Below, in pieces: positions 1 to 64,000 of a DNA stretch of 64,000 nt. Under the pieces are notes generated by a model. It was not told the origin of the DNA and did not search any database. It worked only from the letters and a program-made list of their open reading frames with translations. The first letter of the stretch is position 1, and each line of letters begins with the position of its first letter. The stretch comes from Deltaproteobacteria bacterium (lineage in GTDB: Bacteria > Bdellovibrionota_B > Oligoflexia > Oligoflexales > CAIYRB01), in NCBI GenBank assembly GCA_016874735.1, contig VGTI01000005.1, positions 62,001-126,000 of the forward strand. The letters are read 5' to 3'. A program made the translations under genes and the position numbers.

Positions 1-115
1 GATCTTCAACGGATCCTGGCGCCCTCCTTTTTTTGGCAGTTACGCTTGACCGTCGCACGGGCTACCCGTAGCCTTTGAAGCATTAGCCACTTTTTACCAG
101 CACGAGAGAGTTGCG
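1..115. other. window edge before uppP
   Basis: The first 78 bases are open in plus frame 1 and end with TGA at 76-78. This could be the last 25 codons of a gene cut by the window edge, but plus frame 3 is also open almost as far, so no gene can be assigned. A purine-rich GAGAG at about 105-109 is the likely ribosome binding site of uppP. Confidence 0.2.
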
Positions 116-994
116 ATGCAGCCTAGCTTTCTTCAGATTGTCCTTCTAGCTGTAGTACAGGGTCTGGCCGAGCTACTTCCAGTGTCCAGTTCGGCGCACG
201 TGATCGTTGCCGAAAAACTCATGGGATTAGACCCAAGCGCCCCAGCTATGACCTTCCTTTTGGTTATGCTGCACACGGGAACAATGTTCGCCGTCATTTT
301 ATTTTTCTGGCCGAAATGGCGCGCACTTTGGCAGGCTGGGCTAAAAACTAGCCTTGATTACCTGCGCTACATCGTCATTGCGACGGGCTTTACCGGAGTC
401 ATTGGACTCGGGTTAAAGTTCGTGATTGAAAAAATTATACTCAGTGCTCAGCCAGATGCCGAAATTGAGCATCTCTTTAAAAACCTGCCTCTCATCGCTT
501 GCAGCCTTACCGCTGCTGCATTGATAATCATCATCGCCGGTTTTGCGATTAGGCGACCGAGCATGGCAAACGTCACCCCGCGACCACTATCAGATCGGAG
601 TGCAGCCGTCATCGGCATCGTCCAAGGTCTGTGCTTGCCTTTTCGCGGATTCTCGCGCTCAGGTGCCACTATTTCTGCCGGACTATTGCAACGACTGGCA
701 CGCGATCAGGCCGAAACGTTTAGCTTTGCCCTGGCAGTGGTGTTAACGCCACCGGTACTCGCTCTGCAAATTCACCGCCTGCTCAAAGCCAATGCAGCTA
801 CCGGTGTCGTCCAAGTAGACTTCAGTTTATTCACTCCAGGGATCACCGGTATGTTCTTCAGCTTCCTGGCTGGACTAGCTGCACTGCGTTGGTTATCAAG
901 CTGGCTTGAGCATGGTCGCTGGCATCTATTCGGCTTTTACTGCCTCGCAGCATCTCTCGGAGTCTGGTCGGTACACTGGTTTATGCCATCGTAA
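116..994 (+). CDS. uppP: undecaprenyl-diphosphate phosphatase (UppP/BacA)
   Basis: Integral membrane phosphatase that converts undecaprenyl diphosphate to the monophosphate, recycling the lipid carrier for peptidoglycan and other envelope polymers. The 292-residue length matches the BacA family. Both family signatures are visible: GLAELLPVSSSAH near residues 17-29, carrying the conserved Glu and the PVSSS stretch, and the second motif GFSRSGATIS near residues 178-187, with the Arg and Ser of the active site. Hydrophobic segments alternate with short loops as expected for a polytopic protein. It stands alone; the next gene is convergent with only 19 bp between the stop codons. The ATG is preceded by GAGAG. 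Confidence 0.95.
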   Translation: MQPSFLQIVLLAVVQGLAELLPVSSSAHVIVAEKLMGLDPSAPAMTFLLVMLHTGTMFAVILFFWPKWRALWQAGLKTSLDYLRYIVIATGFTGVIGLGLKFVIEKIILSAQPDAEIEHLFKNLPLIACSLTAAALIIIIAGFAIRRPSMANVTPRPLSDRSAAVIGIVQGLCLPFRGFSRSGATISAGLLQRLARDQAETFSFALAVVLTPPVLALQIHRLLKANAATGVVQVDFSLFTPGITGMFFSFLAGLAALRWLSSWLEHGRWHLFGFYCLAASLGVWSVHWFMPS

Positions 995-1013
995 AGATCG
1001 TGACTAGTGACAA

Positions 1014-1889
1014 TCAGGCAGTGGCAGCCTTAGCGGCGGGTCCCTCAGACACAATACTGCCAATCGATGCCGCTATGATCAGACCAATCGATAGCCATTG
1101 TTGCCAGTGCAGATCCTCGTGCAACATGAAGTGGCCGAGAATTGCAGCAAACGCGGGCTCAAAACTCATCATCACACCAAAAGTCTTGGCCGGCAGGCGC
1201 GTCATGGCCATCATTTCGAGCGAATAGGGTAACGCGCTCGACAGCACCGCGACCAGTGGTGCATAGAGCCAAATCGTTTTGTTGCCTAAATCAGTGCCAG
1301 CGTGGTGAATACCGAATGGGATGATCACGAGAGCCGCAATGACAAGACCCAGGGCTGAAGCGCGTCCATCCGATAAGTGCTTACCTGCACGTTGCCCGAA
1401 GAAAATATAGAGAGCCCAGCACATGGCCGCGAGCAGGGCAAAGGTGACACCTTTCAGATCTAAGTGCTGATGGGGGCCTAAATCACCATTAGCCGAGAGT
1501 AGTAAGAAGATGCCAACGGCAGCGAGTCCTACCCATAGCAAATCCGTCAACCGATGAGACGAGCAGACGGCCACACCGAGTGGTCCCAGGAATTGCAGGG
1601 CCACACTGACGCCTAGTGGAATCCGCGCCAGCGAGAGGTAGAAGAAAAGACTCATCGCCCCTAGGGCACCGCCGTAGAGAGCCAACTCAGAAACAGCGAC
1701 GCGTGTCAGGGGTCCGCCCTTCCACGGTTGGCGCACGGTGATAAGCAGCAGTGCGGCCAAAGTGCTACGCACCATAGCGGTACCGGCTACACCGACTAGC
1801 GGAAAGAGATTCTTAGCCAAGGCTGCTCCGAATTGAATGGAGGCCATCGACATTAGAATCATCGCTATGGCGAGGAGCCGGAAGTTCAC
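1014..1889 (-). CDS. rhtA: RhtA-like amino-acid exporter (EamA/DMT family)
   Basis: Ten-helix drug/metabolite-transporter-family inner-membrane protein of 291 aa made of two EamA repeats. It closely follows E. coli RhtA, the threonine/homoserine exporter: the N-terminal MASIQFGAALAK, the central WALYIFFGQRAG and the late ALPYSLEMMAMTRLP are all recognisable, and the length is nearly the same (295 in E. coli from memory). The start is GTG, supported by an AGGGGA Shine-Dalgarno five bases upstream. It lies downstream of, and in the same direction as, the cytochrome lipoprotein, but the 123-bp gap makes an operon uncertain. The substrate is inferred; related paralogs export other small amino acids. 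Confidence 0.85.
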   Translation of the reverse strand: MNFRLLAIAMILMSMASIQFGAALAKNLFPLVGVAGTAMVRSTLAALLLITVRQPWKGGPLTRVAVSELALYGGALGAMSLFFYLSLARIPLGVSVALQFLGPLGVAVCSSHRLTDLLWVGLAAVGIFLLLSANGDLGPHQHLDLKGVTFALLAAMCWALYIFFGQRAGKHLSDGRASALGLVIAALVIIPFGIHHAGTDLGNKTIWLYAPLVAVLSSALPYSLEMMAMTRLPAKTFGVMMSFEPAFAAILGHFMLHEDLHWQQWLSIGLIIAASIGSIVSEGPAAKAATA

Positions 1890-2012
1890 GTGATTCCCCT
1901 AGTGTGAGGGATGGGTCTGACTGTTCAGAATATTACGCAGGATCGGCCACTGCAGTTAAATATTGCAGCGGCAGTAAGTTAAACTCTATAGGGCCCAGTG
2001 ACAAGCCTGAGA

Positions 2013-2486
2013 TTAGTTGGTGCCACCGAGAGCGGCGTGGTCACTCTTGAGGCTCGCATCCGAATACTGCGAAGCGCTGAAGGCCGACATGCTGCCGCGC
2101 CCCTGGCGTACCGCACTACGGTACTCCTGGAGCGACTTGTTCCGAATGCCGATCCGGCCGTTACCGTCGTGCCCATGACAGCCAGCACAGCTGCTAGCGT
2201 ACTCGCTCGAGAGTGACTTGGTCGCCGCCACTGTGGCCGGTGCTTCTCCGATGTCGCTCACAGGCGGCGTCGGCGATGTTGCATCCGGTGCATTGACAGG
2301 CGGCCGCGTCGGCTTATTGGTGTTGCCGTTATTGCTGATCTTCTTGGTCTTTTTGTTGGGGGTCGCCGTCGGCGTGGGGGTCGGTGCGGGCGCCGGACTA
2401 CTAGAATTGGCGCGGCCGCATGCGGCCAGAGCGATCACTAAAAAGGCCGCTGCTATCTGTAGCTTAGTCGGGGTGGGGCGCATCAT
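2013..2486 (-). CDS. monoheme c-type cytochrome lipoprotein
   Basis: Small lipid-anchored cytochrome c, 157 aa from the chosen ATG. A short signal ends in the lipobox LAAC, followed by a Pro/Thr/Ala- and Lys/Asn-rich linker of about 70 residues, then a compact class I cytochrome domain with the heme-binding motif CAGCH. A downstream Met in GSMSAF is the probable sixth ligand. The track-length frame allows a start 18 bases upstream, but the second ATG has an AGGGA ribosome site at good spacing and is preferred. Periplasmic electron transfer is the likely role; the partner is not visible. It is divergent from lolC across an AT-rich intergenic region. Confidence 0.8.
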   Translation of the reverse strand: MMRPTPTKLQIAAAFLVIALAACGRANSSSPAPAPTPTPTATPNKKTKKISNNGNTNKPTRPPVNAPDATSPTPPVSDIGEAPATVAATKSLSSEYASSCAGCHGHDGNGRIGIRNKSLQEYRSAVRQGRGSMSAFSASQYSDASLKSDHAALGGTN

Positions 2487-2504
2487 GGCTTGGTTCCCTA
2501 TCAT

Positions 2505-2747
2505 TATTGGATTTTGTTATGATTATTAATCTGGCAGATAAAATAAATATATATTAACTAGATATATTAATTAAATATAAATGTAAATAATTAATTTTAA
2601 TTACTGAAGGCACGGGTATTTTAAAGGCCATGAGCCGCCCCATGGCCGATGCTAAACCTTAAAAATTGGGCTGTTATAGGTGGCACATTGCGCTATGGTA
2701 ACTGCCTATTAGGTTCCAGAACGGTTGCAGTGAAGGAAGCAGATCAA
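2505..2747. promoter_or_regulatory. AT-rich divergent intergenic region
   Basis: Bases about 2508-2605 are almost entirely A and T, unlike the surrounding coding DNA, and separate the divergent cytochrome and lolC genes. This is where promoters of both are expected. Several overlapping TATA-like hexamers occur, so no single -10 can be named. From 2606 to 2747 the sequence is leader or an alternative N-terminus of lolC; I see no other gene in it. Confidence 0.5.
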
Positions 2748-4082
2748 ATGACCGTAGGGCGGGCTCGACCCAAACTCTACATCTTATGGATCGCGTGGCG
2801 AAACCTCGTTGTCAAAGGGAGACGAGGAGGCCTTTCGGTTATGACCACGGTATCGATTGCCGGTATTGCCATCGGCGTGGCGGCGCTCATCATCGTACTC
2901 TCGGTGATGGGGGGCTTTGAGCAAGATCTGCGCGGTAAGATGCTACGCGGTCAACCGAACCTAGAAATACTAAACCGTAATGCTGTCGCTGGTTTTGGTC
3001 TTAAGAACCATCCCGTAGCTACGTTCGAAAAGCTGATACCAGAAGCCACGGCCATCGAACCTTACACCGAGGCCGACGTCGTCCTGAAACAGCGCTCGCA
3101 TTTGACCTCAGCAACGCTATTTGGCGTCGATCCACAGCGGCAAGGTCACCTATGGGGCTTTGGCAATTCTGTGGTCGAAGGCGATATGAAAGACATCGGC
3201 TCTCTGCAAGCTGTAGGTGGCATGACTGGGGCTAAACAGGTTCCCGGCATCATGCTGGGCCAGCAGCTCGCGGATCAGCTAGGAGCCGACATTGGTGACG
3301 AAATTGTGGTGCTCTCTCCCCAGAGCAACGTCGGTACTGCCCTAGCTGGAGGCACTGTGTCTCGCAGCTACGTCGTAGTCGGTAAATTTCGTACCGGGCT
3401 TTTCAATTATGATGCGCGGTGGGCCGTCGTGAGTTTGGCTGAGGGTCGTAAATTCATGGCTGATTACGACGAATCACTCGATCAGGACGAATACGTATCC
3501 GGCATCGCGGTTAATATTAAAGATCCGCTCGCCGTGCAAAAGACCGTCCATCGCCTTTTCGGTCACGAAGAGGTTGCCGGTACCTTACCAAAGGACTGCG
3601 GCGACCTAATACCCTTGACCTGGGAAAAGGCGAATTCGTCGCTGCTGTTTGCACTGAAGTTGGAAAAGTTTGCTATGGGGTCCATCCTCATGCTGATCGT
3701 GATCGTCGCTGCTTTTTCCATCAGCGGCACCATGATGATGACCGTGTTTCATAAACGGGGCCAAGTCAGTTTGCTAAGATCTTTGGGTATGAACCGCGGC
3801 GACATCACACGCCTCTACATGACCCATGGATTTACCATCGGCACCGTGGGTATACTGCTCGGCCTAGTGATAGGGATAGCCGTATGCGCGCTGATCAAAA
3901 GCTTTGCGTTGATACCGTTGCCAGCGGGCGTCTATCATCTCAGATCGCTACCGTGTCGATGGTTGTGGCTTGATTATGGAGTTATCTGTTTGTGCGCATG
4001 GGGTTTCAGCCTGCTGGCGTCGACTTATCCAGCGTTAACAGCTGCAAGGCAGGATCCCGGTCAGGGTTTACGTTATCTCTGA
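2748..4082 (+). CDS. lolC: lipoprotein-releasing ABC permease (LolC/LolE)
   Basis: Inner-membrane subunit of the LolCDE machine, which extracts outer-membrane lipoproteins and hands them to LolA. The N-terminal YILWIAWRNL and the first membrane helix with the SIAGIAIGVAALI motif are typical, followed by a periplasmic domain of about 200 aa and a C-terminal three-helix FtsX domain containing the MMMTVFHKRGQVSLLRSLG coupling region. The upstream GTG/ATG options would add 33 residues unlike the family; the chosen ATG has GAAGGA ten bases upstream. Length 444 aa. Only one permease gene is present, so the complex may use a LolC/E homodimer (sometimes called LolF). It is followed closely by lolD and leads the envelope operon. 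Confidence 0.9.
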   Translation: MTVGRARPKLYILWIAWRNLVVKGRRGGLSVMTTVSIAGIAIGVAALIIVLSVMGGFEQDLRGKMLRGQPNLEILNRNAVAGFGLKNHPVATFEKLIPEATAIEPYTEADVVLKQRSHLTSATLFGVDPQRQGHLWGFGNSVVEGDMKDIGSLQAVGGMTGAKQVPGIMLGQQLADQLGADIGDEIVVLSPQSNVGTALAGGTVSRSYVVVGKFRTGLFNYDARWAVVSLAEGRKFMADYDESLDQDEYVSGIAVNIKDPLAVQKTVHRLFGHEEVAGTLPKDCGDLIPLTWEKANSSLLFALKLEKFAMGSILMLIVIVAAFSISGTMMMTVFHKRGQVSLLRSLGMNRGDITRLYMTHGFTIGTVGILLGLVIGIAVCALIKSFALIPLPAGVYHLRSLPCRWLWLDYGVICLCAWGFSLLASTYPALTAARQDPGQGLRYL

Positions 4083-4100
4083 TCACGACTGAGGTGTTAT

Positions 4101-4835
4101 TTGTCTGAACAACATCAGAATATAGAGCACGGCGCGGCCAACGTTGGTAATTACAGCGTCGAGCTGCGCGACGTGCGTAAAGTTTACAAAATTGGTAACG
4201 AGCAAGTTGAGGCTCTGCGTGGGGTCGATCTGCGCATACCCCACGGCAGCGTCGTGGCTGTCATCGGCAAATCAGGAGCTGGCAAAAGTACGCTGCTCCA
4301 TATCATTGGCACTCTGGACAGACCGACTTCCGGTCAGGTGATCCTCAACGGGACCGATGTATCAGGCATGAGCGATCAGGCCGCTTCCGAGTTTCGTAAT
4401 GGCTCGGTGGGATTTGTCTTTCAGATGAACAATCTGCTGGCAGAGTTTTCTGCCCTTGAAAACGTCATGCTCCCTGGACTCATCGCCGGTGCTCCAAAAC
4501 CAGCCGTGGCCGAGCGAGCTGCGAAGCTTTTGACCGCAGTCGGCCTCGGTGCAAGGCTACAGCATCGCCCGGGTGAATTGTCTGGTGGTGAGCAGCAACG
4601 CGTAGCGATTGCGAGAGCTTTGATCATGGCTCCCCCTATTCTTTTAGCTGACGAGCCCACGGGCAACTTGGATCAAAAGACCAGTCGTGAGATTCAAGAG
4701 CTGCTAATTAATGTTTGTGTAGCCAATAAGGTGACCATGATCCTAGTGACTCATGATTTGGATCTGGCGAGGCGCCTCCCAGCTCAAGTTGTCATGGAAG
4801 ACGGACGTGTGGTTGAGGGAGGTGGTTACTCGTGA
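4101..4835 (+). CDS. lolD: lipoprotein-releasing ABC ATPase LolD
   Basis: Cytoplasmic ATPase powering lipoprotein release with the upstream permease. All ABC motifs are intact: Walker A GKSGAGKST, the signature LSGGEQQRVAIARAL, Walker B ILLADEPTGNLD and the switch histidine in LVTHD. The Q-loop region FVFQMNNLLAEFSALENV is characteristic of the LolD/MacB subfamily. The start codon is TTG, supported by GAGGTG four bases upstream. The gene overlaps bamA by 4 bp (GTGA), so translation is probably coupled. Length 244 aa, normal for the family. Confidence 0.93.
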   Translation: MSEQHQNIEHGAANVGNYSVELRDVRKVYKIGNEQVEALRGVDLRIPHGSVVAVIGKSGAGKSTLLHIIGTLDRPTSGQVILNGTDVSGMSDQAASEFRNGSVGFVFQMNNLLAEFSALENVMLPGLIAGAPKPAVAERAAKLLTAVGLGARLQHRPGELSGGEQQRVAIARALIMAPPILLADEPTGNLDQKTSREIQELLINVCVANKVTMILVTHDLDLARRLPAQVVMEDGRVVEGGGYS

Positions 4836-7240
4836 GATGTAATCATCAAGCAATGTATTGTTTACATACACTGGCGGCCTTGGCGTTTTGTGGGACAGTC
4901 CTGACACTCACTGGAGCATCGACCACTGCCCCGGCACAGGTTTTAGCAAGCGATGCACGGCCCACCGCCGTCGCCAACGGCCCGATCATCGAGGACGTCC
5001 AGATCAAGGGGAATGCCAAGGTCGAGAGCGACGCTGTTATTGGCCTGCTCAAGACGCACAAGGGGGCTGCCCTGAATCGTCAGACGGTGCAGGCAGACAT
5101 TCGCACCTTATTTGACCTCGGTTACTTTTCCAGTGTGCGCTTTCTGCAAAAGCCAGGTAGCAGCGGTGGCATTATCCTTGTCATCGACGTCAAGGAAAAG
5201 CCCGCAATCACAAGTATATCTTACGAGGGCAACAAAGAGGTTTCCGACGACAACATCAAAGATAAGCTCGAAACCAAGCTATACACCATCGTCAATGAGG
5301 CAACGATCACCGCTGACGTCAGGATGATTGAGAAGCAGTACGCAGAAAAGGGCTACTACCTTGCGCGCGTCACCTACACTCTGGACCCTAAAGGGACCAA
5401 CGACGTGGGGCTTACCTTTCACGTCGACGAGGGTGGCAAGCTACTTGTCGGCAGTGTGGAAATTCTCGGCGCTCATTACTTTTCCGTCAATGAACTGATT
5501 AGCGGCACTCCTGGCATGGCCTCACGTCCATATACCCGCGCTTCGGCATTGGGCTCTTCGTCCCTCTATCAAGAGGAGATGGTCAAGCGTGACCTAGAGT
5601 ATCTCGCATACATCTATCGTGATCAGGGTTTTGCCGAGGTAAAAACGTCTAAGCCCTTCCAATTCCTCGATGCCGATCGCGATTTCGTCCGCCTGACCTT
5701 TCAGGTTGAAGAGGGACTGCAATATAGTGTTGGTTCGATCGACGTCAGCGGCGATTTGCTATTTACCAAAGATGAGCTGACCGCGGCGATGAAACTCCAC
5801 CCAGGGGAGTTATTTCGGTATTCTAAGTTTGCTAAAGACATCGAGACGCTGAGCGATAAGTACGGCGACCTTGGATATGCCTATGCTGACGTCAACCCAC
5901 GCACGACCTTTGATCGCGATAAGCGTCTGGTACACCTTAATTACGAAATCTCCAAAGGTGAGAAGATTTACTTTGGCAAGATGACGATTACGGGCAATAC
6001 GAAGACGCGCGATAACGTGATCAGACGTGAGCTTAAAGTCGCTGATAGCGAGCTCTACAGTGGCACTAAACTCAACACCTCGCGTGCCAATGTCAGTCGT
6101 TTAGGTTTTTTTGAAGAAGTACAGGTCATCAAAGAGCGAGACGAGGAGCAGCAAAATCTCCTCAACCTAAAAATTAAAGTCAAAGAGAAACCCACGGGTC
6201 AATTGCAAGCCGCTGTCGGCTACACGCCGAACTCATCAACCGGCCAGGTTGGATCGCAGTTGTTCGGCCAGGGGCGCTATGACGAAAAAAATCAGTCCGG
6301 TAAGGGCTGGGCGACGAATGCCACTGGCAAGTGGAACGGGCAGGATAACTACTCGCTTGATCTTGGGTTCTCCGACCCATACGTCAACGATAGTGTGTGG
6401 AGTGCTGGTACCAACCTCTTCTTCAGCAACTCACAGGTAAGGTACCTAGACGAAAGCCAGGTCAAGGAGCGGCGCGTCGGCGGCGCGGTATTTGTCGGCA
6501 GGCAAATCTTTGAGCTGGTGCGGGCCCGCGCTACTTATAAATTGCAAAAAATCACGCGTGATCAGCAAGACAGCTATGTGTTGCCGGCCTTCCTCCAACA
6601 AGGCGTGGTATCGAGCATGATCTTCAGCTTGCTGCGCCTAGATGTGGACAACTATTTAGACCCAACCTCCGGATCAGACGTGTCGCTCAGCCAAAATTTC
6701 ACCGGCGGTCCCCTGCTGCGCGGTGATTGGAGCTACATGGAGTCCTCGGCAGATGCCACGGCCTATCTCCCGGTTGATTTTACCGACAGCTACCGGACCT
6801 ACTTTAAACTCCATGGACTTGTGTCCTATATCTACCCTCTCCTTGGGGCACCCGTCCCATTTGCAGATCGCTACCGTCTTGGTGGATTTAACGATATGCG
6901 GGGATGGGATTACTTCGATATCGGCCCGAGGTTTTCGCTCCTCCAATCACCTGGTGGCAGCCGCACACTGATCAACAAGGGTGGCGACAAAAAGCTGGTC
7001 TTCCAGGCCGAGTACTTTATGCCGCTTATTCCAGAGGCTGGCATCAAGTCCCTAGTCTTCACCGACATCGGACGTGTTTATGACGACAGTGAACCGCTGA
7101 GTCTTAATGGCATGTACCAAGACGTCGGCTTTGGGTTCCGTTGGATCACACCGATTGCCCCCTTTCGGTTTGAATGGGCATATCCGATCCAAGATGGCAA
7201 ACTGGGTGATATGCAAATCATCTTCTATATTGGATACTGA
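4832..7240 (+). CDS. bamA: outer-membrane assembly factor BamA
   Basis: Central beta-barrel of the BAM complex that folds outer-membrane proteins. After an N-terminal signal, about 400 residues form a series of POTRA domains (each beginning with a segment of the VEDVQIKGNAKV type), followed by a C-terminal Omp85 barrel ending in an aromatic residue (IFYIGY). The conserved loop-6 motif reads MRGW, against VRGF in E. coli, keeping the essential Arg-Gly. Length 802 aa is normal. The GTG start overlaps lolD by 4 bp; an internal ATG seven codons later would also give a signal peptide. Placement between lolD and skp is consistent with an envelope-biogenesis operon. Confidence 0.95.
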   Translation: MRCNHQAMYCLHTLAALAFCGTVLTLTGASTTAPAQVLASDARPTAVANGPIIEDVQIKGNAKVESDAVIGLLKTHKGAALNRQTVQADIRTLFDLGYFSSVRFLQKPGSSGGIILVIDVKEKPAITSISYEGNKEVSDDNIKDKLETKLYTIVNEATITADVRMIEKQYAEKGYYLARVTYTLDPKGTNDVGLTFHVDEGGKLLVGSVEILGAHYFSVNELISGTPGMASRPYTRASALGSSSLYQEEMVKRDLEYLAYIYRDQGFAEVKTSKPFQFLDADRDFVRLTFQVEEGLQYSVGSIDVSGDLLFTKDELTAAMKLHPGELFRYSKFAKDIETLSDKYGDLGYAYADVNPRTTFDRDKRLVHLNYEISKGEKIYFGKMTITGNTKTRDNVIRRELKVADSELYSGTKLNTSRANVSRLGFFEEVQVIKERDEEQQNLLNLKIKVKEKPTGQLQAAVGYTPNSSTGQVGSQLFGQGRYDEKNQSGKGWATNATGKWNGQDNYSLDLGFSDPYVNDSVWSAGTNLFFSNSQVRYLDESQVKERRVGGAVFVGRQIFELVRARATYKLQKITRDQQDSYVLPAFLQQGVVSSMIFSLLRLDVDNYLDPTSGSDVSLSQNFTGGPLLRGDWSYMESSADATAYLPVDFTDSYRTYFKLHGLVSYIYPLLGAPVPFADRYRLGGFNDMRGWDYFDIGPRFSLLQSPGGSRTLINKGGDKKLVFQAEYFMPLIPEAGIKSLVFTDIGRVYDDSEPLSLNGMYQDVGFGFRWITPIAPFRFEWAYPIQDGKLGDMQIIFYIGY

Positions 7241-7258
7241 TTCCTCGGGAGGATATTT

Positions 7259-7870
7259 ATGAAGTTAAATAAAGCATTCAAGGCACTTGCAGGTAAAATG
7301 ACGATTGGTATGGCAGTTGGTATGACGGTTGGCATGGCACTCAGCGGCCATGCGCTCCCTGCATTGGCCGACACTGGCAGCGTCAAGTTCGGCGTTGTCG
7401 ACATGCAGCAGGTTATCCTCACCGTCGAAGAGGGCAAGACCGCCCGGGCCCAGCTTGAAGCCGAAATCAAGGCTAAAGAGAGCGAGCTCGGAAAACAAAA
7501 AGAGGAGCTAGATAAGCTCAATAACGAGTGGAAGAATCAAGCGGCATTATTGAGTGAAGATGCTCGCATGAAGAAGCAGCAGGAATTTCAGGAAAAGTTT
7601 ATGACGCTGCGCAATGCGGAGATGGAGTTTCAGGCAAACATTAAGCGCAAAGAGCAAAAAGCGACCCAGCAAATTGCCATGAAGGTTGCTCAGCTGGTTG
7701 ACAGAATCGCCAAGGGCAAAAAGCTCACCGGAGTCTTTGAAACTAATAGCGCCGGTCTACTTTATCTGGACAGTCCAGTTGATCTCACCCAAGAGGTTAT
7801 CAGTGAGTACGGCAAGCTGCCCGCGAGCAAGCCCGCAACTGACAAACCAGAGGCAGAGAAAAAGAAATAA
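7259..7870 (+). CDS. skp: periplasmic chaperone Skp/OmpH family
   Basis: Periplasmic chaperone that holds unfolded outer-membrane proteins on the way to BamA. It has a signal peptide and then the family opening FGVVDMQQV, followed by a long Lys/Glu-rich amphipathic coiled coil (about residues 65-140) that forms the tentacles of the Skp trimer. The C-terminus is Pro/Lys-rich. The signal peptide is odd: it contains a run of repeated Gly-Met pairs (GMAVGMTVGMALSG), visible in the DNA as near-repeats of ggtatggc. GGGAGGA precedes the ATG. It sits directly after bamA as in many Gram-negatives; the lpxD gene usually following is missing here. Confidence 0.88.
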   Translation: MKLNKAFKALAGKMTIGMAVGMTVGMALSGHALPALADTGSVKFGVVDMQQVILTVEEGKTARAQLEAEIKAKESELGKQKEELDKLNNEWKNQAALLSEDARMKKQQEFQEKFMTLRNAEMEFQANIKRKEQKATQQIAMKVAQLVDRIAKGKKLTGVFETNSAGLLYLDSPVDLTQEVISEYGKLPASKPATDKPEAEKKK

Positions 7871-7876
7871 CTATAT

Positions 7877-7894
7877 GCGCCCCCTGGGGGGCGC
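7877..7894 (+). repeat. GC-rich intercistronic hairpin (skp-fabZ)
   Basis: Perfect 8-bp inverted repeat GCGCCCCC/GGGGGCGC with two bases between the arms, starting six bases after the skp stop. No T-run follows, so it is unlikely to be an intrinsic terminator; it may protect the upstream mRNA 3' end or set the skp/fabZ expression ratio. Confidence 0.6.
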
Positions 7895-7910
7895 CGTTGA
7901 GGCTTAGGTC

Positions 7911-8357
7911 ATGAACGTTGAAGTTCCACCCATGCCGATGGACATTAAGGCCATCGAGAAGTGTATTCCCCATCGCTATCCTTTTCTGCTGGTCGACCGC
8001 GTCCTAGAGTTGGTGCCCGATGAGCGGATTTTAGCCGTTAAAAACGTATCGGTGTCAGACCCTTTTCTGGCCGGACATTTTCCGGGCAACCCTGTGGTGC
8101 CAGGAGTCTTGCTGATCGAGGGCATAGCCCAAGCAGCTGGCATTTTGGGCCACCTCTATGTCGATGGAGGCCTCAGTCAATGCCTCCTGACCGAGGTGAC
8201 TCATGCGCGGTTTCGCCGCCCCGTAGTCCCCGGTGATGTCGTTACCTATGATGTCCGCGTCACTAAACGGCGCGCTCCGTTCTTCTGGTTTGAGGCCAAA
8301 TGTCTTGTTGATGGCCAACCAGTAGTCGAGGTCAAGTTATCGGCATTCATCAAATAG
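7911..8357 (+). CDS. fabZ: 3-hydroxyacyl-ACP dehydratase FabZ
   Basis: Hot-dog-fold dehydratase of type II fatty-acid synthesis, acting on 3-hydroxyacyl-ACP; it competes with LpxA for 3-hydroxymyristoyl-ACP, which explains the linkage. Diagnostic sequences are IPHRYPFLLVDR near the N-terminus, the catalytic-His motif HFPGNPVVPGVL, and the catalytic Glu in LIEGIAQAAG. Length 148 aa is usual. The ATG follows GAGG. It lies between skp and lpxA in the envelope operon. Confidence 0.95.
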   Translation: MNVEVPPMPMDIKAIEKCIPHRYPFLLVDRVLELVPDERILAVKNVSVSDPFLAGHFPGNPVVPGVLLIEGIAQAAGILGHLYVDGGLSQCLLTEVTHARFRRPVVPGDVVTYDVRVTKRRAPFFWFEAKCLVDGQPVVEVKLSAFIK

Positions 8358-8403
8358 TCACAACGAGTGTCCGTCGTCGTGACACTGCCCTTGGGGTGCG
8401 AAG

Positions 8404-9231
8404 TTGGAAAAAGACAATAGCTTATTCGATATACCGGTCTCGGATCTAAATGCTCCGGTGGTTATACACCCAACAGCCGTGGTGGCTCCGGGAGCGCAGC
8501 TAGGTCGTGGGGTTGAGATCGGTCCCTTTTGCTTCGTTGGCCCCAAGGTGCAATTAGGCGATAACGTGAAGCTTGCCTCGCACGTTACCATTGAAAATCG
8601 CACGACCATCGGTGCGCGCAGCGTTATCTATCAATTCGCCACAATCGGCGTAGTACCACAAGATTTAAAGTTTCATGGCGAGGACGCTGAACTCATCGTC
8701 GGCGAGGAAAATTCCATCCGGCAATATGCCAACATCTCTATTGGTTCCGAGTCGGGCGGTGGTATCACGAAGATCGGTCGGCGTAATCTGCTGATGGTTT
8801 ACACCCATGTGGCGCATGATTGTCAGATCGGCGACAACATCGTGCTCGTGAATGGTGTGTCCCTTGGTGGACACGTGATCATCCAGGACCGCGCCTTCGT
8901 GGGAGGACACTCCGCTGTTCACCAATTTTGTCGTATTGGCACAAGGGTGATGATCGGTGGTGGTAGTATGGTTGTGCAAGATGTGCCGCCGTACTGCATG
9001 GTGCAGGGGGATCGTGCAGCCCCAGTTGGCCTTAATGTCGTAGGGCTGAGACGCGCCGGTTACTCCGCTGAGTCTCTGCGTGATTTAAAGGCCATGTACA
9101 GGATGCTTTACAGTGAAAACCTCACTGTCGACGACGCCATCAAAAAAATTGAAACGGACATCGATAGTTCTGAAGAGCGTCGTATTTTTGTGGAGTTCTT
9201 GCGCAGTAGTGAACGAGGAGTCTGCCGCTGA
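8404..9231 (+). CDS. lpxA: UDP-GlcNAc O-acyltransferase LpxA
   Basis: First enzyme of lipid A synthesis, transferring 3-hydroxyacyl from ACP to UDP-GlcNAc in the cytoplasm. The N-terminal two thirds are hexapeptide repeats of the left-handed beta helix (IHPTAVVAPGAQLG and later turns). The catalytic His is in HVAHDC, and the substrate-binding region GGHSAVHQFCRIG is conserved. The C-terminal helical part carries GLNVVGLRRAGYS. The start is TTG with GGGGTG upstream; the N-terminus is about 15 residues longer than in E. coli LpxA. Length 275 aa. The 3' end overlaps the proposed CTG start of lpxB. Confidence 0.95.
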   Translation: MEKDNSLFDIPVSDLNAPVVIHPTAVVAPGAQLGRGVEIGPFCFVGPKVQLGDNVKLASHVTIENRTTIGARSVIYQFATIGVVPQDLKFHGEDAELIVGEENSIRQYANISIGSESGGGITKIGRRNLLMVYTHVAHDCQIGDNIVLVNGVSLGGHVIIQDRAFVGGHSAVHQFCRIGTRVMIGGGSMVVQDVPPYCMVQGDRAAPVGLNVVGLRRAGYSAESLRDLKAMYRMLYSENLTVDDAIKKIETDIDSSEERRIFVEFLRSSERGVCR

Positions 9232-10451
9232 GTCATAGAACCCAAACCTATTTGATCGCAGCTGGTGAGCACTCTGGCGACTTATTAGGCGCCGATCTCG
9301 TGGCAGCCCTGCGCGAGCGACTGCCGAGGCATCAAGCTTTTGGTATTGCTGGCGCCGCAATGACCAAGGCCAAGGTCAGCCCCATTGCGTCCATCGCAGA
9401 ACTGAGCGTCATGGGAGTCGGCGAAGTCCTCGCAAAAATCGGTCAACTCAGGATGCTGGAATCACGCATCTTAGCCTACGTCGATCGCATGCACCCCAGT
9501 TTTGCCGTCTTGATTGACAATCCAGGCTTTAATCTCAGGCTTGCTGAGCAACTGACGATGCGACGGATACCCGTATTTCAATACGTCGCGCCCAAGCTCT
9601 GGGCATGGGGCGCCAATCGCGTGGAAAAACTACAGCGCGACGTCGATACGGTGTTGGGAATACTGCCGTTCGAGGAGGAGTTCTTCCGAACTCGGGGCGT
9701 GAATTACCAATATGTCGGTTCGCCACTTAAGGACCGTATCAGTAAGGTCGTCGTGCGCCGCGACAGTTTTGGTGTCGCCGCTCACAAGAAGATCCTGGCT
9801 TGTCTACCAGGTAGTCGGAATTCAGAAATTTTACTCAATCTACCGACAATTCTGCGCTTGCATCAGACCTTGAAGGCGCAATTACCCGACGCACTTTTCG
9901 TCATCCCGGTGGCACCTAATATCCCGATGCCTCTGGTGGCTGACGTCGTCAGGTCGTATATGGGGCAAGAGTTAAACTTAGCGCCCGTTAAGTCAGGTGG
10001 CGATATCCAAGTAGAATCGTGGCAACTGGAAAACATTCGCTTCGTACGTGGCATGAGTTTAGAAATCATGGCTATTGCTGATGCAGCCGTCGTAGCCTCG
10101 GGTACAGCGACGCTAGAGTGCGCTCTGCTCGGCACACCGATGGTGGTGGTTTACACCATGAGCTCGCTATCCTATGAAATTGCCCGGCGGATGGTACATC
10201 TGCCATACGTCAGCCTCGTCAACCTCATAGCGGGCAGGCGTGTCGTCGCGGAGTTTATTCAGGAATTCTCCATTCATGACGTCGCAGCTAGCGTGAGCTC
10301 CCTGCTCACCAATAGTGAGCGCAATCAAGAGATGCGTTTCCTCTTTGAGGACATTCGTAACAAATTACAGGGAATGGCGGCGCAAAATGCGGCAGATATC
10401 ATAGCCCCGCGGTTTCCCGAGATACCGAAGGCTGTGGTTAAACCTGCATGA
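9228..10451 (+). CDS. lpxB: lipid-A-disaccharide synthase LpxB
   Basis: GT19 glycosyltransferase that joins lipid X and UDP-2,3-diacylglucosamine. Conserved stretches include AAGEHSGDLLGA at the N-terminus, NPGFNLRLAEQL, PKLWAWGANRVEKL and the sugar-nucleotide site SGTATLECALLGTPMVVVY. The start codon is a problem: there is no ATG or GTG in the available interval. A CTG at 9228 has GAGGAG exactly seven bases upstream and overlaps the lpxA stop as CTGA, and it restores the first beta-strand (TYLIAAGE). The later TTG at 9252 lacks a ribosome site. I therefore place the start at CTG, giving 407 aa. The 3' end overlaps msbA by 4 bp. Confidence 0.9.
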   Translation: MSHRTQTYLIAAGEHSGDLLGADLVAALRERLPRHQAFGIAGAAMTKAKVSPIASIAELSVMGVGEVLAKIGQLRMLESRILAYVDRMHPSFAVLIDNPGFNLRLAEQLTMRRIPVFQYVAPKLWAWGANRVEKLQRDVDTVLGILPFEEEFFRTRGVNYQYVGSPLKDRISKVVVRRDSFGVAAHKKILACLPGSRNSEILLNLPTILRLHQTLKAQLPDALFVIPVAPNIPMPLVADVVRSYMGQELNLAPVKSGGDIQVESWQLENIRFVRGMSLEIMAIADAAVVASGTATLECALLGTPMVVVYTMSSLSYEIARRMVHLPYVSLVNLIAGRRVVAEFIQEFSIHDVAASVSSLLTNSERNQEMRFLFEDIRNKLQGMAAQNAADIIAPRFPEIPKAVVKPA

Positions 10452-12268
10452 AACATCGCCAACTTGTTCGCGAGCTGTTTTTGCAGCCACTGGCCGCGCA
10501 GCGTCATAGGATCGTCGGGATCGGCGCTTCTCTTCTGATACTGTCGGCCTCACAGGCACTCCTGTTACTTTTGGTAAAGGGCTTTATCAAGGCACTTTTT
10601 CAATCCCAAGGCATTAGCCAATTCACCCTGGTTGAGTTACTACCGGAGAAATCGGCAGCCTGGTTTCCGCAACTCAAAGACATAACCATCGCAACCGAAT
10701 CGCTCACCGTTGTCGTACCCACGTCTATTCTCCTAGCGGGTTTGACTAAGGCTCTGGCCAGCTACCTCTATCAATTGAATCAGCAAGGCTTAGCCCTCTA
10801 CTTGGCCAAAAATTACCGTGAACGGCTATTCAGTGCGTTGTTGGGACTACCGTTCGTTGAGATTTGCAAAAGACCTGCAGGCGCATGGATGTCCCTCATC
10901 ATGAACGACGTCATGCTACTACAAAGTAGATTCACCGACATTTTGACGAGTTTGGTCCGCGACAGCGTCGCCGTCGGTGGGTGTTTTGTCATCTTGAGTA
11001 TCGTTCACTGGCCATCTGCCTTAGTTCTCGGCGTGCTTTCGCCTTTGATTGCCTTCGGTATGGGACGTACAGGTAAGAGGATTGCTAAATTTGCCGAGAT
11101 CTACCAACGCGAGCTCGCCAGAATTGCAGCGTCGCTGCTTGATTTTCGCTCACGCTTTGATTTCATCAGGTCGCAGCAAGGTGAGGCCGTAGAGACTGCC
11201 AGTTTTCGCACTGTGAGCCGTGCGTATTACCATATGATCCGCCGCTCGATCATGGTGCGATCCGCATTTGCACCGGTGCTTGAATTTTTTGGGTTTAGTG
11301 TTTTTGCTAGCGCGGTCTACGCCATAGGTCACGGCTACCTAGGTAAATTCACACCCGATCTGATGCTGCAGTTTTTCGTGGCCTTAGGTCTACTTTTGCG
11401 CCCCCTAAGAGAAATAGGCGAGCAACTTGCCAGATATCATGAGACCAGAGGTGCTCTAGCTAGCAGTGTCAACGTCTTCGAAGCCATGATCGCCAACGCC
11501 CAGCATGAGCAGGAAACAGACCCTGCTACTGATAACAAAAAGCGCCCACTAAGCGCCAATATCAAACTCAAAGCAATCAAAGCCGGCATGGACGGGAAGT
11601 GTCGCTTCGAGGCCAGCGGCCTCGAGCTTACCTCAGGTCGCTCGGTCGCGATCATCGGACCTAGTGGGTCGGGTAAATCTACCTTACTAAAAACCTTGTC
11701 AGGACTGGCGCATCCCATCAGTTGGGATGCCGATTGCCGCTGGAGCGACTTTGCCAGCCAAGTGTCGATGGTGAGCCAAGATCCTTTCCTATTCGATGAC
11801 ACCCTAAAAGAAAACCTGATCTACGGACTTGAGCCGGAAGAGATCCCGTCCGATCCCGCGATCTGGGAGGCGCTAGCCACAGTCAATATAGAGGCTGAAG
11901 TCAAGTCATGGCCGGATGGATTAACGACTAGGCTCAGAGCTATAGGTAGTAATATTTCTGGAGGACAACTCCAGCGCCTAGTGATTGCCAGAGCTATACT
12001 CAGACGACGCCCCTTGTGGTTACTGGACGAAGCGACGGCAGCTGTAGACCCTCGGAGTGAACGTGATATCACCGTGCGCCTCATCGAAGCCTCGCGACGC
12101 GACCACCGCGTCCTCCTTGCGGTGACTCATCGGTTAACCTGGCTTGGTGCCTTCGATCAAGTTTGGTTTGTCGAAGGCGGCCACGTGACGATGGTCGGTT
12201 CCCACGATGAGCTGTTGCGCCAACAACGCTACCGCGACTATGTGACGGCGAGCGGAGGTTTAGATTGA
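10448..12268 (+). CDS. msbA: MsbA-like lipid A/lipid flippase ABC transporter
   Basis: Fused membrane plus ATPase half-transporter of 606 aa, the form that flips lipid A-core across the inner membrane. About six membrane helices occupy residues 20-310. The nucleotide-binding domain has Walker A GPSGSGKST, Q-loop SMVSQDPFLFDD, signature ISGGQLQRLVIARA, Walker B LWLLDEATAAVD and the switch His in AVTHRL. It starts on ATG overlapping lpxB by 4 bp and ends overlapping lpxK by 4 bp, so context strongly supports the lipid A role; sequence alone would only say multidrug/lipid exporter. Confidence 0.85.
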   Translation: MKHRQLVRELFLQPLAAQRHRIVGIGASLLILSASQALLLLLVKGFIKALFQSQGISQFTLVELLPEKSAAWFPQLKDITIATESLTVVVPTSILLAGLTKALASYLYQLNQQGLALYLAKNYRERLFSALLGLPFVEICKRPAGAWMSLIMNDVMLLQSRFTDILTSLVRDSVAVGGCFVILSIVHWPSALVLGVLSPLIAFGMGRTGKRIAKFAEIYQRELARIAASLLDFRSRFDFIRSQQGEAVETASFRTVSRAYYHMIRRSIMVRSAFAPVLEFFGFSVFASAVYAIGHGYLGKFTPDLMLQFFVALGLLLRPLREIGEQLARYHETRGALASSVNVFEAMIANAQHEQETDPATDNKKRPLSANIKLKAIKAGMDGKCRFEASGLELTSGRSVAIIGPSGSGKSTLLKTLSGLAHPISWDADCRWSDFASQVSMVSQDPFLFDDTLKENLIYGLEPEEIPSDPAIWEALATVNIEAEVKSWPDGLTTRLRAIGSNISGGQLQRLVIARAILRRRPLWLLDEATAAVDPRSERDITVRLIEASRRDHRVLLAVTHRLTWLGAFDQVWFVEGGHVTMVGSHDELLRQQRYRDYVTASGGLD

Positions 12269-13299
12269 GACCCATCCTGCTGCCGCTGCTGTGGGCTCTA
12301 AGTCTCATATTCCGTGCTGCGGTGGGTTGCAGAGCGCTCTACTACCGTCTGGGTCTAGGTAAGCGTACGCGGTTGCCGGGTAAAACCTGGTCTATCGGCA
12401 ACATAGCAGTCGGCGGCACTGGCAAATCCCCGGTTACTATGGCTATGGCGCAGCTACTATTGGGTCGAGGGGCTCGCCCAGCTATCCTCACGCGAGGCTA
12501 CGGTGCTCCTATCAAATCCGGGGATTGTTTGGTACTGCGCTCTGGACAGGTCGTGCGCCCAGCCTCAAACACCACCTTGATCCCAGATGAAGCGCGCATG
12601 CAATCGGCAAAACTACCTGAAGTGCCGGTGATCGCAGGTCCCGACCGGGTGCGCGCTGCCGCAATTTTTCTCCGCGAGTTCCCAAACTATCAGCCCACAC
12701 ATTGGCTCCTCGATGACGGCTTTCAGCACTTAAGGCTTGAGCGTGATCTCGATATCGTCCTCCTAGACGCGTCGCATCCCCTACCCGCTCTCTTGCCCTT
12801 GGGTCTAGCGCGCGAGTCAGCCCAAGGTCTTAGACGGGCCGATCTCGTCATATTTACGCGGAGCAGTGAAACCGCTCCTAGCGCCATGCAGGTGACTAAA
12901 GTTCAGTCACAAGTCCGACGTGGCACGCCCATATTGAAGACGCGCATGATCACGAGCGCACCGACCGTGAGTGTGAGTGGTCAGGTGCCCTTTGATCCCC
13001 AATTACATACTCCAGCAGCCTTAGTCAGCGGCATAGCTGCACCGCAACAACTTAGGGATGCCGTTGCATCTTTGGGTTTAAAAATCGGTGAGAGCCTCAG
13101 TCTTAAGGACCACCAACCCATACCTAAAGAGGCTCTGATCAAGCTAGCGGTAAGTCACAGATCGTTGTTCACCACGGCTAAAGACTACTGGCGCGACCCC
13201 GCGATCTTTAAAGACACGGGGGTGCCAGTATTTATTTTGGAGTTAGAGCTGTCTTGGGGCCAAACTCATCTTAATCAAATACTTCAGGATTACATTTAA
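12265..13299 (+). CDS. lpxK: tetraacyldisaccharide 4'-kinase LpxK
   Basis: Membrane-associated kinase that phosphorylates the 4' position of the lipid A disaccharide. The P-loop GGTGKSP near residue 52 and the conserved DDGFQHL motif (catalytic Asp region) are present, with an N-terminal hydrophobic helix. Length 344 aa, near the E. coli value. The TTG start overlaps the msbA stop as TTGA, with GCGGAGG upstream. It ends the tightly overlapping lipid A operon; copA follows after 38 bp in the same direction. Confidence 0.92.
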   Translation: MRPILLPLLWALSLIFRAAVGCRALYYRLGLGKRTRLPGKTWSIGNIAVGGTGKSPVTMAMAQLLLGRGARPAILTRGYGAPIKSGDCLVLRSGQVVRPASNTTLIPDEARMQSAKLPEVPVIAGPDRVRAAAIFLREFPNYQPTHWLLDDGFQHLRLERDLDIVLLDASHPLPALLPLGLARESAQGLRRADLVIFTRSSETAPSAMQVTKVQSQVRRGTPILKTRMITSAPTVSVSGQVPFDPQLHTPAALVSGIAAPQQLRDAVASLGLKIGESLSLKDHQPIPKEALIKLAVSHRSLFTTAKDYWRDPAIFKDTGVPVFILELELSWGQTHLNQILQDYI

Positions 13300-13337
13300 G
13301 CTCGTAAGTTGATAGGCAGCCGATAGGGGGGATCTGT

Positions 13338-15518
13338 ATGAGCGACGACGGCCTTAATTCCTTCCAGCTCGACATTGAGGGTATGAGCTGCACGAGTTGT
13401 GCGGCACGGATCGAAAAAGGCTTACAAGCCGACCTCCGTGTTAACGCAGCTACCGTCAATTTCGCCACCAAAACCGCCGTAGTCACCACAAGCGCACGGG
13501 CATCTGAGATAGCGGCATTGATCCGGTCGCTTGGTTATAAAGCTAACCTCTCAGGTCATTTAGATAAATTAGAAGAGCGCGAGCAACGTGAACTCAACGA
13601 GGCCAAGAGGATGGCGGCCCTAGCCGCTGCTCTAGCGCTACCAGTTTTTATATTAGCCATGATATTCCCGCCATTTCCAGGTTCTGCTTATATGCAGGCT
13701 GTGTTGACATTGGCGCTGATGGTCGGGCCGGGGCGTGGGTTTTTCCTGCGCGCATCGAAGCAGCTCCGACTGCGATCTTTGGGCATGGACACATTGGTTA
13801 GCATGGGCACTGGCGTCGCCTTTTGCTATTCGGTTTATCTCCAATTAGACGGTCATGCGCATTATTACTACGAGTCCGTCGCTGTGATCATCGCCTTCGT
13901 ACTGCTTGGTAAGTTTCTGGAGGAGAGAGCACGGCAACAAATCTCGACGGCTTTGCGCCAGCTTGCCAAGTTACGACCCGAAACTGCCCAGCTTTGGCAG
14001 TGCGATGTTCATGGTGAGGAAACGGTGACTCCAGTCGCTGCAGCTCTCCTAAAATCTGGCGACTTTGTGTTAGTACGTGTCGGTGAGCGTATTCCCGTTG
14101 ATGGCGTATGCGAGCGTGGTGACTCCACAGTTAACGCGGCCATGATGACTGGAGAGAGTATCCCTACAAAAGTTGAGCCGGGCACACAGGTGATGGCGGG
14201 CACCTTGAATCTATCTGGGCCCATAGTCATCAAGGCAATTGGTGTGGGCAGCGACACGGAGTTGGCGCGGATAGTAGGGGTCGTTGAGGCTGCGCAAAAT
14301 AGTAAGGCCCCCATCCAGCGGCTCGCAGATCAAGTTGCCTCTTGGTTCGTACCAGCAGCGATGCTGACCGCACTCTTCACCTGGTTAGCATGGACCGTGG
14401 TCACGGGCAGTGCCACTCTCGGCCTAAGCCCAGCGGTCGCCGTGCTGGTCGTTGCCTGTCCGTGCACGCTTGGTTTAGCCACTCCTGTTGCTATCATGGC
14501 GGCGACCGGCATAGCGGCTAAGCATGGCATCCTAATCCGTGATGCTATGAGCCTACAGACGCTCCACAAAGTCGACACTTTGGTATTCGACAAGACTGGT
14601 ACGTTGACTACTGGGCAAATGGAAGTTGACGGCTGTCATATCGTAATGCAGTCCATCCCACGGACGACGATTCTCAGTGCGGCACGTGCTCTTGAGATAG
14701 GATCGCTACATCCTGTAGCTGCCGCAGTGGTGCGCTTTATCGATACAGAACTTTCATCGAAAAAGTCCCTAGCCGCTCAAGACGTCACGGAGCGACCTGG
14801 TTACGGTGTGACAGGTAAATTCATCGGTATCGGTAATCTCACGATTGGATCGCTGGACCATTGCAAATCTTTCGATAACTATCAGCACAGCAAATCGTTG
14901 CTGAGTCCTAACGATCTCAGCAATGCCGTGGCATTAAGTGATGAAAAATCTGTGCTCGCCGTGTTTGCCATAAAAGATCATCTGCGTCCTGACGCGGCGT
15001 CTGCGATCGCTCAGCTTAAGCGATTGGGTGTAAGGAGCATCATTGCTAGCGGAGATCGCGCCGATATAGTCGCGGCGATTGCGCGCTCTGTCGGCGATAT
15101 TCCATTCCATGCTCCCTTGACTCCTAAAGACAAGGCAACACTCGTTCAAGACTTACGAGCAGGAGGCCGCGTCGTTGCCATGGCAGGCGATGGTATCAAC
15201 GACGCGCCGGCCCTAGCGGTAGCGGACGTCGGTCTAGCGATGGGCAGTGGAGCAGAAGCCGCCGTGGCCGTCGCTGGAGTCATTATCCGCGACAACGCCG
15301 TCACTAAGATCACCGAAGCCATGCAACTCTCACGTGCGACTTTCCGCAACATCAAAGAAAATCTATTTTGGGCTTTTGCCTATAATGCCATCTTGATCCC
15401 TGCTGCAGCGTTAGGTCGCCTGTCCCCTATGCTCGCTGGTGCAGCTATGGGTCTATCGAGTCTTTTTGTCGTGGGTAACGCTCTCCGTCTCAAAACCGGC
15501 TGGTGCCCGAACAAATAG
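13338..15518 (+). CDS. copA: copper-exporting P1B-type ATPase CopA
   Basis: Cu(I)-exporting ATPase of the inner membrane, 726 aa. One N-terminal heavy-metal domain carries GMSCTSC; the membrane metal site is CPC in VACPCTLGLATP; phosphorylation loop DKTGTLTTG; actuator TGES; nucleotide domain His-Pro in SLHPVAAAV; hinge GDGINDAPAL. The C-terminal YNAILIPAAA and MGLSSLFVVGNALRL helices match Cu(I) rather than Zn/Cd pumps. GGGGGGA precedes the ATG. No CueR-like regulator or chaperone is adjacent, so it may be read through from the lipid A operon or from its own promoter. A GCCCC/GGGGC hairpin at 15565-15580 follows, without a T-run. Confidence 0.93.
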   Translation: MSDDGLNSFQLDIEGMSCTSCAARIEKGLQADLRVNAATVNFATKTAVVTTSARASEIAALIRSLGYKANLSGHLDKLEEREQRELNEAKRMAALAAALALPVFILAMIFPPFPGSAYMQAVLTLALMVGPGRGFFLRASKQLRLRSLGMDTLVSMGTGVAFCYSVYLQLDGHAHYYYESVAVIIAFVLLGKFLEERARQQISTALRQLAKLRPETAQLWQCDVHGEETVTPVAAALLKSGDFVLVRVGERIPVDGVCERGDSTVNAAMMTGESIPTKVEPGTQVMAGTLNLSGPIVIKAIGVGSDTELARIVGVVEAAQNSKAPIQRLADQVASWFVPAAMLTALFTWLAWTVVTGSATLGLSPAVAVLVVACPCTLGLATPVAIMAATGIAAKHGILIRDAMSLQTLHKVDTLVFDKTGTLTTGQMEVDGCHIVMQSIPRTTILSAARALEIGSLHPVAAAVVRFIDTELSSKKSLAAQDVTERPGYGVTGKFIGIGNLTIGSLDHCKSFDNYQHSKSLLSPNDLSNAVALSDEKSVLAVFAIKDHLRPDAASAIAQLKRLGVRSIIASGDRADIVAAIARSVGDIPFHAPLTPKDKATLVQDLRAGGRVVAMAGDGINDAPALAVADVGLAMGSGAEAAVAVAGVIIRDNAVTKITEAMQLSRATFRNIKENLFWAFAYNAILIPAAALGRLSPMLAGAAMGLSSLFVVGNALRLKTGWCPNK

Positions 15519-15628
15519 TTTCCTGTTTAGGGTGGTCCAAATCGCACAAATCGGCAGTCACACGGCCCCAGAGCCGGGGCGCGACTGAATCGTAACCTAC
15601 TGTAACTACTTATTTATAAAGAAAGTAC

Positions 15629-15655
15629 GAAAGTTTTTTTTAAAACTGACGATAG
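15629..15655 (+). promoter_or_regulatory. sigma-28 (FliA)-like promoter
   Basis: GAAAGTTT, then exactly 11 bases, then GACGATAG: 13 of 16 matches to the enterobacterial FliA consensus TAAAGTTT-N11-GCCGATAA, with the CGAT core intact. It is 48 bp before the zinc-ribbon gene at 15704. It is one of a set of similar sites in this window. The match is visible; use by FliA is inference. Confidence 0.5.
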
Positions 15656-15703
15656 ACCCCTTACTAGAGGATAGCAGGTTTAACCTCGCTGATAGGAGGT
15701 CCT

Positions 15704-16036
15704 ATGTCAGCAAAGCATCCTCGGGAAGATTTCAGAGCTAACGAAGAAGAATACTTTCACAAGTTAGATTCTGAATTAATTGACCAAATCCGCTCTCAGG
15801 AGAAAGCCAGAGCCGATGAAGCGGAGAGAGCAAATCATCGAGGTCACTGTGCTGAATGCGGTGGCAACATGTTGATGTGGACTTCACATGGTATGCAAGG
15901 CTACGTGTGCTCGGAATGCGAGCAAGTCGAGCTGCAGTTACAGACGCTTAAGATCCTGATTATGAACCGCGAAGGTAAAGAAGTTTTGAAAGAAATCAAC
16001 CAAGCTGTGGGACGCGCTACCCTGAAAACTGCTTAA
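15704..16036 (+). CDS. small zinc-ribbon protein (zf-TFIIB-like)
   Basis: A 110-aa soluble protein of unknown function. A charged, helical N-terminus (about 45 residues) leads to a four-cysteine zinc ribbon, CAECGG then CSECEQVEL, separated by about 18 residues, resembling the zf-TFIIB/zinc-ribbon family where a Cys pair precedes an ELxxL-type helix. The C-terminal 35 residues are helical and basic. AGGAGGT lies four bases before the ATG, so translation should be strong. A sigma-28-like promoter is just upstream. A DksA/TraR role was considered but the DxxDxA motif is absent. Confidence 0.7.
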   Translation: MSAKHPREDFRANEEEYFHKLDSELIDQIRSQEKARADEAERANHRGHCAECGGNMLMWTSHGMQGYVCSECEQVELQLQTLKILIMNREGKEVLKEINQAVGRATLKTA

Positions 16037-16054
16037 ATTATTTGCTCGAAAGAT

Positions 16055-16095
16055 CATCACGGCCGGAGAAGGATTTATCCTGATTTGCCGTGATG
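16055..16095. repeat. nested inverted repeat after zinc-ribbon gene
   Basis: Outer arms CATCACGG/CCGTGATG enclose a second stem AGGAT/ATCCT, 19 bp after the stop codon. It can fold as a two-part hairpin. There is no clear T-run, so it is either a factor-assisted terminator or an mRNA 3'-end structure. Confidence 0.5.
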
Positions 16096-16261
16096 GTTAT
16101 CTTTAGGTCTAAAACTTGCTCAAATCACAAAGCATTTTATCTCCGAGATGCAACTCTGGGTGGCTTCCAAAGCGGTCACCTGTTGCCACGCGGACGGAAG
16201 AAACTTTATAATAAAAACAGCATCTAGCGCCGCTCTCCTGATACGCCTTCGCCACTACGAC

Positions 16262-16288
16262 TAAAGTTTGCACACCACATGTCGATCC
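16262..16288 (+). promoter_or_regulatory. sigma-28 (FliA)-like promoter
   Basis: Perfect -35 TAAAGTTT, exactly 11 bases, then GTCGATCC (5 of 8, CGAT core kept). The expected transcript start near 16295 gives a leader of about 67 bases to the ATG at 16362. Same pattern as at 15629, 32104 and 47561. Confidence 0.5.
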
Positions 16289-16308
16289 CACGACGTAGAA
16301 GTCTAAGT

Positions 16309-16324
16309 AAACGATTTATCGTTT
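16309..16324. repeat. short palindrome in leader
   Basis: Perfect 7-bp arms AAACGAT/ATCGTTT with two bases between them, 38 bp before the start of the membrane protein gene and just downstream of the proposed transcript start. Could be an operator or a small mRNA hairpin. Confidence 0.4.
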
Positions 16325-16361
16325 TCTTATATCCAGTACCTCGATCATGGAGACTAGAGCA

Positions 16362-17384
16362 ATGAACGAAGCACCGAACAGCAACACGGGGATGAACGAC
16401 TCGTTCTCATCCCAATCGACACCGCAGTCGAACCCTTTCACGGCGGACTTGAAAGGGGAGTTCACCAGCAACTTTGGGACCAACACCAATGCGGTCTCAC
16501 AGATCTTTAAAGAAGGTGGATTCTCGAGCAGTAATAAAACCAAGTCGATTGTACTTGGTGGCGTATTGTTCCTAGTCATTTGCGTTGCACTGTTTATGTA
16601 CATGAGCGGTGACGACACGGAATCGACTGGAGAAGATGTCGCCAGCGAAACCGATGCCGAAGGCGGCGCCGACGATGCCGAAGACCCAGCGGAAGCAACA
16701 GCGAGTGACACTAAGACCGAAGAAAAAGCGAAACCTGAAGCTCCTGTAGCAGCGGCAGCTGCACCTGCTGCTCCGGCACAAGCGGCTCCAGCTCCCGCAC
16801 AAGCGGCAGCACCCAGGGTTCAGCGTAGCTTCTCAGCTAGCAGTGGTCCCATCAGTTTGGCTGAGCCTGCTGATGGCTCAAGCATCACCTACGACGAATC
16901 TCAAGGTCCAGCTACGTTCTCCTGGAACGGTGGCAGTGGCTACATCGTCTTCTCACGCAACTCCAGCATGAGCCCTGTGGTCATGCGCGTACCAGTCAGT
17001 GGTAGCTCTTATAATTTCAATCATCCGTGGCCGGGTACCTGGTTCTGGAAGGTAGAGAACAGCTCGGGTGCAACCGAGGTTCGGTCCTTCAAAGTCTCAG
17101 CGCCGCCGCGCCGCAATATCTCCCTGCAACAACCGGCCAGTGGCAGCACGATCGCTGGCAGCGGTGGTACCGTCTCCTGGCAGGGTGACAGTAAAGTCGC
17201 TTACTACAGAGTGGAGTTCACCAACGGTAGCTGGGCTAATCCCCAGTATCGGTTTGCCTCCTCGGGTAACTCTCTGCAGCTGCAAGGGGTACCAGCTGGA
17301 CAATTCCAGATGCGCCTAGGTGCATTCTCAGAAATCTCTGGACGCTGGGAATACACCCAACCCGTAAGCGTCACTGTCCAGTAA
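16362..17384 (+). CDS. single-pass membrane protein with beta-sandwich domains
   Basis: Unknown function, 340 aa. An Asn/Ser-rich cytoplasmic segment of about 65 residues is followed by one membrane helix (SIVLGGVLFLVICVALFMYM), an acidic stretch, an Ala/Pro linker, and two beta-sandwich repeats starting at ISLAEPADGSSI and ISLQQPASGSTI, each with a WxW-type core (FSWNGG, GTWFWKVEN). The repeats resemble the Ig/FnIII-like modules found next to FecR domains in predatory and delta-type bacteria. The topology suggests a periplasmic cell-wall or ligand-binding role. The second ATG is chosen because GGAGAC lies just upstream. It is followed by a strong terminator and preceded by a sigma-28-like promoter, so it is probably monocistronic. 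Confidence 0.75.
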   Translation: MNEAPNSNTGMNDSFSSQSTPQSNPFTADLKGEFTSNFGTNTNAVSQIFKEGGFSSSNKTKSIVLGGVLFLVICVALFMYMSGDDTESTGEDVASETDAEGGADDAEDPAEATASDTKTEEKAKPEAPVAAAAAPAAPAQAAPAPAQAAAPRVQRSFSASSGPISLAEPADGSSITYDESQGPATFSWNGGSGYIVFSRNSSMSPVVMRVPVSGSSYNFNHPWPGTWFWKVENSSGATEVRSFKVSAPPRRNISLQQPASGSTIAGSGGTVSWQGDSKVAYYRVEFTNGSWANPQYRFASSGNSLQLQGVPAGQFQMRLGAFSEISGRWEYTQPVSVTVQ

Positions 17385-17431
17385 GAGCTTAAGTTAGTTT
17401 TCCAAGTTTCCAGACTAGAGGTATAAAGAAC

Positions 17432-17469
17432 GGGTCCGCTCGCTGCGTCGAGCGGGCCCTTTTTATTTT
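17432..17469 (+). terminator. intrinsic terminator
   Basis: An 11-bp stem (GGGTCCGCTCG with CGAGCGGGCCC, one G-T pair) around a six-base loop is followed by TTTTTATTTT. Classic rho-independent terminator for the membrane protein gene. Confidence 0.9.
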
Positions 17470-17497
17470 GTGACCTTTAGCAGGAAAGGCTCTGCCC

Positions 17498-18100
17498 ATG
17501 GACCATTCCATCGACGTTACAAAAAAAACCTATCGTGAAGTTCTCCTCAGACAGCGCGCGCTGATATCACGCAACGTAAGCGACCACGTAAGCCGCATGA
17601 TATGCCGCCATCTTGCTACCTGGTTGGTGGAGCAAAGAGTGACCACGGTTTTTCTCTACATGCCAGTCCGTGGGGAAATTGACCCCCTCCCCGTGACCAC
17701 CATGCTACCCAACCTTGAATACGCATTACCGGTGACATCTAGTGACGGGATGCATTTTTACCGATGGTCTGCCGGCGATCCTCTACGCATAGGTGCTTAC
17801 GGCATTCCAGAACCAATCCCAGATAGCCCGGCGCTAGTCCCAACAGCAGCAACGGCTATTCTCGTTCCGTCCCTAGCCGTGTCACACAATGGCGTACGGC
17901 TGGGCTATGGTGGCGGCTATTTCGATCGGTATCTCATGCGATCTGATGCCAAGGTCATTGCCGTGACTACCGACAACTTTCTTCTGCCCGAATTACCGGT
18001 GGAGCCCCATGATCAGCTCATGGGCTGGGTCGTCACAGAATCCGGTGTGCTCAAGTTGACGGAGTCAAAGCGTCCCTACCATCTCATCGAATCCGACTAG
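17498..18100 (+). CDS. fau: 5-formyltetrahydrofolate cyclo-ligase
   Basis: Converts 5-formyl-THF to 5,10-methenyl-THF with ATP, rescuing folate in one-carbon metabolism. The 200-aa length is normal. Signatures are the N-terminal KKTYREVLLRQRALI helix, FLYMPVRGEIDP and the ATP/substrate loop RLGYGGGYFDRYL. In many bacteria this gene follows ssrS (6S RNA) or zapA, but I could identify neither here. Its 3' end overlaps the convergent MerR-type regulator by 36 bp. Confidence 0.93.
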   Translation: MDHSIDVTKKTYREVLLRQRALISRNVSDHVSRMICRHLATWLVEQRVTTVFLYMPVRGEIDPLPVTTMLPNLEYALPVTSSDGMHFYRWSAGDPLRIGAYGIPEPIPDSPALVPTAATAILVPSLAVSHNGVRLGYGGGYFDRYLMRSDAKVIAVTTDNFLLPELPVEPHDQLMGWVVTESGVLKLTESKRPYHLIESD

Positions 18101-19024
18101 GGTACGGATGAATCTAAACTTATGCTTGAGCTTAGATTCCTTAAATTCGATCAAGGGACCACCCACCCAGATTTCACAAAAGGGTGGCAGTCTCTTGTCC
18201 AGCTCCTGCAAATATTCATGCTCGGTAATAGGCAAGGTCCCAGGAGGTAGCGACGTTGAGCCTATCACTATATGTCTGGCATTGAGTGCGATCACGGCCT
18301 CTGTCAGTGCCGGGACCGGCAAATTCGGACCGAGGAAGTAGTTGGTGACACCCCGTAAGGCACACAGCACGCTGGCTACTAAAATACCGATCTCGTGGAA
18401 ATTACCTTCCATCGTGGTCAGGGCAAAAGAATTATTCTCACCATCAGCTGAAGTTTCGCGACGAGGAATTTCTAGCAGCATAAATGACAAGTGCGCGCGC
18501 ACAATCGCGCTGAGTGCATGCTCGTGACCGATGGTGATCCGACCAGACAGTGTCATCCACCCTACCGCCTCCATAAGCGGCGTTACTAAATCTAAAACAA
18601 AACCGCGCGCGCCCATGAGATACCGTGACTCAGTCAGGGTGCCATGAATTTTAGCGAGATCAAACTGGAGGAGCGCTTCCTGAATCCGCTCCAGCTGCGT
18701 CGGCACGCGATTAGCTGCTGGATTTAGCGATGACTCCGCCTTCGGTGCGCCGTTACCAATATGGTCCAGCTCCAAATTATCGGCCAATAATTGCGCCAAT
18801 TCCTGATCCGAGAGGGTAGCAATGCGACCGATGGCGAATCCGCGCTCGACCAGCGCCGCGATATTACGCAGCCGCTCGACGTCCTCGCGCGAGTAGACCC
18901 GGCGACCATTATCGCCGCGACGCGGTGTGACGGCACCATAACGACGCTCCCAGGCCCTCAGGGTATGCTCGTTGAGCCCCGTTAGTCTCGTCATAGCCTT
19001 TACACTGAAACTATCACCACTCAT
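18065..19024 (-). CDS. CarH/LitR-type B12-binding MerR regulator
   Basis: Transcription factor of about 319 aa. Residues 1-70 are a MerR winged helix (LTGLNEHTLRAWERRYG, then GRRVYSREDVERLR). Residues about 90-180 resemble the helical cobalamin-binding bundle: the spacing of GWMTLSG and GHEHALS matches the Trp and Glu-His pair that cap B12 in CarH. The C-terminal Rossmann part carries NFHEIG, fitting the DxHxxG lower-ligand motif with Asp replaced by Asn. In CarH/LitR the adenosyl-B12 form represses and light releases it; carotenoid and photolyase genes, the usual targets, are not adjacent. Starts at 19033 (GTG) and 19024 (ATG) are both possible; neither has a clear ribosome site. Confidence 0.82.
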   Translation of the reverse strand: MSGDSFSVKAMTRLTGLNEHTLRAWERRYGAVTPRRGDNGRRVYSREDVERLRNIAALVERGFAIGRIATLSDQELAQLLADNLELDHIGNGAPKAESSLNPAANRVPTQLERIQEALLQFDLAKIHGTLTESRYLMGARGFVLDLVTPLMEAVGWMTLSGRITIGHEHALSAIVRAHLSFMLLEIPRRETSADGENNSFALTTMEGNFHEIGILVASVLCALRGVTNYFLGPNLPVPALTEAVIALNARHIVIGSTSLPPGTLPITEHEYLQELDKRLPPFCEIWVGGPLIEFKESKLKHKFRFIRTLVGFDEMVGTL

Positions 19025-19090
19025 GAAAGTCACTAAATGCTAGGGGGGATGATTGGCCGGACTCTGGTCAAGCACCAGACACCCACCTCT

Positions 19091-19118
19091 ATTATACAAA
19101 TCCTATACACTTTGTACC
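19091..19118 (-). promoter_or_regulatory. promoter/operator of the MerR-type gene
   Basis: On the minus strand a perfect TATAAT lies at 19091-19096. Overlapping it, TATACA occurs twice (19093-19098 and 19104-19109), exactly 11 bp apart, which is the repeat spacing reported for CarH operators. TACAAA/TTTGTA (19095-19100 and 19111-19116) also form inverted arms. Suggests autorepression. The rest of the 19025-19340 gap holds only this site, a weak sigma-28-like site and short frames without ribosome sites. Confidence 0.45.
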
Positions 19119-19244
19119 AGTTTTGGTGGCTCTTGCCGCTCCGACATCCGCCGAAAATCCATGACGACGGTACCCATCGGCTGCTTCAGGCCTCTCCCGA
19201 GCTTGATTCAAGTCAATGAAATAATGGAATTTTAAATTATTTTC

Positions 19245-19272
19245 TAAAGGTTTTCCAAATGATTGCCGAAGG
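19245..19272 (+). promoter_or_regulatory. weak sigma-28-like promoter
   Basis: TAAAGGTT, 12 bases, then GCCGAAGG: 12 of 16 matches to the FliA consensus with one extra spacer base. It lies about 70 bp upstream of the lipoprotein at 19341. The weakest member of the set. Confidence 0.3.
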
Positions 19273-19340
19273 CCCCGGAGTCGATTTTGTCGGCGGTACC
19301 GCTGCCGGCTCGTTAGACCCACTACCTAGAGGAGATTTAG

Positions 19341-20759
19341 ATGAGGCACGATTGGCAAAAACTTTCACGCGCTGCCGTGGCGGTGGTTACAGCTACTGGT
19401 TTGACGAGTTGCGGTGGACTTGTCCGCAAAGGGCCGCCCGCGGGCGGAAACGAAGTCGTCACCGCTCCTCCGAGGGCTTACTACGACCAGTTGTTTGCAG
19501 CAAAGTTGGGCTTACTTGACAGTGGCGCTGCGACGACAACCGCGACGTCCACGGGCGAAGTCCTTTGGCTGAACTTCGGGGGAGCCACTGTCGCCAAGGG
19601 AACGGCGAAGGGCGAGTCCTTTCAAGTCTGCGGGGACAAGGCACAAATTGCTGCGTCCACACTGACGACAGATAGCCAAGAGGTCATCGCAAGCACGGTG
19701 CAAAAATACTACACCGATGCCGGAGCTGATCTCAAAGTCACAGTGACTCAACCTACTAGCGGTGATTACACCACCGTCGTTGTCGGTGGCAGTTTAGCCG
19801 ACCTAGGCTGCTCGGACCCAAGCGGTTTGGGCGTGGCCCCACTCGATGTTGGTAACGCCAACCATAACGACATAGCTTTTGTTTTCACCCCGGCTGACAT
19901 CAGCGACAAGCAATTGGCCGTCAATATCGCCCACGTGTCAGCACACACTTATGGGCTGGCCACGATCACCGATCCAAATGATGTTATGGCCGAAAAGCCG
20001 CTGGATACGGCCAAGGGCTTCGGTGTAGGCAAACGCCTCGATAACGGTGCGGAGCAAAACGGGCTCATTATTCTTGCGGAAGCAACTGGCGTCCAAGTGA
20101 CTAAGCCAGGTGAAGCTGACGCCACCAAAGGCGACGATACGACGAACGCACCAGCACCAACATCGGTACCGGCACCTATGCCACTGCCACCTGTTGTGGC
20201 TCCCGGCAAAGGAACTGACTTGATTGTGGACGACATGATCAACAAGATGCCGCACAACCCCAAATCTGCGCGTCATATCATCCCTATGCTTCGCGGCCTG
20301 CTACCGTTTGCCTTTAGCCTCGACCTCAAAGCTGTCACCGAAATCTTCGATGCGACAGGCTTTGGTTCCGGCGCTAATAGCGACAAATCTGGCACAGGAC
20401 GCCGCTCGACGATCACTGTCAATGTCAAGGTAGACATTAGTCATGTGTGGAAACAAGGTGACGCCGTTGCGCAACCTGCTGACGAGCCCACCATCGCGAC
20501 TGAACCGGGTACGGGAACAACCGCGGCACCAACTGGTGATAAAGCCGCAGCACCCGCAGCGACCACCGAAGTTGCTAAAACTGATGTAGGCGCCAATGAG
20601 CCGCCGAAAAATCCAGCCGAAGCAGCGAAAGTGATCAACAGCATGCCGACCATCGTTAACGTGATTACGATCAACTTTAATGCGTCAGACAGCCAACGTT
20701 TGCTACCCCTTATGAAAATGGGATGCCTGAAAAAATACATGGCAGCCCGTGGTGAGTAG
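19341..20759 (+). CDS. lipoprotein with degenerate metzincin-like motif
   Basis: Lipid-anchored extracytoplasmic protein of 472 aa, unknown function. A signal ends in the lipobox LTSC, followed by a Gly-rich linker. Around residues 195-215 lies AHVSAHTYGLATITDPNDVM, laid out like the metzincin zinc site HExxHxxGxxH with its Met-turn, but the catalytic Glu is Val and the third His is lost; only two His remain. A Pro/Ala/Thr-rich linker follows, then a region repeated in kind (DDMINKMP near 295 and VINSMPTIVN near 435). AGAGGAG lies before the ATG. It is probably a binding protein derived from a peptidase fold. Monocistronic between a regulator and the clpB terminator. Confidence 0.75.
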   Translation: MRHDWQKLSRAAVAVVTATGLTSCGGLVRKGPPAGGNEVVTAPPRAYYDQLFAAKLGLLDSGAATTTATSTGEVLWLNFGGATVAKGTAKGESFQVCGDKAQIAASTLTTDSQEVIASTVQKYYTDAGADLKVTVTQPTSGDYTTVVVGGSLADLGCSDPSGLGVAPLDVGNANHNDIAFVFTPADISDKQLAVNIAHVSAHTYGLATITDPNDVMAEKPLDTAKGFGVGKRLDNGAEQNGLIILAEATGVQVTKPGEADATKGDDTTNAPAPTSVPAPMPLPPVVAPGKGTDLIVDDMINKMPHNPKSARHIIPMLRGLLPFAFSLDLKAVTEIFDATGFGSGANSDKSGTGRRSTITVNVKVDISHVWKQGDAVAQPADEPTIATEPGTGTTAAPTGDKAAAPAATTEVAKTDVGANEPPKNPAEAAKVINSMPTIVNVITINFNASDSQRLLPLMKMGCLKKYMAARGE

Positions 20760-20787
20760 AGGGACCTAATCTAAATTCTTTTGGAGG

Positions 20788-20835
20788 AAAAAAAGATGCC
20801 CAGTCTGAACACTTCAGACTGGGCATCGACCTTTT
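20788..20835. terminator. bidirectional intrinsic terminator
   Basis: A perfect 14-bp stem (GATGCCCAGTCTGA with its complement, 20795-20827) has a five-base loop. On the minus strand it is followed by seven T residues, and on the plus strand by CGACCTTTTTA. It serves both the convergent lipoprotein gene and clpB. Confidence 0.93.
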
Positions 20836-20840
20836 TAGCT

Positions 20841-23450
20841 TTAATGAGGCTGCTCGCAACTTAAGCTAAGTGCACCGTCCTTAACGTCGACAGTGACACG
20901 CGATCCGTCTTGAATGCTACCAGCGATGAGCTGTCTACCAAGGCGAGTTTCTAGCTCACGTTGTAGGTAGCGTTTAAGGGGACGAGCACCATAGACCGGA
21001 TCATAAGCGGCTTTGGCCACAAAGGCCTTGGCACCCTCTGTCATCTCAAGTTTGATTTGGCGATCAGCCAACCGTAGCCTCAGACTGTCGATCAAGAGAT
21101 CGACGATGTGCTCAACCTCAGACTGCGTTAGCGGCTTAAACAAAATGACGTCGTCAACACGGTTTAAAAACTCCGGCCTAAAATGCGCCTTCAACGCGCT
21201 TTCCACCGCCTTTTGCGCTTTGTCGGCAATCATGCCGTGTTTATCGATCCCGTCTAGCAGATACTGAGCACCGATATTACTGGTCATGATGATGATGGTA
21301 TTCTTAAAGTTAACCGTACGACCTTGGTTATCGGTCGCTCGACCATCATCCAGAATCTGCAGCAACACATTGAACACATCGGCATGAGCTTTCTCAATTT
21401 CGTCGAAGAGCACAACCGAGTATGGCTTGCGCCTCACAGCCTCTGTGAGTTGTCCGCCTTCCTCGTATCCTACGTAGCCCGGAGGAGCTCCGATCAGGCG
21501 AGAAACCGAGTGTTTCTCCATGTACTCCGACAAATCCAGTCTGACGACAGCGTCACGACTATCGAAAAGCGCCTCGGCTAACGCTTTAGCTAGTTCGGTC
21601 TTACCTACCCCGGTCGGTCCGAGAAAGATAAAGGAGCCGATCGGACGATTAGGATCTTTGATCCCAGACCTCGCCCTAATCACGGCATCAGCCACGTGCT
21701 GCACGGCCACATCCTGCCCTATCACGCGTTGATGGAGAAGCTTATCCAAATTGAGCAACTTGTCGCGCTCACCCTCGACCAGCTTAGTCATCGGAATGCC
21801 GGTCCATTGACTGACGATCGCAGCGATTTCGTCAGCCGTGACCTCCTCGCTGAGAAGGCTTTCTCCGCCAGTTTTTTCTGCGAGTTTTTTCTCCTCACGT
21901 TCAAGCTCTGCCGTCAGCTGAGGTAGCTTACCGTGGCGCAGCTCGGCCGCTCGGTCCAAGTTGTAATCACGCTCGGCGACCTGGATGAGGCGCTTGGCCT
22001 CCTCGACCTTTTCGCGAAGTTCGGACACTTTGTTAAGGTGCTGCTTCTCCGTCTGGTAGCGTGCCCGCATGACGTGAGCACTGCTGCGCGCGTCTTGCAA
22101 TTCTTTTTGCAGTTCCGCCAGACGCGTTTTACTAGCTGCATCCTTCTCTTTTTTAAGTGCAGCCTCCTCAATTTCAAGACGCATCACGCGACGCTGCGCC
22201 GTGTCTAGCTCAGCCGGCAGCGAGTCAATCTCCGTACGCAACTTAGCACATGCCTCGTCCACAAGGTCGATCGCCTTGTCGGGCAGGAATCGATCTGTGA
22301 TATAACGATGCGACAAAGTCGCAGCGGCTACGAGAGAGTTATCGGCAATTTTAACCCCGTGGTGCACCTCGAAGCGCTCTTTTAGACCACGCAGGATCGA
22401 TACCGTGTCCTCCACCGTCGGCTGATCCACCGTTACAGGTTGGAAACGCCGTTCAAGAGCGGCGTCCTTCTCAATGTATTGACGGTACTCGTCCAGAGTG
22501 GTGGCACCGATGCAGTGCAATTCGCCGCGCGCTAGCATGGGCTTTAGCATGTTGCCGGCGTCCATCGCACCTTCTGCCTTACCAGCACCGACGATCGTGT
22601 GGAGCTCGTCGATGAAGAGGATGGTCCGCCCCTCAGCCTGCTTCACCTCATTGAGCACAGCTTTGAGTCGCTCCTCAAATTCACCACGATATTTGGCACC
22701 AGCTACTAAAGAACCCATATCGAGAGCAAAGACGGTTTTGTCTTTGAGTCCCTCGGGTACGTCACCGCGCACAATTCTGTGCGCTAAACCCTCAACGATT
22801 GCCGTCTTGCCTACCCCTGGCTCACCGATGAGCACCGGGTTGTTTTTAGTTTTGCGGCTGAGAATGCGAATGACGCGCCTAATTTCTTCGTCGCGTCCAA
22901 TCACTGGGTCTAACTTGCCGTCACGGGCAGCTTGCACCAAATCACGACCATACCGCGTCAGAGCCTCGTAGGTGTCCTCAGGCGTAGCACTTTCCACTCG
23001 CTGGTTACCGCGCACGGCGGTGAGAGCCTGCAGAAATCCTTGCTTATTCAGGCCGTAGTTGGCCAAGAGTTGCCCAACCTTGCCTTTATCGTTGATCAAC
23101 TCGAGAAAGAGATGTTCCACCGATACGTAAGCATCTTTGAGGCGCTTTGCTTCTTTTTCGGCGCTGATAATGGCTTGCGACAGTTGCTGTGTCACGGTGA
23201 TCCGATCAGGACTGTAGCCAGACCCAGAAACACTAGGTTTTTGCGTCAGTAGCCTCTCAACATCGCGGACGACGTCCTTGGCATTGATGTCCATCTTTTC
23301 GAGTAACCGAGGAATCAACCCCTGCTCCTGCGTCACCAGAGCGTGCAACAGGTGCTCCGCGCTCACCTCGCCGTGTCCATGTTCGACGGCCTCGCGCTGC
23401 GCCGCTACGAGAGCTTCCTGGGATTTTTGTGTGAGTTTTTGCATATCCAT
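20841..23450 (-). CDS. clpB: disaggregase ClpB
   Basis: Hexameric AAA+ chaperone that solubilises protein aggregates with DnaK. Domain order: N-terminal double Clp repeat ([13 protein letters not shown] onward), first AAA module with Walker [10 protein letters not shown] and Walker [10 protein letters not shown], the middle coiled coil (about residues 400-520), second AAA module with GPTGVGKTE and [10 protein letters not shown], and the C-terminal small domain. The upstream ATG at 23483 would add 11 residues; the chosen ATG matches the family start MDMQKLTQ and has GGAG upstream. Length 869 aa. A heat-shock-like promoter lies about 80 bp upstream. Confidence 0.97.
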
Positions 23451-23532
23451 AAGAATCGTGTCTCCAATCTTTGTGGGGGCCATGCGGGCATGCTCGGAGC
23501 CAAGCTCTGAAACATAGATCCCGTCACTTCAA

Positions 23533-23560
23533 AGGTGGAGTCCCTAAGAGCAATGTCAAG
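23533..23560 (-). promoter_or_regulatory. sigma-32-like heat-shock promoter of clpB
   Basis: On the minus strand CTTGACA, 13 bases, then CTCCACCT resembles the RpoH consensus CTTGAAA-N13-15-CCCCATNT. It lies about 80 bp before the clpB ATG, where a heat-shock promoter is expected. A sigma-70 reading of the same TTGACA has no good -10. Confidence 0.45.
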
Positions 23561-23606
23561 GCACACCGCCTTAACTGACGGCCCAGCCAAATCCCACTGC
23601 TATGGC

Positions 23607-24707
23607 CTAAGATCTCAGAAGTTTTTGATAAACATCGAGGTTGCCGGCAATCATCGCACCGACAGAAAATTCCGCGTCGATGTGAGCACGCCCAGCCGCA
23701 TTAAGACGCTTCCTTAAATCGTGTTCGTGCAGGAGCCGCGTCAAATTTAGGGCAAGTCCATCGGCATCGCCATCGGCGCTGAGTAGGCCCGTCACCTCCG
23801 GCATGATCACCTCGGGGATGCCACCGACCGCCGTAGCGGCGACGGCTAAACCAGCTGCCAATCCATCGAGCAGGATCGTGCCCAGTCCCTCAAAGTGAGA
23901 AGGCACCGCCAGAATGTCCAAGGCCCGGAGGAAAGTCGGAACTTCCTTAATAAAGCCGAGGAAAGTGACGTGATGCGCCAGTCCTAGGGTCTGCCTTTGG
24001 CACTCCAAGTCGCTCATAAGGGGGCCATCGCCCGCGATGAAAACATGAAAATTTTCGCCCTGCCGCTTCAGGATCGCCGCAGCATCGAGTAAGACCTCGT
24101 AACCTTTTTGATCGGTGAGCGCTGAGGCGTTGCCAATCAGCATGGTACCAAAGTCGAGACCGAAGCTCTGTGTTAGCTCACGCCGCGCCTGGACCGCGTC
24201 TATATGTTCGTAAATTGCCGGGTCTATGGCGCTGCGCACAACTTCCAGACGGGCCGCGGGCACTCCGTATTGGGTGAGCACGTTGGCTATGGCATGAGAG
24301 ATCGCCACATAGCGATCCACCTTAGGAGACAGATACTTACGCCGATTGAGCAGGCCACGGTGCGGCGCATAGTCGACGCGCCGATGGACAACCAGACGCG
24401 TCCCTGGGCAAAAGTGCCGCAGCAGCAAACCCATGGCGTGCCCGTTAGATGTATGGGCATCGATGATATCGATTTTCTTAGACTTACAGTAGTTGGCTAG
24501 CTGTCTGGCGGCGAATAGATCAAAGCCACCGCGCATTGGCAGCACGATCTGCTGGGCTAGCCCCCGCAGGCGCTCTATGGCGAGGCTGCCAGGGCGCAAA
24601 GCCACATGGTTCTCGAGATCGGTGCCTTTTAGCCCGTTGAGCAAGAGTCGCAGTTGGTTTTCACCGCCGCGCCAAGTAAGCTCGGTATCGATATGGAGGA
24701 TACGCAT
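23607..24707 (-). CDS. GT4-family glycosyltransferase
   Basis: Retaining GT-B glycosyltransferase of 366 aa, likely building a cell-surface glycan; donor and acceptor are unknown. The N-terminal half opens with MRILHIDTELTWRGGENQL and contains the glycine-rich loop region. The C-terminal half has GNASALTDQKGYEVLLDAA, FIAGDGPL and VPSHFEGLGTILLDGLA. The donor-site motif reads E-x7-D rather than the common E-x7-E. It is divergent from hemL and convergent with nothing; no other glycan genes surround it. Confidence 0.85.
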   Translation of the reverse strand: MRILHIDTELTWRGGENQLRLLLNGLKGTDLENHVALRPGSLAIERLRGLAQQIVLPMRGGFDLFAARQLANYCKSKKIDIIDAHTSNGHAMGLLLRHFCPGTRLVVHRRVDYAPHRGLLNRRKYLSPKVDRYVAISHAIANVLTQYGVPAARLEVVRSAIDPAIYEHIDAVQARRELTQSFGLDFGTMLIGNASALTDQKGYEVLLDAAAILKRQGENFHVFIAGDGPLMSDLECQRQTLGLAHHVTFLGFIKEVPTFLRALDILAVPSHFEGLGTILLDGLAAGLAVAATAVGGIPEVIMPEVTGLLSADGDADGLALNLTRLLHEHDLRKRLNAAGRAHIDAEFSVGAMIAGNLDVYQKLLRS

Positions 24708-24830
24708 CAGTCGACCTCGCCCCCCCCTCTCTAGGCTAGCTGGTCATTTTGTAGGTGCGGGTGGGGCAAAAAAAAATTATCGTCGCCCCTCCAGGCTATA
24801 TGTTTTGACGCAAGATGATAAGGAATTCTG

Positions 24831-26114
24831 ATGTACTGCGAAAAATCCCGGCAGGCCATGCGCGCTGCTCGTGGTGTGATTCCTGGTGGTGTCAACTCAC
24901 CCGTGAGGGCGTTTGGATCCGTCGGCGGTGATGCCCTGTTCATTGACCGCGCCCAGGGCGCTTACATTTATGATATCGATGGCAACAAATACATTGACTA
25001 CGTCGGCAGCTGGGGACCGGCTATAGCCGGTCATGCGCATCCCGAGGTGGTTGAGACTTTAAGCCAGGTCATGCGACGCGGACTTAGTTTTGGTGCGCCG
25101 ACGGAGGGCGAGACTAAGCTGGCCACGACGATTCGTGACATCTATCCCTCGATGGAGCGGGTACGTTTGGTCTCCAGCGGCACTGAGGCCTGCATGGCAG
25201 CGCTGCGGGTGGCACGGGCTTTCACACGGCGCGATAAGATTCTCAAGTTTACAGGGTGTTATCATGGCCATGCCGACATGCTCCTCGTGAAAGCCGGATC
25301 CGGCGCCCTGACTCTAGGACTGCCTGATAGCCCCGGAGTTACCGCGGCTGCGACACAAAATACCCTAGTAGCGACTTATAACGACCTGGACGAAGTTAAG
25401 TCAGTGTTCGCTGCGAACCGGGGCGAAATCGCTGTCGTCATTCTGGAACCAATCGTTGGCAACGCTGGCTTCATCAGGCCGGAGCCAGGATTCCTGGAAG
25501 GTCTACGCGAGCTTTGCACCGCGGCAGGTACACTGTTGCTCTTTGACGAGGTGATGACAGGTTGCCGCGTGTCTATAGGCGGGATGCAAGGTCTCACCAA
25601 CATCGTCCCTGACCTGACGACGCTTGGTAAGGTGATCGGCGGTGGGCTACCTCTAGCCGCCTATGGTGGCCGCGCATCGATTATGGCTATGGTGGCACCT
25701 GAGGGGCCCGTTTACCAAGCAGGAACGCTGTCGGGTAATCCTCTAGCCGTAGCCAGCGGCCTAAAGACTCTCGAGATTATTAGACGGCCAGGAGCCTTTT
25801 CCGCCCTGGCGACCCGTACGGCCAAGCTAGTGTCAGGACTCAAAGCCACCATGGGTCGTCGCGGCGTGCCGTTCACGGCCGATAGTGAGGGTGGGATGTT
25901 TGGCTTCTTCTTCCATCCTGGACCGGTCACGTCACTGGAGCAGGCCAAGGAAGGTGATACCATTCGTTTTAAGAAATTCTTCCACGCCATGCTACAGCGC
26001 GGGATTTATTTTGCGCCTTCAGCCTTTGAGGCAGGTTTTGTCTCGATGGCCCATAGTGATGCCGACATCACTCGTACGATCGAATGCGCTGAGGAAGCGA
26101 TCAAGGAGTGTTAA
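24831..26114 (+). CDS. hemL: glutamate-1-semialdehyde 2,1-aminomutase
   Basis: PLP enzyme making 5-aminolevulinate from glutamate-1-semialdehyde in the C5 pathway of tetrapyrrole synthesis. The class III aminotransferase layout is clear: [13 protein letters not shown], the [15 protein letters not shown] phosphate-binding region, [12 protein letters not shown], and the PLP lysine in [18 protein letters not shown]. Length 427 aa, standard. AAGGAATT precedes the ATG. It is followed after one base by mqnA, linking heme supply to quinone synthesis in one transcript. Confidence 0.96.
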
Positions 26115-26115
26115 T

Positions 26116-27144
26116 TTGTTAGGTCAATCCGGTAAGGCGCAAGCCTCGTCGCCTCTTCGTCTAGGTTGGATTCCTTATTGGAACCTATTACCACTAAGGC
26201 AAGAGCTTGAGCGTTTATTGGGACCCGAACTAGAGTTCCACCGTGGTCATCCAGCGCAAGTCAACAAGTGGCTAGCCGAGGCCAAGATTCAGTTAGCTCC
26301 TAGCTCCAGCGTTTGCTTGGTTAAAAACAGCGCCATGGAAGTGGCGGTGCCTGTCGGGATCGCTTCGCTAGGACCAGTGCTCAGTGTCTATCTTGGTCTC
26401 CATCAGGACGATGGTGAGTTGACTGAACTACTTCATCGTCGGCAAGCGCTCCTAAGAAAAATCTTTAAGATCGCGCTTCAAAGGTACGAAGGCGATGTGC
26501 GCAGTGCCGCCAACTACATATTTACCGCTGCTGACGCGTTACCCCCTGTGCCCACTGAGAAAGTGCCCGTGCTTTCGGTAACACCAGCTTCGGCCACTAG
26601 CACTCAGCTGGCACGCATCCTCTACCGGCTATGGTTTGGTGAGGCGAATTACGAGCAACGCGCTGGTTCCAGTAGCGGCCTAAGTGCCGTAGTCAGCACC
26701 ATGCGTCCCATCGATTTGCTGATCGGTGACGAGGCTTTGGTCAAACGTCCTGCTTATCGCAGCGTGATTGATCTGAGCGAAATCTGGCGCGACCTCACTG
26801 ATTTGCCTTTTGTGTTTGCCGTGTGGCAATGCTCGAAACGCCCACTTAGCACGCAGTGGCGACAAAAAATCATTGAGGCCGCCGAGTTGGCTCAAGCGCG
26901 GATGCACGTAGAGCCTAGTCATTACTTTCCAGATCCCATGGTCGTCGATATGCACGGTAGTGCCATTGACCTCGCCGCTTATTGGCGCGGCATTCAGTAT
27001 CGCCTTGGGCCATCCCATTTTCGCGGTTTAGCGCTATTCCTCGCACTAACACGCGCTATGCAGCCTAGTGCGATTGACGATCAGGCCGTGGTCAAGATGA
27101 TGCGTTGGGAGTCCTACGGTCAGATGACAATGCCCTCAAACTAA
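26116..27144 (+). CDS. mqnA: chorismate dehydratase MqnA (futalosine pathway)
   Basis: Periplasmic-binding-fold enzyme that makes 3-enolpyruvoylbenzoate from chorismate, first step of the futalosine route to menaquinone. Family motifs: LGWIPYWNLLPL at the N-terminus, APSSSVC (substrate Ser region), LLIGDEAL, and DLSEIWRDLTDLPFVFAVW. A longer open frame runs back into hemL, but a TTG one base after the hemL stop has AAGGAG exactly seven bases upstream, so the protein is 342 aa. That is longer than the roughly 280 aa I recall for MqnA, because of a C-terminal extension. MqnD is a relative, but the DEAL and DLPFVFA sequences favour MqnA. Confidence 0.85.
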   Translation: MLGQSGKAQASSPLRLGWIPYWNLLPLRQELERLLGPELEFHRGHPAQVNKWLAEAKIQLAPSSSVCLVKNSAMEVAVPVGIASLGPVLSVYLGLHQDDGELTELLHRRQALLRKIFKIALQRYEGDVRSAANYIFTAADALPPVPTEKVPVLSVTPASATSTQLARILYRLWFGEANYEQRAGSSSGLSAVVSTMRPIDLLIGDEALVKRPAYRSVIDLSEIWRDLTDLPFVFAVWQCSKRPLSTQWRQKIIEAAELAQARMHVEPSHYFPDPMVVDMHGSAIDLAAYWRGIQYRLGPSHFRGLALFLALTRAMQPSAIDDQAVVKMMRWESYGQMTMPSN

Positions 27145-27146
27145 AA

Positions 27147-27172
27147 GGGCCTGAGACAAGAGTCTTAGGCCC
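27147..27172. terminator. hairpin between convergent genes
   Basis: An 11-bp stem GGGCCTGAGAC/GTCTTAGGCCC (one G-T pair) with a four-base loop begins two bases after the mqnA stop. On the minus strand it is followed by TTTTAGTTTG, so it works best as terminator of the leftward gene at 27198; no T-run follows on the plus strand. Confidence 0.7.
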
Positions 27173-27197
27173 ACGAAGCTACTACCTCAGCCGACAG

Positions 27198-27764
27198 TCA
27201 AAGGCACTGTTGCTGATCTACCCTCTCGTATGTGTTCCAGCCAATTTCGACCGAGTAAACTGACTGATCGGTCGCGATTTTCTGATTGGTCTGGACATGA
27301 ATCCAACGATTTTCGTTTATTTGCAGCGTATTTTGGCGACGCAGATGATCGTAAGGGCGATCACTGTCACGCCTTGGCTTCGCAGCTGGATCAGCGAGAC
27401 AATTCCATTGATTTAGTATCCACGGACCCTCACAGCTATAACGCAAATCACCGAACGGACCGGTTACACTCTGGCGCCACTTGCCGTCCTCTAGCTCCGT
27501 CCACTCCTCTGTCCAATGAGGTTGATGGTGACCTTGTATAATTAGGGTCCGGTTTATGACTAAAGGTGATTCACTCACTAACTCGGCTTTTTCAATGACT
27601 GGGGGATAATCTTTGTCGTGTGTCCCGTCCTCAATATAATGAAAGACGACGCTAAAGCAGCCAGTCATCTGCCGTATCAAGCTGGCGGGTGCTGTGGGAT
27701 CTGCTGCCGCATACGTTGGACTAGATATCGCCATCATTGCCAAGAGATATTTCACGCAATTCAT
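27198..27764 (-). CDS. secreted protein, DUF6607-like
   Basis: Exported protein of 188 aa with a signal peptide (MNCVKYLLAMMAI onward, cleavage near AAA). The body reads like the DUF6607 family as I remember it: a GCFSVVFHYIEDG start, a HWTEEW stretch, GKWRQSV, then KPRRDSDRPYDHLRRQNTL and a late Trp-His (WIHVQTNQKI). Function unknown; relatives tend to occur in iron-uptake neighbourhoods. The ATG overlaps the stop of the preceding small gene (ATGA) and has GGAG upstream. A Fur box lies upstream of the pair, so low iron probably induces it. Confidence 0.65.
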   Translation of the reverse strand: MNCVKYLLAMMAISSPTYAAADPTAPASLIRQMTGCFSVVFHYIEDGTHDKDYPPVIEKAELVSESPLVINRTLIIQGHHQPHWTEEWTELEDGKWRQSVTGPFGDLRYSCEGPWILNQWNCLADPAAKPRRDSDRPYDHLRRQNTLQINENRWIHVQTNQKIATDQSVYSVEIGWNTYERVDQQQCL

Positions 27765-27958
27765 TGCTGTTCTCCGTTAATCACCCGCAGTTTGGGCGCC
27801 TCGGCAGTTACAGATTGTTGCTGCAGTCTAGTCGCTGCGGCATGAATGACTGTCGCAACAGCCAAAAAACTCGTCTGATCAAGGCGCACCGTCATGGCCC
27901 CTATCGAAAGATGCACCAATCCGCCTGGGCACTGCTGGATCCTTATCATCTGCTGCAT
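27761..27958 (-). CDS. small iron-regulated protein, translationally coupled
   Basis: A 65-aa protein without recognisable domain. It reads LVHLSIGAMTVRLDQTSFLAVATVIHAAATRL, a beta-hairpin then helix pattern, with no signal peptide. Support for a real gene: the ATG has CGGAG seven bases upstream, its TGA overlaps the ATG of the DUF6607-like gene by 4 bp, and a Fur box is 56 bp upstream. Position resembles that of hemP-type small genes at the head of iron operons, but the sequence does not match HemP. Confidence 0.55.
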   Translation of the reverse strand: MQQMIRIQQCPGGLVHLSIGAMTVRLDQTSFLAVATVIHAAATRLQQQSVTAEAPKLRVINGEQQ

Positions 27959-28013
27959 GGTTGGCTCCGTGAGTTACACAAAATGACGTCTACGAACCCA
28001 GACTGCCATCTTT

Positions 28014-28032
28014 GATATTGAGAATCAATATC
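28014..28032. promoter_or_regulatory. Fur box 1
   Basis: GATATTGA-GAA-TCAATATC is a perfect 8-bp inverted repeat and matches the 19-bp Fur consensus GATAATGATAATCATTATC at 16 positions. It lies between the divergent small gene at 27958 and the cytochrome-like gene at 28184. Confidence 0.85.
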
Positions 28033-28130
28033 ATTTTGATGGCCTTCCCTCTTGAGCGCGCGATCTGGACAGAAACACTTTAACCTATTGTATTTATTTT
28101 GTTTTCAAAAGTTTCTAAAATTTGGTATTT

Positions 28131-28145
28131 TGAGAATCGTTTTCA
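28131..28145. promoter_or_regulatory. Fur box 2
   Basis: TGAGAAT-C-GTTTTCA matches the 7-1-7 Fur motif TGATAATCATTATCA at 12 of 15 positions. It is 38 bp before the ATG at 28184, a position that would block RNA polymerase there. The 28033-28130 stretch between the boxes is AT-rich and presumably holds the divergent promoters. Confidence 0.7.
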
Positions 28146-28183
28146 TTTGATAACCTCCCGCCTCCTAATTGAGAGGTACCCCT

Positions 28184-29413
28184 ATGCCCCCATCCAACGC
28201 TTTTGTCGTCGTGACTAGTTTGTTGCTCCACTCCGCCCTGGGCCTTGCCGCTCCGTCGTCTCAACTAGCTTCAAGGGACATAACGAGAGCCAAAGATCTA
28301 GCTGTGGTGTTACCGGCCCTTGGTCATACAAAGATAGCCGCTGATGAGGCATTGTTCCCTGCACCGTGGTGGCACGCTATCTTTGACGCTTTTCATCAAA
28401 CGAGTGTCGGCGACGCGTTGGAGACGGAAAATAAGCTAAAGGACTGGCGTTTAGTGGCGATGCGATTTGCCCCATGTCAGCCGCTTCTCCCTTTCGTCAC
28501 ACCACGCAATGCGAGACTTTGTCAGCCTGAGCTCCGTTTGGTGTGGCAACCCATCACTCAACATTTTGTCCGTGACAGATGGCAAGCCCACGCTGACGAT
28601 CGAGCGTTTCATGCACTTTACAGATTTGAGCCGGAGGCTGGGCTTGATAAGGATCAGGCTCTCCGTTGGCAAGAACTTCACGAACGTGCTGAGCATCTCC
28701 AGGCTGCCGAAGAACTAGAGTTCGATAAGTTAAATCGGCAATTAGTCGATGTGCTGGTCACCAAGTTAAAACAGCTACGCGGCAGCAACCCGGTCTCACT
28801 ATACGACGATCTAGGCGAGCGCCCTGAATTTTCCCAGCAGGAATCCACTGCTGACTTTTTGCAACGTTTAAGTAGCTTTCTCCACACTTTTGCCAAACCA
28901 CAAAATCTCACACAACTCACCGCTTTCTCGTTGCCTGAGGGGCGTGATCCCCCGATGATCGATGAGTGGGTGTTTATCGCTTTTGAGCCCATTTCGGCAG
29001 GGAGCGAACTAAAACGCCAGGAGCTTACGGTTAAATCAGCACGTGATGGGCGTATTTTGGCTAGCTATGGACTTAAGGCACGAGGCACTGTGCGCCGCGA
29101 CGACGAGTCCCTTGTCGACCTGAAGGATCAGCTAGAGCGGACCAACAAAGGCGCTGATTGGGCTGAGCTCGACGCTGCCGTAATCTGGACTTTTCCCGAG
29201 CGTAAACGCAAAGCGGCTCGTATTGCTGACCCACACCAAACCCACGTGGCGCACACTAGCTGTATATCCTGCCATAAACTGGGGCCAGTTAATTTCGATC
29301 TACACAATCTGAGCTATTTTGAAAATCACGACATATCGATAAGCCCCAGAGTAAAACACGATGTCGGTCGCGAGCTTGAATGGCTGAGCCAAAGCCAGAA
29401 GATAACTAAGTAA
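28184..29413 (+). CDS. iron-regulated secreted protein with single CxxCH
   Basis: Exported protein of 409 aa with a signal peptide cleaved near LGLAAPSS. Most of it has no recognisable domain and is helical and charged (about residues 150-260). Near the C-terminus is one c-type heme motif, CISCHKLGPVNFDLHNLSYF. The arrangement suggests a monoheme protein or a family with a degenerate cytochrome tail. A TTG 15 bases upstream is open, but the ATG has GAGAGG seven bases before it. Two Fur boxes precede it, so it should be made under iron limitation, which is unusual for a heme protein. Confidence 0.6.
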   Translation: MPPSNAFVVVTSLLLHSALGLAAPSSQLASRDITRAKDLAVVLPALGHTKIAADEALFPAPWWHAIFDAFHQTSVGDALETENKLKDWRLVAMRFAPCQPLLPFVTPRNARLCQPELRLVWQPITQHFVRDRWQAHADDRAFHALYRFEPEAGLDKDQALRWQELHERAEHLQAAEELEFDKLNRQLVDVLVTKLKQLRGSNPVSLYDDLGERPEFSQQESTADFLQRLSSFLHTFAKPQNLTQLTAFSLPEGRDPPMIDEWVFIAFEPISAGSELKRQELTVKSARDGRILASYGLKARGTVRRDDESLVDLKDQLERTNKGADWAELDAAVIWTFPERKRKAARIADPHQTHVAHTSCISCHKLGPVNFDLHNLSYFENHDISISPRVKHDVGRELEWLSQSQKITK

Positions 29414-29441
29414 ATATAAATTTTTGTTGGTCTTTACCGGT

Positions 29442-29457
29442 CGCAAATTAGTTTGCG
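29442..29457. repeat. small hairpin downstream of the CxxCH gene
   Basis: Perfect 6-bp arms CGCAAA/TTTGCG with loop TTAG, 29 bp after the stop. No T-run follows. Confidence 0.4.
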
Positions 29458-29492
29458 CCACTTTCCTCGCCCAGTAATTTCTGCCAAACTAA

Positions 29493-29517
29493 CAGGTAGG
29501 TTATTTCTGCCTACCTG
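29493..29517. repeat. inverted repeat upstream of GH5 gene
   Basis: CAGGTAGG, nine bases, CCTACCTG: perfect 8-bp arms, followed within 15 bp by two more CTACCT copies. It lies about 50 bp before the GH5 ATG and looks like an operator for the mannanase-like gene, or a hairpin in its leader. Confidence 0.5.
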
Positions 29518-29565
29518 CTCTACCTACCTATTCCAATTTCACCATCTGGACCGAGGATACTGCCT

Positions 29566-30882
29566 ATGCTCCTGCCCTGGGACTGTGATCGCCTTACGAA
29601 GTTCATGTTTGCATGTTTGCTACTGGTTCTTGGCATCATGGATTTACCTGCAGCTTATGCAGGTCCTAATAGTGGCGATCGCGAGTTTGTCCAAGTCCAG
29701 GGCCGGCATTTTGTGATTGGCGCTAGACGTTACGCCTACCTCGGGACCAACCTCTGGTATGCCGCGAATCTCGGGGCAGAGGGTAATACTGCAGGACGCG
29801 CAAGACTCGTGCGCGAGCTCGATCGGCTGGCAAAACTGGGCGTTCGCAACTTGCGAATCATGGCCGGCACCGAGGGGCCAGACGATGCACCGTGGCGCAT
29901 GTCCCCGTCGCTGCAACCCAGACCCGGAGAGTATAATCAAGCCGTACTCAGTGGTCTTGATTTTGCTCTGGTGGAAATGGCTAAACGTTCGATGCGGGCT
30001 GTCCTCTGTCTCGGTAACTATTGGCACTGGTCGGGTGGCTTTGCGCAATATTTGCAATGGGCTGGTGTAGGCCCCATACCCTATCCACCTCCGGCTGAGG
30101 GCGGCGATTGGAATACCTACAAAGGTTACGTCGAGCAGTTTTTTACTAACGCCGCGGCCAAAGCTGCGTTCGCGCGCCATATCGAATTCATGGTAAGGCG
30201 CGTCAACAGTATCTCGCAAGTCGCCTACACAGATGACCCAACTATCATGTCGTGGGAACTCGCTAACGAACCAGATGCCTACGACAATAAGCGCGCCTTC
30301 GTCGACTGGGTAGCTGACAGCGCTAGGCTCATTAAATCGCTCGACTCCCATCACCTGGTCATCTCGGGGAGCGAGGGCGAAACGATGCAGGACGTGAACG
30401 AGCTATCTGATATCGATTATGGTACGACTCATATCTGGGTTCAAAATGCTGGTTGGTATAATCCGGCTGACCCCAGGACTTATCGAGAAGCTGTCAAAAA
30501 AGCGATCGCAAGCCTCGCCAAATCACGCGCCGTTATGTCCAAAGTTGGTAAACCGCTGGTGCTTGCTGAATTTGGTATCGCTCGTGATCTAGGTCGTTAT
30601 GAAGCAGAAGCCCCTGCGACGCATCGTTTGCATTTTTTCAACAAGCTACTTGGACGCGTCTATTCAGCGGCTAAAGTTAGCGACGAACTGGCCGGGGCCA
30701 ACTTCTGGGCCTGGGGTGGCGAGGGACGTCCACGCCAACCCGGATCCTCATGGTCACTGGGCGATGACTTTACTGGTGATCCACCCCACGAACCTCAGGG
30801 CTGGTACTCTATCTATGACCGAGACATCGATATGGCTTTACTGTTAAAGCGTTATGCTGGCCTCTTTCGCACCATTCACTGA
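29566..30882 (+). CDS. secreted GH5 (mannanase-type) glycoside hydrolase
   Basis: Exported beta-glycanase of 438 aa, most like endo-1,4-beta-mannosidases of GH5 subfamily 7. The signal peptide ends near AAYAGP. TIM-barrel signposts are the early YLGTNLWY, LRIMAGTEG, YWHWSGGFAQYLQW, the acid/base Glu in SWELANEPDAY, the His-Trp strand THIWVQNAGW, and the nucleophile Glu in LVLAEFGI, with FWAWGGEGRP near the end. GAGGA precedes the ATG. It stands alone, so the enzyme probably acts outside the cell on plant or algal mannan; substrate is inferred. Confidence 0.88.
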   Translation: MLLPWDCDRLTKFMFACLLLVLGIMDLPAAYAGPNSGDREFVQVQGRHFVIGARRYAYLGTNLWYAANLGAEGNTAGRARLVRELDRLAKLGVRNLRIMAGTEGPDDAPWRMSPSLQPRPGEYNQAVLSGLDFALVEMAKRSMRAVLCLGNYWHWSGGFAQYLQWAGVGPIPYPPPAEGGDWNTYKGYVEQFFTNAAAKAAFARHIEFMVRRVNSISQVAYTDDPTIMSWELANEPDAYDNKRAFVDWVADSARLIKSLDSHHLVISGSEGETMQDVNELSDIDYGTTHIWVQNAGWYNPADPRTYREAVKKAIASLAKSRAVMSKVGKPLVLAEFGIARDLGRYEAEAPATHRLHFFNKLLGRVYSAAKVSDELAGANFWAWGGEGRPRQPGSSWSLGDDFTGDPPHEPQGWYSIYDRDIDMALLLKRYAGLFRTIH

Positions 30883-30931
30883 TCGTCGATTGATTTAGAT
30901 TCTTTGACGCATAATCCTTGATGGCACCTTG

Positions 30932-31501
30932 ATGACGCGGGCAACGCATACTGAGTGGATTTGGCTCAATTTCAAGATTGGCACCTTCAGTATTGGTGTC
31001 GCTTCGCGTCTACAACTTTTTGAGGAAGCGATCGTCCGTAAACACAAGTGGTTAAGCGCAGATGAGTTTCAAGAATTACTTACACTAGCGCAGATGCTGC
31101 CTGGACCAAACCTGGTCAATTTCGCCATGTGCGCTGGATCGCTTTTGGTGGGAAGATTGGCGGCTATACTAGCCGTAGTGGCACTGATACTACCCGGCGC
31201 CATCTTAGCTATAGCTGTATATAGCATCGCGCCCCTTCATGATCTTCGTGTCAAAATCTGGTTCCAAGGAATGGCGATCGGTGCGTTCTTGTTAACGGCA
31301 CGCTTCATCTGGCAGCTTGCTATTGGCCTGCGCTTGACCTTGAACGACCAAGGCAAGCCGGCCACTGGAGCTAGTCGTAAGTGGTGGGGCCGCGCCTTAA
31401 TTGCTGCTAGTGTCACGGTTGCCAGCTTTTATGGGCTACCCGTGGTCATCGTGGTACTTGTCGCCGCGGCCGTCTGCCTCTTATGGGAGTTTAGCTGGTG
31501 A
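30932..31501 (+). CDS. chromate transporter, N-terminal half-type subunit
   Basis: Membrane protein of 189 aa that matches one half of the ChrA fold: an N-terminal WLNFKIGTFSIG helix, then LAQMLPGPNLVNFAMCAG with the PGP motif of the family and four to five more helices. Short ChrA proteins act as a pair encoded by adjacent genes. The start is unclear: TTG at 30929 and ATG at 30932 are adjacent and neither has a good ribosome site. The stop overlaps the partner's GTG start by 4 bp. Confidence 0.85.
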   Translation: MTRATHTEWIWLNFKIGTFSIGVASRLQLFEEAIVRKHKWLSADEFQELLTLAQMLPGPNLVNFAMCAGSLLVGRLAAILAVVALILPGAILAIAVYSIAPLHDLRVKIWFQGMAIGAFLLTARFIWQLAIGLRLTLNDQGKPATGASRKWWGRALIAASVTVASFYGLPVVIVVLVAAAVCLLWEFSW

Positions 31502-32037
31502 TTTATTGGCAGCTATTTTTCCTCTTCGCCAGTGCCAGCCTTCTGGCGTTCGGCGGTGCCATAGGCATGCTTCCTTCGATCAGCGATGCCGTTGTAAACA
31601 CTTTTCACTGGCTTGATACCGAATCCGTCATGCGCTCTTATGTACTAGGTCAGTTTATGCCTGGACCGAATATGGTTATGGCTACTCTCGTTGGTTATCA
31701 GGTTGCTGGATTTAAGGGGGCAACGGCTAGCACGATCGGCATGTATCTCGCTCCCATAGCGCTCACGAGTGTGGTTACGCAAATTTATTACCGCCACCGA
31801 AGTAAATCATACGTGCGCCGCATCGAGATCGCATTGCGCCCGCTTGCCCTGGGCTTGGTCTTGGCCGCAACACTGCGGTTTCTCAGCGACGAGATGAAAC
31901 AGCATGTATTCATCGGTGCGAGCATCGGGTTACCAGTGGTATGGCTGCACTGGCGCGGGCACGTCAATACCGTGGTAGGTGTGCTCATGATGGGTGCTGG
32001 ATGGTACGTGGCCTACCTACTAGAGCTGCTAAGCTAA
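31498..32037 (+). CDS. chromate transporter, C-terminal half-type subunit
   Basis: Second ChrA-family half, 179 aa, with the same pattern: ASASLLAFGGAIG, then YVLGQFMPGPNMVMATLVGY with PGP, and further membrane helices. Its GTG start sits in the GTGA overlap with the upstream half, so the two are made together and probably form a heterodimer with opposite topology. Actual substrate may be chromate, sulfate-like anions, or unknown; no other chromate resistance gene is nearby. Confidence 0.85.
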   Translation: MIYWQLFFLFASASLLAFGGAIGMLPSISDAVVNTFHWLDTESVMRSYVLGQFMPGPNMVMATLVGYQVAGFKGATASTIGMYLAPIALTSVVTQIYYRHRSKSYVRRIEIALRPLALGLVLAATLRFLSDEMKQHVFIGASIGLPVVWLHWRGHVNTVVGVLMMGAGWYVAYLLELLS

Positions 32038-32103
32038 ACTCATGTAATGCAGAGAACTTTAAGATGATAGCGCTCAAAAAAAAGCAAACAATTAACTTTT
32101 ATC

Positions 32104-32131
32104 TAAAGTTTTTACCCGAAAGTGCCGATAA
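32104..32131 (+). promoter_or_regulatory. sigma-28 (FliA) promoter, both boxes exact
   Basis: TAAAGTTT (8 of 8), 12 bases, GCCGATAA (8 of 8). The spacer is one base longer than the usual 11. The inferred start near 32138 gives a 30-base leader to the CAP lipoprotein ATG at 32169. This is the clearest sequence of its kind in the window. Confidence 0.75.
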
Positions 32132-32168
32132 GGGCCGTCAGTCGGAGTTGTCGCAGTCGGGGTTTTTT

Positions 32169-33050
32169 ATGAAAAGAGTTCGAGCGGATGGTTGGTTACT
32201 ATTAATTTCATTAAACATAGTAGGCTTAGTCGCGTGCAAGCCTGCCTCCAGCGGTAGCGCACGAGCACCGGCTCCTGGTGCCTCCGAAGAGGAGGACGAA
32301 GATGACACTGGCGGAGCTGCTGTGCCGCCGGCCACGACGCCTGCCACGACCACGGCTAGCGTTCCCACGACGCCCACGACGGCAGTGCCACCAACAACGA
32401 TCACTCCTGGTGGCGGCAACGGCCAGCCCGGAGGCTTTATCGGCAATCTAATTAGTCAATTCACTAATGGCGGTGGGCTCGGTGGGCTCACCAGTAGCCT
32501 CGGTGGCCTCTTTAACGGCGGGGGACTCGGAGGTTTCGACCTCGGTAGTCTCCTGAATGGGCTTGGTGGAGGACTCGGCGGACTAAACAATAATGGTTTT
32601 GGTGGTCAGTCGAGCACCAACAGCGGTGCTAGCAATGGCACAACTACAAACTCAACCAACCAAATAGCCCTAGTTAGTAACTCTGGCGATCTGCGGGTTG
32701 ACTGCCTCAATGCTATAAACGCCTACCGCGCTTCTATAGGGCGCTCGGCCTTGACGTTGAAAAATGACGCAACCACAAATAGCTGTGTCGATAAGCAGTC
32801 TGCTGACGACGGCGCCATCGGAGCCGCTCACCGTAACTTTGGTAAGTGCGGCGAATCCGCGCAAAACGAATGCCCGGGGTGGGGTGGTGAGACTGGCACG
32901 GCCCAAAACGGCTGTCTCAAAATGATGTGGGGCGAGGGCCCAGGTGGTGGTCACTACGAGAATATGGCCAACGCTGCCTACAGGCAGGTGTCCTGTGGTT
33001 ATGCGCAAGTAGGTGGCAAGCTTTGGATGATCCAAAACTTTTATCGCTAA
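32169..33050 (+). CDS. CAP/SCP-domain lipoprotein
   Basis: Lipid-anchored extracytoplasmic protein of 293 aa. The signal ends in LVAC; then come an acidic patch, a Thr/Pro linker, and a Gly/Leu-rich low-complexity region (GGLGG and LGGL units, about residues 85-145). The C-terminal 120 residues form a CAP (cysteine-rich secretory protein) domain: CLNAINAYRASIG, the His in AAHRNFGKC, and GHYENMANAAYRQVSCGYA. Six or more Cys suggest disulfides. The long upstream frame is not translated: the ATG here starts a proper signal, downstream of an exact sigma-28 promoter, so it may be co-expressed with flagellar genes. Role unknown; CAP domains often act on surfaces or bind lipids. Confidence 0.8.
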   Translation: MKRVRADGWLLLISLNIVGLVACKPASSGSARAPAPGASEEEDEDDTGGAAVPPATTPATTTASVPTTPTTAVPPTTITPGGGNGQPGGFIGNLISQFTNGGGLGGLTSSLGGLFNGGGLGGFDLGSLLNGLGGGLGGLNNNGFGGQSSTNSGASNGTTTNSTNQIALVSNSGDLRVDCLNAINAYRASIGRSALTLKNDATTNSCVDKQSADDGAIGAAHRNFGKCGESAQNECPGWGGETGTAQNGCLKMMWGEGPGGGHYENMANAAYRQVSCGYAQVGGKLWMIQNFYR

Positions 33051-33068
33051 GGCTTGGACTCAGCGATT

Positions 33069-33905
33069 TCAGGATCCTTTGATCACCGCAAGTGCAGATT
33101 TATGAAGACGTCCATTGGTGGCGACACCGCTGCCACCGTGGATATCTGGCTTACCTTCAAACGTGGTATAAAGACCGCCGGCCTCCTCGAGAATAACCTG
33201 CATGGGTGCTGCGTCCCAGACACTGAGTTGGGGATCGACCATAATCTCGGCTCGACCGGTTGCTACCAAGGCGTAGCCGTAGCAGTCGCCCCAGCCTCTA
33301 AATACTCCCGTCGCCTCACACAGCCGCGAGAACACATCGACCCGGTTGGTCGCCACAAAACTTTGCATCCAAGTAGTGCAAAAGAGTGCTGATTTCAGAT
33401 CACTGATTGCTGATACTTCTGCCTTAGTCCTCGCTACCTGCGAAAAACCACAGAGGCCATCCCAGTGCATACCACGCTCCCAAAAACACCCCTGTCCGCG
33501 CGCCGCGTAGACGATCTCTCCTAAGGCGGGCAAGAAGATGACTCCGACTTTAGACTCACCGCGGTATTCGGCACCGATTAATGTGCCAAAAAGCGGTACC
33601 CCACGCACGAAAGCTTGCGTGCCATCAATGGGGTCGAGATACCAAGTCCAACCACTCTCGCCTGCCTTCGCTCCATACTCCTCACCAACGATGGCGTCGT
33701 CGGGAAAATCCTGCGCGATAGCATTTCGTAGTTGTCGCTCTGCGAGTCGATCCGCCTCAGTTACGACCGATCTATCTAATTTAGTTTCAACCCGCAGAGC
33801 TCCGTCCTGGAAATAACGTAAAGTGATAGCACCGGCTGCTTTGGCGGCAGCTATGGCAAATTCAAGGCGCTTGGTGGTTGCTACTGGGGCTTGTTCGGGG
33901 GACAT
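33069..33905 (-). CDS. hisN: histidinol-phosphatase / inositol monophosphatase family
   Basis: Mg2+-dependent phosphatase of 278 aa from the inositol monophosphatase superfamily. Metal-binding motifs: the Glu pair IVGEEYG, LDPIDGTQAF and VWDAAP. The RGWGDCYGYALVATGRAEIM segment is characteristic of the HisN branch, which dephosphorylates L-histidinol phosphate in histidine synthesis. Other His genes are not in the window, so the assignment rests on sequence; a general inositol phosphatase role remains possible. The upstream secreted protein is only 3 bp away in the same direction; the CAP gene is convergent, 18 bp away. Confidence 0.85.
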   Translation of the reverse strand: MSPEQAPVATTKRLEFAIAAAKAAGAITLRYFQDGALRVETKLDRSVVTEADRLAERQLRNAIAQDFPDDAIVGEEYGAKAGESGWTWYLDPIDGTQAFVRGVPLFGTLIGAEYRGESKVGVIFLPALGEIVYAARGQGCFWERGMHWDGLCGFSQVARTKAEVSAISDLKSALFCTTWMQSFVATNRVDVFSRLCEATGVFRGWGDCYGYALVATGRAEIMVDPQLSVWDAAPMQVILEEAGGLYTTFEGKPDIHGGSGVATNGRLHKSALAVIKGS

Positions 33906-33908
33906 AGC

Positions 33909-35036
33909 TTACCTCACATGAGTGGCTTGAGTGGCTTGTTCTGACGGTTTTAACGCGATTCGCGCGTCGGGAACTGGCAATCCCCGTCGCTGGTATTCTT
34001 CGCTGAGAACATCTGCCCACTTGGATCCCATCAATTGGGCCTGCATCACGAGTTCGCGACCATAGGCCACGTAGCTATAGTCTGGTGACGACCACGAGCC
34101 AAGGGCCCTTAGCACCAGAATTTTGGCTGCGCGGAAACCATACCGCACCGCAACCTGCCAAAGCGGTTGATTGATGATAGCTGAACTAACATTCGGATCG
34201 AGCTGACTCAAATATTCGCTCTGCTGTGGTTCGTCTAGTTGCTTAAGTAGCCGCGATACATAGCCCGCGTACCGCGCAGCAAAACGTGGCGACTGCGTCA
34301 ACTCTCTCATTATTTGCCGCCGCGTCATGACGACGTCGGGGAACCGGACAAAGGTGTCAACATCCTGCACGATAGGCGCATCCAGCGTATCGCTCGTCTG
34401 CGCCAAATTACCGGCGGTGCCTAATTCTAGCGCTGCAAGGATATTGGCCGTGCCCTCCTCAATGCCATCTTCTTCCGCACGAATTCGCGGTGCCAGAGGA
34501 CTGTCACCGGACGCCATCCGCCAGCGAAAATGTGGCAGAAGCATTTGCAAAATAGCGCGGCCGACCTCTCGATCTATTGTGAATGGGTCGATCGCCGGAC
34601 TTGAATAGCGGATCACTATCTGCGCTGATTTTCGTGACGATGTCGTACCCATGGTAGGAGCTGATGCATCTTTAACAAGGGTAAGAACGGTATCGCGTAG
34701 TTGCGGCAATTTCAGCTCGCGCAGCAGCTGATTGTAATTCACGATGGCATTATGGGCGTAATAAAAAGCATGAACAACCGCTAAACGGTCATCGTTGACA
34801 TCATAGCAAAAACAGTTTTCAGACGTGGGCTGCAAATTATCTGGCAGCGGGCTCACCTGCAGCAGTGGCGTCGCTAGGATCCGCCCTGGAATCGCCTGTG
34901 GCAGCATTACACTCTTCACTACCGGCCGACCGTGATGCCACACGGCAACATGACCATAATTTAATTCCGACGGTTGACCTAAGCTGACTTCCGTCAAGCC
35001 GCACAATACCACCCACCATAGGCTACATAGTCGCAC
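33909..35036 (-). CDS. secreted protein, degenerate gluzincin-like
   Basis: Exported protein of 375 aa, unknown function. A signal peptide (MRLCSLWWVVLCGL) is followed by a domain in which DREVGRAILQMLLPH, then about 30 residues later EEGTANILAALELG, occupy the places of HExxH and the EGxAD helix of a gluzincin peptidase. Both zinc His are lost (Asp and Arg instead), so the fold may remain without catalysis. The C-terminal half is helical and ends with Thr/Gln-rich residues. It lies 3 bp from hisN and about 20 bp after the MFS gene, so all three may be one transcript. Confidence 0.55.
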   Translation of the reverse strand: MRLCSLWWVVLCGLTEVSLGQPSELNYGHVAVWHHGRPVVKSVMLPQAIPGRILATPLLQVSPLPDNLQPTSENCFCYDVNDDRLAVVHAFYYAHNAIVNYNQLLRELKLPQLRDTVLTLVKDASAPTMGTTSSRKSAQIVIRYSSPAIDPFTIDREVGRAILQMLLPHFRWRMASGDSPLAPRIRAEEDGIEEGTANILAALELGTAGNLAQTSDTLDAPIVQDVDTFVRFPDVVMTRRQIMRELTQSPRFAARYAGYVSRLLKQLDEPQQSEYLSQLDPNVSSAIINQPLWQVAVRYGFRAAKILVLRALGSWSSPDYSYVAYGRELVMQAQLMGSKWADVLSEEYQRRGLPVPDARIALKPSEQATQATHVR

Positions 35037-35058
35037 GGTTTCTCCTCAGGTTGCTGAC

Positions 35059-36273
35059 TCAGTTACCGTAATGTTTAGCACCACGCCATTTGGTGGATCC
35101 TTCATCTACCGGCACCAATCCGATTAAAATTGCTGCAATCAGCGATACCGTTGCACTAAGTATGTACGGCAGGGCAGCCCCTAAGTCGAAAAGCCCGCCA
35201 GCTATCACGGGCATCAGGCCACGAGCCGCCGCCGCTAAAGACTGACTCAGACCCAATACTTCACCTTGCTCATCCACGCCTGCACATTTTGATAGCATGG
35301 TCGCTATCGTGGGCGAAGTAAAGGCTTGCCCTGCCGCAAGTAGACTCAAGGCAGCAACAGACCATGCCAGCGACGGCGCTAGGGGAATCAGGGTCAGCCC
35401 CATCATCATAATTACGGCTCCAAGCATGGCTACGCGCTGCTCACCAAGGCGCTTCACCATCCGTCCAATGAGACCACCTTGCACCACGACAATGACCACT
35501 CCGATATAGGTAAACACATAACCCAAACCTTGAGCCGACAGGTCAAATCTTTTAGCGCTAAGCAGCGCATAGGTGGTCTCCATACCGACGAAGGCAAACG
35601 TGATTAAGAAAGAGCCGATCAGTAAAAGTCGTAAGTGTCCCGCCTTTATCGACTGTATGATGCCGACCCACAGGCTCGCACGACGGCTCGTGGTGGAACC
35701 GCCGTGTCGCGACTCTACCAACAAAAAGTAGGCTCCGATCAGATTGGCAAAGGCGATCCCCGATGCCGCCAGCGCAGCCGTGCCAAAGCCAAATACCGAA
35801 AGCCCAGCCCCAAGAGCTGGTCCGAATACGAAACCCATACCGATGCTAGCACCGAGCATACCCATATACCGCGAACGCTCCCCCGGCGCGGTCACATCAG
35901 CTACATAGGCTTGTGCCGCAGCGATACTGCCGCCAAAAAGGCCGGCAAGGGCTCGGGCCACGATCAGCATGGTGAGGCTTGTGGCAAATCCGGCCAGGGC
36001 CAATGATACCGCTGAGCCCGCCAGGGCAGCCAGGAGAACCGGCCGGCGGCCAAAACGGTCGGAAAGCCAACCAACCACCGGCGCGCCGGCAAATTGCGCG
36101 GCAGAATAAGCGGTAGCCAATATGCCGATCCAAAGTCCGGATGCACCAAAGTGCATAGCGTAGAATGGCAGCAGTGGCAGAATCATGCCAAATCCCAGCA
36201 AATCGACAAACACTGTGACATAGACAACGACTAGAGAGGCCATTTTTGATGGCGCTGGCGCCTCGTCCTGCAT
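35059..36273 (-). CDS. MFS multidrug/tetracycline-type exporter
   Basis: Twelve-helix major-facilitator exporter of the DHA1 family, 404 aa. TetA-like sequences include FVDLLGFGMILPLLPFY in helix 1, the loop 2-3 motif GWLSDRFGRRPVLL, GLFGGSIAAAQAYVAD in helix 4, and GMGFVFGPALGA in helix 5. An open frame extends 24 codons upstream, but the chosen ATG has GAGGAGGG just upstream. Substrate not predictable from sequence; drug or metabolite efflux is likely. Divergent from the PBP gene. Confidence 0.88.
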   Translation of the reverse strand: MQDEAPAPSKMASLVVVYVTVFVDLLGFGMILPLLPFYAMHFGASGLWIGILATAYSAAQFAGAPVVGWLSDRFGRRPVLLAALAGSAVSLALAGFATSLTMLIVARALAGLFGGSIAAAQAYVADVTAPGERSRYMGMLGASIGMGFVFGPALGAGLSVFGFGTAALAASGIAFANLIGAYFLLVESRHGGSTTSRRASLWVGIIQSIKAGHLRLLLIGSFLITFAFVGMETTYALLSAKRFDLSAQGLGYVFTYIGVVIVVVQGGLIGRMVKRLGEQRVAMLGAVIMMMGLTLIPLAPSLAWSVAALSLLAAGQAFTSPTIATMLSKCAGVDEQGEVLGLSQSLAAAARGLMPVIAGGLFDLGAALPYILSATVSLIAAILIGLVPVDEGSTKWRGAKHYGN

Positions 36274-36466
36274 CGGGCCCTCCTCAAAGCTTGGGACTTC
36301 GGAGTGTATGCGTCTTTCCCCATACGAGCAACCGCCACACCGCACCCAGCACCCACTACAAGTACCGGGAAGCCCTAGAATATCAGATATTAATTAGCAA
36401 TTCAGCCGAACGTCACGAGGGGCTAGCAATGCAGACCGCGCTCCCGCCTCATGGTAAAATCAAGAT

Positions 36467-38314
36467 ATGCACACCAAACTTAAGACTTTTGCAGCAGTGA
36501 GCGTCCTGCTCCTAACTCCGCTATGCCTTTTGCTGGCTATCTACTGCATCAAGTTACGAGCTGAGTTATCCCCACAAATTGCACTCATCGAGCAACTCGG
36601 TACTAAGCGTGACACCCTCGCGTCCGAAGTGTTTGATCATCAGGGACGCAAGATTGGCGAATTTGCCACCGAGAGGCGCTACTTTGTCCCATTGAAGGCT
36701 ATGCCACAAATGGTGGTGAAAGCTTTTTTAAGTGCGGAGGACAAAAGTTTTTACAACCACAGTGGTGTCAGCCCCATGGCCATCATCCGCGCTGCTTTCA
36801 TCAATTTGCGTGGGGGTGGGTTTCGTCAAGGCGCGAGCACTATCACGCAACAGTTGGCGCGCCTCAGCTTTCTCAGCCAAGACCGTACGTTCGAGCGCAA
36901 AGTCAAAGAGGCTATTTTGGCATTGGCCATCGAAAGGCGCCTGAGCAAGGATCGCATCCTCGAGCTTTATCTCAATAAAATCTATCTAGGAAACGCTAGC
37001 TACGGGATCGAAGCTGCAGCAAGAAATTATTTTCGCAAGCATGCTACAGAACTCACCATTGGCGAGGCAGCCATGATTGCTGGCCTGGCAAAAAGTCCCT
37101 CACGTTATGCTCCGCACAAAAACCTGAGCGCTGCTCATCGACGCCAAAAATTTGTACTGCAGCGCATGCTGGTCGACCGCGTCATCACGCGAACGGCAGC
37201 TAGTTTATGGGCTAATTCGAGTGTGAAGGTATATCCGACACGCGAGAGCTTTGACGATCAAGCCCCGTACTTTATGCAGCAGGTGGCGAGCGAAATTGAA
37301 CGCAAGTTGGGACTTCTCAATCTCGCCACCGATGGACTGAAGATCTACACGACGCTCCATGCGGATTTGCAACACGCGGCAGTGGAGACCGTGGGAAGCC
37401 TCATCCAAGCTGCGGCATTAAAGGCTCCCAAGCAGGGGCCGTCTCACGACCTACAAGCCGCACTGGTTTCAGTAAGTCCCGATAACGGGGCCATCCTCGC
37501 GATGCAAGGCGGCAGCAGCTTCAATTTGTCGCAATTTAATCGTGCCTCTGCCACGTGGCGTCCGATTGGGCAACTCATCGCTCCCATCTATGTGGCTTTG
37601 GCTCTTGAGCAAGGACTCAAGTTGACCAGCCATGTAGATGACGATCCTTACGGGATACCGAGGCGCGGAAAGAGCGTGGCCCCAACCCTATTTGATGTGT
37701 TGAGATCGGGAGATGCGACTTTAGGTCTGCCGCTAGTCGCGACTATGGGACTAGGTACCCTAGCGTCATTTGCCAAACGTCTGGGACTAGGCCCAGCCGC
37801 ACCCGACTTCCGCCTTGCTCTAGGCGAGATCAAGTCTAGCCCCCTGCAGATTGCACTGACGTACGCGGCCTTTGCTGCACGTGGCAAGATCGAGGAGCCT
37901 TACGCCATCGAGCGGATTGTCGACGGCAGGGGTAAGTTGATCTACCAGCGTACCAGGCAGCCCGACACCATCGTCATGTCCTCTACGTGTGCGGATCACA
38001 TCCGTGGCGCCCTTGATGTGGCGATGGCCGAGGGTCATGCCAAGCCCAAGGCTGGCGCCGTGGTAAACACAGGAGGCATGTCCGCAGCGAGCGATGATTT
38101 GCGCGATGGCTGGTATGTGGGCGTTGACCGGCAGATCGTGACCTCAGTGTGGCTGGGGTCGGAGCGGGGCGCCAGCCGCCTAGCACCCAGCACTCAAGCG
38201 GCCCGAGACTTGATGAGTCAAGCCTGGGCCCAATATGCCAGCTCACCAGCCTGTCAAGAAAGTCGACAGGCGACGCGGAGTCATGCCGCCCGAGGTAGGC
38301 GTAAGGGTCTATAA
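36467..38314 (+). CDS. class A PBP with lost transpeptidase motifs
   Basis: Membrane-anchored peptidoglycan synthase of 615 aa in the PBP1a layout. One membrane helix (about residues 8-30) precedes a complete GT51 domain: EDKSFYNHSG with catalytic Glu91, GASTITQQLARL, and RKVKEAILALAIERRLS. The second domain aligns with a penicillin-binding transpeptidase, but the SxxK motif reads QLIA (369-372, inside RPIGQLIAP), SxN reads SGD (414-416) and KTG reads NTG (534-536). I infer an active glycosyltransferase with no transpeptidase activity and no beta-lactam acylation. No ribosome site is clear before the ATG. Divergent from the MFS gene. Confidence 0.88.
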   Translation: MHTKLKTFAAVSVLLLTPLCLLLAIYCIKLRAELSPQIALIEQLGTKRDTLASEVFDHQGRKIGEFATERRYFVPLKAMPQMVVKAFLSAEDKSFYNHSGVSPMAIIRAAFINLRGGGFRQGASTITQQLARLSFLSQDRTFERKVKEAILALAIERRLSKDRILELYLNKIYLGNASYGIEAAARNYFRKHATELTIGEAAMIAGLAKSPSRYAPHKNLSAAHRRQKFVLQRMLVDRVITRTAASLWANSSVKVYPTRESFDDQAPYFMQQVASEIERKLGLLNLATDGLKIYTTLHADLQHAAVETVGSLIQAAALKAPKQGPSHDLQAALVSVSPDNGAILAMQGGSSFNLSQFNRASATWRPIGQLIAPIYVALALEQGLKLTSHVDDDPYGIPRRGKSVAPTLFDVLRSGDATLGLPLVATMGLGTLASFAKRLGLGPAAPDFRLALGEIKSSPLQIALTYAAFAARGKIEEPYAIERIVDGRGKLIYQRTRQPDTIVMSSTCADHIRGALDVAMAEGHAKPKAGAVVNTGGMSAASDDLRDGWYVGVDRQIVTSVWLGSERGASRLAPSTQAARDLMSQAWAQYASSPACQESRQATRSHAARGRRKGL

Positions 38315-38360
38315 AAACTCGATTCTGTAGCTGGCCTAGGTTTTGCTCCGTGGGCCACAG

Positions 38361-38379
38361 CCGGACTGCGCTCGTCCGG
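38361..38379. repeat. hairpin downstream of PBP gene
   Basis: Perfect 6-bp GC-rich arms CCGGAC/GTCCGG with a seven-base loop, 47 bp after the stop. No T-run. The 38315-38439 gap has no other visible feature. Confidence 0.35.
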
Positions 38380-38439
38380 ACACGTTCCCTTGCCTGTTGT
38401 CGCTGAATCTGCTTTGTTGCTGTTGATGTGGAGTTGCCC

Positions 38440-39288
38440 GTGAGCCGTTTATTTGGTGTGATTTGTCTGGCCCTTGCCGGAGCGTCGGCTGTCGCTCGTG
38501 CCCAGGATTTTGATTACGAATCGATCCTCAAGGCGGAACCGCGGTCAACCGGTGGTTACTTCACCGTCAGTTCGGGCGTCGGACTTTTTCAAGACATTCA
38601 GGTGCCTATGAACCCGAGGACCGGTGTCCGGGCTAACGGCAGCACCGATAAAGCGGAAAACCAAACCCACTTAGGCATCCCAATCGGCCTCGCCATCGGA
38701 CAGGAACGCGCCTTGGGAGCTCATTGGCACGTGCGCCCTTGGGAGATTACGGGCACTAAGATGGGAGCTTCTAATGGAGCTCCTGGAACCAATAATGCCA
38801 CTTATACGCGTCTGGGTCTGAGCTCAGGATTGCGACGCACGTGGACTGCGGGCGCCTGGCAACTCGATCTTGGCGGTCATGTCGAGCTGCGCCGCTCGGC
38901 CTTTGGCAATGCTGCGGAATCCCATTTTATCAACGCTACTTTGCTCGGCTCCCAGCTGCGGCTCGGGAGCGGCAACTACAGTCTCGAGGTTGGTGGCGAA
39001 GTCGCTCCCAAGGCGACCTTCGGCTATAGTCCAGGGGGCTTTTTCGGTGGCAGCCCTTTCCCGGGAAGCACTGCAAAGCTCATGGGTTACAGCATAGTCA
39101 ACGCTCTCCTGATCGACCGCAACGTCTGGATCGATTTAGGGTTGTCCACGGAGATGGCGACGGTTGTGATTCCCGATGTCAGCTACTACGAGGGCTACGG
39201 TCTTGCTGCCCGCAATCTGGACTCAAGTTCACGCCGCTATCAGCTCACCACACAAACGGTGCGACTAGGGCTTCGGCGGCTTTTTTAA
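38440..39288 (+). CDS. outer-membrane beta-barrel-like protein
   Basis: Exported protein of 282 aa, no known family. A signal peptide with cleavage after ARA precedes alternating polar/aromatic strands (GGYFTVSSGVGLF, TYTRLGLSSGLRRTW, YSLEVGGEVAPKATFGY) and a C-terminal LGLRRLF ending in Phe, typical of outer-membrane barrels recognised by BamA. GTG at 38440 is chosen over GTG at 38428 because GGAG lies six bases upstream of it. Function unknown. Confidence 0.6.
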   Translation: MSRLFGVICLALAGASAVARAQDFDYESILKAEPRSTGGYFTVSSGVGLFQDIQVPMNPRTGVRANGSTDKAENQTHLGIPIGLAIGQERALGAHWHVRPWEITGTKMGASNGAPGTNNATYTRLGLSSGLRRTWTAGAWQLDLGGHVELRRSAFGNAAESHFINATLLGSQLRLGSGNYSLEVGGEVAPKATFGYSPGGFFGGSPFPGSTAKLMGYSIVNALLIDRNVWIDLGLSTEMATVVIPDVSYYEGYGLAARNLDSSSRRYQLTTQTVRLGLRRLF

Positions 39289-39360
39289 GCGGTTTACTTA
39301 ACGTGGTGCGCTGATTTAAACTCCGGCCCTAAGAAACCCCTGGGTTAGAGGTAGCAGTGC

Positions 39361-42300
39361 ATGTCCGCTTCAAAGTCCGAGGCTCCAGCAAGCCGTCGAT
39401 TTCTTGAAACCGCTCCGGAAAAGATGGGCACCTACAGCCCACGCCACAAAGTGCGTTTTGTCACCGCTACCGCGTTATTTGACGGTCATGACGCCAGCAT
39501 CAATATCATGCGGCGCTTGCTCCAGGCTCGAGGCGCCGAGGTTGTGCACTTAGGTCACAATCGTAGCGCCATGGAGATCGTGCAAGCTGCCTTGCAGGAA
39601 GATGCTCAAGCCATCGCGCTCTCGTCCTATCAGGGCGGGCATATGGAGCTCTTTAAATACATCCGGGACCTCCTCAATCAAAACGGTGCCAGTGACGTCC
39701 TCATTTTCGGCGGTGGTGGTGGTGTCATCGTCCCGCGTGAAATCGCTGAGCTCGAGGCCTACGGCGTTACAAAAATCTATAGCCCCGAGGACGGCCAGCG
39801 TGCTGGTCTCGACGGTATCATCGGCCACATGTTGATGGAGGCAGATTTTGCCTACACGGATTGGGGTCAGCGGCGCGACCATCAGACGACCAAGCTGGCC
39901 AGAGCACTCACCTTACTCGAAAGCGGCAAGCACAGTGCAACAGAACTAGTCGCCTCGATCGCTGACCCACGCAAGCGCTTTGAGCAAGTGCCCGTGGTCG
40001 GGATCACCGGTACAGGTGGGGCTGGCAAGAGCTCGCTTACTGATGAGTTGATCATGCGTTTTCTTTGGGATTTCCCCGAGATTCGCATCGGTCTCCTGTG
40101 TATCGACCCATCGAAAAAGAAAACCGGTGGCGCCCTACTCGGTGACCGCATCCGCATCAACTCCGCTGCCGATCCGCGCGTTTTTATTCGGTCGCTAGCC
40201 ACCAGAGATGCCGGACGCGAGTTAGCGAAGAGTACGGCAGACGCCATTAAGGTCATGCGCAGCCAAGACTTCGACTTTCTCATCGTCGAGACCAGTGGTA
40301 TCGGCCAAGGTGACACGGGAATTGTCGATGTCGCTGATATCTCTATGTATGTGATGACTTGTGAGTACGGCGCTCAGACTCAGCTCGAAAAGATCGACAT
40401 GCTTGATTTTGCCGATCTCATTGCGGTGAATAAGTTCGAGCGCCGGCAGGCTCCCGATGCCCTGCGCGATGTCCGCACCCAGCTCCGGCGGACGCGGTTT
40501 CAGGGACAACGCGTAAGTGACGAAAACTACCCAGTCTACGGCACCATAGCCAGCCGCTTCAGCGATGACGGCGTTAATGGCCTTTATCAAGCGCTGGCCG
40601 GTAAAATTAACGGTAAAATCAATGGCCGTCGGTACGACGTTGCGACCAAACGGAGCTACGCCGTGGTCTCGAGTAACCGCGATGCGCTGATTCCTGATGA
40701 CAGAATCCATTATTTGGCAGAAATTGCTCACGCTGTCCGGCGCTACCATGCGGCTAGCGCCGAGCAAGTTAAGGCGGCACAAACGGCCGAGGCCCTTGAG
40801 ATCGCCGCCCAACACTTCCGTGATAAAGGTAAGCATGAGGAAGCTCAAACCAGCGAAACTGCCGCGGCCGCCGCTTGGCGGGATGTTGATCCGCGTTGGC
40901 AAGAGCAGCTGGGGCGGTGGCAAGAGATCCGCACGTCCTATCTCGCGGACGAGTTCACCTATCAAGTCCGCGGCAAAGATATCAAGGTCCAACCGACCTT
41001 TGTGTCTCTCGCCCAACAGAAGCTTCCCAAAATCGCGCTACCGGCTGCCACGAGTAAGGCGGAAACGCTCCGCTTTCTTCTGAAAGAAAACTTGCCGGGT
41101 GAGTTCCCCTATACGGCTGGAGTTTTTCCCTTCCGTCGCGAGCAAGAGGAACCCAAACGCCAGTTTGCTGGCGAGGGTGGACCGTCGCGGACGAATACAC
41201 GCTTTCACTACCTGAGTAAGAACGATCCCGCCAAAAGGCTCAGCACCGCTTTTGATAGCGTCACGCTTTACGGATCAGAGCCTGATCGTCGCCCTGATAT
41301 CTATGGCAAGATCGGTGAATCCGGTGTCTCCATCGCCACACTTGATGACATGAAGCAGCTCTACAGCGGATTTGATCTTTGTGCCGCGTCTACTAGCGTC
41401 AGCATGACGATCAATGGACCTGCACCCATCATTCTCGCCATGTACCTAAACACAGCTATCGACCAGCAAGTCGATAAATTCTGCGGCGATAAAGGTAGAG
41501 CTCCAACTCCTGAGGAGCATCAGCGGATCTACGACCAAACGCTGCAAGTGGTCCGCGGTACGGTACAAGCCGACATCCTTAAGGAAGATCAGGCGCAGAA
41601 CACCTGCATATTCTCGACGGAATGCGCCCTTAAACTCATGGGCGACGTGCAGCAGTACTTCATCGACAAAAAGGTACGCAACTACTACAGCGTATCGATT
41701 TCGGGTTACCACATTGCCGAGGCTGGAGCTAATCCCATCACGCAGCTAGCGTTCACCCTGGCTAATGGTTTTACCTACGTCGAGTACTACTTGGCGCGCG
41801 GTATGAACATCGATGATTTTGCGCCCAATCTCTCCTTCTTTTTTTCGAACGGGCTCGACCCCGAGTACGCCGTAATGGGCCGCGTCGCACGCCGCATTTG
41901 GGCTATCGCCATGCGCGACATATACCAAGGTGACGAACGGTCGCAGAAGCTCAAGTATCACATCCAGACATCTGGACGGTCGCTCCATGCGCAGGAGATG
42001 GACTTTAACGACATCCGCACTACGCTCCAGGCCCTGCTAGCTCTCTACGATAACTGTAATTCGCTCCACACCAACGCCTACGATGAGGCCGTAACCACGC
42101 CAACTGAGGAAAGCGTGCGGCGCGCCATGGCGATTCAGATGATCATCAACAAAGAGTTTGGCCCTAACTTCTGCCAGAACATCAACCAGGGATCCTACTT
42201 CCTTGATTACCTGACAGATCTGGTCGAGGAAGCCGTCCTGCGGGAATTCGAGGCGCTATCGCGACGTGGCGGCGTCCTTGGTTCGATGGAGACGCAGTAT

Positions 42301-42663
42301 CAACGCACCAAGATTCAGGAGGAGAGCCTCTACTACGAGCACCTGAAACACACGGGCGAACTACCAATCATCGGCGTCAACACCTACCTAAATCCCAAAG
42401 TATTAAGTGGTGAATACGTGCGCCCCGAAATTCCGCTGATCCGCGCGTCTTATGAAGAGAAGGACGATCAGCTGACACGTCTGGCCGCCTTCAAGGACCG
42501 TCACACCAAGACGCGCGAGGAAGCTTTACGCCGTCTTAGCCAAGTCGTCATGCAAGGCGGCAACATCTTTGCTGAGTTGATGCACACGGTGCGTCACGCT
42601 AGCCTAGGCGACATCGTTAATACGCTCTACCGCGTGGGTGGGCAGTATCGTCGATCGATGTGA
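39361..42663 (+). CDS. icmF: fused isobutyryl-CoA mutase IcmF
   Basis: Adenosyl-B12 enzyme of 1100 aa that interconverts isobutyryl-CoA and butyryl-CoA, with its own G-protein chaperone built in. Order: B12-binding domain (about 35-165; DGHDASINIMRRLL carries the base-off His), MeaB-type GTPase (about 210-480; P-loop GTGGAGKSS, switch VETSGIGQGD), linker, then a substrate TIM barrel (about 560-1100; SISGYHIAEAGANP, NLSFFFSNGLDPEY, TSGRSLHAQEMDFNDI). A small tandem repeat GKINGKIN lies in the G-domain. Ordinary methylmalonyl-CoA mutase is excluded by this domain order. It likely works in valine or pivalate-type branched acyl-CoA metabolism; no partner gene is adjacent. Confidence 0.95.
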   Translation: MSASKSEAPASRRFLETAPEKMGTYSPRHKVRFVTATALFDGHDASINIMRRLLQARGAEVVHLGHNRSAMEIVQAALQEDAQAIALSSYQGGHMELFKYIRDLLNQNGASDVLIFGGGGGVIVPREIAELEAYGVTKIYSPEDGQRAGLDGIIGHMLMEADFAYTDWGQRRDHQTTKLARALTLLESGKHSATELVASIADPRKRFEQVPVVGITGTGGAGKSSLTDELIMRFLWDFPEIRIGLLCIDPSKKKTGGALLGDRIRINSAADPRVFIRSLATRDAGRELAKSTADAIKVMRSQDFDFLIVETSGIGQGDTGIVDVADISMYVMTCEYGAQTQLEKIDMLDFADLIAVNKFERRQAPDALRDVRTQLRRTRFQGQRVSDENYPVYGTIASRFSDDGVNGLYQALAGKINGKINGRRYDVATKRSYAVVSSNRDALIPDDRIHYLAEIAHAVRRYHAASAEQVKAAQTAEALEIAAQHFRDKGKHEEAQTSETAAAAAWRDVDPRWQEQLGRWQEIRTSYLADEFTYQVRGKDIKVQPTFVSLAQQKLPKIALPAATSKAETLRFLLKENLPGEFPYTAGVFPFRREQEEPKRQFAGEGGPSRTNTRFHYLSKNDPAKRLSTAFDSVTLYGSEPDRRPDIYGKIGESGVSIATLDDMKQLYSGFDLCAASTSVSMTINGPAPIILAMYLNTAIDQQVDKFCGDKGRAPTPEEHQRIYDQTLQVVRGTVQADILKEDQAQNTCIFSTECALKLMGDVQQYFIDKKVRNYYSVSISGYHIAEAGANPITQLAFTLANGFTYVEYYLARGMNIDDFAPNLSFFFSNGLDPEYAVMGRVARRIWAIAMRDIYQGDERSQKLKYHIQTSGRSLHAQEMDFNDIRTTLQALLALYDNCNSLHTNAYDEAVTTPTEESVRRAMAIQMIINKEFGPNFCQNINQGSYFLDYLTDLVEEAVLREFEALSRRGGVLGSMETQYQRTKIQEESLYYEHLKHTGELPIIGVNTYLNPKVLSGEYVRPEIPLIRASYEEKDDQLTRLAAFKDRHTKTREEALRRLSQVVMQGGNIFAELMHTVRHASLGDIVNTLYRVGGQYRRSM

Positions 42664-42704
42664 GTTTCGCTTTTGCGCGTGCGTGGGCCTTGGTTCTGTC
42701 TCAT

Positions 42705-43790
42705 CTAGCCAGAACCTAGCTCCGGCGCACGACGCCAGGGCCTTCGTTCATTACGACTGAGCCACATATCCGTATCACCAGAGGCCATTGCTAGCATGGT
42801 CGGCAAGGTGTCTAGAAGCCGCTTTTGCGGCGTCCAACCTATGACCGCCTCGGTGTGCGCCAGGTCAAACTCGAAATGTTCCTCGGCAAATGCGATCATC
42901 CAGGGCTTAACAAAATTTGATCTACTGAAAAGACCGATGACTTGAGCACCGAGCCAAGCTAGGAAAGGCGGCACTTTTAGGATTGGCACGCGCACGCGAC
43001 CGAAGGCCGCGCTAGCGGCGTCAAAGATCTCTTGGTTGGTCACCGGCCTTGCCTCGCCTACGAGCAGTCGCTGGATCAAACGAGGCGTGGGGTAGCTTGC
43101 ACGCAGGGCAGAGCGGATGGCTCGCGTGACATCATCGACGTGGACATAGGTTAATCCACGGTCGGTACGCCCCGGAAAAAACCAACTCTGAATATTCCCA
43201 CGGCGAATGCGCTCGATCGACTGAAATAGCGGCACTAGCTCACAAGCGTCCGAATAGACGCCTGCAAACACTAACTCAACTACTGGTTGCGTGATCGTGA
43301 CCGATCGCAGAGCTTTTTCTCCCCGCACTTTCGAAGCGGGGTACTGCCACGCTGCAGAACGAGGCGACGCCGCCGTTTGTTTGACACCGGGAACAGTCGG
43401 TGCCATGGCTGCCATACTGGAGGCGAAAATAAACGGAGCGTCAGACGCGGCATAGCGCCCGAATGCTGCCACTAAAGTGGCCATGCTGTCAGCTGCCGCC
43501 TGATACCGCGGATGCGGCAGGTTTGAGAAATCGTAGTACCAAGCTAAATGAATCAGACCTGACAGTGGCTTTTGTAAACGGCGCAACAGACGCTCGACGG
43601 ACGCCACGTCTGTGACATCCATTTGATGCCACTCCTCACCAGACGACAGGCTAGGCGCAGGTAGCAAGTCAATGCAAATAAGGTCATATTCCACACGGAG
43701 ACACTGACGCAACGCAGTACCAATAAAGCCGGCCGCGCCAGTGATCATTAATGTAGGCTTAGACTCTCCGCTGGCAGCAGCTCTACTCAT
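42705..43790 (-). CDS. NAD-dependent epimerase/dehydratase (extended SDR)
   Basis: Extended short-chain dehydrogenase of 361 aa. The N-terminal Rossmann motif is TGAAGFIG, followed by the acidic DVTDVASV strand; the catalytic pair is YPASK. The C-terminal half has the hydrophobic PPFLAWLGAQVIGLF segment seen in sterol-type or lipid-acting members. Substrate unknown. The ATG overlaps the stop of the upstream SDR by 8 bp, so the genes are translationally coupled. A 7-bp inverted repeat (GGTTCTG/CAGAACC, 42692-42716) overlaps its end, convergent with icmF. Confidence 0.8.
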   Translation of the reverse strand: MSRAAASGESKPTLMITGAAGFIGTALRQCLRVEYDLICIDLLPAPSLSSGEEWHQMDVTDVASVERLLRRLQKPLSGLIHLAWYYDFSNLPHPRYQAAADSMATLVAAFGRYAASDAPFIFASSMAAMAPTVPGVKQTAASPRSAAWQYPASKVRGEKALRSVTITQPVVELVFAGVYSDACELVPLFQSIERIRRGNIQSWFFPGRTDRGLTYVHVDDVTRAIRSALRASYPTPRLIQRLLVGEARPVTNQEIFDAASAAFGRVRVPILKVPPFLAWLGAQVIGLFSRSNFVKPWMIAFAEEHFEFDLAHTEAVIGWTPQKRLLDTLPTMLAMASGDTDMWLSRNERRPWRRAPELGSG

Positions 43791-44547
43791 GGGGCAACCA
43801 CTTAGCAATGGATGAAGTCACCCGGTCGAACAACCAAGGCTGCAAACGATTGACACTCTCGGCAACCTGGTTGAGCCGACCAACAACTAGAGGAAAGGCC
43901 GGTTTTTTCCAGCACTGCCATATCGCATCGGCCACATCCTCTGGCGCCGCACTGGGCAAGACTGACTCAAAGGACGCCGACATTTGCGTATCTGTTAGAC
44001 CGGGAAGTACGGCGCTAATCTCAACATTTTTATATCCAGACTCTAGGCGTACCGAGCGCAGTAAGTGATAGAACGCCGCTTTAGATGCGGCGTAGGACGC
44101 GTTGTTGGGGAATGGCACGAGAGCCGTTAGGGAACTCACAGTAATGATTTTGCCTCGAGGCAACTTACTAAACCGCTTAAGGGCATGGCGGAGAAAAATA
44201 GACGGCGAGTGGAAGTTTAGATTCATTTCTAGTGATTGCGTGGCGCGGGAGGAATCGACGAACGTACTACTGGATGATACACCCGCGTTTAATACGATGC
44301 CGCTCAGGTTGAGTTTACGGTCTTTCAAAAGGGAGACGATCGTCGCCTCGGCATGATCCAAATCGCTCAGATCCGCTACTACGGGCACAAATGACTCCCC
44401 GAATTCCATCTGCAAAAGGTCCAGGGCTTTACGGGTGCGGGCGATACCTACGACTCTAAAACCTTTCTTGCAGAATAATCTTGCGGCAGCTGCTCCAATG
44501 CCTCTAGATGCACCGGTTATAATCAAAGTCTCAGTCTGGTTTTTCAT
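43783..44547 (-). CDS. classical SDR oxidoreductase
   Basis: Short-chain dehydrogenase/reductase of 254 aa. Cofactor motif TGASRGIG, NAG in VLNAGVSSS, catalytic Ser in VSSLTAL and YAASK for the Tyr-Lys pair. The Arg in TGASRG and IARTR suggest NADP. The C-terminal region has a Trp-rich helix (PWLFDRVTSSIAKWLPHE). It is 2 bp from the FAD enzyme upstream and overlaps the epimerase downstream, so all three act in one pathway, probably on a lipid or isoprenoid substrate; this is inference. Confidence 0.82.
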   Translation of the reverse strand: MKNQTETLIITGASRGIGAAAARLFCKKGFRVVGIARTRKALDLLQMEFGESFVPVVADLSDLDHAEATIVSLLKDRKLNLSGIVLNAGVSSSSTFVDSSRATQSLEMNLNFHSPSIFLRHALKRFSKLPRGKIITVSSLTALVPFPNNASYAASKAAFYHLLRSVRLESGYKNVEISAVLPGLTDTQMSASFESVLPSAAPEDVADAIWQCWKKPAFPLVVGRLNQVAESVNRLQPWLFDRVTSSIAKWLPHE

Positions 44548-44549
44548 AC

Positions 44550-45761
44550 TTACCTCCGCTGCAAGACAATATGTGCGGCTTTTTCACCCGATAACATCGC
44601 TCCCTGAATGGACGGGTTCTCCATATAATCACCGGCGAAAATCAGTCCCTCTGATTCATAACCTTTGCGCCCAAACTGCACTGGTAAGGCGTGATCCACC
44701 TGGTAGGTACGCAAGCATTCCCACCTAGCCGCTTCCGGCCCCAGTAATCCTGTAAGTTCATGCCGCAAGAAATCTTGAGCCTGCGCGGAGGACTGTGTGG
44801 GTAACGGCAGTACACCACTCACAGCGACTAAATGCCTCCCCTTCCTGGCATAGGAAGGCTGAATATCGGACAAAGTCGCCAGGTGGTTGACCCAGCCCTG
44901 ACCGGAGCTATTCAAGGCTAAAAGGCGCGACCTCCACGGTCTCGATGCCGCCGCAAAATAGGCCGTTGTCACCGATCTAAATGGCGGATCACTCTGATCG
45001 GCCATAAGAGTCGCCGCCGCACGCGCGTCAACAGCAAGGATCGTAGCTTTGGGTTGTACGACTGTTCCGTCGGAAAGCGTGATCTTCCCGTTTCTTATCG
45101 ATTCTACAGCGACACCAAATCGCAAGTGATCCTGTGGGATCGCCTTGGCTAAATTGACGGCAACAGCATTCATGCCACCGGCAGGAAGTGCGACACGGGA
45201 CTGGCTGAAAAAGGCAAAAAGATAGCGAAATAATTCCTCGGACACCGATAAATCGCGATCTAAAAAGACACCCGCAAAAAATGGCCGAAAAAAAGATTCA
45301 ATGTATGCTTCAGAAAAGCCGAGAAGACGCAGTCCCTCTAGGGCTGTCGCCCCGTCATCTCGCGGCCTCTGCGGTGCTTTGGGTTGCAATCGCAAAGCTA
45401 AAGTCCGCAAGCGATCGCCCCAGGAGGGAAATCGTTGCGCCATCATCGAGAGCGCTCGCTCGGGATGGGACAGTGGATCAAACAGTGTGGACATCTGTCC
45501 TTTGCCGTGCAGTAACACGGCACCGGCATCAAAATACTGCAGACCAAGCTCAGATAAAGTTAAGTACTTGGCCGTCATGGGATAGGCCGGATTGAGAACG
45601 GCAAACCCAACATCGTACAAAAACTCGCCGTCAGTTTCCGTGGCTAAGCGTCCACCGACTTGCGTCTCACGCTCGTAAATCATAAAATCACGGCAGCCAG
45701 CGTTCAAAAGTGCACGCCCTGCAGTCAGACCAGCGAGCCCAGCTCCGATAATGACGATCAT
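44550..45761 (-). CDS. FAD-dependent amine oxidase/desaturase-like
   Basis: Flavoprotein of 403 aa in the flavin amine oxidase / protoporphyrinogen oxidase-like superfamily. The N-terminal MIVIIGAGLAGLTAGRALL is the FAD Rossmann motif, followed by the IYERETQVGGRLAT GG-doublet; a C-terminal EGLIFAGDYMENPSIQGAM closes the FAD site. The open frame extends 27 codons upstream, but this ATG has GGAGA seven bases before it. Heads the three-gene operon. Carotenoid desaturase, terpenoid oxidase or amine oxidase remain possible. Confidence 0.8.
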   Translation of the reverse strand: MIVIIGAGLAGLTAGRALLNAGCRDFMIYERETQVGGRLATETDGEFLYDVGFAVLNPAYPMTAKYLTLSELGLQYFDAGAVLLHGKGQMSTLFDPLSHPERALSMMAQRFPSWGDRLRTLALRLQPKAPQRPRDDGATALEGLRLLGFSEAYIESFFRPFFAGVFLDRDLSVSEELFRYLFAFFSQSRVALPAGGMNAVAVNLAKAIPQDHLRFGVAVESIRNGKITLSDGTVVQPKATILAVDARAAATLMADQSDPPFRSVTTAYFAAASRPWRSRLLALNSSGQGWVNHLATLSDIQPSYARKGRHLVAVSGVLPLPTQSSAQAQDFLRHELTGLLGPEAARWECLRTYQVDHALPVQFGRKGYESEGLIFAGDYMENPSIQGAMLSGEKAAHIVLQRR

Positions 45762-45857
45762 GACTATGTCTCCCCATGATACATAGTGACACCGATCAGC
45801 GGATTTGGGAACGACAGTTATCTCGTTACACATGATCATCACAGGGAGTAAAAGCTT

Positions 45858-46040
45858 ATGGAAGATCCTATTGATGTGATTTGCCCTTGGTGCGGCGAGT
45901 CATTTACGACTTTTTTTGACTCATCTGTTGGTGCGCAACGCTACACAGAAGACTGTCAAGTGTGTTGTCGCCCCATTGATCTTAACTTCCGCGAACTCTC
46001 TGATGGTTCGTTTACGTGCGATACGGAACGGACCTTTTGA
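45858..46040 (+). CDS. CPXCG-motif cysteine-rich small protein
   Basis: A 60-aa zinc-binding-type protein of the Cys_rich_CPXG family. CPWCGESF and CQVCCRPID provide the four-cysteine ribbon; the C-terminal part is acidic. Function unknown in the family. AGGGAG precedes the ATG. Divergent from the redox operon and convergent with the dehydroquinate synthase. Confidence 0.8.
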   Translation: MEDPIDVICPWCGESFTTFFDSSVGAQRYTEDCQVCCRPIDLNFRELSDGSFTCDTERTF

Positions 46041-46090
46041 TCAAGCTCATGATTCCAGCTGATGAAACGACAGCTGCCAGCGATACGCGG

Positions 46091-47488
46091 TTAAAGCACG
46101 CGCAAAAAATCAGTCCATAGCTCATCAATCACAGCTAGCGACAGACTAGTCGTCCAAGCACCGGAAGATGATCGGGCTGTGACTCCGGGAGTCGCGAGCA
46201 AAATCCACTCTGCGCGCTCCGCACCTGCAGGAGCCATGGTCTTCTTGTCGTTGGCCATGAGTGCCCGTAGTGCCGCACGCAGCGCGGATGAGGCCAGATC
46301 AGTGGCGCCGAGCCGCTTGCCTAGCTCCGCAGCAGACAAGACGCAGCCTGCGGCCTTAAGGACCTCAATGAGCTCCTGGCATTGAAGCGGTTTCAGTCCG
46401 GCATATTTGCTGCTAAGGAGCAAGGCAAAGACCATGCCGACGCCCACTGCTTCCCCGTGGGTCAATATTGCGGCGCCAGACTGGTGCGCATGCGCATAGG
46501 CCTCGAGCGCGTGCCCAAGTGTATGGCCAAAGTTGAGGATGGCCCGCATGCCATTTTCCGCTGGGTCTGCCGTCACGACATCGACTTTGAGTTTGATGAC
46601 AGCCGGAAGCAAAGTCGCGAGTGCCGTCAGGTCGCGTTGACGCAGAGCTGCGGCTAAAGACTCAGCCAACACCATGTCACCTAGCAAAAAGGCGTGTTTG
46701 AGACACTCAGCAGCGCCGCCCAGCAGTTCACGCTCGGGTAAAGTCGCCAGCCATCCAGGCCAAATTGTGACGTGCGAGGGAAAATAAAAAGTTCCGATTT
46801 GGTTCTTGCCGTAGGGAGCAAAATTAACACCAGTTTTGCCGCCTACGCAGGCGTCCGCCATGGCGAGCAACGTCGTCGGTACAAATTGCACCGTCGCGCT
46901 GCAGAGTGAGGCGGCGAAAGCGGCGACATCAGTGAGTAGACCGCCGCCGACGACACACCAACGCGCGGATTTTTGCGCATGCGGTGACGCGAGGATTTGA
47001 GCAACTGAGGCCAGGCTTTTACTGTGCTCGTCTAGGGTCAAGACAAGCCGCTTTGGTCCCATGGTGAGCTTGGGCCAAAGTGCGGCAACACGCCCGTCTA
47101 AGATGTAAAATGTAGCGGCGTCATTCAGATCAGGCTGCTGCTGCACGATTGCGATATCATAGGTGCCCTGGATGACGCGCTCTAATGCCGTGTTGCCAAC
47201 ATGTCTGGCGGCAACGCCACGACGAAACACCCGCGCAGCCGCCTGCAGCGCGGCCAAGCCATGATCCTCGCCCACTGCGCCGTCTACTTCCCACCCTAAT
47301 GTGCGACCGAGCCCCAACTTAAAGCCCTGTTCTAGGACAGCAACAGTACCAGCTGGCCAGCCTAGTGCTGCCTCTAGTTTGTTGTCGCTTGGTGAGAGGA
47401 CAAAATCACGCCAATTGTGCCAGGACTTGGCGGCCACCGGAGGCTGACTCATACGCCACGAGACTGTGAGCTTAGACGATGTAGTCAC
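46091..47488 (-). CDS. aroB: 3-dehydroquinate synthase with N-terminal extension
   Basis: NAD- and zinc-dependent cyclase of the shikimate pathway. Core motifs: VVGGGLLTDVAAFAAS, VPTTLLAMADACVGGKTGV, GKNQIGTFYFP, zinc Glu in GGAAECLKH, zinc His in LNFGHTLGHALE and HGEAVGVGM, and a late DKK. At 465 aa it is about 100 longer than usual, with an extra N-terminal region of unknown fold. The Arg of the usual RG pair before the VPTTLL strand is absent (CS here). Most probably the housekeeping AroB in divergent form; another sugar-phosphate cyclase cannot be excluded. An internal ATG 12 codons in is also possible. Confidence 0.8.
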   Translation of the reverse strand: MTTSSKLTVSWRMSQPPVAAKSWHNWRDFVLSPSDNKLEAALGWPAGTVAVLEQGFKLGLGRTLGWEVDGAVGEDHGLAALQAAARVFRRGVAARHVGNTALERVIQGTYDIAIVQQQPDLNDAATFYILDGRVAALWPKLTMGPKRLVLTLDEHSKSLASVAQILASPHAQKSARWCVVGGGLLTDVAAFAASLCSATVQFVPTTLLAMADACVGGKTGVNFAPYGKNQIGTFYFPSHVTIWPGWLATLPERELLGGAAECLKHAFLLGDMVLAESLAAALRQRDLTALATLLPAVIKLKVDVVTADPAENGMRAILNFGHTLGHALEAYAHAHQSGAAILTHGEAVGVGMVFALLLSSKYAGLKPLQCQELIEVLKAAGCVLSAAELGKRLGATDLASSALRAALRALMANDKKTMAPAGAERAEWILLATPGVTARSSSGAWTTSLSLAVIDELWTDFLRVL

Positions 47489-47530
47489 TGTATAATTTTC
47501 CCAGTACTAACGGTTATTTGAGCATCATTT

Positions 47531-47558
47531 GCCGGGGCGCAAAGAATTATACCCCGGC
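47531..47558. repeat. inverted repeat in divergent promoter region
   Basis: Perfect 7-bp arms GCCGGGG/CCCCGGC with 14 bases between them, immediately upstream of the -35 box of the sigma-28 promoter at 47561. No T-run, so an operator or hairpin rather than a terminator. Confidence 0.5.
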
Positions 47559-47560
47559 CC

Positions 47561-47587
47561 TAAAGTTGAACGCCACGGTGCCGATAA
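47561..47587 (+). promoter_or_regulatory. sigma-28 (FliA) promoter of response regulator
   Basis: TAAAGTTG (7 of 8), exactly 11 bases, GCCGATAA (8 of 8). The inferred start near 47594 leaves a leader of about 41 bases to the response-regulator ATG at 47635. Confidence 0.75.
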
Positions 47588-47634
47588 GACTGAGTATCCC
47601 ATGTGACTTGGCCACTCAGACCTAGGATCCTAGC

Positions 47635-48141
47635 ATGAAGAAGGAAAATCTAGCACCGCAGGCCGAGAAGTCGCTCCGCCGCCAGATTGAGACGATCAAA
47701 CGCCAAAAGATCGTCAACAAGAAGGTCGTGAGCCTTGCCGACTTTCGCGAACTACGCCAACGCATCGACACGCGCACCATTCTCGTTGTCGATGACGACG
47801 AGATTATGCGATCCGCTCTTAAACGCATCCTGGAAAACGAGGGCTACAAAGTCATCATGGCCGTCGATGGCCTGGAGCTCTCAAAAGTTCTGGAGACGAC
47901 GCGACTCGATCTCATCTTGCTCGATGTGAATCTGCCTTGGGTAGACGGTTACGAGCTGTGCCGACTGATCAAGGACCATCATTCGCTGAAAGCCGTGCCA
48001 CTCGTCCTGGTGTCGGCGCGCAAGAGCACCCAAGACATTCAAAATGGCTTTGCCGCAGGTGCTAATGACTACGTCACAAAGCCCTTTGATATCGATTATA
48101 TGACCGGGGTGATCAATAAGATGCTGCTACAATCGGGCTAA
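47635..48141 (+). CDS. orphan response regulator, receiver domain only
   Basis: 168 aa: a basic N-terminal arm of about 45 residues (many Lys/Arg), then one receiver domain. Acidic pocket VVDDDE, phosphorylated Asp in LILLDVNLP, the Ser of LVSARKS and Lys in VTKPF are all present, so it should be phosphorylated. No output domain and no kinase adjacent. An exact FliA-type promoter suggests a CheY-like role in motility; the basic arm could bind DNA, RNA or a motor partner. Inference beyond the receiver domain. Confidence 0.85.
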   Translation: MKKENLAPQAEKSLRRQIETIKRQKIVNKKVVSLADFRELRQRIDTRTILVVDDDEIMRSALKRILENEGYKVIMAVDGLELSKVLETTRLDLILLDVNLPWVDGYELCRLIKDHHSLKAVPLVLVSARKSTQDIQNGFAAGANDYVTKPFDIDYMTGVINKMLLQSG

Positions 48142-48156
48142 ACGCACGGAAGACGC

Positions 48157-48185
48157 TTGACGGGTCCTCAAAAATCATATATCAA
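48157..48185 (+). promoter_or_regulatory. sigma-70-like promoter of tRNA-Asn
   Basis: TTGACG, 17 bases, TATCAA. Predicted start near 48192, about 29 bases before the mature tRNA. The -35 matches 5 of 6, the -10 matches 4 of 6. Confidence 0.5.
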
Positions 48186-48220
48186 TCTGATCTGACTGGC
48201 ATTTTTCTTTCCAAAGAAAT

Positions 48221-48296
<76 letters not shown>

Positions 48297-48315
48297 TTCA
48301 TCATAAGCAGGCTGC

Positions 48316-49053
48316 ATGAGGCGAGTCTTAACAATATCGCTAGTTACGTGCCTGCTAAGCATAGCGTCTTCTGGATTCGCCGCTGACAAAGCCGCCGTCA
48401 AGAAGAGTAAAGCGTCCAAGGCCAAGAAAGCTACGAGCGATTTTGCTCCGTTGGTTGATGCTCCTTCTTCAGACCTGCCGTCCTCCTCAATGAAGCTACA
48501 CAGCTTTGGTGCGGGTGTGGGTCTGTTTAGTGTTTTCCTGCCGCAGACTGCCGCGCAGGTTGCCTATATTTACAAAGGCAAGCTGATGGCCGGCTTGCAG
48601 CTGGGTTATCTCACGATCCCGCTGACGGAGTTTTCAGCGCAGAGTATTTACATAGGCGTCGATGGGAAGTTTTACCCCGTGCAAGGTGCGAGTTTTTTTG
48701 TCGGCGGTGCCGTCGGCAAGCGCGACTTGACGATCAAAACTCGCTCAACCGTGACCATCAACGATGACGTCACCGAGATCTTCTGGACTAGAAAGGCGAG
48801 CCAAACGCTCATCACGCCGCGCGTGGGTTGGCAGGCGCTTGGTAAAGGCAACTTCGGTACGGCTATAAGCCTGGGATTAACGCTGCCGCTAGGCACGGCC
48901 TTTAGCGTCGCGTCAGATCCGACCGCTGTGCCAGGCCTGACCGAGCAAGAGTATGCGGACGAAAAAGTGCGCAAGGGTAACGACGTTTTGACGTTCACCA
49001 GTAAGCCCATGCCCCATATGGAACTGAGCTTTTTCTGGTACTTTCCTAACTAG
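48316..49053 (+). CDS. exported beta-barrel-like protein
   Basis: Unknown function, 245 aa. Signal peptide cleaved near GFAA, then a short Lys/Ala/Ser-rich basic segment, then repeated amphipathic strands (LHSFGAGVGLFSVFL, LMAGLQLGYLTIPL, ASFFVGGAVGKRDL, HMELSFFWYF) consistent with a small outer-membrane barrel ending in an aromatic-rich strand. It begins 19 bases after the tRNA and may be transcribed from the same promoter. Convergent with the rhodanese gene, 13 bp away. Confidence 0.6.
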   Translation: MRRVLTISLVTCLLSIASSGFAADKAAVKKSKASKAKKATSDFAPLVDAPSSDLPSSSMKLHSFGAGVGLFSVFLPQTAAQVAYIYKGKLMAGLQLGYLTIPLTEFSAQSIYIGVDGKFYPVQGASFFVGGAVGKRDLTIKTRSTVTINDDVTEIFWTRKASQTLITPRVGWQALGKGNFGTAISLGLTLPLGTAFSVASDPTAVPGLTEQEYADEKVRKGNDVLTFTSKPMPHMELSFFWYFPN

Positions 49054-49066
49054 CCCACTCTGCTTT

Positions 49067-49480
49067 TTAAGTGGACGAGCTATCCACCTTCTTGCCAGCC
49101 TCTTTCCAAACCTTAATGCCGCCCTTGTAGTGTTTGATATTGGCGTAACCAAGGTCTTTAGTCTTTGCCGCGGCCGCTTCCCAGGCTGAACAGAGAGGTC
49201 CACCGCAGTAAGCAACGATCAACGCCGATTTGTCTTTAGGCAAAACAGTGGCCAGTTTATCTTCGTTAGCAGCGAAGTTAATGGCACCAGGGATGTGGCC
49301 CTTGGCATAGGTCTTAGCGCCGTTAGCATCGATCAAGAACACGGCCTTGGAGCTGACAAGTTTGTCCAATTCATCAGTCGAAACCTCAGCAAACGCCGCG
49401 TGCTCAGAAGCTTGCACCAAGGCAGGCTTAAAAGTCATGCCGCCCGCGACCAAGAAGAGCGCTGTCAGAGCCTGTTTCAT
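49067..49480 (-). CDS. periplasmic rhodanese-domain protein
   Basis: 137 aa: signal peptide (MKQALTALFLVAGG) and one rhodanese domain. The early DANGAKTYAKGHIPGAIN is the family CH2-type signature, and the active-site loop is AYCGGPLCSAW with the catalytic Cys. Likely sulfur transfer or sulfide chemistry in the periplasm. GGAGG precedes the ATG. Next to the winged-helix protein, 28 bp away. Confidence 0.85.
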   Translation of the reverse strand: MKQALTALFLVAGGMTFKPALVQASEHAAFAEVSTDELDKLVSSKAVFLIDANGAKTYAKGHIPGAINFAANEDKLATVLPKDKSALIVAYCGGPLCSAWEAAAAKTKDLGYANIKHYKGGIKVWKEAGKKVDSSST

Positions 49481-49508
49481 AAGCCGATTCCTCCGAGGTT
49501 AAGCAAAA

Positions 49509-50459
49509 TTAATCGTGTCTTTTGACCACAGCACCACCGGTCGTGACCGGTAGCATCAGCGATGCATTATCGGCGAAAAAACTCGCTAAATTGGGATAGC
49601 GGCTGCGTAGCTGATAGGCCCAAAACAGCTGACGCCGCGGATGTCGGTGTTTCACCAGGATTTGAAGTACGGTCCGCTCTTCTTCAGTCAGAGCGCTTTG
49701 GGCCTCAGCCAGCAGGGCCTCGCCCTGATCACGCAGCTTTTGGTCAAGCTCCTGATGCTTCTGGCGCGCTCCGAGCATGTCGACCTTTTGCGTCTCACTC
49801 TCGAATATTTCCTGATAATGCTGCCAGCTACTAGCAAGAAGACTGAGAGTGGGAATGCGCAGATTAAAGTGCCTCAGCATCAGCAGCACCTGATCGACCG
49901 GGTGCACCTCGACCAAGATCTTGGCAGCCGCCTCGACTTGCTCGAGTTCGTCATCGTCTAAACTCCGGTTTTGGATGAATGACTCGATCACCCGCTGCCA
50001 GGTATGATTACCCTCACCCTCGGCACGCTTACTACTGCGAGGATCGCGCTTTTGGCCCTCAAGCACCTGTAGGGCAGCACTGCCGGTACGCCTAAACGGA
50101 AACACAATCGCATCGTGGGATGTGGCCTGAACGTCGTAAGTCAGGACCCATTTACTGACATCGTACTGCAGGCCGACACTGGCTGAAGTCGAGTCACCGT
50201 TGGCATTGAGATCGCCGTAGTGGATCTTGATGATGTGCTTGGTAGCGAGCTCGCTCAGCGTCGTCCGAAGCGTCGCATCATCGTAGCCAATGAGCGACGC
50301 CAACTCTGCCTCAGTCGTGATGAACTGGTCTAGCCCCGAGGCGGCGCAATTGAGGAGATAGAAGACAACGCTGTATTCGCATTGGCTGAGTCTGGCCAAA
50401 GCCAGTACTTTAAAACCAGACTCTTTGATAAAGCGTTTAAAGTTATGCTCACTAGCCAC
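49509..50459 (-). CDS. winged-helix protein of unknown role
   Basis: Cytoplasmic protein of 316 aa. Residues about 10-85 form a likely winged helix (YSVVFYLLNCAAS, FITTEAELASLIGYDDATLRTTLSEL). The middle has a variable linker, and the C-terminal half is helical with a long coiled stretch (FESETQKVDMLGARQKHQELDQKLRD). The layout recalls replication-initiator or phage-type DNA-binding proteins but no family is recognised. GTG start with GAGGTGGAG upstream. It follows the biotin carboxylase gene by 36 bp and may be the last gene of that operon. Confidence 0.55.
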   Translation of the reverse strand: MASEHNFKRFIKESGFKVLALARLSQCEYSVVFYLLNCAASGLDQFITTEAELASLIGYDDATLRTTLSELATKHIIKIHYGDLNANGDSTSASVGLQYDVSKWVLTYDVQATSHDAIVFPFRRTGSAALQVLEGQKRDPRSSKRAEGEGNHTWQRVIESFIQNRSLDDDELEQVEAAAKILVEVHPVDQVLLMLRHFNLRIPTLSLLASSWQHYQEIFESETQKVDMLGARQKHQELDQKLRDQGEALLAEAQSALTEEERTVLQILVKHRHPRRQLFWAYQLRSRYPNLASFFADNASLMLPVTTGGAVVKRHD

Positions 50460-50495
50460 GCTCCACCTCGCCTATGTGCTTTAAGGGTTTTGCCT

Positions 50496-52517
50496 CTAAG
50501 TAGCCCAGACCGCCAACTGCTGCCCTGCGGCCACTTGATCATCTTGCTTGACGCTGAACTGAGCGATAGTCCCAGCCCCCGACGCCTTTACTTCGAATTC
50601 CATCTTCATCGACTCTAACACAAGCAGGGTCTGACCGATCGTGACCGTATCACCTGCTGCTACCTTGATGGCGATGACTTTACCTGGAACAGGTGCCACC
50701 ACTTCAGAAGTATTACCGCCCCGACGCTGTCTGTCCAGCCTCGCGGCAGCTCCGGCCAGAACGCGCGTGTAAACTACGCCGCCTAGACCGATCCACCCCA
50801 TCTGCTCTTTACTGGTATTTAGATAAGCATACCAGAAGGGTTGGGATTTCAAACCTTTAACTATGCCGTGACCCGACCTGCTTGCAATCTCCTGGCCATA
50901 ACCCGCTCCCAGAGTCGCCTGACTAGATTTGGTGCTGATGAGGCTAACGGCGTTGCCAGTTGCCCTGTCGGTGGCCGCCCCAAAAATGGCCTGGGTCCGA
51001 CTCAGATGCCCGCCCCCTACCTCTTTAGTCTCTGCGGCGACAACCAGCTTATGACTGAGCAAGTCATCGAGCAGGCTTTCGGCCGCGGCAGCGTGAGGCT
51101 CGCGGCGCGCCGCCACCTTGGCTTTAAGCTGATCAGTCACCTCGCCCAAGTAGTGCGTCGTCACTGGAGCTATGGCAAAAGCGCTATCGCTCACCAGAAC
51201 GTCCAGTAGCTCCATGTTATTGGCCGGGCCGGCAAACACCGTACGCCGCAAGGCATCTGCCAGACGCGCCAGGGCAGCTGGTCGATCGGCAGCAGTGGTG
51301 ACTAACTTTGCAATCATCGGGTCAAAGCGTCCGGTAACCTCATCGACCTCACCTAGCCCTAGCTCCCACCTGACCCCAGGACCCAATGCGGGCTCAAAGG
51401 CAGCAACCGGACCAGGGGCAGGGAAAAAGTCCCGCTCCGGATCTTCGGCATAGATGCGCGCCTCGACGCTATGGCCACGAGGACGCAGGCTCGCAAATTC
51501 GGTCGGCAATTTCTCACCTCGTGCCACCCGCAATTGCCACTCGACGAGATCGAGACCGAACACCTCTTCGGTGACGGGATGCTCCACCTGCAGCCGTGTA
51601 TTCATTTCAAGAAAATAAAACCTCTGGAGTTCTGCTGTGCGCGATCCCTCGGACCAGTCGACCAAGAACTCCACTGTGCCCGCAGAATCATAGCCCACGG
51701 CAGCAGCAAGATTGACAGCAGCTTGATGCAGAGCAGCGCGCGTTGTGGCAGTGAGGCCAACGGCTGGCGCTTCTTCAATGATCTTCTGATGGCGGCGCTG
51801 CAAGGAACAGTCGCGGTCACCAATGGCTACAACACGACCGTGTTTATCTGCCAGGATCTGAACCTCAACGTGACGCGGCGCGCCCAGATACTGCTCGCAG
51901 ATGAGACTACCGTTACCGAATGAGTTTTTCGCCTCAGACTGTGCTCGGAGGGCATTAGGTCTCAGCTCTTCGCGCTTATGCACAAGTCTCATGCCCTTAC
52001 CACCGCCACCATAGGCAGCTTTTAGTAGCAAAGGGTAACCAGCGGTCGCAGCAAATGCCTCGAGTTCACTAAAGTCGCCCTGCTCACTGTCGGGCACGTT
52101 GAATCCGGAGACTCCTTTGACACAAGGTACATGGGATTTCTCGGCATAGGATCGCGCCGATGCCTTGCTCGCCATGGCCGTGATGGCGACCGGATTCGGT
52201 CCCACCCAAGTCATGCCACATGCCTCAGTCTGCGCTGCAAACTCAGCATTTTCTGAGAGAAAACCGAAGCCCGGATGCACCGCATCACAGCCTGCCTGCC
52301 GCGCATAACTAAGCATGCGCGCAGCATCTAAATATACCGCTGGCGATTCCTCGTCAATTTTGACGAAATCGGTCACGATCCCCAATAAATAGGCTGGCGG
52401 CGTCGGACGGTCGGTCAAGACTACTGTCTCGATCCCAAGCCTTTGCGACGTCATAGCGATCCGCCGCGCAATTTCTCCGCGATTGGCGATAAATAAACGT
52501 TTGATAGTCTTTGTCAC
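50496..52517 (-). CDS. acyl-CoA carboxylase alpha subunit (biotin carboxylase + BCCP)
   Basis: 673-aa subunit that carboxylates biotin, typical of methylcrotonyl- or geranyl-CoA carboxylase. Biotin carboxylase opens with IKRLFIANRGEIARR; ATP-grasp loop AAYGGGGKGMRLV; EMNTRLQVEHPVTEE. The C-terminal biotinyl domain has the lysine in LESMKMEFEV. The GTG start two bases after the hydratase stop gives the standard N-terminus; the track-length frame would add 14 residues. Last of the four carboxylase-operon genes. Confidence 0.9.
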   Translation of the reverse strand: MTKTIKRLFIANRGEIARRIAMTSQRLGIETVVLTDRPTPPAYLLGIVTDFVKIDEESPAVYLDAARMLSYARQAGCDAVHPGFGFLSENAEFAAQTEACGMTWVGPNPVAITAMASKASARSYAEKSHVPCVKGVSGFNVPDSEQGDFSELEAFAATAGYPLLLKAAYGGGGKGMRLVHKREELRPNALRAQSEAKNSFGNGSLICEQYLGAPRHVEVQILADKHGRVVAIGDRDCSLQRRHQKIIEEAPAVGLTATTRAALHQAAVNLAAAVGYDSAGTVEFLVDWSEGSRTAELQRFYFLEMNTRLQVEHPVTEEVFGLDLVEWQLRVARGEKLPTEFASLRPRGHSVEARIYAEDPERDFFPAPGPVAAFEPALGPGVRWELGLGEVDEVTGRFDPMIAKLVTTAADRPAALARLADALRRTVFAGPANNMELLDVLVSDSAFAIAPVTTHYLGEVTDQLKAKVAARREPHAAAAESLLDDLLSHKLVVAAETKEVGGGHLSRTQAIFGAATDRATGNAVSLISTKSSQATLGAGYGQEIASRSGHGIVKGLKSQPFWYAYLNTSKEQMGWIGLGGVVYTRVLAGAAARLDRQRRGGNTSEVVAPVPGKVIAIKVAAGDTVTIGQTLLVLESMKMEFEVKASGAGTIAQFSVKQDDQVAAGQQLAVWAT

Positions 52518-52519
52518 GA

Positions 52520-53347
52520 TCAGTCCAGTCTCCAGTTGGGAGCAAGTTGAATGGCCCAAGATGGGGAGCTCTTAGCAAAAAATGCGGCAAGACCTGCACG
52601 TCCACTCGGCGATACGCGCGCTTCGGCAATCGCCGCAGCTGTGTAGGGACCTTGCTTAGCCCCATCTGCGATAACTTCGCGTAGTAGCTGCTTAACCGCC
52701 GCCTGTGCCTCAGGTGCTGCTTGGAGTAAGGAATTAAGTTCCTCGATCACCGCCTGATCGCGTTCAGATGCTGCGACAACACGCTGCACCAGTCCCGCTG
52801 CTAAAGCCTCGGATGTAGCGATGAGGCGTCCCGTCACAGCCCAGTATCTGAGAGTACCGGGGGCCACCTTGCGCACTAGATACGGCAGGATCACTGCCGG
52901 TATCAATCCGAGCTTCACCTCGCTTAAACAAAAGCGTGCGCCCTCTACCGCCACTACTATGTCACAAGCTGCGGCCAACCCCACGGCACCGCCGTAAGCG
53001 GATCCCTGCACGCAGGCCAAGGAGGGGAAGGGCAGATTAGCCAGGGACTCAAAGAGACCGATCAACTTGTCGGCGTCACGCACATTGCCATCGTAATCTA
53101 ACTGAGTGGCCTCTTTCATCCAGCCCAGATCGGCACCAGCTGAGAAGTGCTTCCCGTTGCCGCGCAGCACTAAGGCACGGCAGTGAGGATCAGTGGCCAC
53201 GCATTGCAGATGAGTGGTGAGTTCAGTGATCACAGAAGCACTTAGGGCGTTAGCAACATCGGGACGGTTTAACGTAAGCACAGCCACGAAGTCGTCGTGA
53301 CCCACGCCAACCGGTACTTTTTTCAGTTGAGTTACGTGCTCAGTCAT
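52520..53347 (-). CDS. enoyl-CoA hydratase (methylglutaconyl-type)
   Basis: Crotonase-fold hydratase of 275 aa. FSAGADLGWMKEAT and GSAYGGAVGLAAACDI form the oxyanion hole, and LSEVKLGLIPAVILPYL resembles methylglutaconyl-CoA hydratases (LiuC/AtuE group). It should hydrate the product of the carboxylase encoded by its neighbours. Its ATG overlaps the AtuA-like stop by one base (TAATG). Confidence 0.88.
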   Translation of the reverse strand: MTEHVTQLKKVPVGVGHDDFVAVLTLNRPDVANALSASVITELTTHLQCVATDPHCRALVLRGNGKHFSAGADLGWMKEATQLDYDGNVRDADKLIGLFESLANLPFPSLACVQGSAYGGAVGLAAACDIVVAVEGARFCLSEVKLGLIPAVILPYLVRKVAPGTLRYWAVTGRLIATSEALAAGLVQRVVAASERDQAVIEELNSLLQAAPEAQAAVKQLLREVIADGAKQGPYTAAAIAEARVSPSGRAGLAAFFAKSSPSWAIQLAPNWRLD

Positions 53348-55167
53348 TAGGTCCCCGTTGCGGTGCGAAGCTGCTTCACCTCAGCCAGCACTTGCTCAGG
53401 AATGGGCGCAAGCTGACGTAAAAGTGCTTGCGCAAAAGTCTTACCCTGCGCATCTGCTCTTAGGGTCAAGGTACCGCCGCCACCCAAAGCATGTTCGAGC
53501 AGGAAGTTAAAGCCTTGCATATTATCCAGACGGTAACGCACGACGCGACCTAAACACAGTTCCTGGAATACATCCTTAACCCTCTGCGCGGTCAGGTATT
53601 CGTTGAGGAAAGCCATGGCCAGGGGGCTGCGCGCCATGACACCAATGTTAGCAGTGTCACCCTTATCACCACTGCGAGCTAAACAAATTTCATATAGTGG
53701 CGCGCCGGCTGTCGCGACGGCAGCGCGCACCGGATCACGCGGCTTTTCTGCTACCTGAATATCGCTTTCGTTGGCACGGAAACGCCCTGACTGCGTATTG
53801 GTAACGTCCTTATCTTCTTTGAATCCATCACTATAAAGCGCCACACGTGGATGGATGGCAGCCTTGGGCATGAGCGCCGGCCAGTAGCTGACGATATCTT
53901 GAACTTTGCCGACGCCTCCAAGGATACAAACTCCTGGAGGGCCACCAAGAATGACCGATGGCACTACTTTGGCAAACTGTCTCAGCTTCTTTGTATCGTA
54001 GTCACGAGCGCCTAGGCGCATGATGATCTCATTGGCCTCCTCGTCGCGCCCCATACTGCGGTGAAAGGCATTGAGGCCAAAGAATTCCGTCTCAGTCGCG
54101 ACAAAGTCCTTGCCGGCGCGGTCCCAAAAGATCGCGGCAAAAGCTTCGGCCTTGCGCCGTGCGTTAGGTCCCGAGATCGCAATCTCGCCCACACATTTGG
54201 CACCGTCACTGTAGGCCATAGAGACCTTGTAGGAGTCAGTAGGTTCATAGCCCTTGACTCCACTGACACGCACACGATCCGGACCTTCTTGCTCTAGGTG
54301 AATAGTCGAAAAGTCCGCCACGACATCCGGCGTAATGTAAGCCTTTGGTGACCCCATCTCATAAAATAGCTGCTCGCGCACGGTATCAACCGATACCAGT
54401 CCACCCGTCCCGGGATGTTTTGTGACGACAAAACTACCATCGGCATGCATCTCAACAATCGGATAGCCGATGTTCTTATACGACTTCACGAGGTGCCAAT
54501 CGCTGAAGTTGCCGCCCGTGGCCTGGCTACCACACTCGATAATGTGACCAGCAACCACACCCGCGGCAAGTTTATCCCAATCGTCCCAGCGCCAGCCGAA
54601 CGTATGGACCATGGGGCCTATGGAAATACCCGTGTCTGTGACGCGTCCCGTGATGATGATATCTGGATCCCATGCCAGCGCGGCTGCCACTGGCGTCGCA
54701 CCGAAGTAGACATTGGCTGCTTCGATCTGCTTTTCGACATCGGCAAATGCCTTGCCATTTTCCATATTCTTGAAGTCACAACCCTTGGCCTTTAGCTCAG
54801 AGAGTTGATCAAGAATATTGTCACCGTAAACGACGGCAATCCGCGGGTTGAGTCCAAGGCGCCCCGCCATAGCACTAATAGCCGCAGCACAAGCACCGGG
54901 ATTAATGCCACCCGCATTGGTGATGAGCTTAGTTTTGTTGGCCAGAAGTCGCGGCAGTACCTTTTCGAGCATGGGCAAGAAATCCTTGGCATACCCGGCT
55001 TCAGGATCGCGCTTGCGTTGTTTTTGCATGATCGACATGGTGATCTCGGCGAGAAAATCCATCGAGATATAGTCGAGTTTGCCGCCGTTTACTTGCCGCG
55101 TGAGCGCCTCAGGATCGTCACCCCAATAGCCACTGGCATTGCCGATGGTAATCACCTTCTTAGTCAT
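53347..55167 (-). CDS. AtuA-family protein (DUF1446)
   Basis: 606-aa member of the acyclic terpene utilisation AtuA family, of unknown biochemical function. It opens with VITIGNASGYWGDDP, contains LITNAGGINPGACA and ITGRVTDTGISIGPM, and has the C-terminal AtuA module (EICLARSGDKGDTANIG) fused to it. In Pseudomonas AtuA belongs to the citronellol/geraniol cluster; here it sits between carboxyltransferase and hydratase genes. Start chosen at the ATG with GAGGATT upstream. Confidence 0.88.
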   Translation of the reverse strand: MTKKVITIGNASGYWGDDPEALTRQVNGGKLDYISMDFLAEITMSIMQKQRKRDPEAGYAKDFLPMLEKVLPRLLANKTKLITNAGGINPGACAAAISAMAGRLGLNPRIAVVYGDNILDQLSELKAKGCDFKNMENGKAFADVEKQIEAANVYFGATPVAAALAWDPDIIITGRVTDTGISIGPMVHTFGWRWDDWDKLAAGVVAGHIIECGSQATGGNFSDWHLVKSYKNIGYPIVEMHADGSFVVTKHPGTGGLVSVDTVREQLFYEMGSPKAYITPDVVADFSTIHLEQEGPDRVRVSGVKGYEPTDSYKVSMAYSDGAKCVGEIAISGPNARRKAEAFAAIFWDRAGKDFVATETEFFGLNAFHRSMGRDEEANEIIMRLGARDYDTKKLRQFAKVVPSVILGGPPGVCILGGVGKVQDIVSYWPALMPKAAIHPRVALYSDGFKEDKDVTNTQSGRFRANESDIQVAEKPRDPVRAAVATAGAPLYEICLARSGDKGDTANIGVMARSPLAMAFLNEYLTAQRVKDVFQELCLGRVVRYRLDNMQGFNFLLEHALGGGGTLTLRADAQGKTFAQALLRQLAPIPEQVLAEVKQLRTATGT

Positions 55168-55191
55168 ACTTAATCCTCGCCCAGCGGGCAT

Positions 55192-56796
55192 TTACATGCG
55201 GAAAATTCCGAAATTAGTCGGGGCCCATTGATGGTGCAGCGTCGAGGCCAAGGCCATCGCCAACACCTGGCGCGTATCCCTGGGATCAATCACACCGTCG
55301 TCCCATAGGCGGGAGGACGAGTAGTAACAGGAGCTCTCACGCTCGTATTTGTCGAGTATAGGCTCCTTGAGCCGTTGACGTTCGGCATCGTCCAACTGCG
55401 CGCCTTGTCTTGCCAACTGTTGCTCTTTGACCGTCACCAACACGTTAGCTGCTTGCTCGCCACCCATGACCGAGATCCTTGCGTTTGGCCACATAAAGAG
55501 GTAGCGCGGATCATAGGCGCGACCGCACATACCGTAATTGCCGGCACCGTAGCTGCCACCGATCACCAAAGTGATTTTGGGTACGTTCGCACACGCCACG
55601 GCGTGCACCAATTTAGCGCCGTCTTTAGCGATGCCGCGGTGTTCATACTGCTTACCGACGATAAACCCGGTAATGTTTTGCAAGAAAAGAAGAGGTACCC
55701 GCTCTTGCGCGCAGAGCTCGATGAAATGCGCCGCTTTCAAGGCGCTCTCAGAGAAAAGCACCCCATTGTTGGCCAAAATGCCGACAGGAATACCCTCGAT
55801 GTGAGCAAACCCAGCAAGGAGCGTCGTCGCATAATTGCGCTTAAATTCAAAAAACTCAGACCCATCGACTACGCGTGCAATCACCTCACGCGCGTCAAAA
55901 AATTTACGAGGATCACTTGGAATCACCCCGAGTAGCTCGCACGGATCATAAACGGGCGGCCGTGACGGGCGTAATTTAATCGGTGCGGCCTCAGGAGCCC
56001 CGAGATGAGCAACAATATCCCGAAGAATCTCTACGGCGTGCGTATCATCCTCGGCAAGATGATCCGCTACACCCGAAATCCCGGTGTGTACGTCAGCACC
56101 CCCTAGCTCTTCGGCTGTGACATCCTCACCCGTCGCCGCTTTAACCAGCGGCGGCCCGGCGAGAAAGATGGTGCCTGTACCACGAACAATAACATTCTGA
56201 TCCGACATCGCCGGGATGTATGCGCCTCCAGCGGTACAAAGTCCGTGCACTGAGGATATCTGCTGAATACCCTGAGCACTCATGCGGGCCTGGTTGAAGA
56301 AAATGCGCCCGAAATCATCCTTGTCCGGAAACACTTCGTCCTGCATCGGCAAAAAAGCACCGCCTGAATCCACCATGTAAATACAAGGTAGATGATTCGC
56401 TGCCGCGACTTCCTGTGCGCGCAAATGCTTCTTCACCGTAATGGGATAGTAGGTACCACCTTTAACGGTCTGGTCGTTGGCAACGATCACGCAGGTCCGG
56501 CCGGCAACCTGGCCTACACCGGTCACAATACCACCGGATGGCACTTGATCTTCGTAAAGATCGACTCCCGCTAGTTGCGAGAGTTCAAGGAAACGACTCC
56601 CAGGATCGATCAGCGCAGCCACGCGCTCGCGTGCCAGCATCTTGCCTTGCTGTTTTTGGTACGACGCTGCCTTCTCCCCACCACCACTAGCGGCAACCTG
56701 CTGCCGCTCCTTGAGCTCGTTAGCAAGACGTTCATGATGCGCTTGGTTTTCGAGGAAACTGGCACTGCCAGTTTGGATCTGACTCGTTATCTTCAT
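55192..56796 (-). CDS. acyl-CoA carboxylase carboxyltransferase subunit
   Basis: 534-aa beta subunit that transfers carboxyl from biotin to an unsaturated acyl-CoA. Family stretches: [51 protein letters not shown], and the oxyanion loops [13 protein letters not shown] and [13 protein letters not shown]. Resembles methylcrotonyl-CoA carboxylase beta (LiuB), but geranyl-CoA carboxylase (AtuC) is close in sequence. First of the four-gene run; dnaQ ends six bases upstream in the same direction. Confidence 0.9.
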
Positions 56797-56802
56797 ACGC
56801 TC

Positions 56803-57489
56803 TTACACCAAATAAGGTTGAAAGTGTGACCACTGGGACAAAGAGGCTCCCTCACCGCTCAGCATGCCTTCTAGTACGCCCACCGTGACCTTGATGTCAC
56901 CAATAGCGCGGTGACGCGCCTCAAAGCTGAGACCATAGTGAGCAGCCAATGTGTCCAATTTTTTATTTTCAAGCTCAGGCAAAAGTTGCCTAGCCATCTT
57001 GAGTGTGCAGAAACACGGCCACTCAAGATCAATGCCCTGGCGCGAACACGCGGCCTTGAGCATCGACATGTCGAATTCGGCGTTATGCGCGACCAGTATG
57101 CTGCCCTCAATGAAGGCCAAGAACTCGGGCAAAACCTTTGCGATCGTGGGCTGACCAACCAGCATATCAGGGCTAATACCGGTCAGTTTAATAATATCGT
57201 CCGTCAACTCGATATCGGTATGTACTAAACAAGAAAATTGATCAACTGGTCCCAACGCACTGAGTTTGATAGCACCAATTTCGATAATGCGATCAGCGTT
57301 GGCATCGAGCCCTGTGGTCTCTAAGTCAAAGATGACGATACTGCCACGGCGCACAGGCACCTCAGGAGCAGGTACGTAACGCTTGAGGCGACGCAGGTGC
57401 AGGACGGCATCGGCGTCACTCTCCCCCCCAGATTCGGTCTCGGGAAAAAGCACGTCTTGAAACATGGAATATACGAGCTGCGCACTCAC
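56803..57489 (-). CDS. DnaQ-like 3'-5' exonuclease
   Basis: DEDDh exonuclease of 228 aa, similar to PolC-type proofreading or epsilon-like nucleases. ExoI VIFDLETTGL, ExoII VAHNAEFDMSML, ExoIII RHRAIGDIKVT carry all five acidic/His residues. About 45 N-terminal residues are extra. Six bases separate it from the carboxyltransferase start, so it is co-transcribed with a catabolic operon, which is unusual. Role in DNA repair or RNA processing not decidable. Confidence 0.88.
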   Translation of the reverse strand: MSAQLVYSMFQDVLFPETESGGESDADAVLHLRRLKRYVPAPEVPVRRGSIVIFDLETTGLDANADRIIEIGAIKLSALGPVDQFSCLVHTDIELTDDIIKLTGISPDMLVGQPTIAKVLPEFLAFIEGSILVAHNAEFDMSMLKAACSRQGIDLEWPCFCTLKMARQLLPELENKKLDTLAAHYGLSFEARHRAIGDIKVTVGVLEGMLSGEGASLSQWSHFQPYLV

Positions 57490-57539
57490 GCTAAGCCCTC
57501 GTCAGTCAAAAAGGTCGTTGGAACTGCCGAGGCATTATT

Positions 57540-57580
57540 TAGCTGATTGGCGCAGGCTTGTCATCCACCTCAATCAGCTA
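57540..57580. repeat. long inverted repeat at the end of yhhQ
   Basis: Perfect 10-bp arms TAGCTGATTG/CAATCAGCTA with 21 bases between them, overlapping the last codons of the queuosine transporter gene. No T-run follows. Candidate transcript-end structure between yhhQ and dnaQ. Confidence 0.5.
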
Positions 57581-58247
57581 AGCTGAACGGAGTAAAATCG
57601 GTATCCCGGTCGTAATAGTCCTCGCCCTCGCGGCTCTTGAGGAAATCGACCACGGCATAGGTGACAGGGGTCGCAAGGACCTCCCAGCCCACCTTGATCA
57701 CATAATTACCGAGCATCATCGCCAGGAGCAACTTAGTCTCCAGGAGACCGTAAAAGGCCATTGGATAGAAGAGCGAGCTATCGATCGCCTCGCCAATCGC
57801 CGTAGAGCTGATGGTCCGCACCCACAGGCGGCGGCCGGACATGGCGACTTTCATCTTAGCCATTACAAAGGAATTGGCAAATTCGCCGAGAAAATAGGCT
57901 AACATCGACGCCAGAGTCACCCGCGGCGTCGCACCAAAAACCTGCTGTAAGGCCTCCTGCCCCGTGAAGCCGGCGGCCGGGGGGATGGCTAAGACCACCC
58001 AGCTCATGACCGAGGCAAACATGAGGGCTCCAAAACCAGCCCATACCACGCGCCGCGAGCGCGCGTAGCCATAGACCTCAGTCAGCACATCGCCAAACAT
58101 GTAACTAAGCGGAAAAAAAAGAGCTCCGCCACCGAAGGTAAAACCCATCACCGTCACGGGCTTGCCCACTCCTATGAGGTTGGAGCACAGAAGTGAGGCC
58201 ACAAAGGCAGCCATGATCAAATCGTAATAGCGATAGGAGCGGCGCAA
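57570..58247 (-). CDS. yhhQ: queuosine precursor transporter (YhhQ/VUT family)
   Basis: Inner-membrane importer of preQ0/preQ1 or queuine, 225 aa, six helices. VUT-family sequences: LLCSNLIGVGKPV, GGALFFPLSYMFGDVLTEVYGY, YFLGEFANSFVMAKMK and GEAIDSSLFYPMAF. The TTG start has GGAGG five bases upstream. It lies between the CFI-box secreted protein and dnaQ, all leftward. Confidence 0.92.
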   Translation of the reverse strand: MRRSYRYYDLIMAAFVASLLCSNLIGVGKPVTVMGFTFGGGALFFPLSYMFGDVLTEVYGYARSRRVVWAGFGALMFASVMSWVVLAIPPAAGFTGQEALQQVFGATPRVTLASMLAYFLGEFANSFVMAKMKVAMSGRRLWVRTISSTAIGEAIDSSLFYPMAFYGLLETKLLLAMMLGNYVIKVGWEVLATPVTYAVVDFLKSREGEDYYDRDTDFTPFSLAD

Positions 58248-58272
58248 GGTCGCCTCCAGCGGCGTTATAGTA

Positions 58273-59622
58273 TCAGTACCAGTCGTTAACTACCGCCAGC
58301 AGGGCTGCTGGGGCTTGTAGCGTACCGCGCACTATAGTCCTGAGCCACTCGTGCTGGCTAATGTATTCTGCTACGGGCGGACTGAGTCGGTAGTATGTGG
58401 CTACCAAATATCGGCCAAGCGGATGCGTCAGCAGAATTCTGTCACGGAACTTCCGGAATAGGTAGAGATCACGATGGAGTGTGGTCCCGTAAGCAGCAGT
58501 TGCGACCATGCAGCGAAAATCTACAGTCCTACCGCCAGGTTCGCCATTGAGCTCCGAGAGCGTATAGTTAGGCGAGGGCACACCGATCACGCATTGCTGA
58601 CCCGCCGCGGGTGTCGTGCTCGGGGTGTCGTACTGGAGGAACACCACATAGCGGTGATTGTTGGTCAGTCCATTGATGGTGACAGCGCCCGCGCTTGCCG
58701 GCGCTGACTGCACCTGAAAGCCCGAGATATTCTTGGCGATATCAGCGGTGGCAAGGTAATAATTACTGGTGGTTGAGGCATCTGCATCGTTCGCAGGGCA
58801 TTTGATACAGGTGCTGAAGACGTCCGTAGGTTGCGTGTAGGCACACGTGGCGGCCGTGTCGTTATCCGTGGTGCCGGTGGTTCCACCCTTATACAGGTAG
58901 CCAGGCACATCGCGGCTGGCGACGTCGATATCGACCACGAAGACATTGACGCTACTTGGCGTAGCTTTTGTCGTGCTCCCAGTCACTGCCACTTGCCCGG
59001 GTGGGTCCCAAGAGACGGTGATCTGCTCCATGCTCCCGACCACGGGAGCTGTGGTCGCAAACTTGGGCACCTCGGTCGCTATGTAGTTTGCCTGCTGGAT
59101 ACTGGTCGGCGTATTGACGTTCGACCCGATCAAGTTGCTCGATCCAGTCCCTCCCAGATAAAACGCGGCTCCCACTTGCACGGCCCCGGGCGATGATTTA
59201 GCTGCCAGTACGGCCGGGGAGTTCTTACCGCCAGCGTCAAACCCAGGCATGTACCAGAAGGTTACCTGGTACACGAAGTCGAAGGTCGATCCATTGGGCG
59301 TTCCCGTATCCGGAGTCGACGAGGTGACCGTCACGTAATAGGGCATGCCCGTGGTTACACGGGCCGAGGTGCTTGCAGCTGGAGCGTTGGTGCCGCCCAC
59401 CGACTGCGGTAGATAGAGAAAGAGCCGATTGGTCGGTGTCCGATCCGTCCGACCAAGCGCCACCTGCTGCGCCGTGACCCCAACAACTTGCACCGTAACG
59501 GTAAAGCTACCTGCACTGAGATTCCGAGGCAGAGTCCCAGTGATATTGAAATTGACTGCCCACGCAGGAGCAGCCACCATGAGCGCTACCGTCACAACCA
59601 ACCAGCGCAAAATTTGCCGCAT
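58273..59622 (-). CDS. secreted CFI-box-CTERM protein
   Basis: Exported protein of 449 aa with a signal peptide cleaved near AWAVNF. Beta-rich, low-charge, Thr/Ser/Gly-rich body with one FnIII-like region (ITVSWDPPGQ) and several Cys (FSTCIKCPAND). The C-terminus is a CFI-box-CTERM domain: CMVATAAYGTT, FRKFRDRILLTHPLGRY, then YYRLSPPVAEYI and a short helix, a tail of exported proteins in delta-type bacteria. It may be a sorting or anchoring signal. The second start (ATG) is preferred; a GTG five codons upstream is possible. Confidence 0.75.
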   Translation of the reverse strand: MRQILRWLVVTVALMVAAPAWAVNFNITGTLPRNLSAGSFTVTVQVVGVTAQQVALGRTDRTPTNRLFLYLPQSVGGTNAPAASTSARVTTGMPYYVTVTSSTPDTGTPNGSTFDFVYQVTFWYMPGFDAGGKNSPAVLAAKSSPGAVQVGAAFYLGGTGSSNLIGSNVNTPTSIQQANYIATEVPKFATTAPVVGSMEQITVSWDPPGQVAVTGSTTKATPSSVNVFVVDIDVASRDVPGYLYKGGTTGTTDNDTAATCAYTQPTDVFSTCIKCPANDADASTTSNYYLATADIAKNISGFQVQSAPASAGAVTINGLTNNHRYVVFLQYDTPSTTPAAGQQCVIGVPSPNYTLSELNGEPGGRTVDFRCMVATAAYGTTLHRDLYLFRKFRDRILLTHPLGRYLVATYYRLSPPVAEYISQHEWLRTIVRGTLQAPAALLAVVNDWY

Positions 59623-59662
59623 GCGCTCTACCCTCACGTGTATCTGATCCCAGACCGCTAGG

Positions 59663-60631
59663 TCACAACTCGACCTTTAGGCCATCGTAAGCCAGACGTA
59701 GCGTCGGCCCCTCTGGTTGAACTTTTTCCCACACATTCCGGTAGGAGTCTAACTGTGACTGCATGTACTTCTTGGCGTTGGCATACATACGCCGCAGCTT
59801 CTCTTCGCTCGACCAAGGGTCATGATGGGTGAAGAGTACGTTTTTGATACCTTCGCGGAGGGCTAGATCCACACCGATATTAGGACTGCAGTGTCCCCAA
59901 TCAAACCGACTGGCGAGCTCCGACATCTCGTACTGGGCATCAAAAAGAAGGCCATCGAGATTTTGGTAATACACCAGATCGCGTCCCAGCTCAGCCGGGG
60001 TGAGCCGCTTGAACTCCCCGTCCACGCCAATAGCAAACGATTTGGTTCCACCCTCAATGCGGAAACCAAAGGAGCCACCGGGGTGGTCCAGAACGAAGGG
60101 CTTCACGGTCATCGGGCCAACCTGCGTGGCTTCGTAGAGTTTGATTTGGTGAAATTCGATGGTGCTACCCAACTGACTCCATGTCAGGGGGAAGTTGACG
60201 CCGTTGAAGTTGATTTTAATGAACTCAGGTGCATTGCGATGCACGTGGTAGATATGGATTTTATACCCTGGGATATGCACAGGAATGAAAAACGGCATGC
60301 CCATGATGTGGTCCCAGTGCATATGGGTCATGAAGACATGAAACTCTTTGGCACCTTGCTGCATGGCAAGCGTTCCGGCGTCGCGAAATCCTGACCCCAT
60401 GTCGATGTAGACCGACTGGCCGTCGTGGTGAATCTCGGTACAGGTGGTGTTGCCGCCGAAGACTACAGGATTGTTTAGACGCCCGTCCTTGATAGCAGCG
60501 ATCAGTTCAAAAGCACTCGTGAGGCCGATCTTGCTGCCCTGGACGACAATGTCCTCCAGCACTGACAGGAACTTGTCATGACTAGTCGGCACAGGCAGAG
60601 AGCCACGGGTGCCCCAGCATTTGATGTACAC
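59663..60631 (-). CDS. MBL-fold metallohydrolase (RNase Z-like branch)
   Basis: 322-aa metallo-beta-lactamase-fold hydrolase. It starts MYIKCWGTRGSLPVP, has the metal motif THMHWDHIMG (HxHxDH), a GNTTCTEI strand before it, a distal FVLDHPGGSFGFRI and late His in LFTHHDPWS. This is the cyclic-nucleotide or RNase Z-like group rather than a lactamase; substrate unknown. The GTG start has GGGGGA upstream. Cytoplasmic. Confidence 0.85.
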   Translation of the reverse strand: MYIKCWGTRGSLPVPTSHDKFLSVLEDIVVQGSKIGLTSAFELIAAIKDGRLNNPVVFGGNTTCTEIHHDGQSVYIDMGSGFRDAGTLAMQQGAKEFHVFMTHMHWDHIMGMPFFIPVHIPGYKIHIYHVHRNAPEFIKINFNGVNFPLTWSQLGSTIEFHQIKLYEATQVGPMTVKPFVLDHPGGSFGFRIEGGTKSFAIGVDGEFKRLTPAELGRDLVYYQNLDGLLFDAQYEMSELASRFDWGHCSPNIGVDLALREGIKNVLFTHHDPWSSEEKLRRMYANAKKYMQSQLDSYRNVWEKVQPEGPTLRLAYDGLKVEL

Positions 60632-60757
60632 ACAGTCCCCCGTGCATCCGGCGCCCTACAGGCACCCACTTCTGCTAAAAAACTAGGTGGTTAGTGTCTT
60701 TTAGTATAGCTCAAATCGGGTAACTGGGTATACAATTTTAGGAAATAGGAGTCAGCA

Positions 60758-61231
60758 GTGAGCAATCAAGGCATCCAGATCGAAGACAAGGGTGGGGTTT
60801 ACTTCGTCCGCGGAGTGCTGGACGAGTATGCCGATCTGAGTAGCTTGCTGACCAAGCCAGCGCCTCTCAGGTTGAACCTCCAGGGTCTGACCAGACTGAA
60901 CAGTATCGGCGTCCGCAACCTACTCAAGTTCCTCGCCAGCTGGGGCGACAAGCCGTTGATTTATGAACACTGCACCAGTGAATTTATCGATCAGTTGAGC
61001 ATGATTCCGGCCCTCCTTGGCATCAAAAAGCAGGGGCAGGTGGCATCACTCTATGTCCCATTTGAGTGCACGAGCTGCGATCATGAGGCCGATATTTTTG
61101 GCCAAATGAGCGAATATCACGGATCTTTAAAAACCAATGCGTGGCCCAGCAAGGTCTGCACTAAGTGCGGCGGCTCGATGCAAGTGATCAGCGATACGTT
61201 TTTTGCCTTCGCCCAGAGCAAGTCAGCGTAG
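60758..61231 (+). CDS. STAS domain fused to zinc ribbon
   Basis: 157 aa. Residues 1-95 look like an anti-sigma-antagonist STAS fold (GVYFVRGVLDEY, then LRLNLQGLTRLNSIGVRNLLKFL), but the phosphorylatable Ser/Thr position reads NSIG, so it may still be phosphorylated. Residues 105-145 carry two Cys pairs, CTSC and CTKC. GTG start with TAGGAG upstream. Unknown role, perhaps a partner-binding adaptor. Confidence 0.7.
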   Translation: MSNQGIQIEDKGGVYFVRGVLDEYADLSSLLTKPAPLRLNLQGLTRLNSIGVRNLLKFLASWGDKPLIYEHCTSEFIDQLSMIPALLGIKKQGQVASLYVPFECTSCDHEADIFGQMSEYHGSLKTNAWPSKVCTKCGGSMQVISDTFFAFAQSKSA

Positions 61232-61302
61232 CCGGGCACACTGAAAATTCTTGGTTTAGTCCTAGCCTCTCGCTAAACGCTGTGTTATACCCTCCCGTCC
61301 AT

Positions 61303-61324
61303 AGGGCCTACGCCCTTGTTTTTT
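61303..61324 (+). promoter_or_regulatory. attenuator-like hairpin before rpsP
   Basis: A 5-bp stem AGGGC/GCCCT with a four-base loop is followed by TTGTTTTTT immediately before the GGAGG of rpsP. It could be a weak terminator/attenuator or a structure that hides the ribosome site. The 61232-61302 stretch upstream shows a TATAC -10-like hexamer but no good -35. Confidence 0.4.
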
Positions 61325-61339
61325 GGAGGATAAGTTTAC

Positions 61340-61612
61340 ATGGCAGTGCACGTGCGCCTATCTCGGCACGGAACCCGCAACCGTCCCTTCTACCACATTG
61401 TCGCCGCGGATCATAAGATGCGCCGGGATGGTCGTTTTATCGAGAAGTTAGGCGTCTATGACCCAGGTCAAGAGCCGTCTCTAGTTGACGTTAAAGAAGA
61501 CCGCCTACAACACTGGTACGAGCGTGGCGCTCACCTGAGCGACACCGTAGCTAAGCTCTTGAAAGTTAAGAACATCAAGCTTGCGCGCAAAAACACCAGC
61601 AAAAAAGCCTGA
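61340..61612 (+). CDS. rpsP: ribosomal protein bS16
   Basis: Small-subunit protein of 90 aa: [26 protein letters not shown] is the family start (shown in two parts here as VRLSRHG and [10 protein letters not shown]), with [14 protein letters not shown] next and a basic tail. GGAGGATA precedes the ATG. The first gene of the rpsP-rimM-trmD run. Confidence 0.97.
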
Positions 61613-62222
61613 GTCTAAAGCTCTCCCGAGCAAGACATCAACCCCTGCCTCAGCTTTCGTCGTGATCGGCCAAGTCGGCCGACCACATGGGCTGGGTGGG
61701 GCTTTTTTTGTCTCGGGCCGCAAGGAAGCCATCGACCCCAAATACGGTGAGCTCAAGATTGGTCCAAGTTTGGCCCAAGCCACTACCGTCAAGGTCGAGA
61801 CTTCAGCCATGCAGTCCGGCAGGCCATTGCTCAAATGCAGTTTAGCCTTTGACAGGACGACAGCAGCACAGATTACCGGACACCTTATCTTTGCAGATCG
61901 GCGGCATATCCAGGCACAACGTGGCGACGATATGCTGTGGAGTGATCTTGAGCGGGCCGAAGTCCTCGATTGTGAGGGCGTCGTGATTGGCCGCATCCAT
62001 CATGTCTACAACGCAGGGTCCAGTGACATCATCGAGGTCACCGACGGAATTCGCAGTGTCGACATCCCCCTCATTCCTGACTATCTAGCCGGTGATGACG
62101 CTCTGGCAACTGGCGCGGACGGGCGATTTCAACTTCATCTAAAAGTACCCCGCAGCACTTTCGACGATGTATGGAATGACCAGACCAAGGATAGGCCGGC
62201 CTCTGAGCCCAGTGATGCGTAG
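61581..62222 (+). CDS. rimM: 16S rRNA processing protein RimM
   Basis: Ribosome maturation factor that binds the 30S head through uS19. [15 protein letters not shown] opens the N-terminal domain; the PRC-barrel half has [22 protein letters not shown] and IPLIPDYL. 213 aa from the TTG, which overlaps rpsP by 32 bp; the alternative GTG at 61662 gives a shorter N-terminus nearer the family's. Neither has a clear ribosome site, so the start is open. Confidence 0.93.
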
Positions 62223-62922
62223 CTTCTACGTCCTTACAGTCCACCCGGAGTTCATCCGCGCTTATGGTGAGTTCGGGGCACTTAGAGCCGCTGCAGCCAA
62301 GGGTAAAGCCGTGGTACAGCCGGTAGCCCTGCGAGATTTCGCCGTCGATCGCCACGGTAGTGTTGACGATCATCCCTACGGTGGTGGTGACGGAATGGTG
62401 CTTAGACCGGAGCCGTTGGCCGCAGCCCTGCGCTCCTTGCCTGTGCGGCCGCGGGTCATCCTGATGTCGCCGGTCGGTAAGGTTTGGACCCAGCAGGATG
62501 CCGTAGACTATGCCGCCGATGACCGCCCCGTTGCCTTTGTCTGCGGTCGCTTCGCTGGCGTTGATCAGCGCTTCATCGACCGCTACGTTGACGCAGAATA
62601 TTCGTGCGGAGACGTGATCCTTACTGGTGGTGAATTACCGGCCCTGATGATGATCGACTCGATCGTCAGGTTGTTGCCTGATGTACTAGGCAATCCCGAA
62701 AGTCCACGCTGCGACTCATTTGCAGCGTCCTTTGGTGGCGGACTTGAGTACGCCCTGTACACGCGTCCGCCGGTATTTGAGGGCGTGAGTGTCCCGGCCG
62801 TGTTACTGTCGGGAGATCACAATGCGATCACCCAGTGGCGCACTGCTAATGCGACGGAGCGCACCGCCCGTCTCAGACCAGATTTGGTGAGAGTAGGAAA
62901 TACGAACAAAGGAAAGACGTAG
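62215..62922 (+). CDS. trmD: tRNA (guanine-N1)-methyltransferase TrmD
   Basis: SPOUT enzyme that makes m1G37 in tRNA. Start at [13 protein letters not shown], overlapping the rimM stop by 8 bp. PYGGGDGMVL has Asp where Pro is usual. The SAM knot is MSPVGKVWTQQDA, VCGRFAGVDQRF, CGDVILTGGELPA. The catalytic Arg (VRLLPDVLG) and Asp (CDSF) are present. 235 aa, usual length. The 62167 start adds 16 residues unlike the family. Confidence 0.95.
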   Translation: MRSFYVLTVHPEFIRAYGEFGALRAAAAKGKAVVQPVALRDFAVDRHGSVDDHPYGGGDGMVLRPEPLAAALRSLPVRPRVILMSPVGKVWTQQDAVDYAADDRPVAFVCGRFAGVDQRFIDRYVDAEYSCGDVILTGGELPALMMIDSIVRLLPDVLGNPESPRCDSFAASFGGGLEYALYTRPPVFEGVSVPAVLLSGDHNAITQWRTANATERTARLRPDLVRVGNTNKGKT

Positions 62923-62924
62923 CA

Positions 62925-64000
62925 ATGGACGTCCTGAGTCCTGGTCAGAGCATGCAAACCATAGCCACGGTTTTCTTTGCCTTGGCTGTGGTACACACCT
63001 TTGCGGTGAAATACCTAGCGGCACTGGCCCGCCGGTTTCCTGCCGGATCAGTTGGCGAAAATCTCCTGCATTTTTTGGCTGAGGTCGAGGTGGTCTTTGG
63101 CCTGTGGGCGGCGCTTCTCATAGCAGTCTGGACCACTCGCTTTGGCATCGATTCAGCCGTCGGCTACCTCGATGGCGTCAACTTCACCGAGGCAGGATTT
63201 GTCTTCGTCATTATGTGCATGGCTGCTACGCGCCCTGTCTTGGATCTAGCTCGGTGGGGTACACTTGCACTTGCGAGGCTCTTGCCGCTGAGACCACGTC
63301 TAGGCATCTACGTCACCACCTTGACCGTGGGGCCGCTACTTGGCTCTCTCATCACGGAACCAGCCGCTATGACGGTGACAGCATTACTACTGCGCGATCA
63401 TTTCTTTACCCATGAGATGAGTGCCAGGTTCCGATACTGCACTTTGGCACTACTCTTTGTGTCCGTATCCATAGGTGGCACTTTGACCTCATTTGCAGCG
63501 CCGCCAGTGCTCATGGTAGCGCACAGTTGGAACTGGTCAGACAGCTTCATGCTACACAGATTTGGCTGGAGATCTGTGGTGGCCATTGGCACCAGCGTAT
63601 GCGGCACTGCATGGTACTTTCGGCAGGAATTGCGCGCTGCTTCCAGCGACGCCAAGCGGAAACTCGGTCACGAGCGCCCGCCCCTCTGGGTGGCCGCAGT
63701 ACACTTGTTGTTTATTGCTTTAACGATCAGCTGCAGCCATCACATGCGCCTATTTGTGCCGGTGTTCCTCTTTTTCCTTGGTTGGTGTGCCGTAACGCGC
63801 GAGTACCAAGACGAGCTTAGGCTGAGGGAAAGCCTCTTGGTTGCCTTTTTTCTTGGCGGCCTTGTGACACTCGGGGGTCTACAGAATTGGTGGCTGGAAC
63901 CCCTACTGGCGCATCTGGAGCCCGTCCAACTCTTTTGGGGCACCACAGCCCTAACTGCCATTACAGACAATGCTGCCCTGACCTACCTTGGCAGCCTGGT
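62925..64000 (+). CDS. putative Na+/H+ antiporter (cut by window end)
   Basis: Polytopic membrane protein, 358 codons visible and still open at base 64000. It fits the putative Na+/H+ antiporter family (PF07399-type): EPAAMTVTALLLRDHF, SIGGTLTSFAAPPVLMVA and ALTAITDNAALTYLGSL are the recognisable pore motifs. GGAAAG precedes the ATG two bases after the trmD stop region. In most Gram-negatives rplS follows trmD; its absence here is notable. Confidence 0.8.
   Translation, partial: MDVLSPGQSMQTIATVFFALAVVHTFAVKYLAALARRFPAGSVGENLLHFLAEVEVVFGLWAALLIAVWTTRFGIDSAVGYLDGVNFTEAGFVFVIMCMAATRPVLDLARWGTLALARLLPLRPRLGIYVTTLTVGPLLGSLITEPAAMTVTALLLRDHFFTHEMSARFRYCTLALLFVSVSIGGTLTSFAAPPVLMVAHSWNWSDSFMLHRFGWRSVVAIGTSVCGTAWYFRQELRAASSDAKRKLGHERPPLWVAAVHLLFIALTISCSHHMRLFVPVFLFFLGWCAVTREYQDELRLRESLLVAFFLGGLVTLGGLQNWWLEPLLAHLEPVQLFWGTTALTAITDNAALTYLGSL

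What the first reader, a model, noticed from the sequence alone, without database searches (positions are those of the whole stretch)
32104..32131. Exact FliA (sigma-28) promoter before a CAP-domain lipoprotein, with a likely wider regulon
Both boxes are identical to TAAAGTTT and GCCGATAA (16 of 16), with a 12-base spacer. The downstream gene encodes a lipid-anchored CAP protein with no flagellar annotation. Similar sites occur at 47561, 15629, 16262 and weakly 19245, all 30-70 bp before genes for envelope or signalling proteins. Together they suggest a motility-coupled regulon that includes extracytoplasmic proteins, perhaps surface adhesion or prey/host contact.
Basis: partly seen in the sequence, partly recalled or inferred. 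Interest (0 to 1): 0.75.

Follow-up and report, generated by a model that had tools for sequence, protein, structure and literature searches.

The report
Flagellar-sigma promoter driving a lipoprotein regulon
A perfect promoter for the flagellar sigma factor FliA sits in front of a surface-type lipoprotein gene, and the same promoter recurs across this genome and its relatives mostly in front of other lipoprotein genes, suggesting that this bacterium uses its swimming switch to turn on a large set of cell-surface proteins.

Summary
TAAAGTTT-N12-GCCGATAA at 32104-32131 is exact, with none expected by chance. It lies 37 bp before the ATG (32169) of a lipobox-bearing CAP-domain protein and is kept upstream of its orthologues in three same-genus genomes. 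The genome has one FliA gene, in a flhB-flhA-flhF-fliA-cheY cluster, and the anti-sigma factor FlgM. It has 24 exact sites (18 N12, 6 N11) and about 150 excess near-matches. Sites are almost all intergenic, use two spacer lengths, and extend to CTAAAGTTT-N11/12-GCCGATAAG.

The main result goes beyond the finding: the sites mark lipoprotein genes. A lipoprotein start follows 21 of 24 exact, 26 of 41 one-mismatch and 21 of 52 two-mismatch sites, against 19 of 161 genes without a site. Exact sites in three same-genus genomes repeat this (28 of 37); other members of the order show 11 of 22. Two of three chemoreceptors and one or two of six flagellins carry only weaker sites.

FliA as a global regulator of non-flagellar surface genes is known in Bdellovibrio, so this is a lipoprotein-dominated variant of a known kind. 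FliA dependence, timing and a role in prey or host contact are inferred, not shown.

The parts
32104..32131 (+). Perfect sigma-28 promoter: -35 box 32104-32111 (TAAAGTTT), 12-bp spacer 32112-32123, -10 box 32124-32131 (GCCGATAA); flanked by C at 32103 and G at 32132, which also belong to the genome's extended motif
   Evidence: kept in orthologues
32169..33050 (+). CAP-domain lipoprotein, 293 aa (lipobox LVAC, Cys23; Gly/Ala/Thr-rich low-complexity linker; CAP domain about 180-290)
   Evidence: The in-frame ATG at 32064 would place the promoter inside the gene, but the signal peptide and lipobox fit 32169, and the orthologues start at the matching ATG
47561..47587 (+). sigma-28 site, N11, 1 mismatch, 48 bp before a response-regulator gene
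47635..48141 (+). response-regulator receiver protein, 168 aa
   Evidence: PF00072, 101.6 bits
16262..16288 (+). sigma-28-like site, N11, 3 mismatches, 59 bp before a gene
   Evidence: score 20.4
16347..17384 (+). 345-aa protein with one predicted transmembrane segment and an Ala/Pro-rich linker; no family above cut-off
15629..15655 (+). sigma-28-like site, N11, 3 mismatches, 49 bp before a gene
   Evidence: score 19.6
15704..16036 (+). 110-aa zinc-ribbon-like protein, probably cytosolic
   Evidence: below curated cut-offs
19245..19272 (+). weak sigma-28-like site, N12, 4 mismatches, 69 bp before a lipoprotein gene
   Evidence: score 12.7; about 0.25 expected per 64 kb
19341..20759 (+). 472-aa lipoprotein (lipobox LTSC), no Pfam family

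Best explanation
The element is a FliA (sigma-28) promoter. RNA polymerase carrying FliA is expected to recognise CTAAAGTTT-N11/12-GCCGATAAG and start about 6-8 bp downstream (inferred), giving a short leader to the CAP lipoprotein. The site is one of a large set in this genome. In this lineage FliA has been extended from motility genes to a regulon made mainly of lipoproteins: mostly family-less proteins plus proteases, a PNGase-F-like protein, CAP, EF-hand and cytochrome-c lipoproteins. It also covers a few regulators (TetR, two TIGR02147-family proteins, response regulators). FlgM, exported through the completed flagellar hook-basal body in other bacteria, would hold FliA back until flagella are built, so these lipoproteins would appear in the swimming phase. 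Shown here: motif, position, genome-wide enrichment, lipoprotein association, conservation, and presence of FliA and FlgM. Inferred: FliA binding, start site, timing, and a role in surface or prey/host contact.
For: Exact consensus, none expected. Genome-wide counts 163 against 30 and 52 against 3 for reversed controls. With the spacer left free, 51 of 52 matches use the N11 or N12 register. Of 66 sites with at most 1 mismatch, 65 are intergenic by gene call (the exception is the CAP site, where the caller chose the earlier ATG), in a window 90% coding. The flanks also carry information: C before the -35 box in 59 of 66, G after the -10 box in 43 of 66. Lipoprotein start within 258 bp: exact 21/24, one mismatch 26/41, two mismatches 21/52, control 19/161; strict PROSITE rule 13/24, 17/41, 15/52, 10/161; Fisher p about 1e-18 (broad) and 2e-11 (strict) for sites with at most one mismatch. 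Replication in same-genus genomes 14/19, 9/10, 5/8 (p about 3e-14) and elsewhere in the order 11/22 (p about 8e-5). The CAP orthologues in G004, G002 and G005 keep the site with scores 35.5, 33.6, 30.0 of 37.1. One FliA and one FlgM. Weaker sites just before two chemoreceptor genes (14.2, 13.2) and 55 bp before one flagellin (17.0) tie the motif to motility. None of the 30 strict lipoproteins at sites with at most 1 mismatch has Asp after the Cys, as expected for outer-membrane sorting by the E. coli rule.
Against: No transcription start or binding data. Four of six flagellins have no site, and the best sites are on lipoproteins rather than motility genes. The lipobox test is a heuristic that accepts any start codon; some hits will be false, in controls too. 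In G001 and G003 the more distant CAP homologues with readable upstream sequence lack the site. The genome is a draft in 166 contigs and could not be scanned whole with a weight matrix.
Confidence: 0.82

Rival explanations
1. The motif is read by a different sigma factor or by an activator; the likeness to the E. coli FliA consensus is real but the regulon is a lipoprotein or envelope regulon unlinked to flagella.
For: The strongest sites are on lipoproteins; four of six flagellins and one of three chemoreceptors lack them.
Against: Both eight-base boxes match the known FliA consensus; the genome's only FliA-family sigma factor above cut-off is a canonical FliA in the flagellar operon; FlgM is present; two chemoreceptors and one flagellin carry credible weaker sites; Bdellovibrio FliA uses TTAAG-N16-CCGATA, the same register as N12 here (PMC3627812).
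Confidence: 0.1
2. An ordinary, small flagellar regulon: FliA sites here only mark a few genes that happen to include a lipoprotein.
For: E. coli FliA serves mainly flagellar and motility genes (stated in PMC12622784).
Against: 24 exact sites and about 150 excess near-matches in one genome; 21 of 24 exact sites precede lipoproteins; none of the exact-site products that were scanned matches a flagellar family in Pfam.
Confidence: 0.04
3. The site lies inside the gene (translation from 32064 or earlier) and is a chance or coding-constrained sequence.
For: The frame is open from before the site, and an ATG at 32064 exists.
Against: A lipoprotein signal peptide with its Cys at residue 23 begins at 32169; orthologues begin at the matching ATG and keep the promoter though the sequence upstream of it has changed; the exact motif recurs 23 more times, outside called genes.
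Confidence: 0.03

Closest known systems
FliA (sigma-28) attack-phase regulon of Bdellovibrio bacteriovorus (Karunker et al. 2013, PMC3627812; Sci Rep 2017, PMC5430801)
   Same: FliA promoters far beyond flagella; the same -35/-10 register (TTAAG-N16-CCGATA there, N12 between eight-base boxes here); many surface proteins, proteases and uncharacterised genes; secondary regulators among the targets.
   Different: Here most of the best sites lead lipoproteins, and the flagellins largely lack strong sites, whereas flagellin promoters respond to FliA in Bdellovibrio. The main text of those two papers does not mention lipoproteins; their gene tables could not be read here. No expression data and no known predatory cycle for this organism.
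Classical FliA/FlgM class-3 flagellar regulon of E. coli and Salmonella
   Same: Identical consensus boxes; FliA and FlgM present; some motility genes with sites.
   Different: Spacer 12 more often than 11 among exact sites; an extra C before the -35 box and G after the -10 box; targets mainly lipoproteins.
CAP (CRISP/SCP/PR-1, PF00188) superfamily proteins
   Same: Domain recognised above cut-off in orthologues; homologues outside the genus found mainly in Myxococcota.
   Different: Lipid-anchored with a long low-complexity linker, under a sigma-28 promoter.

Membership tests
FliA (sigma-28)-dependent promoter | -35 TAAAGTTT and -10 GCCGATAA | tested here: met
FliA (sigma-28)-dependent promoter | Spacer near 11 bp | tested here: met
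   12 here; N11 and N12 are the only lengths enriched genome-wide; N12 equals the Bdellovibrio register
FliA (sigma-28)-dependent promoter | A FliA gene in the genome | tested here: met
FliA (sigma-28)-dependent promoter | Same motif on flagellar and chemotaxis genes | tested here: inconclusive
   2 of 3 chemoreceptors and 1 (perhaps 2) of 6 flagellins, weaker sites
FliA (sigma-28)-dependent promoter | Start site a few bases after the -10 box and loss in a fliA mutant | not testable with these tools
   needs RNA data
Bdellovibrio-type global FliA regulon | Dozens or more FliA promoters on non-flagellar genes, including surface proteins and proteases | tested here: met
Bdellovibrio-type global FliA regulon | Attack-phase-specific expression and predation | not testable with these tools
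   no expression or lifestyle data for this draft genome
Bdellovibrio-type global FliA regulon | Flagellin promoters under FliA | tested here: inconclusive
   most flagellins lack a site; one has a credible one
Bacterial lipoprotein | Signal peptide with lipobox ending in Cys (PROSITE PS51257 rule) | tested here: met
   MKRVRADGWLLLISLNIVGLVAC; Cys invariant in the orthologues
CAP superfamily (PF00188) | Pfam CAP at or above the curated cut-off | tested here: inconclusive
   19.7 bits against 21.1 in the window protein; 24.6 and 23.5 in orthologues

The most novel reading that the evidence does not exclude
In this genus, and more weakly across its order, FliA has become the dedicated sigma factor of a surface lipoproteome: the flagellar assembly checkpoint (FlgM export) gates a large set of outer-membrane lipoproteins, while most flagellins have left FliA control.
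Probability: 0.35. Interest if true: 0.75.

Novelty: new variant of a known kind. Interest (0 to 1): 0.6.

Why it matters
FliA is the textbook late flagellar sigma factor. Bdellovibrio showed that it can take over a whole life-cycle phase; here a separate lineage appears to have used it for a specific protein class, lipoproteins, most with no known family. The promoter motif therefore acts as a ready list of surface proteins likely to be made together in the swimming phase, and it makes the link between motility and surface or prey/host contact directly testable in relatives that can be cultured.

Tried and rejected
The first control set for the lipoprotein test included a few true target genes seen through neighbouring loci (visible); it was rebuilt without genes that have a site. 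The nearest named records are unclassified metagenome genomes (AM_0764, Loclat_bin-10810), which match G004 and G002 by site counts and positions. A phylum with one class and two orders among the held genomes, the other order at 28-30% GC, fits Oligoflexia (Oligoflexales plus Silvanigrellales), but this is inference. Rejected: chance or composition (reversed-pattern controls), mobile repeat (spacers and flanks differ from site to site), intragenic artefact (signal-peptide position and orthologues). A paper search for FliA with lipoprotein and Bdellovibrio returned none, and one for FliA, lipoprotein, regulon and sigma 28 returned no title or abstract describing a lipoprotein regulon.

Full report
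Observation. The sequence at 32104-32131 reads TAAAGTTT-TTACCCGAAAGT-GCCGATAA, an exact match to both FliA boxes with a 12-bp spacer; dinucleotide shuffles of the window gave none. With an extended matrix built from the genome's own sites they score 28.4, 20.4, 19.6 and 12.7, against 35.8 for 32104. Simulated sequence gives no score of 14 or more and one of 12 or more per four windows.

The gene. The CAP gene most likely starts at ATG 32169, 37 bp after the -10 box: its first 23 residues form a lipoprotein signal peptide ending LVAC. An earlier in-frame ATG (32064) would make the promoter intragenic, but the orthologues argue against that. L064 (72% identical over the alignment) and L065 (55%) start at the matching ATG, keep the same promoter, and have different sequence upstream of it. 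In all, three same-genus orthologues keep the site with scores 35.5, 33.6 and 30.0 of 37.1. The more distant homologues in G001 and G003 whose upstream sequence could be read show none. The CAP domain is just under Pfam's cut-off in the window protein and above it in the orthologues.

Genome-wide. The genome (4.65 Mb, 166 contigs) holds 18 exact N12 and 6 exact N11 sites. Allowing mismatches, N12 with up to 3 gives 163 against 30 for the reversed pattern, and N11 with up to 2 gives 52 against 3. With the spacer left free, 51 of 52 matches fall on the N11 or N12 register. Of the 66 sites with at most one mismatch, 65 are called intergenic and the remaining one is the CAP site with the earlier start; the window is 90% coding. 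The aligned sites show further conserved positions: C before the -35 box (59 of 66), A/T-rich bases then T before the -10 box, and G after it (43 of 66).

What the sites control. Downstream genes are mostly lipoproteins. Under a broad lipobox rule applied equally to all sets, 21 of 24 exact sites, 26 of 41 one-mismatch and 21 of 52 two-mismatch sites have a lipoprotein start within 258 bp, against 19 of 161 genes without a site. The strict PROSITE rule gives 13/24, 17/41 and 15/52 against 10/161. The fraction falls as the site weakens, as expected if weaker sets contain more chance matches. The test was then repeated on exact sites in genomes not used to form the idea: G004 14/19, G002 9/10, G003 5/8, and 11/22 in other genera of the order. 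Looser sites in G005 and G001 gave 10/20 and 11/18 under a slightly different broad rule. None of the 30 strict lipoproteins at sites with at most one mismatch has Asp after the Cys.

Kinds of target. Most targets match no Pfam family. Those that do include PNGase-F C-terminal, LssY_C, trypsin, carboxypeptidase-regulatory, EF-hand, cytochrome c, clostripain and M60 peptidase domains. Regulators are also present: TetR, two TIGR02147/DUF4423 proteins and response regulators. Several targets have relatives that also sit behind sites in G005 or G001.

Sigma factor and motility. One gene passes the FliA model's cut-off (286.7 bits). It lies in a flhB-flhA-flhF-fliA-cheY order (gene names from sequence likeness except FliA), and the other two hits are well under the cut-off. 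FlgM is present beside flgN- and flgK-like genes. Of three chemoreceptors, two have sites of 14.2 and 13.2 just before the start. Of six flagellins, one has a site of 17.0 and one a marginal 8.1; the rest have none. This links the motif to motility but shows that the strongest sites are elsewhere.

Distribution. Exact N11/N12 sites number 24 here and 8-25 in the five same-genus genomes, 7 in G010, and 0-3 in the other genomes of the order; all reversed controls are 0. The expansion is therefore concentrated in this genus.

Comparison with the known. Bdellovibrio FliA controls two-thirds of mapped attack-phase promoters through TTAAG-N16-CCGATA, including surface anchors, proteases and chemotaxis genes (PMC3627812), and FliA is reported essential there (PMC5430801). 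N16 in that notation is the N12 register seen here. The present case works like that system and differs in the dominance of lipoproteins and the weak or missing flagellin sites. Whether Bdellovibrio's own FliA regulon is lipoprotein-rich could not be tested.

Limits. No expression or binding data; a draft genome; heuristic gene starts and lipobox calls; organism unnamed. The affiliation to Oligoflexales is inferred only. A flagellated Oligoflexales bacterium is reported as a pest that replicates inside algal cells (PMC12865303), which makes prey or host contact thinkable for the group but says nothing direct about this genome.

Noticed in passing
L047 (G000:C24), L216 (G005), L232 (G001), L340 (G024, another family): A small protein of about 90 aa, without lipobox, with a shared RRM..GE and W(Y/F)PPRP segment, sits behind a FliA site in several genomes, one of another family; it may be a core FliA target of unknown function.
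   Followed up: partly
L145 (own), L228 (G005), L293 (G004): A TetR-type regulator appears to keep the FliA site in three species, so the regulon seems to include its own secondary regulator.
   Followed up: partly
L057:472-1344 and L147:2061-2930: Two TIGR02147/DUF4423 family proteins each carry a one-mismatch FliA site.
   Followed up: no
G000:C60 (18.3 kb; L017, L149, L150, L176): One short contig carries at least seven FliA-type sites, several before lipoproteins: a possible lipoprotein island.
   Followed up: no
L051 and L194: Two loci share a FliA-type site with a near-identical spacer followed by a 42-aa ORF (MKNKLKTGLFVYEAAVLAAYMVLRP...), a possible duplicated small protein.
   Followed up: no
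L196, L202, L173 and G010 L254: Very long proteins without Pfam family (about 970-990 aa), related to one another by BLASTP through a G010 protein, follow two-mismatch FliA sites.
   Followed up: no
window 30929-32037: Two adjacent chromate-transporter half genes lie directly upstream of the CAP gene here but apparently not in the two orthologous loci L064 and L065, judging by the sequence just upstream.
   Followed up: no
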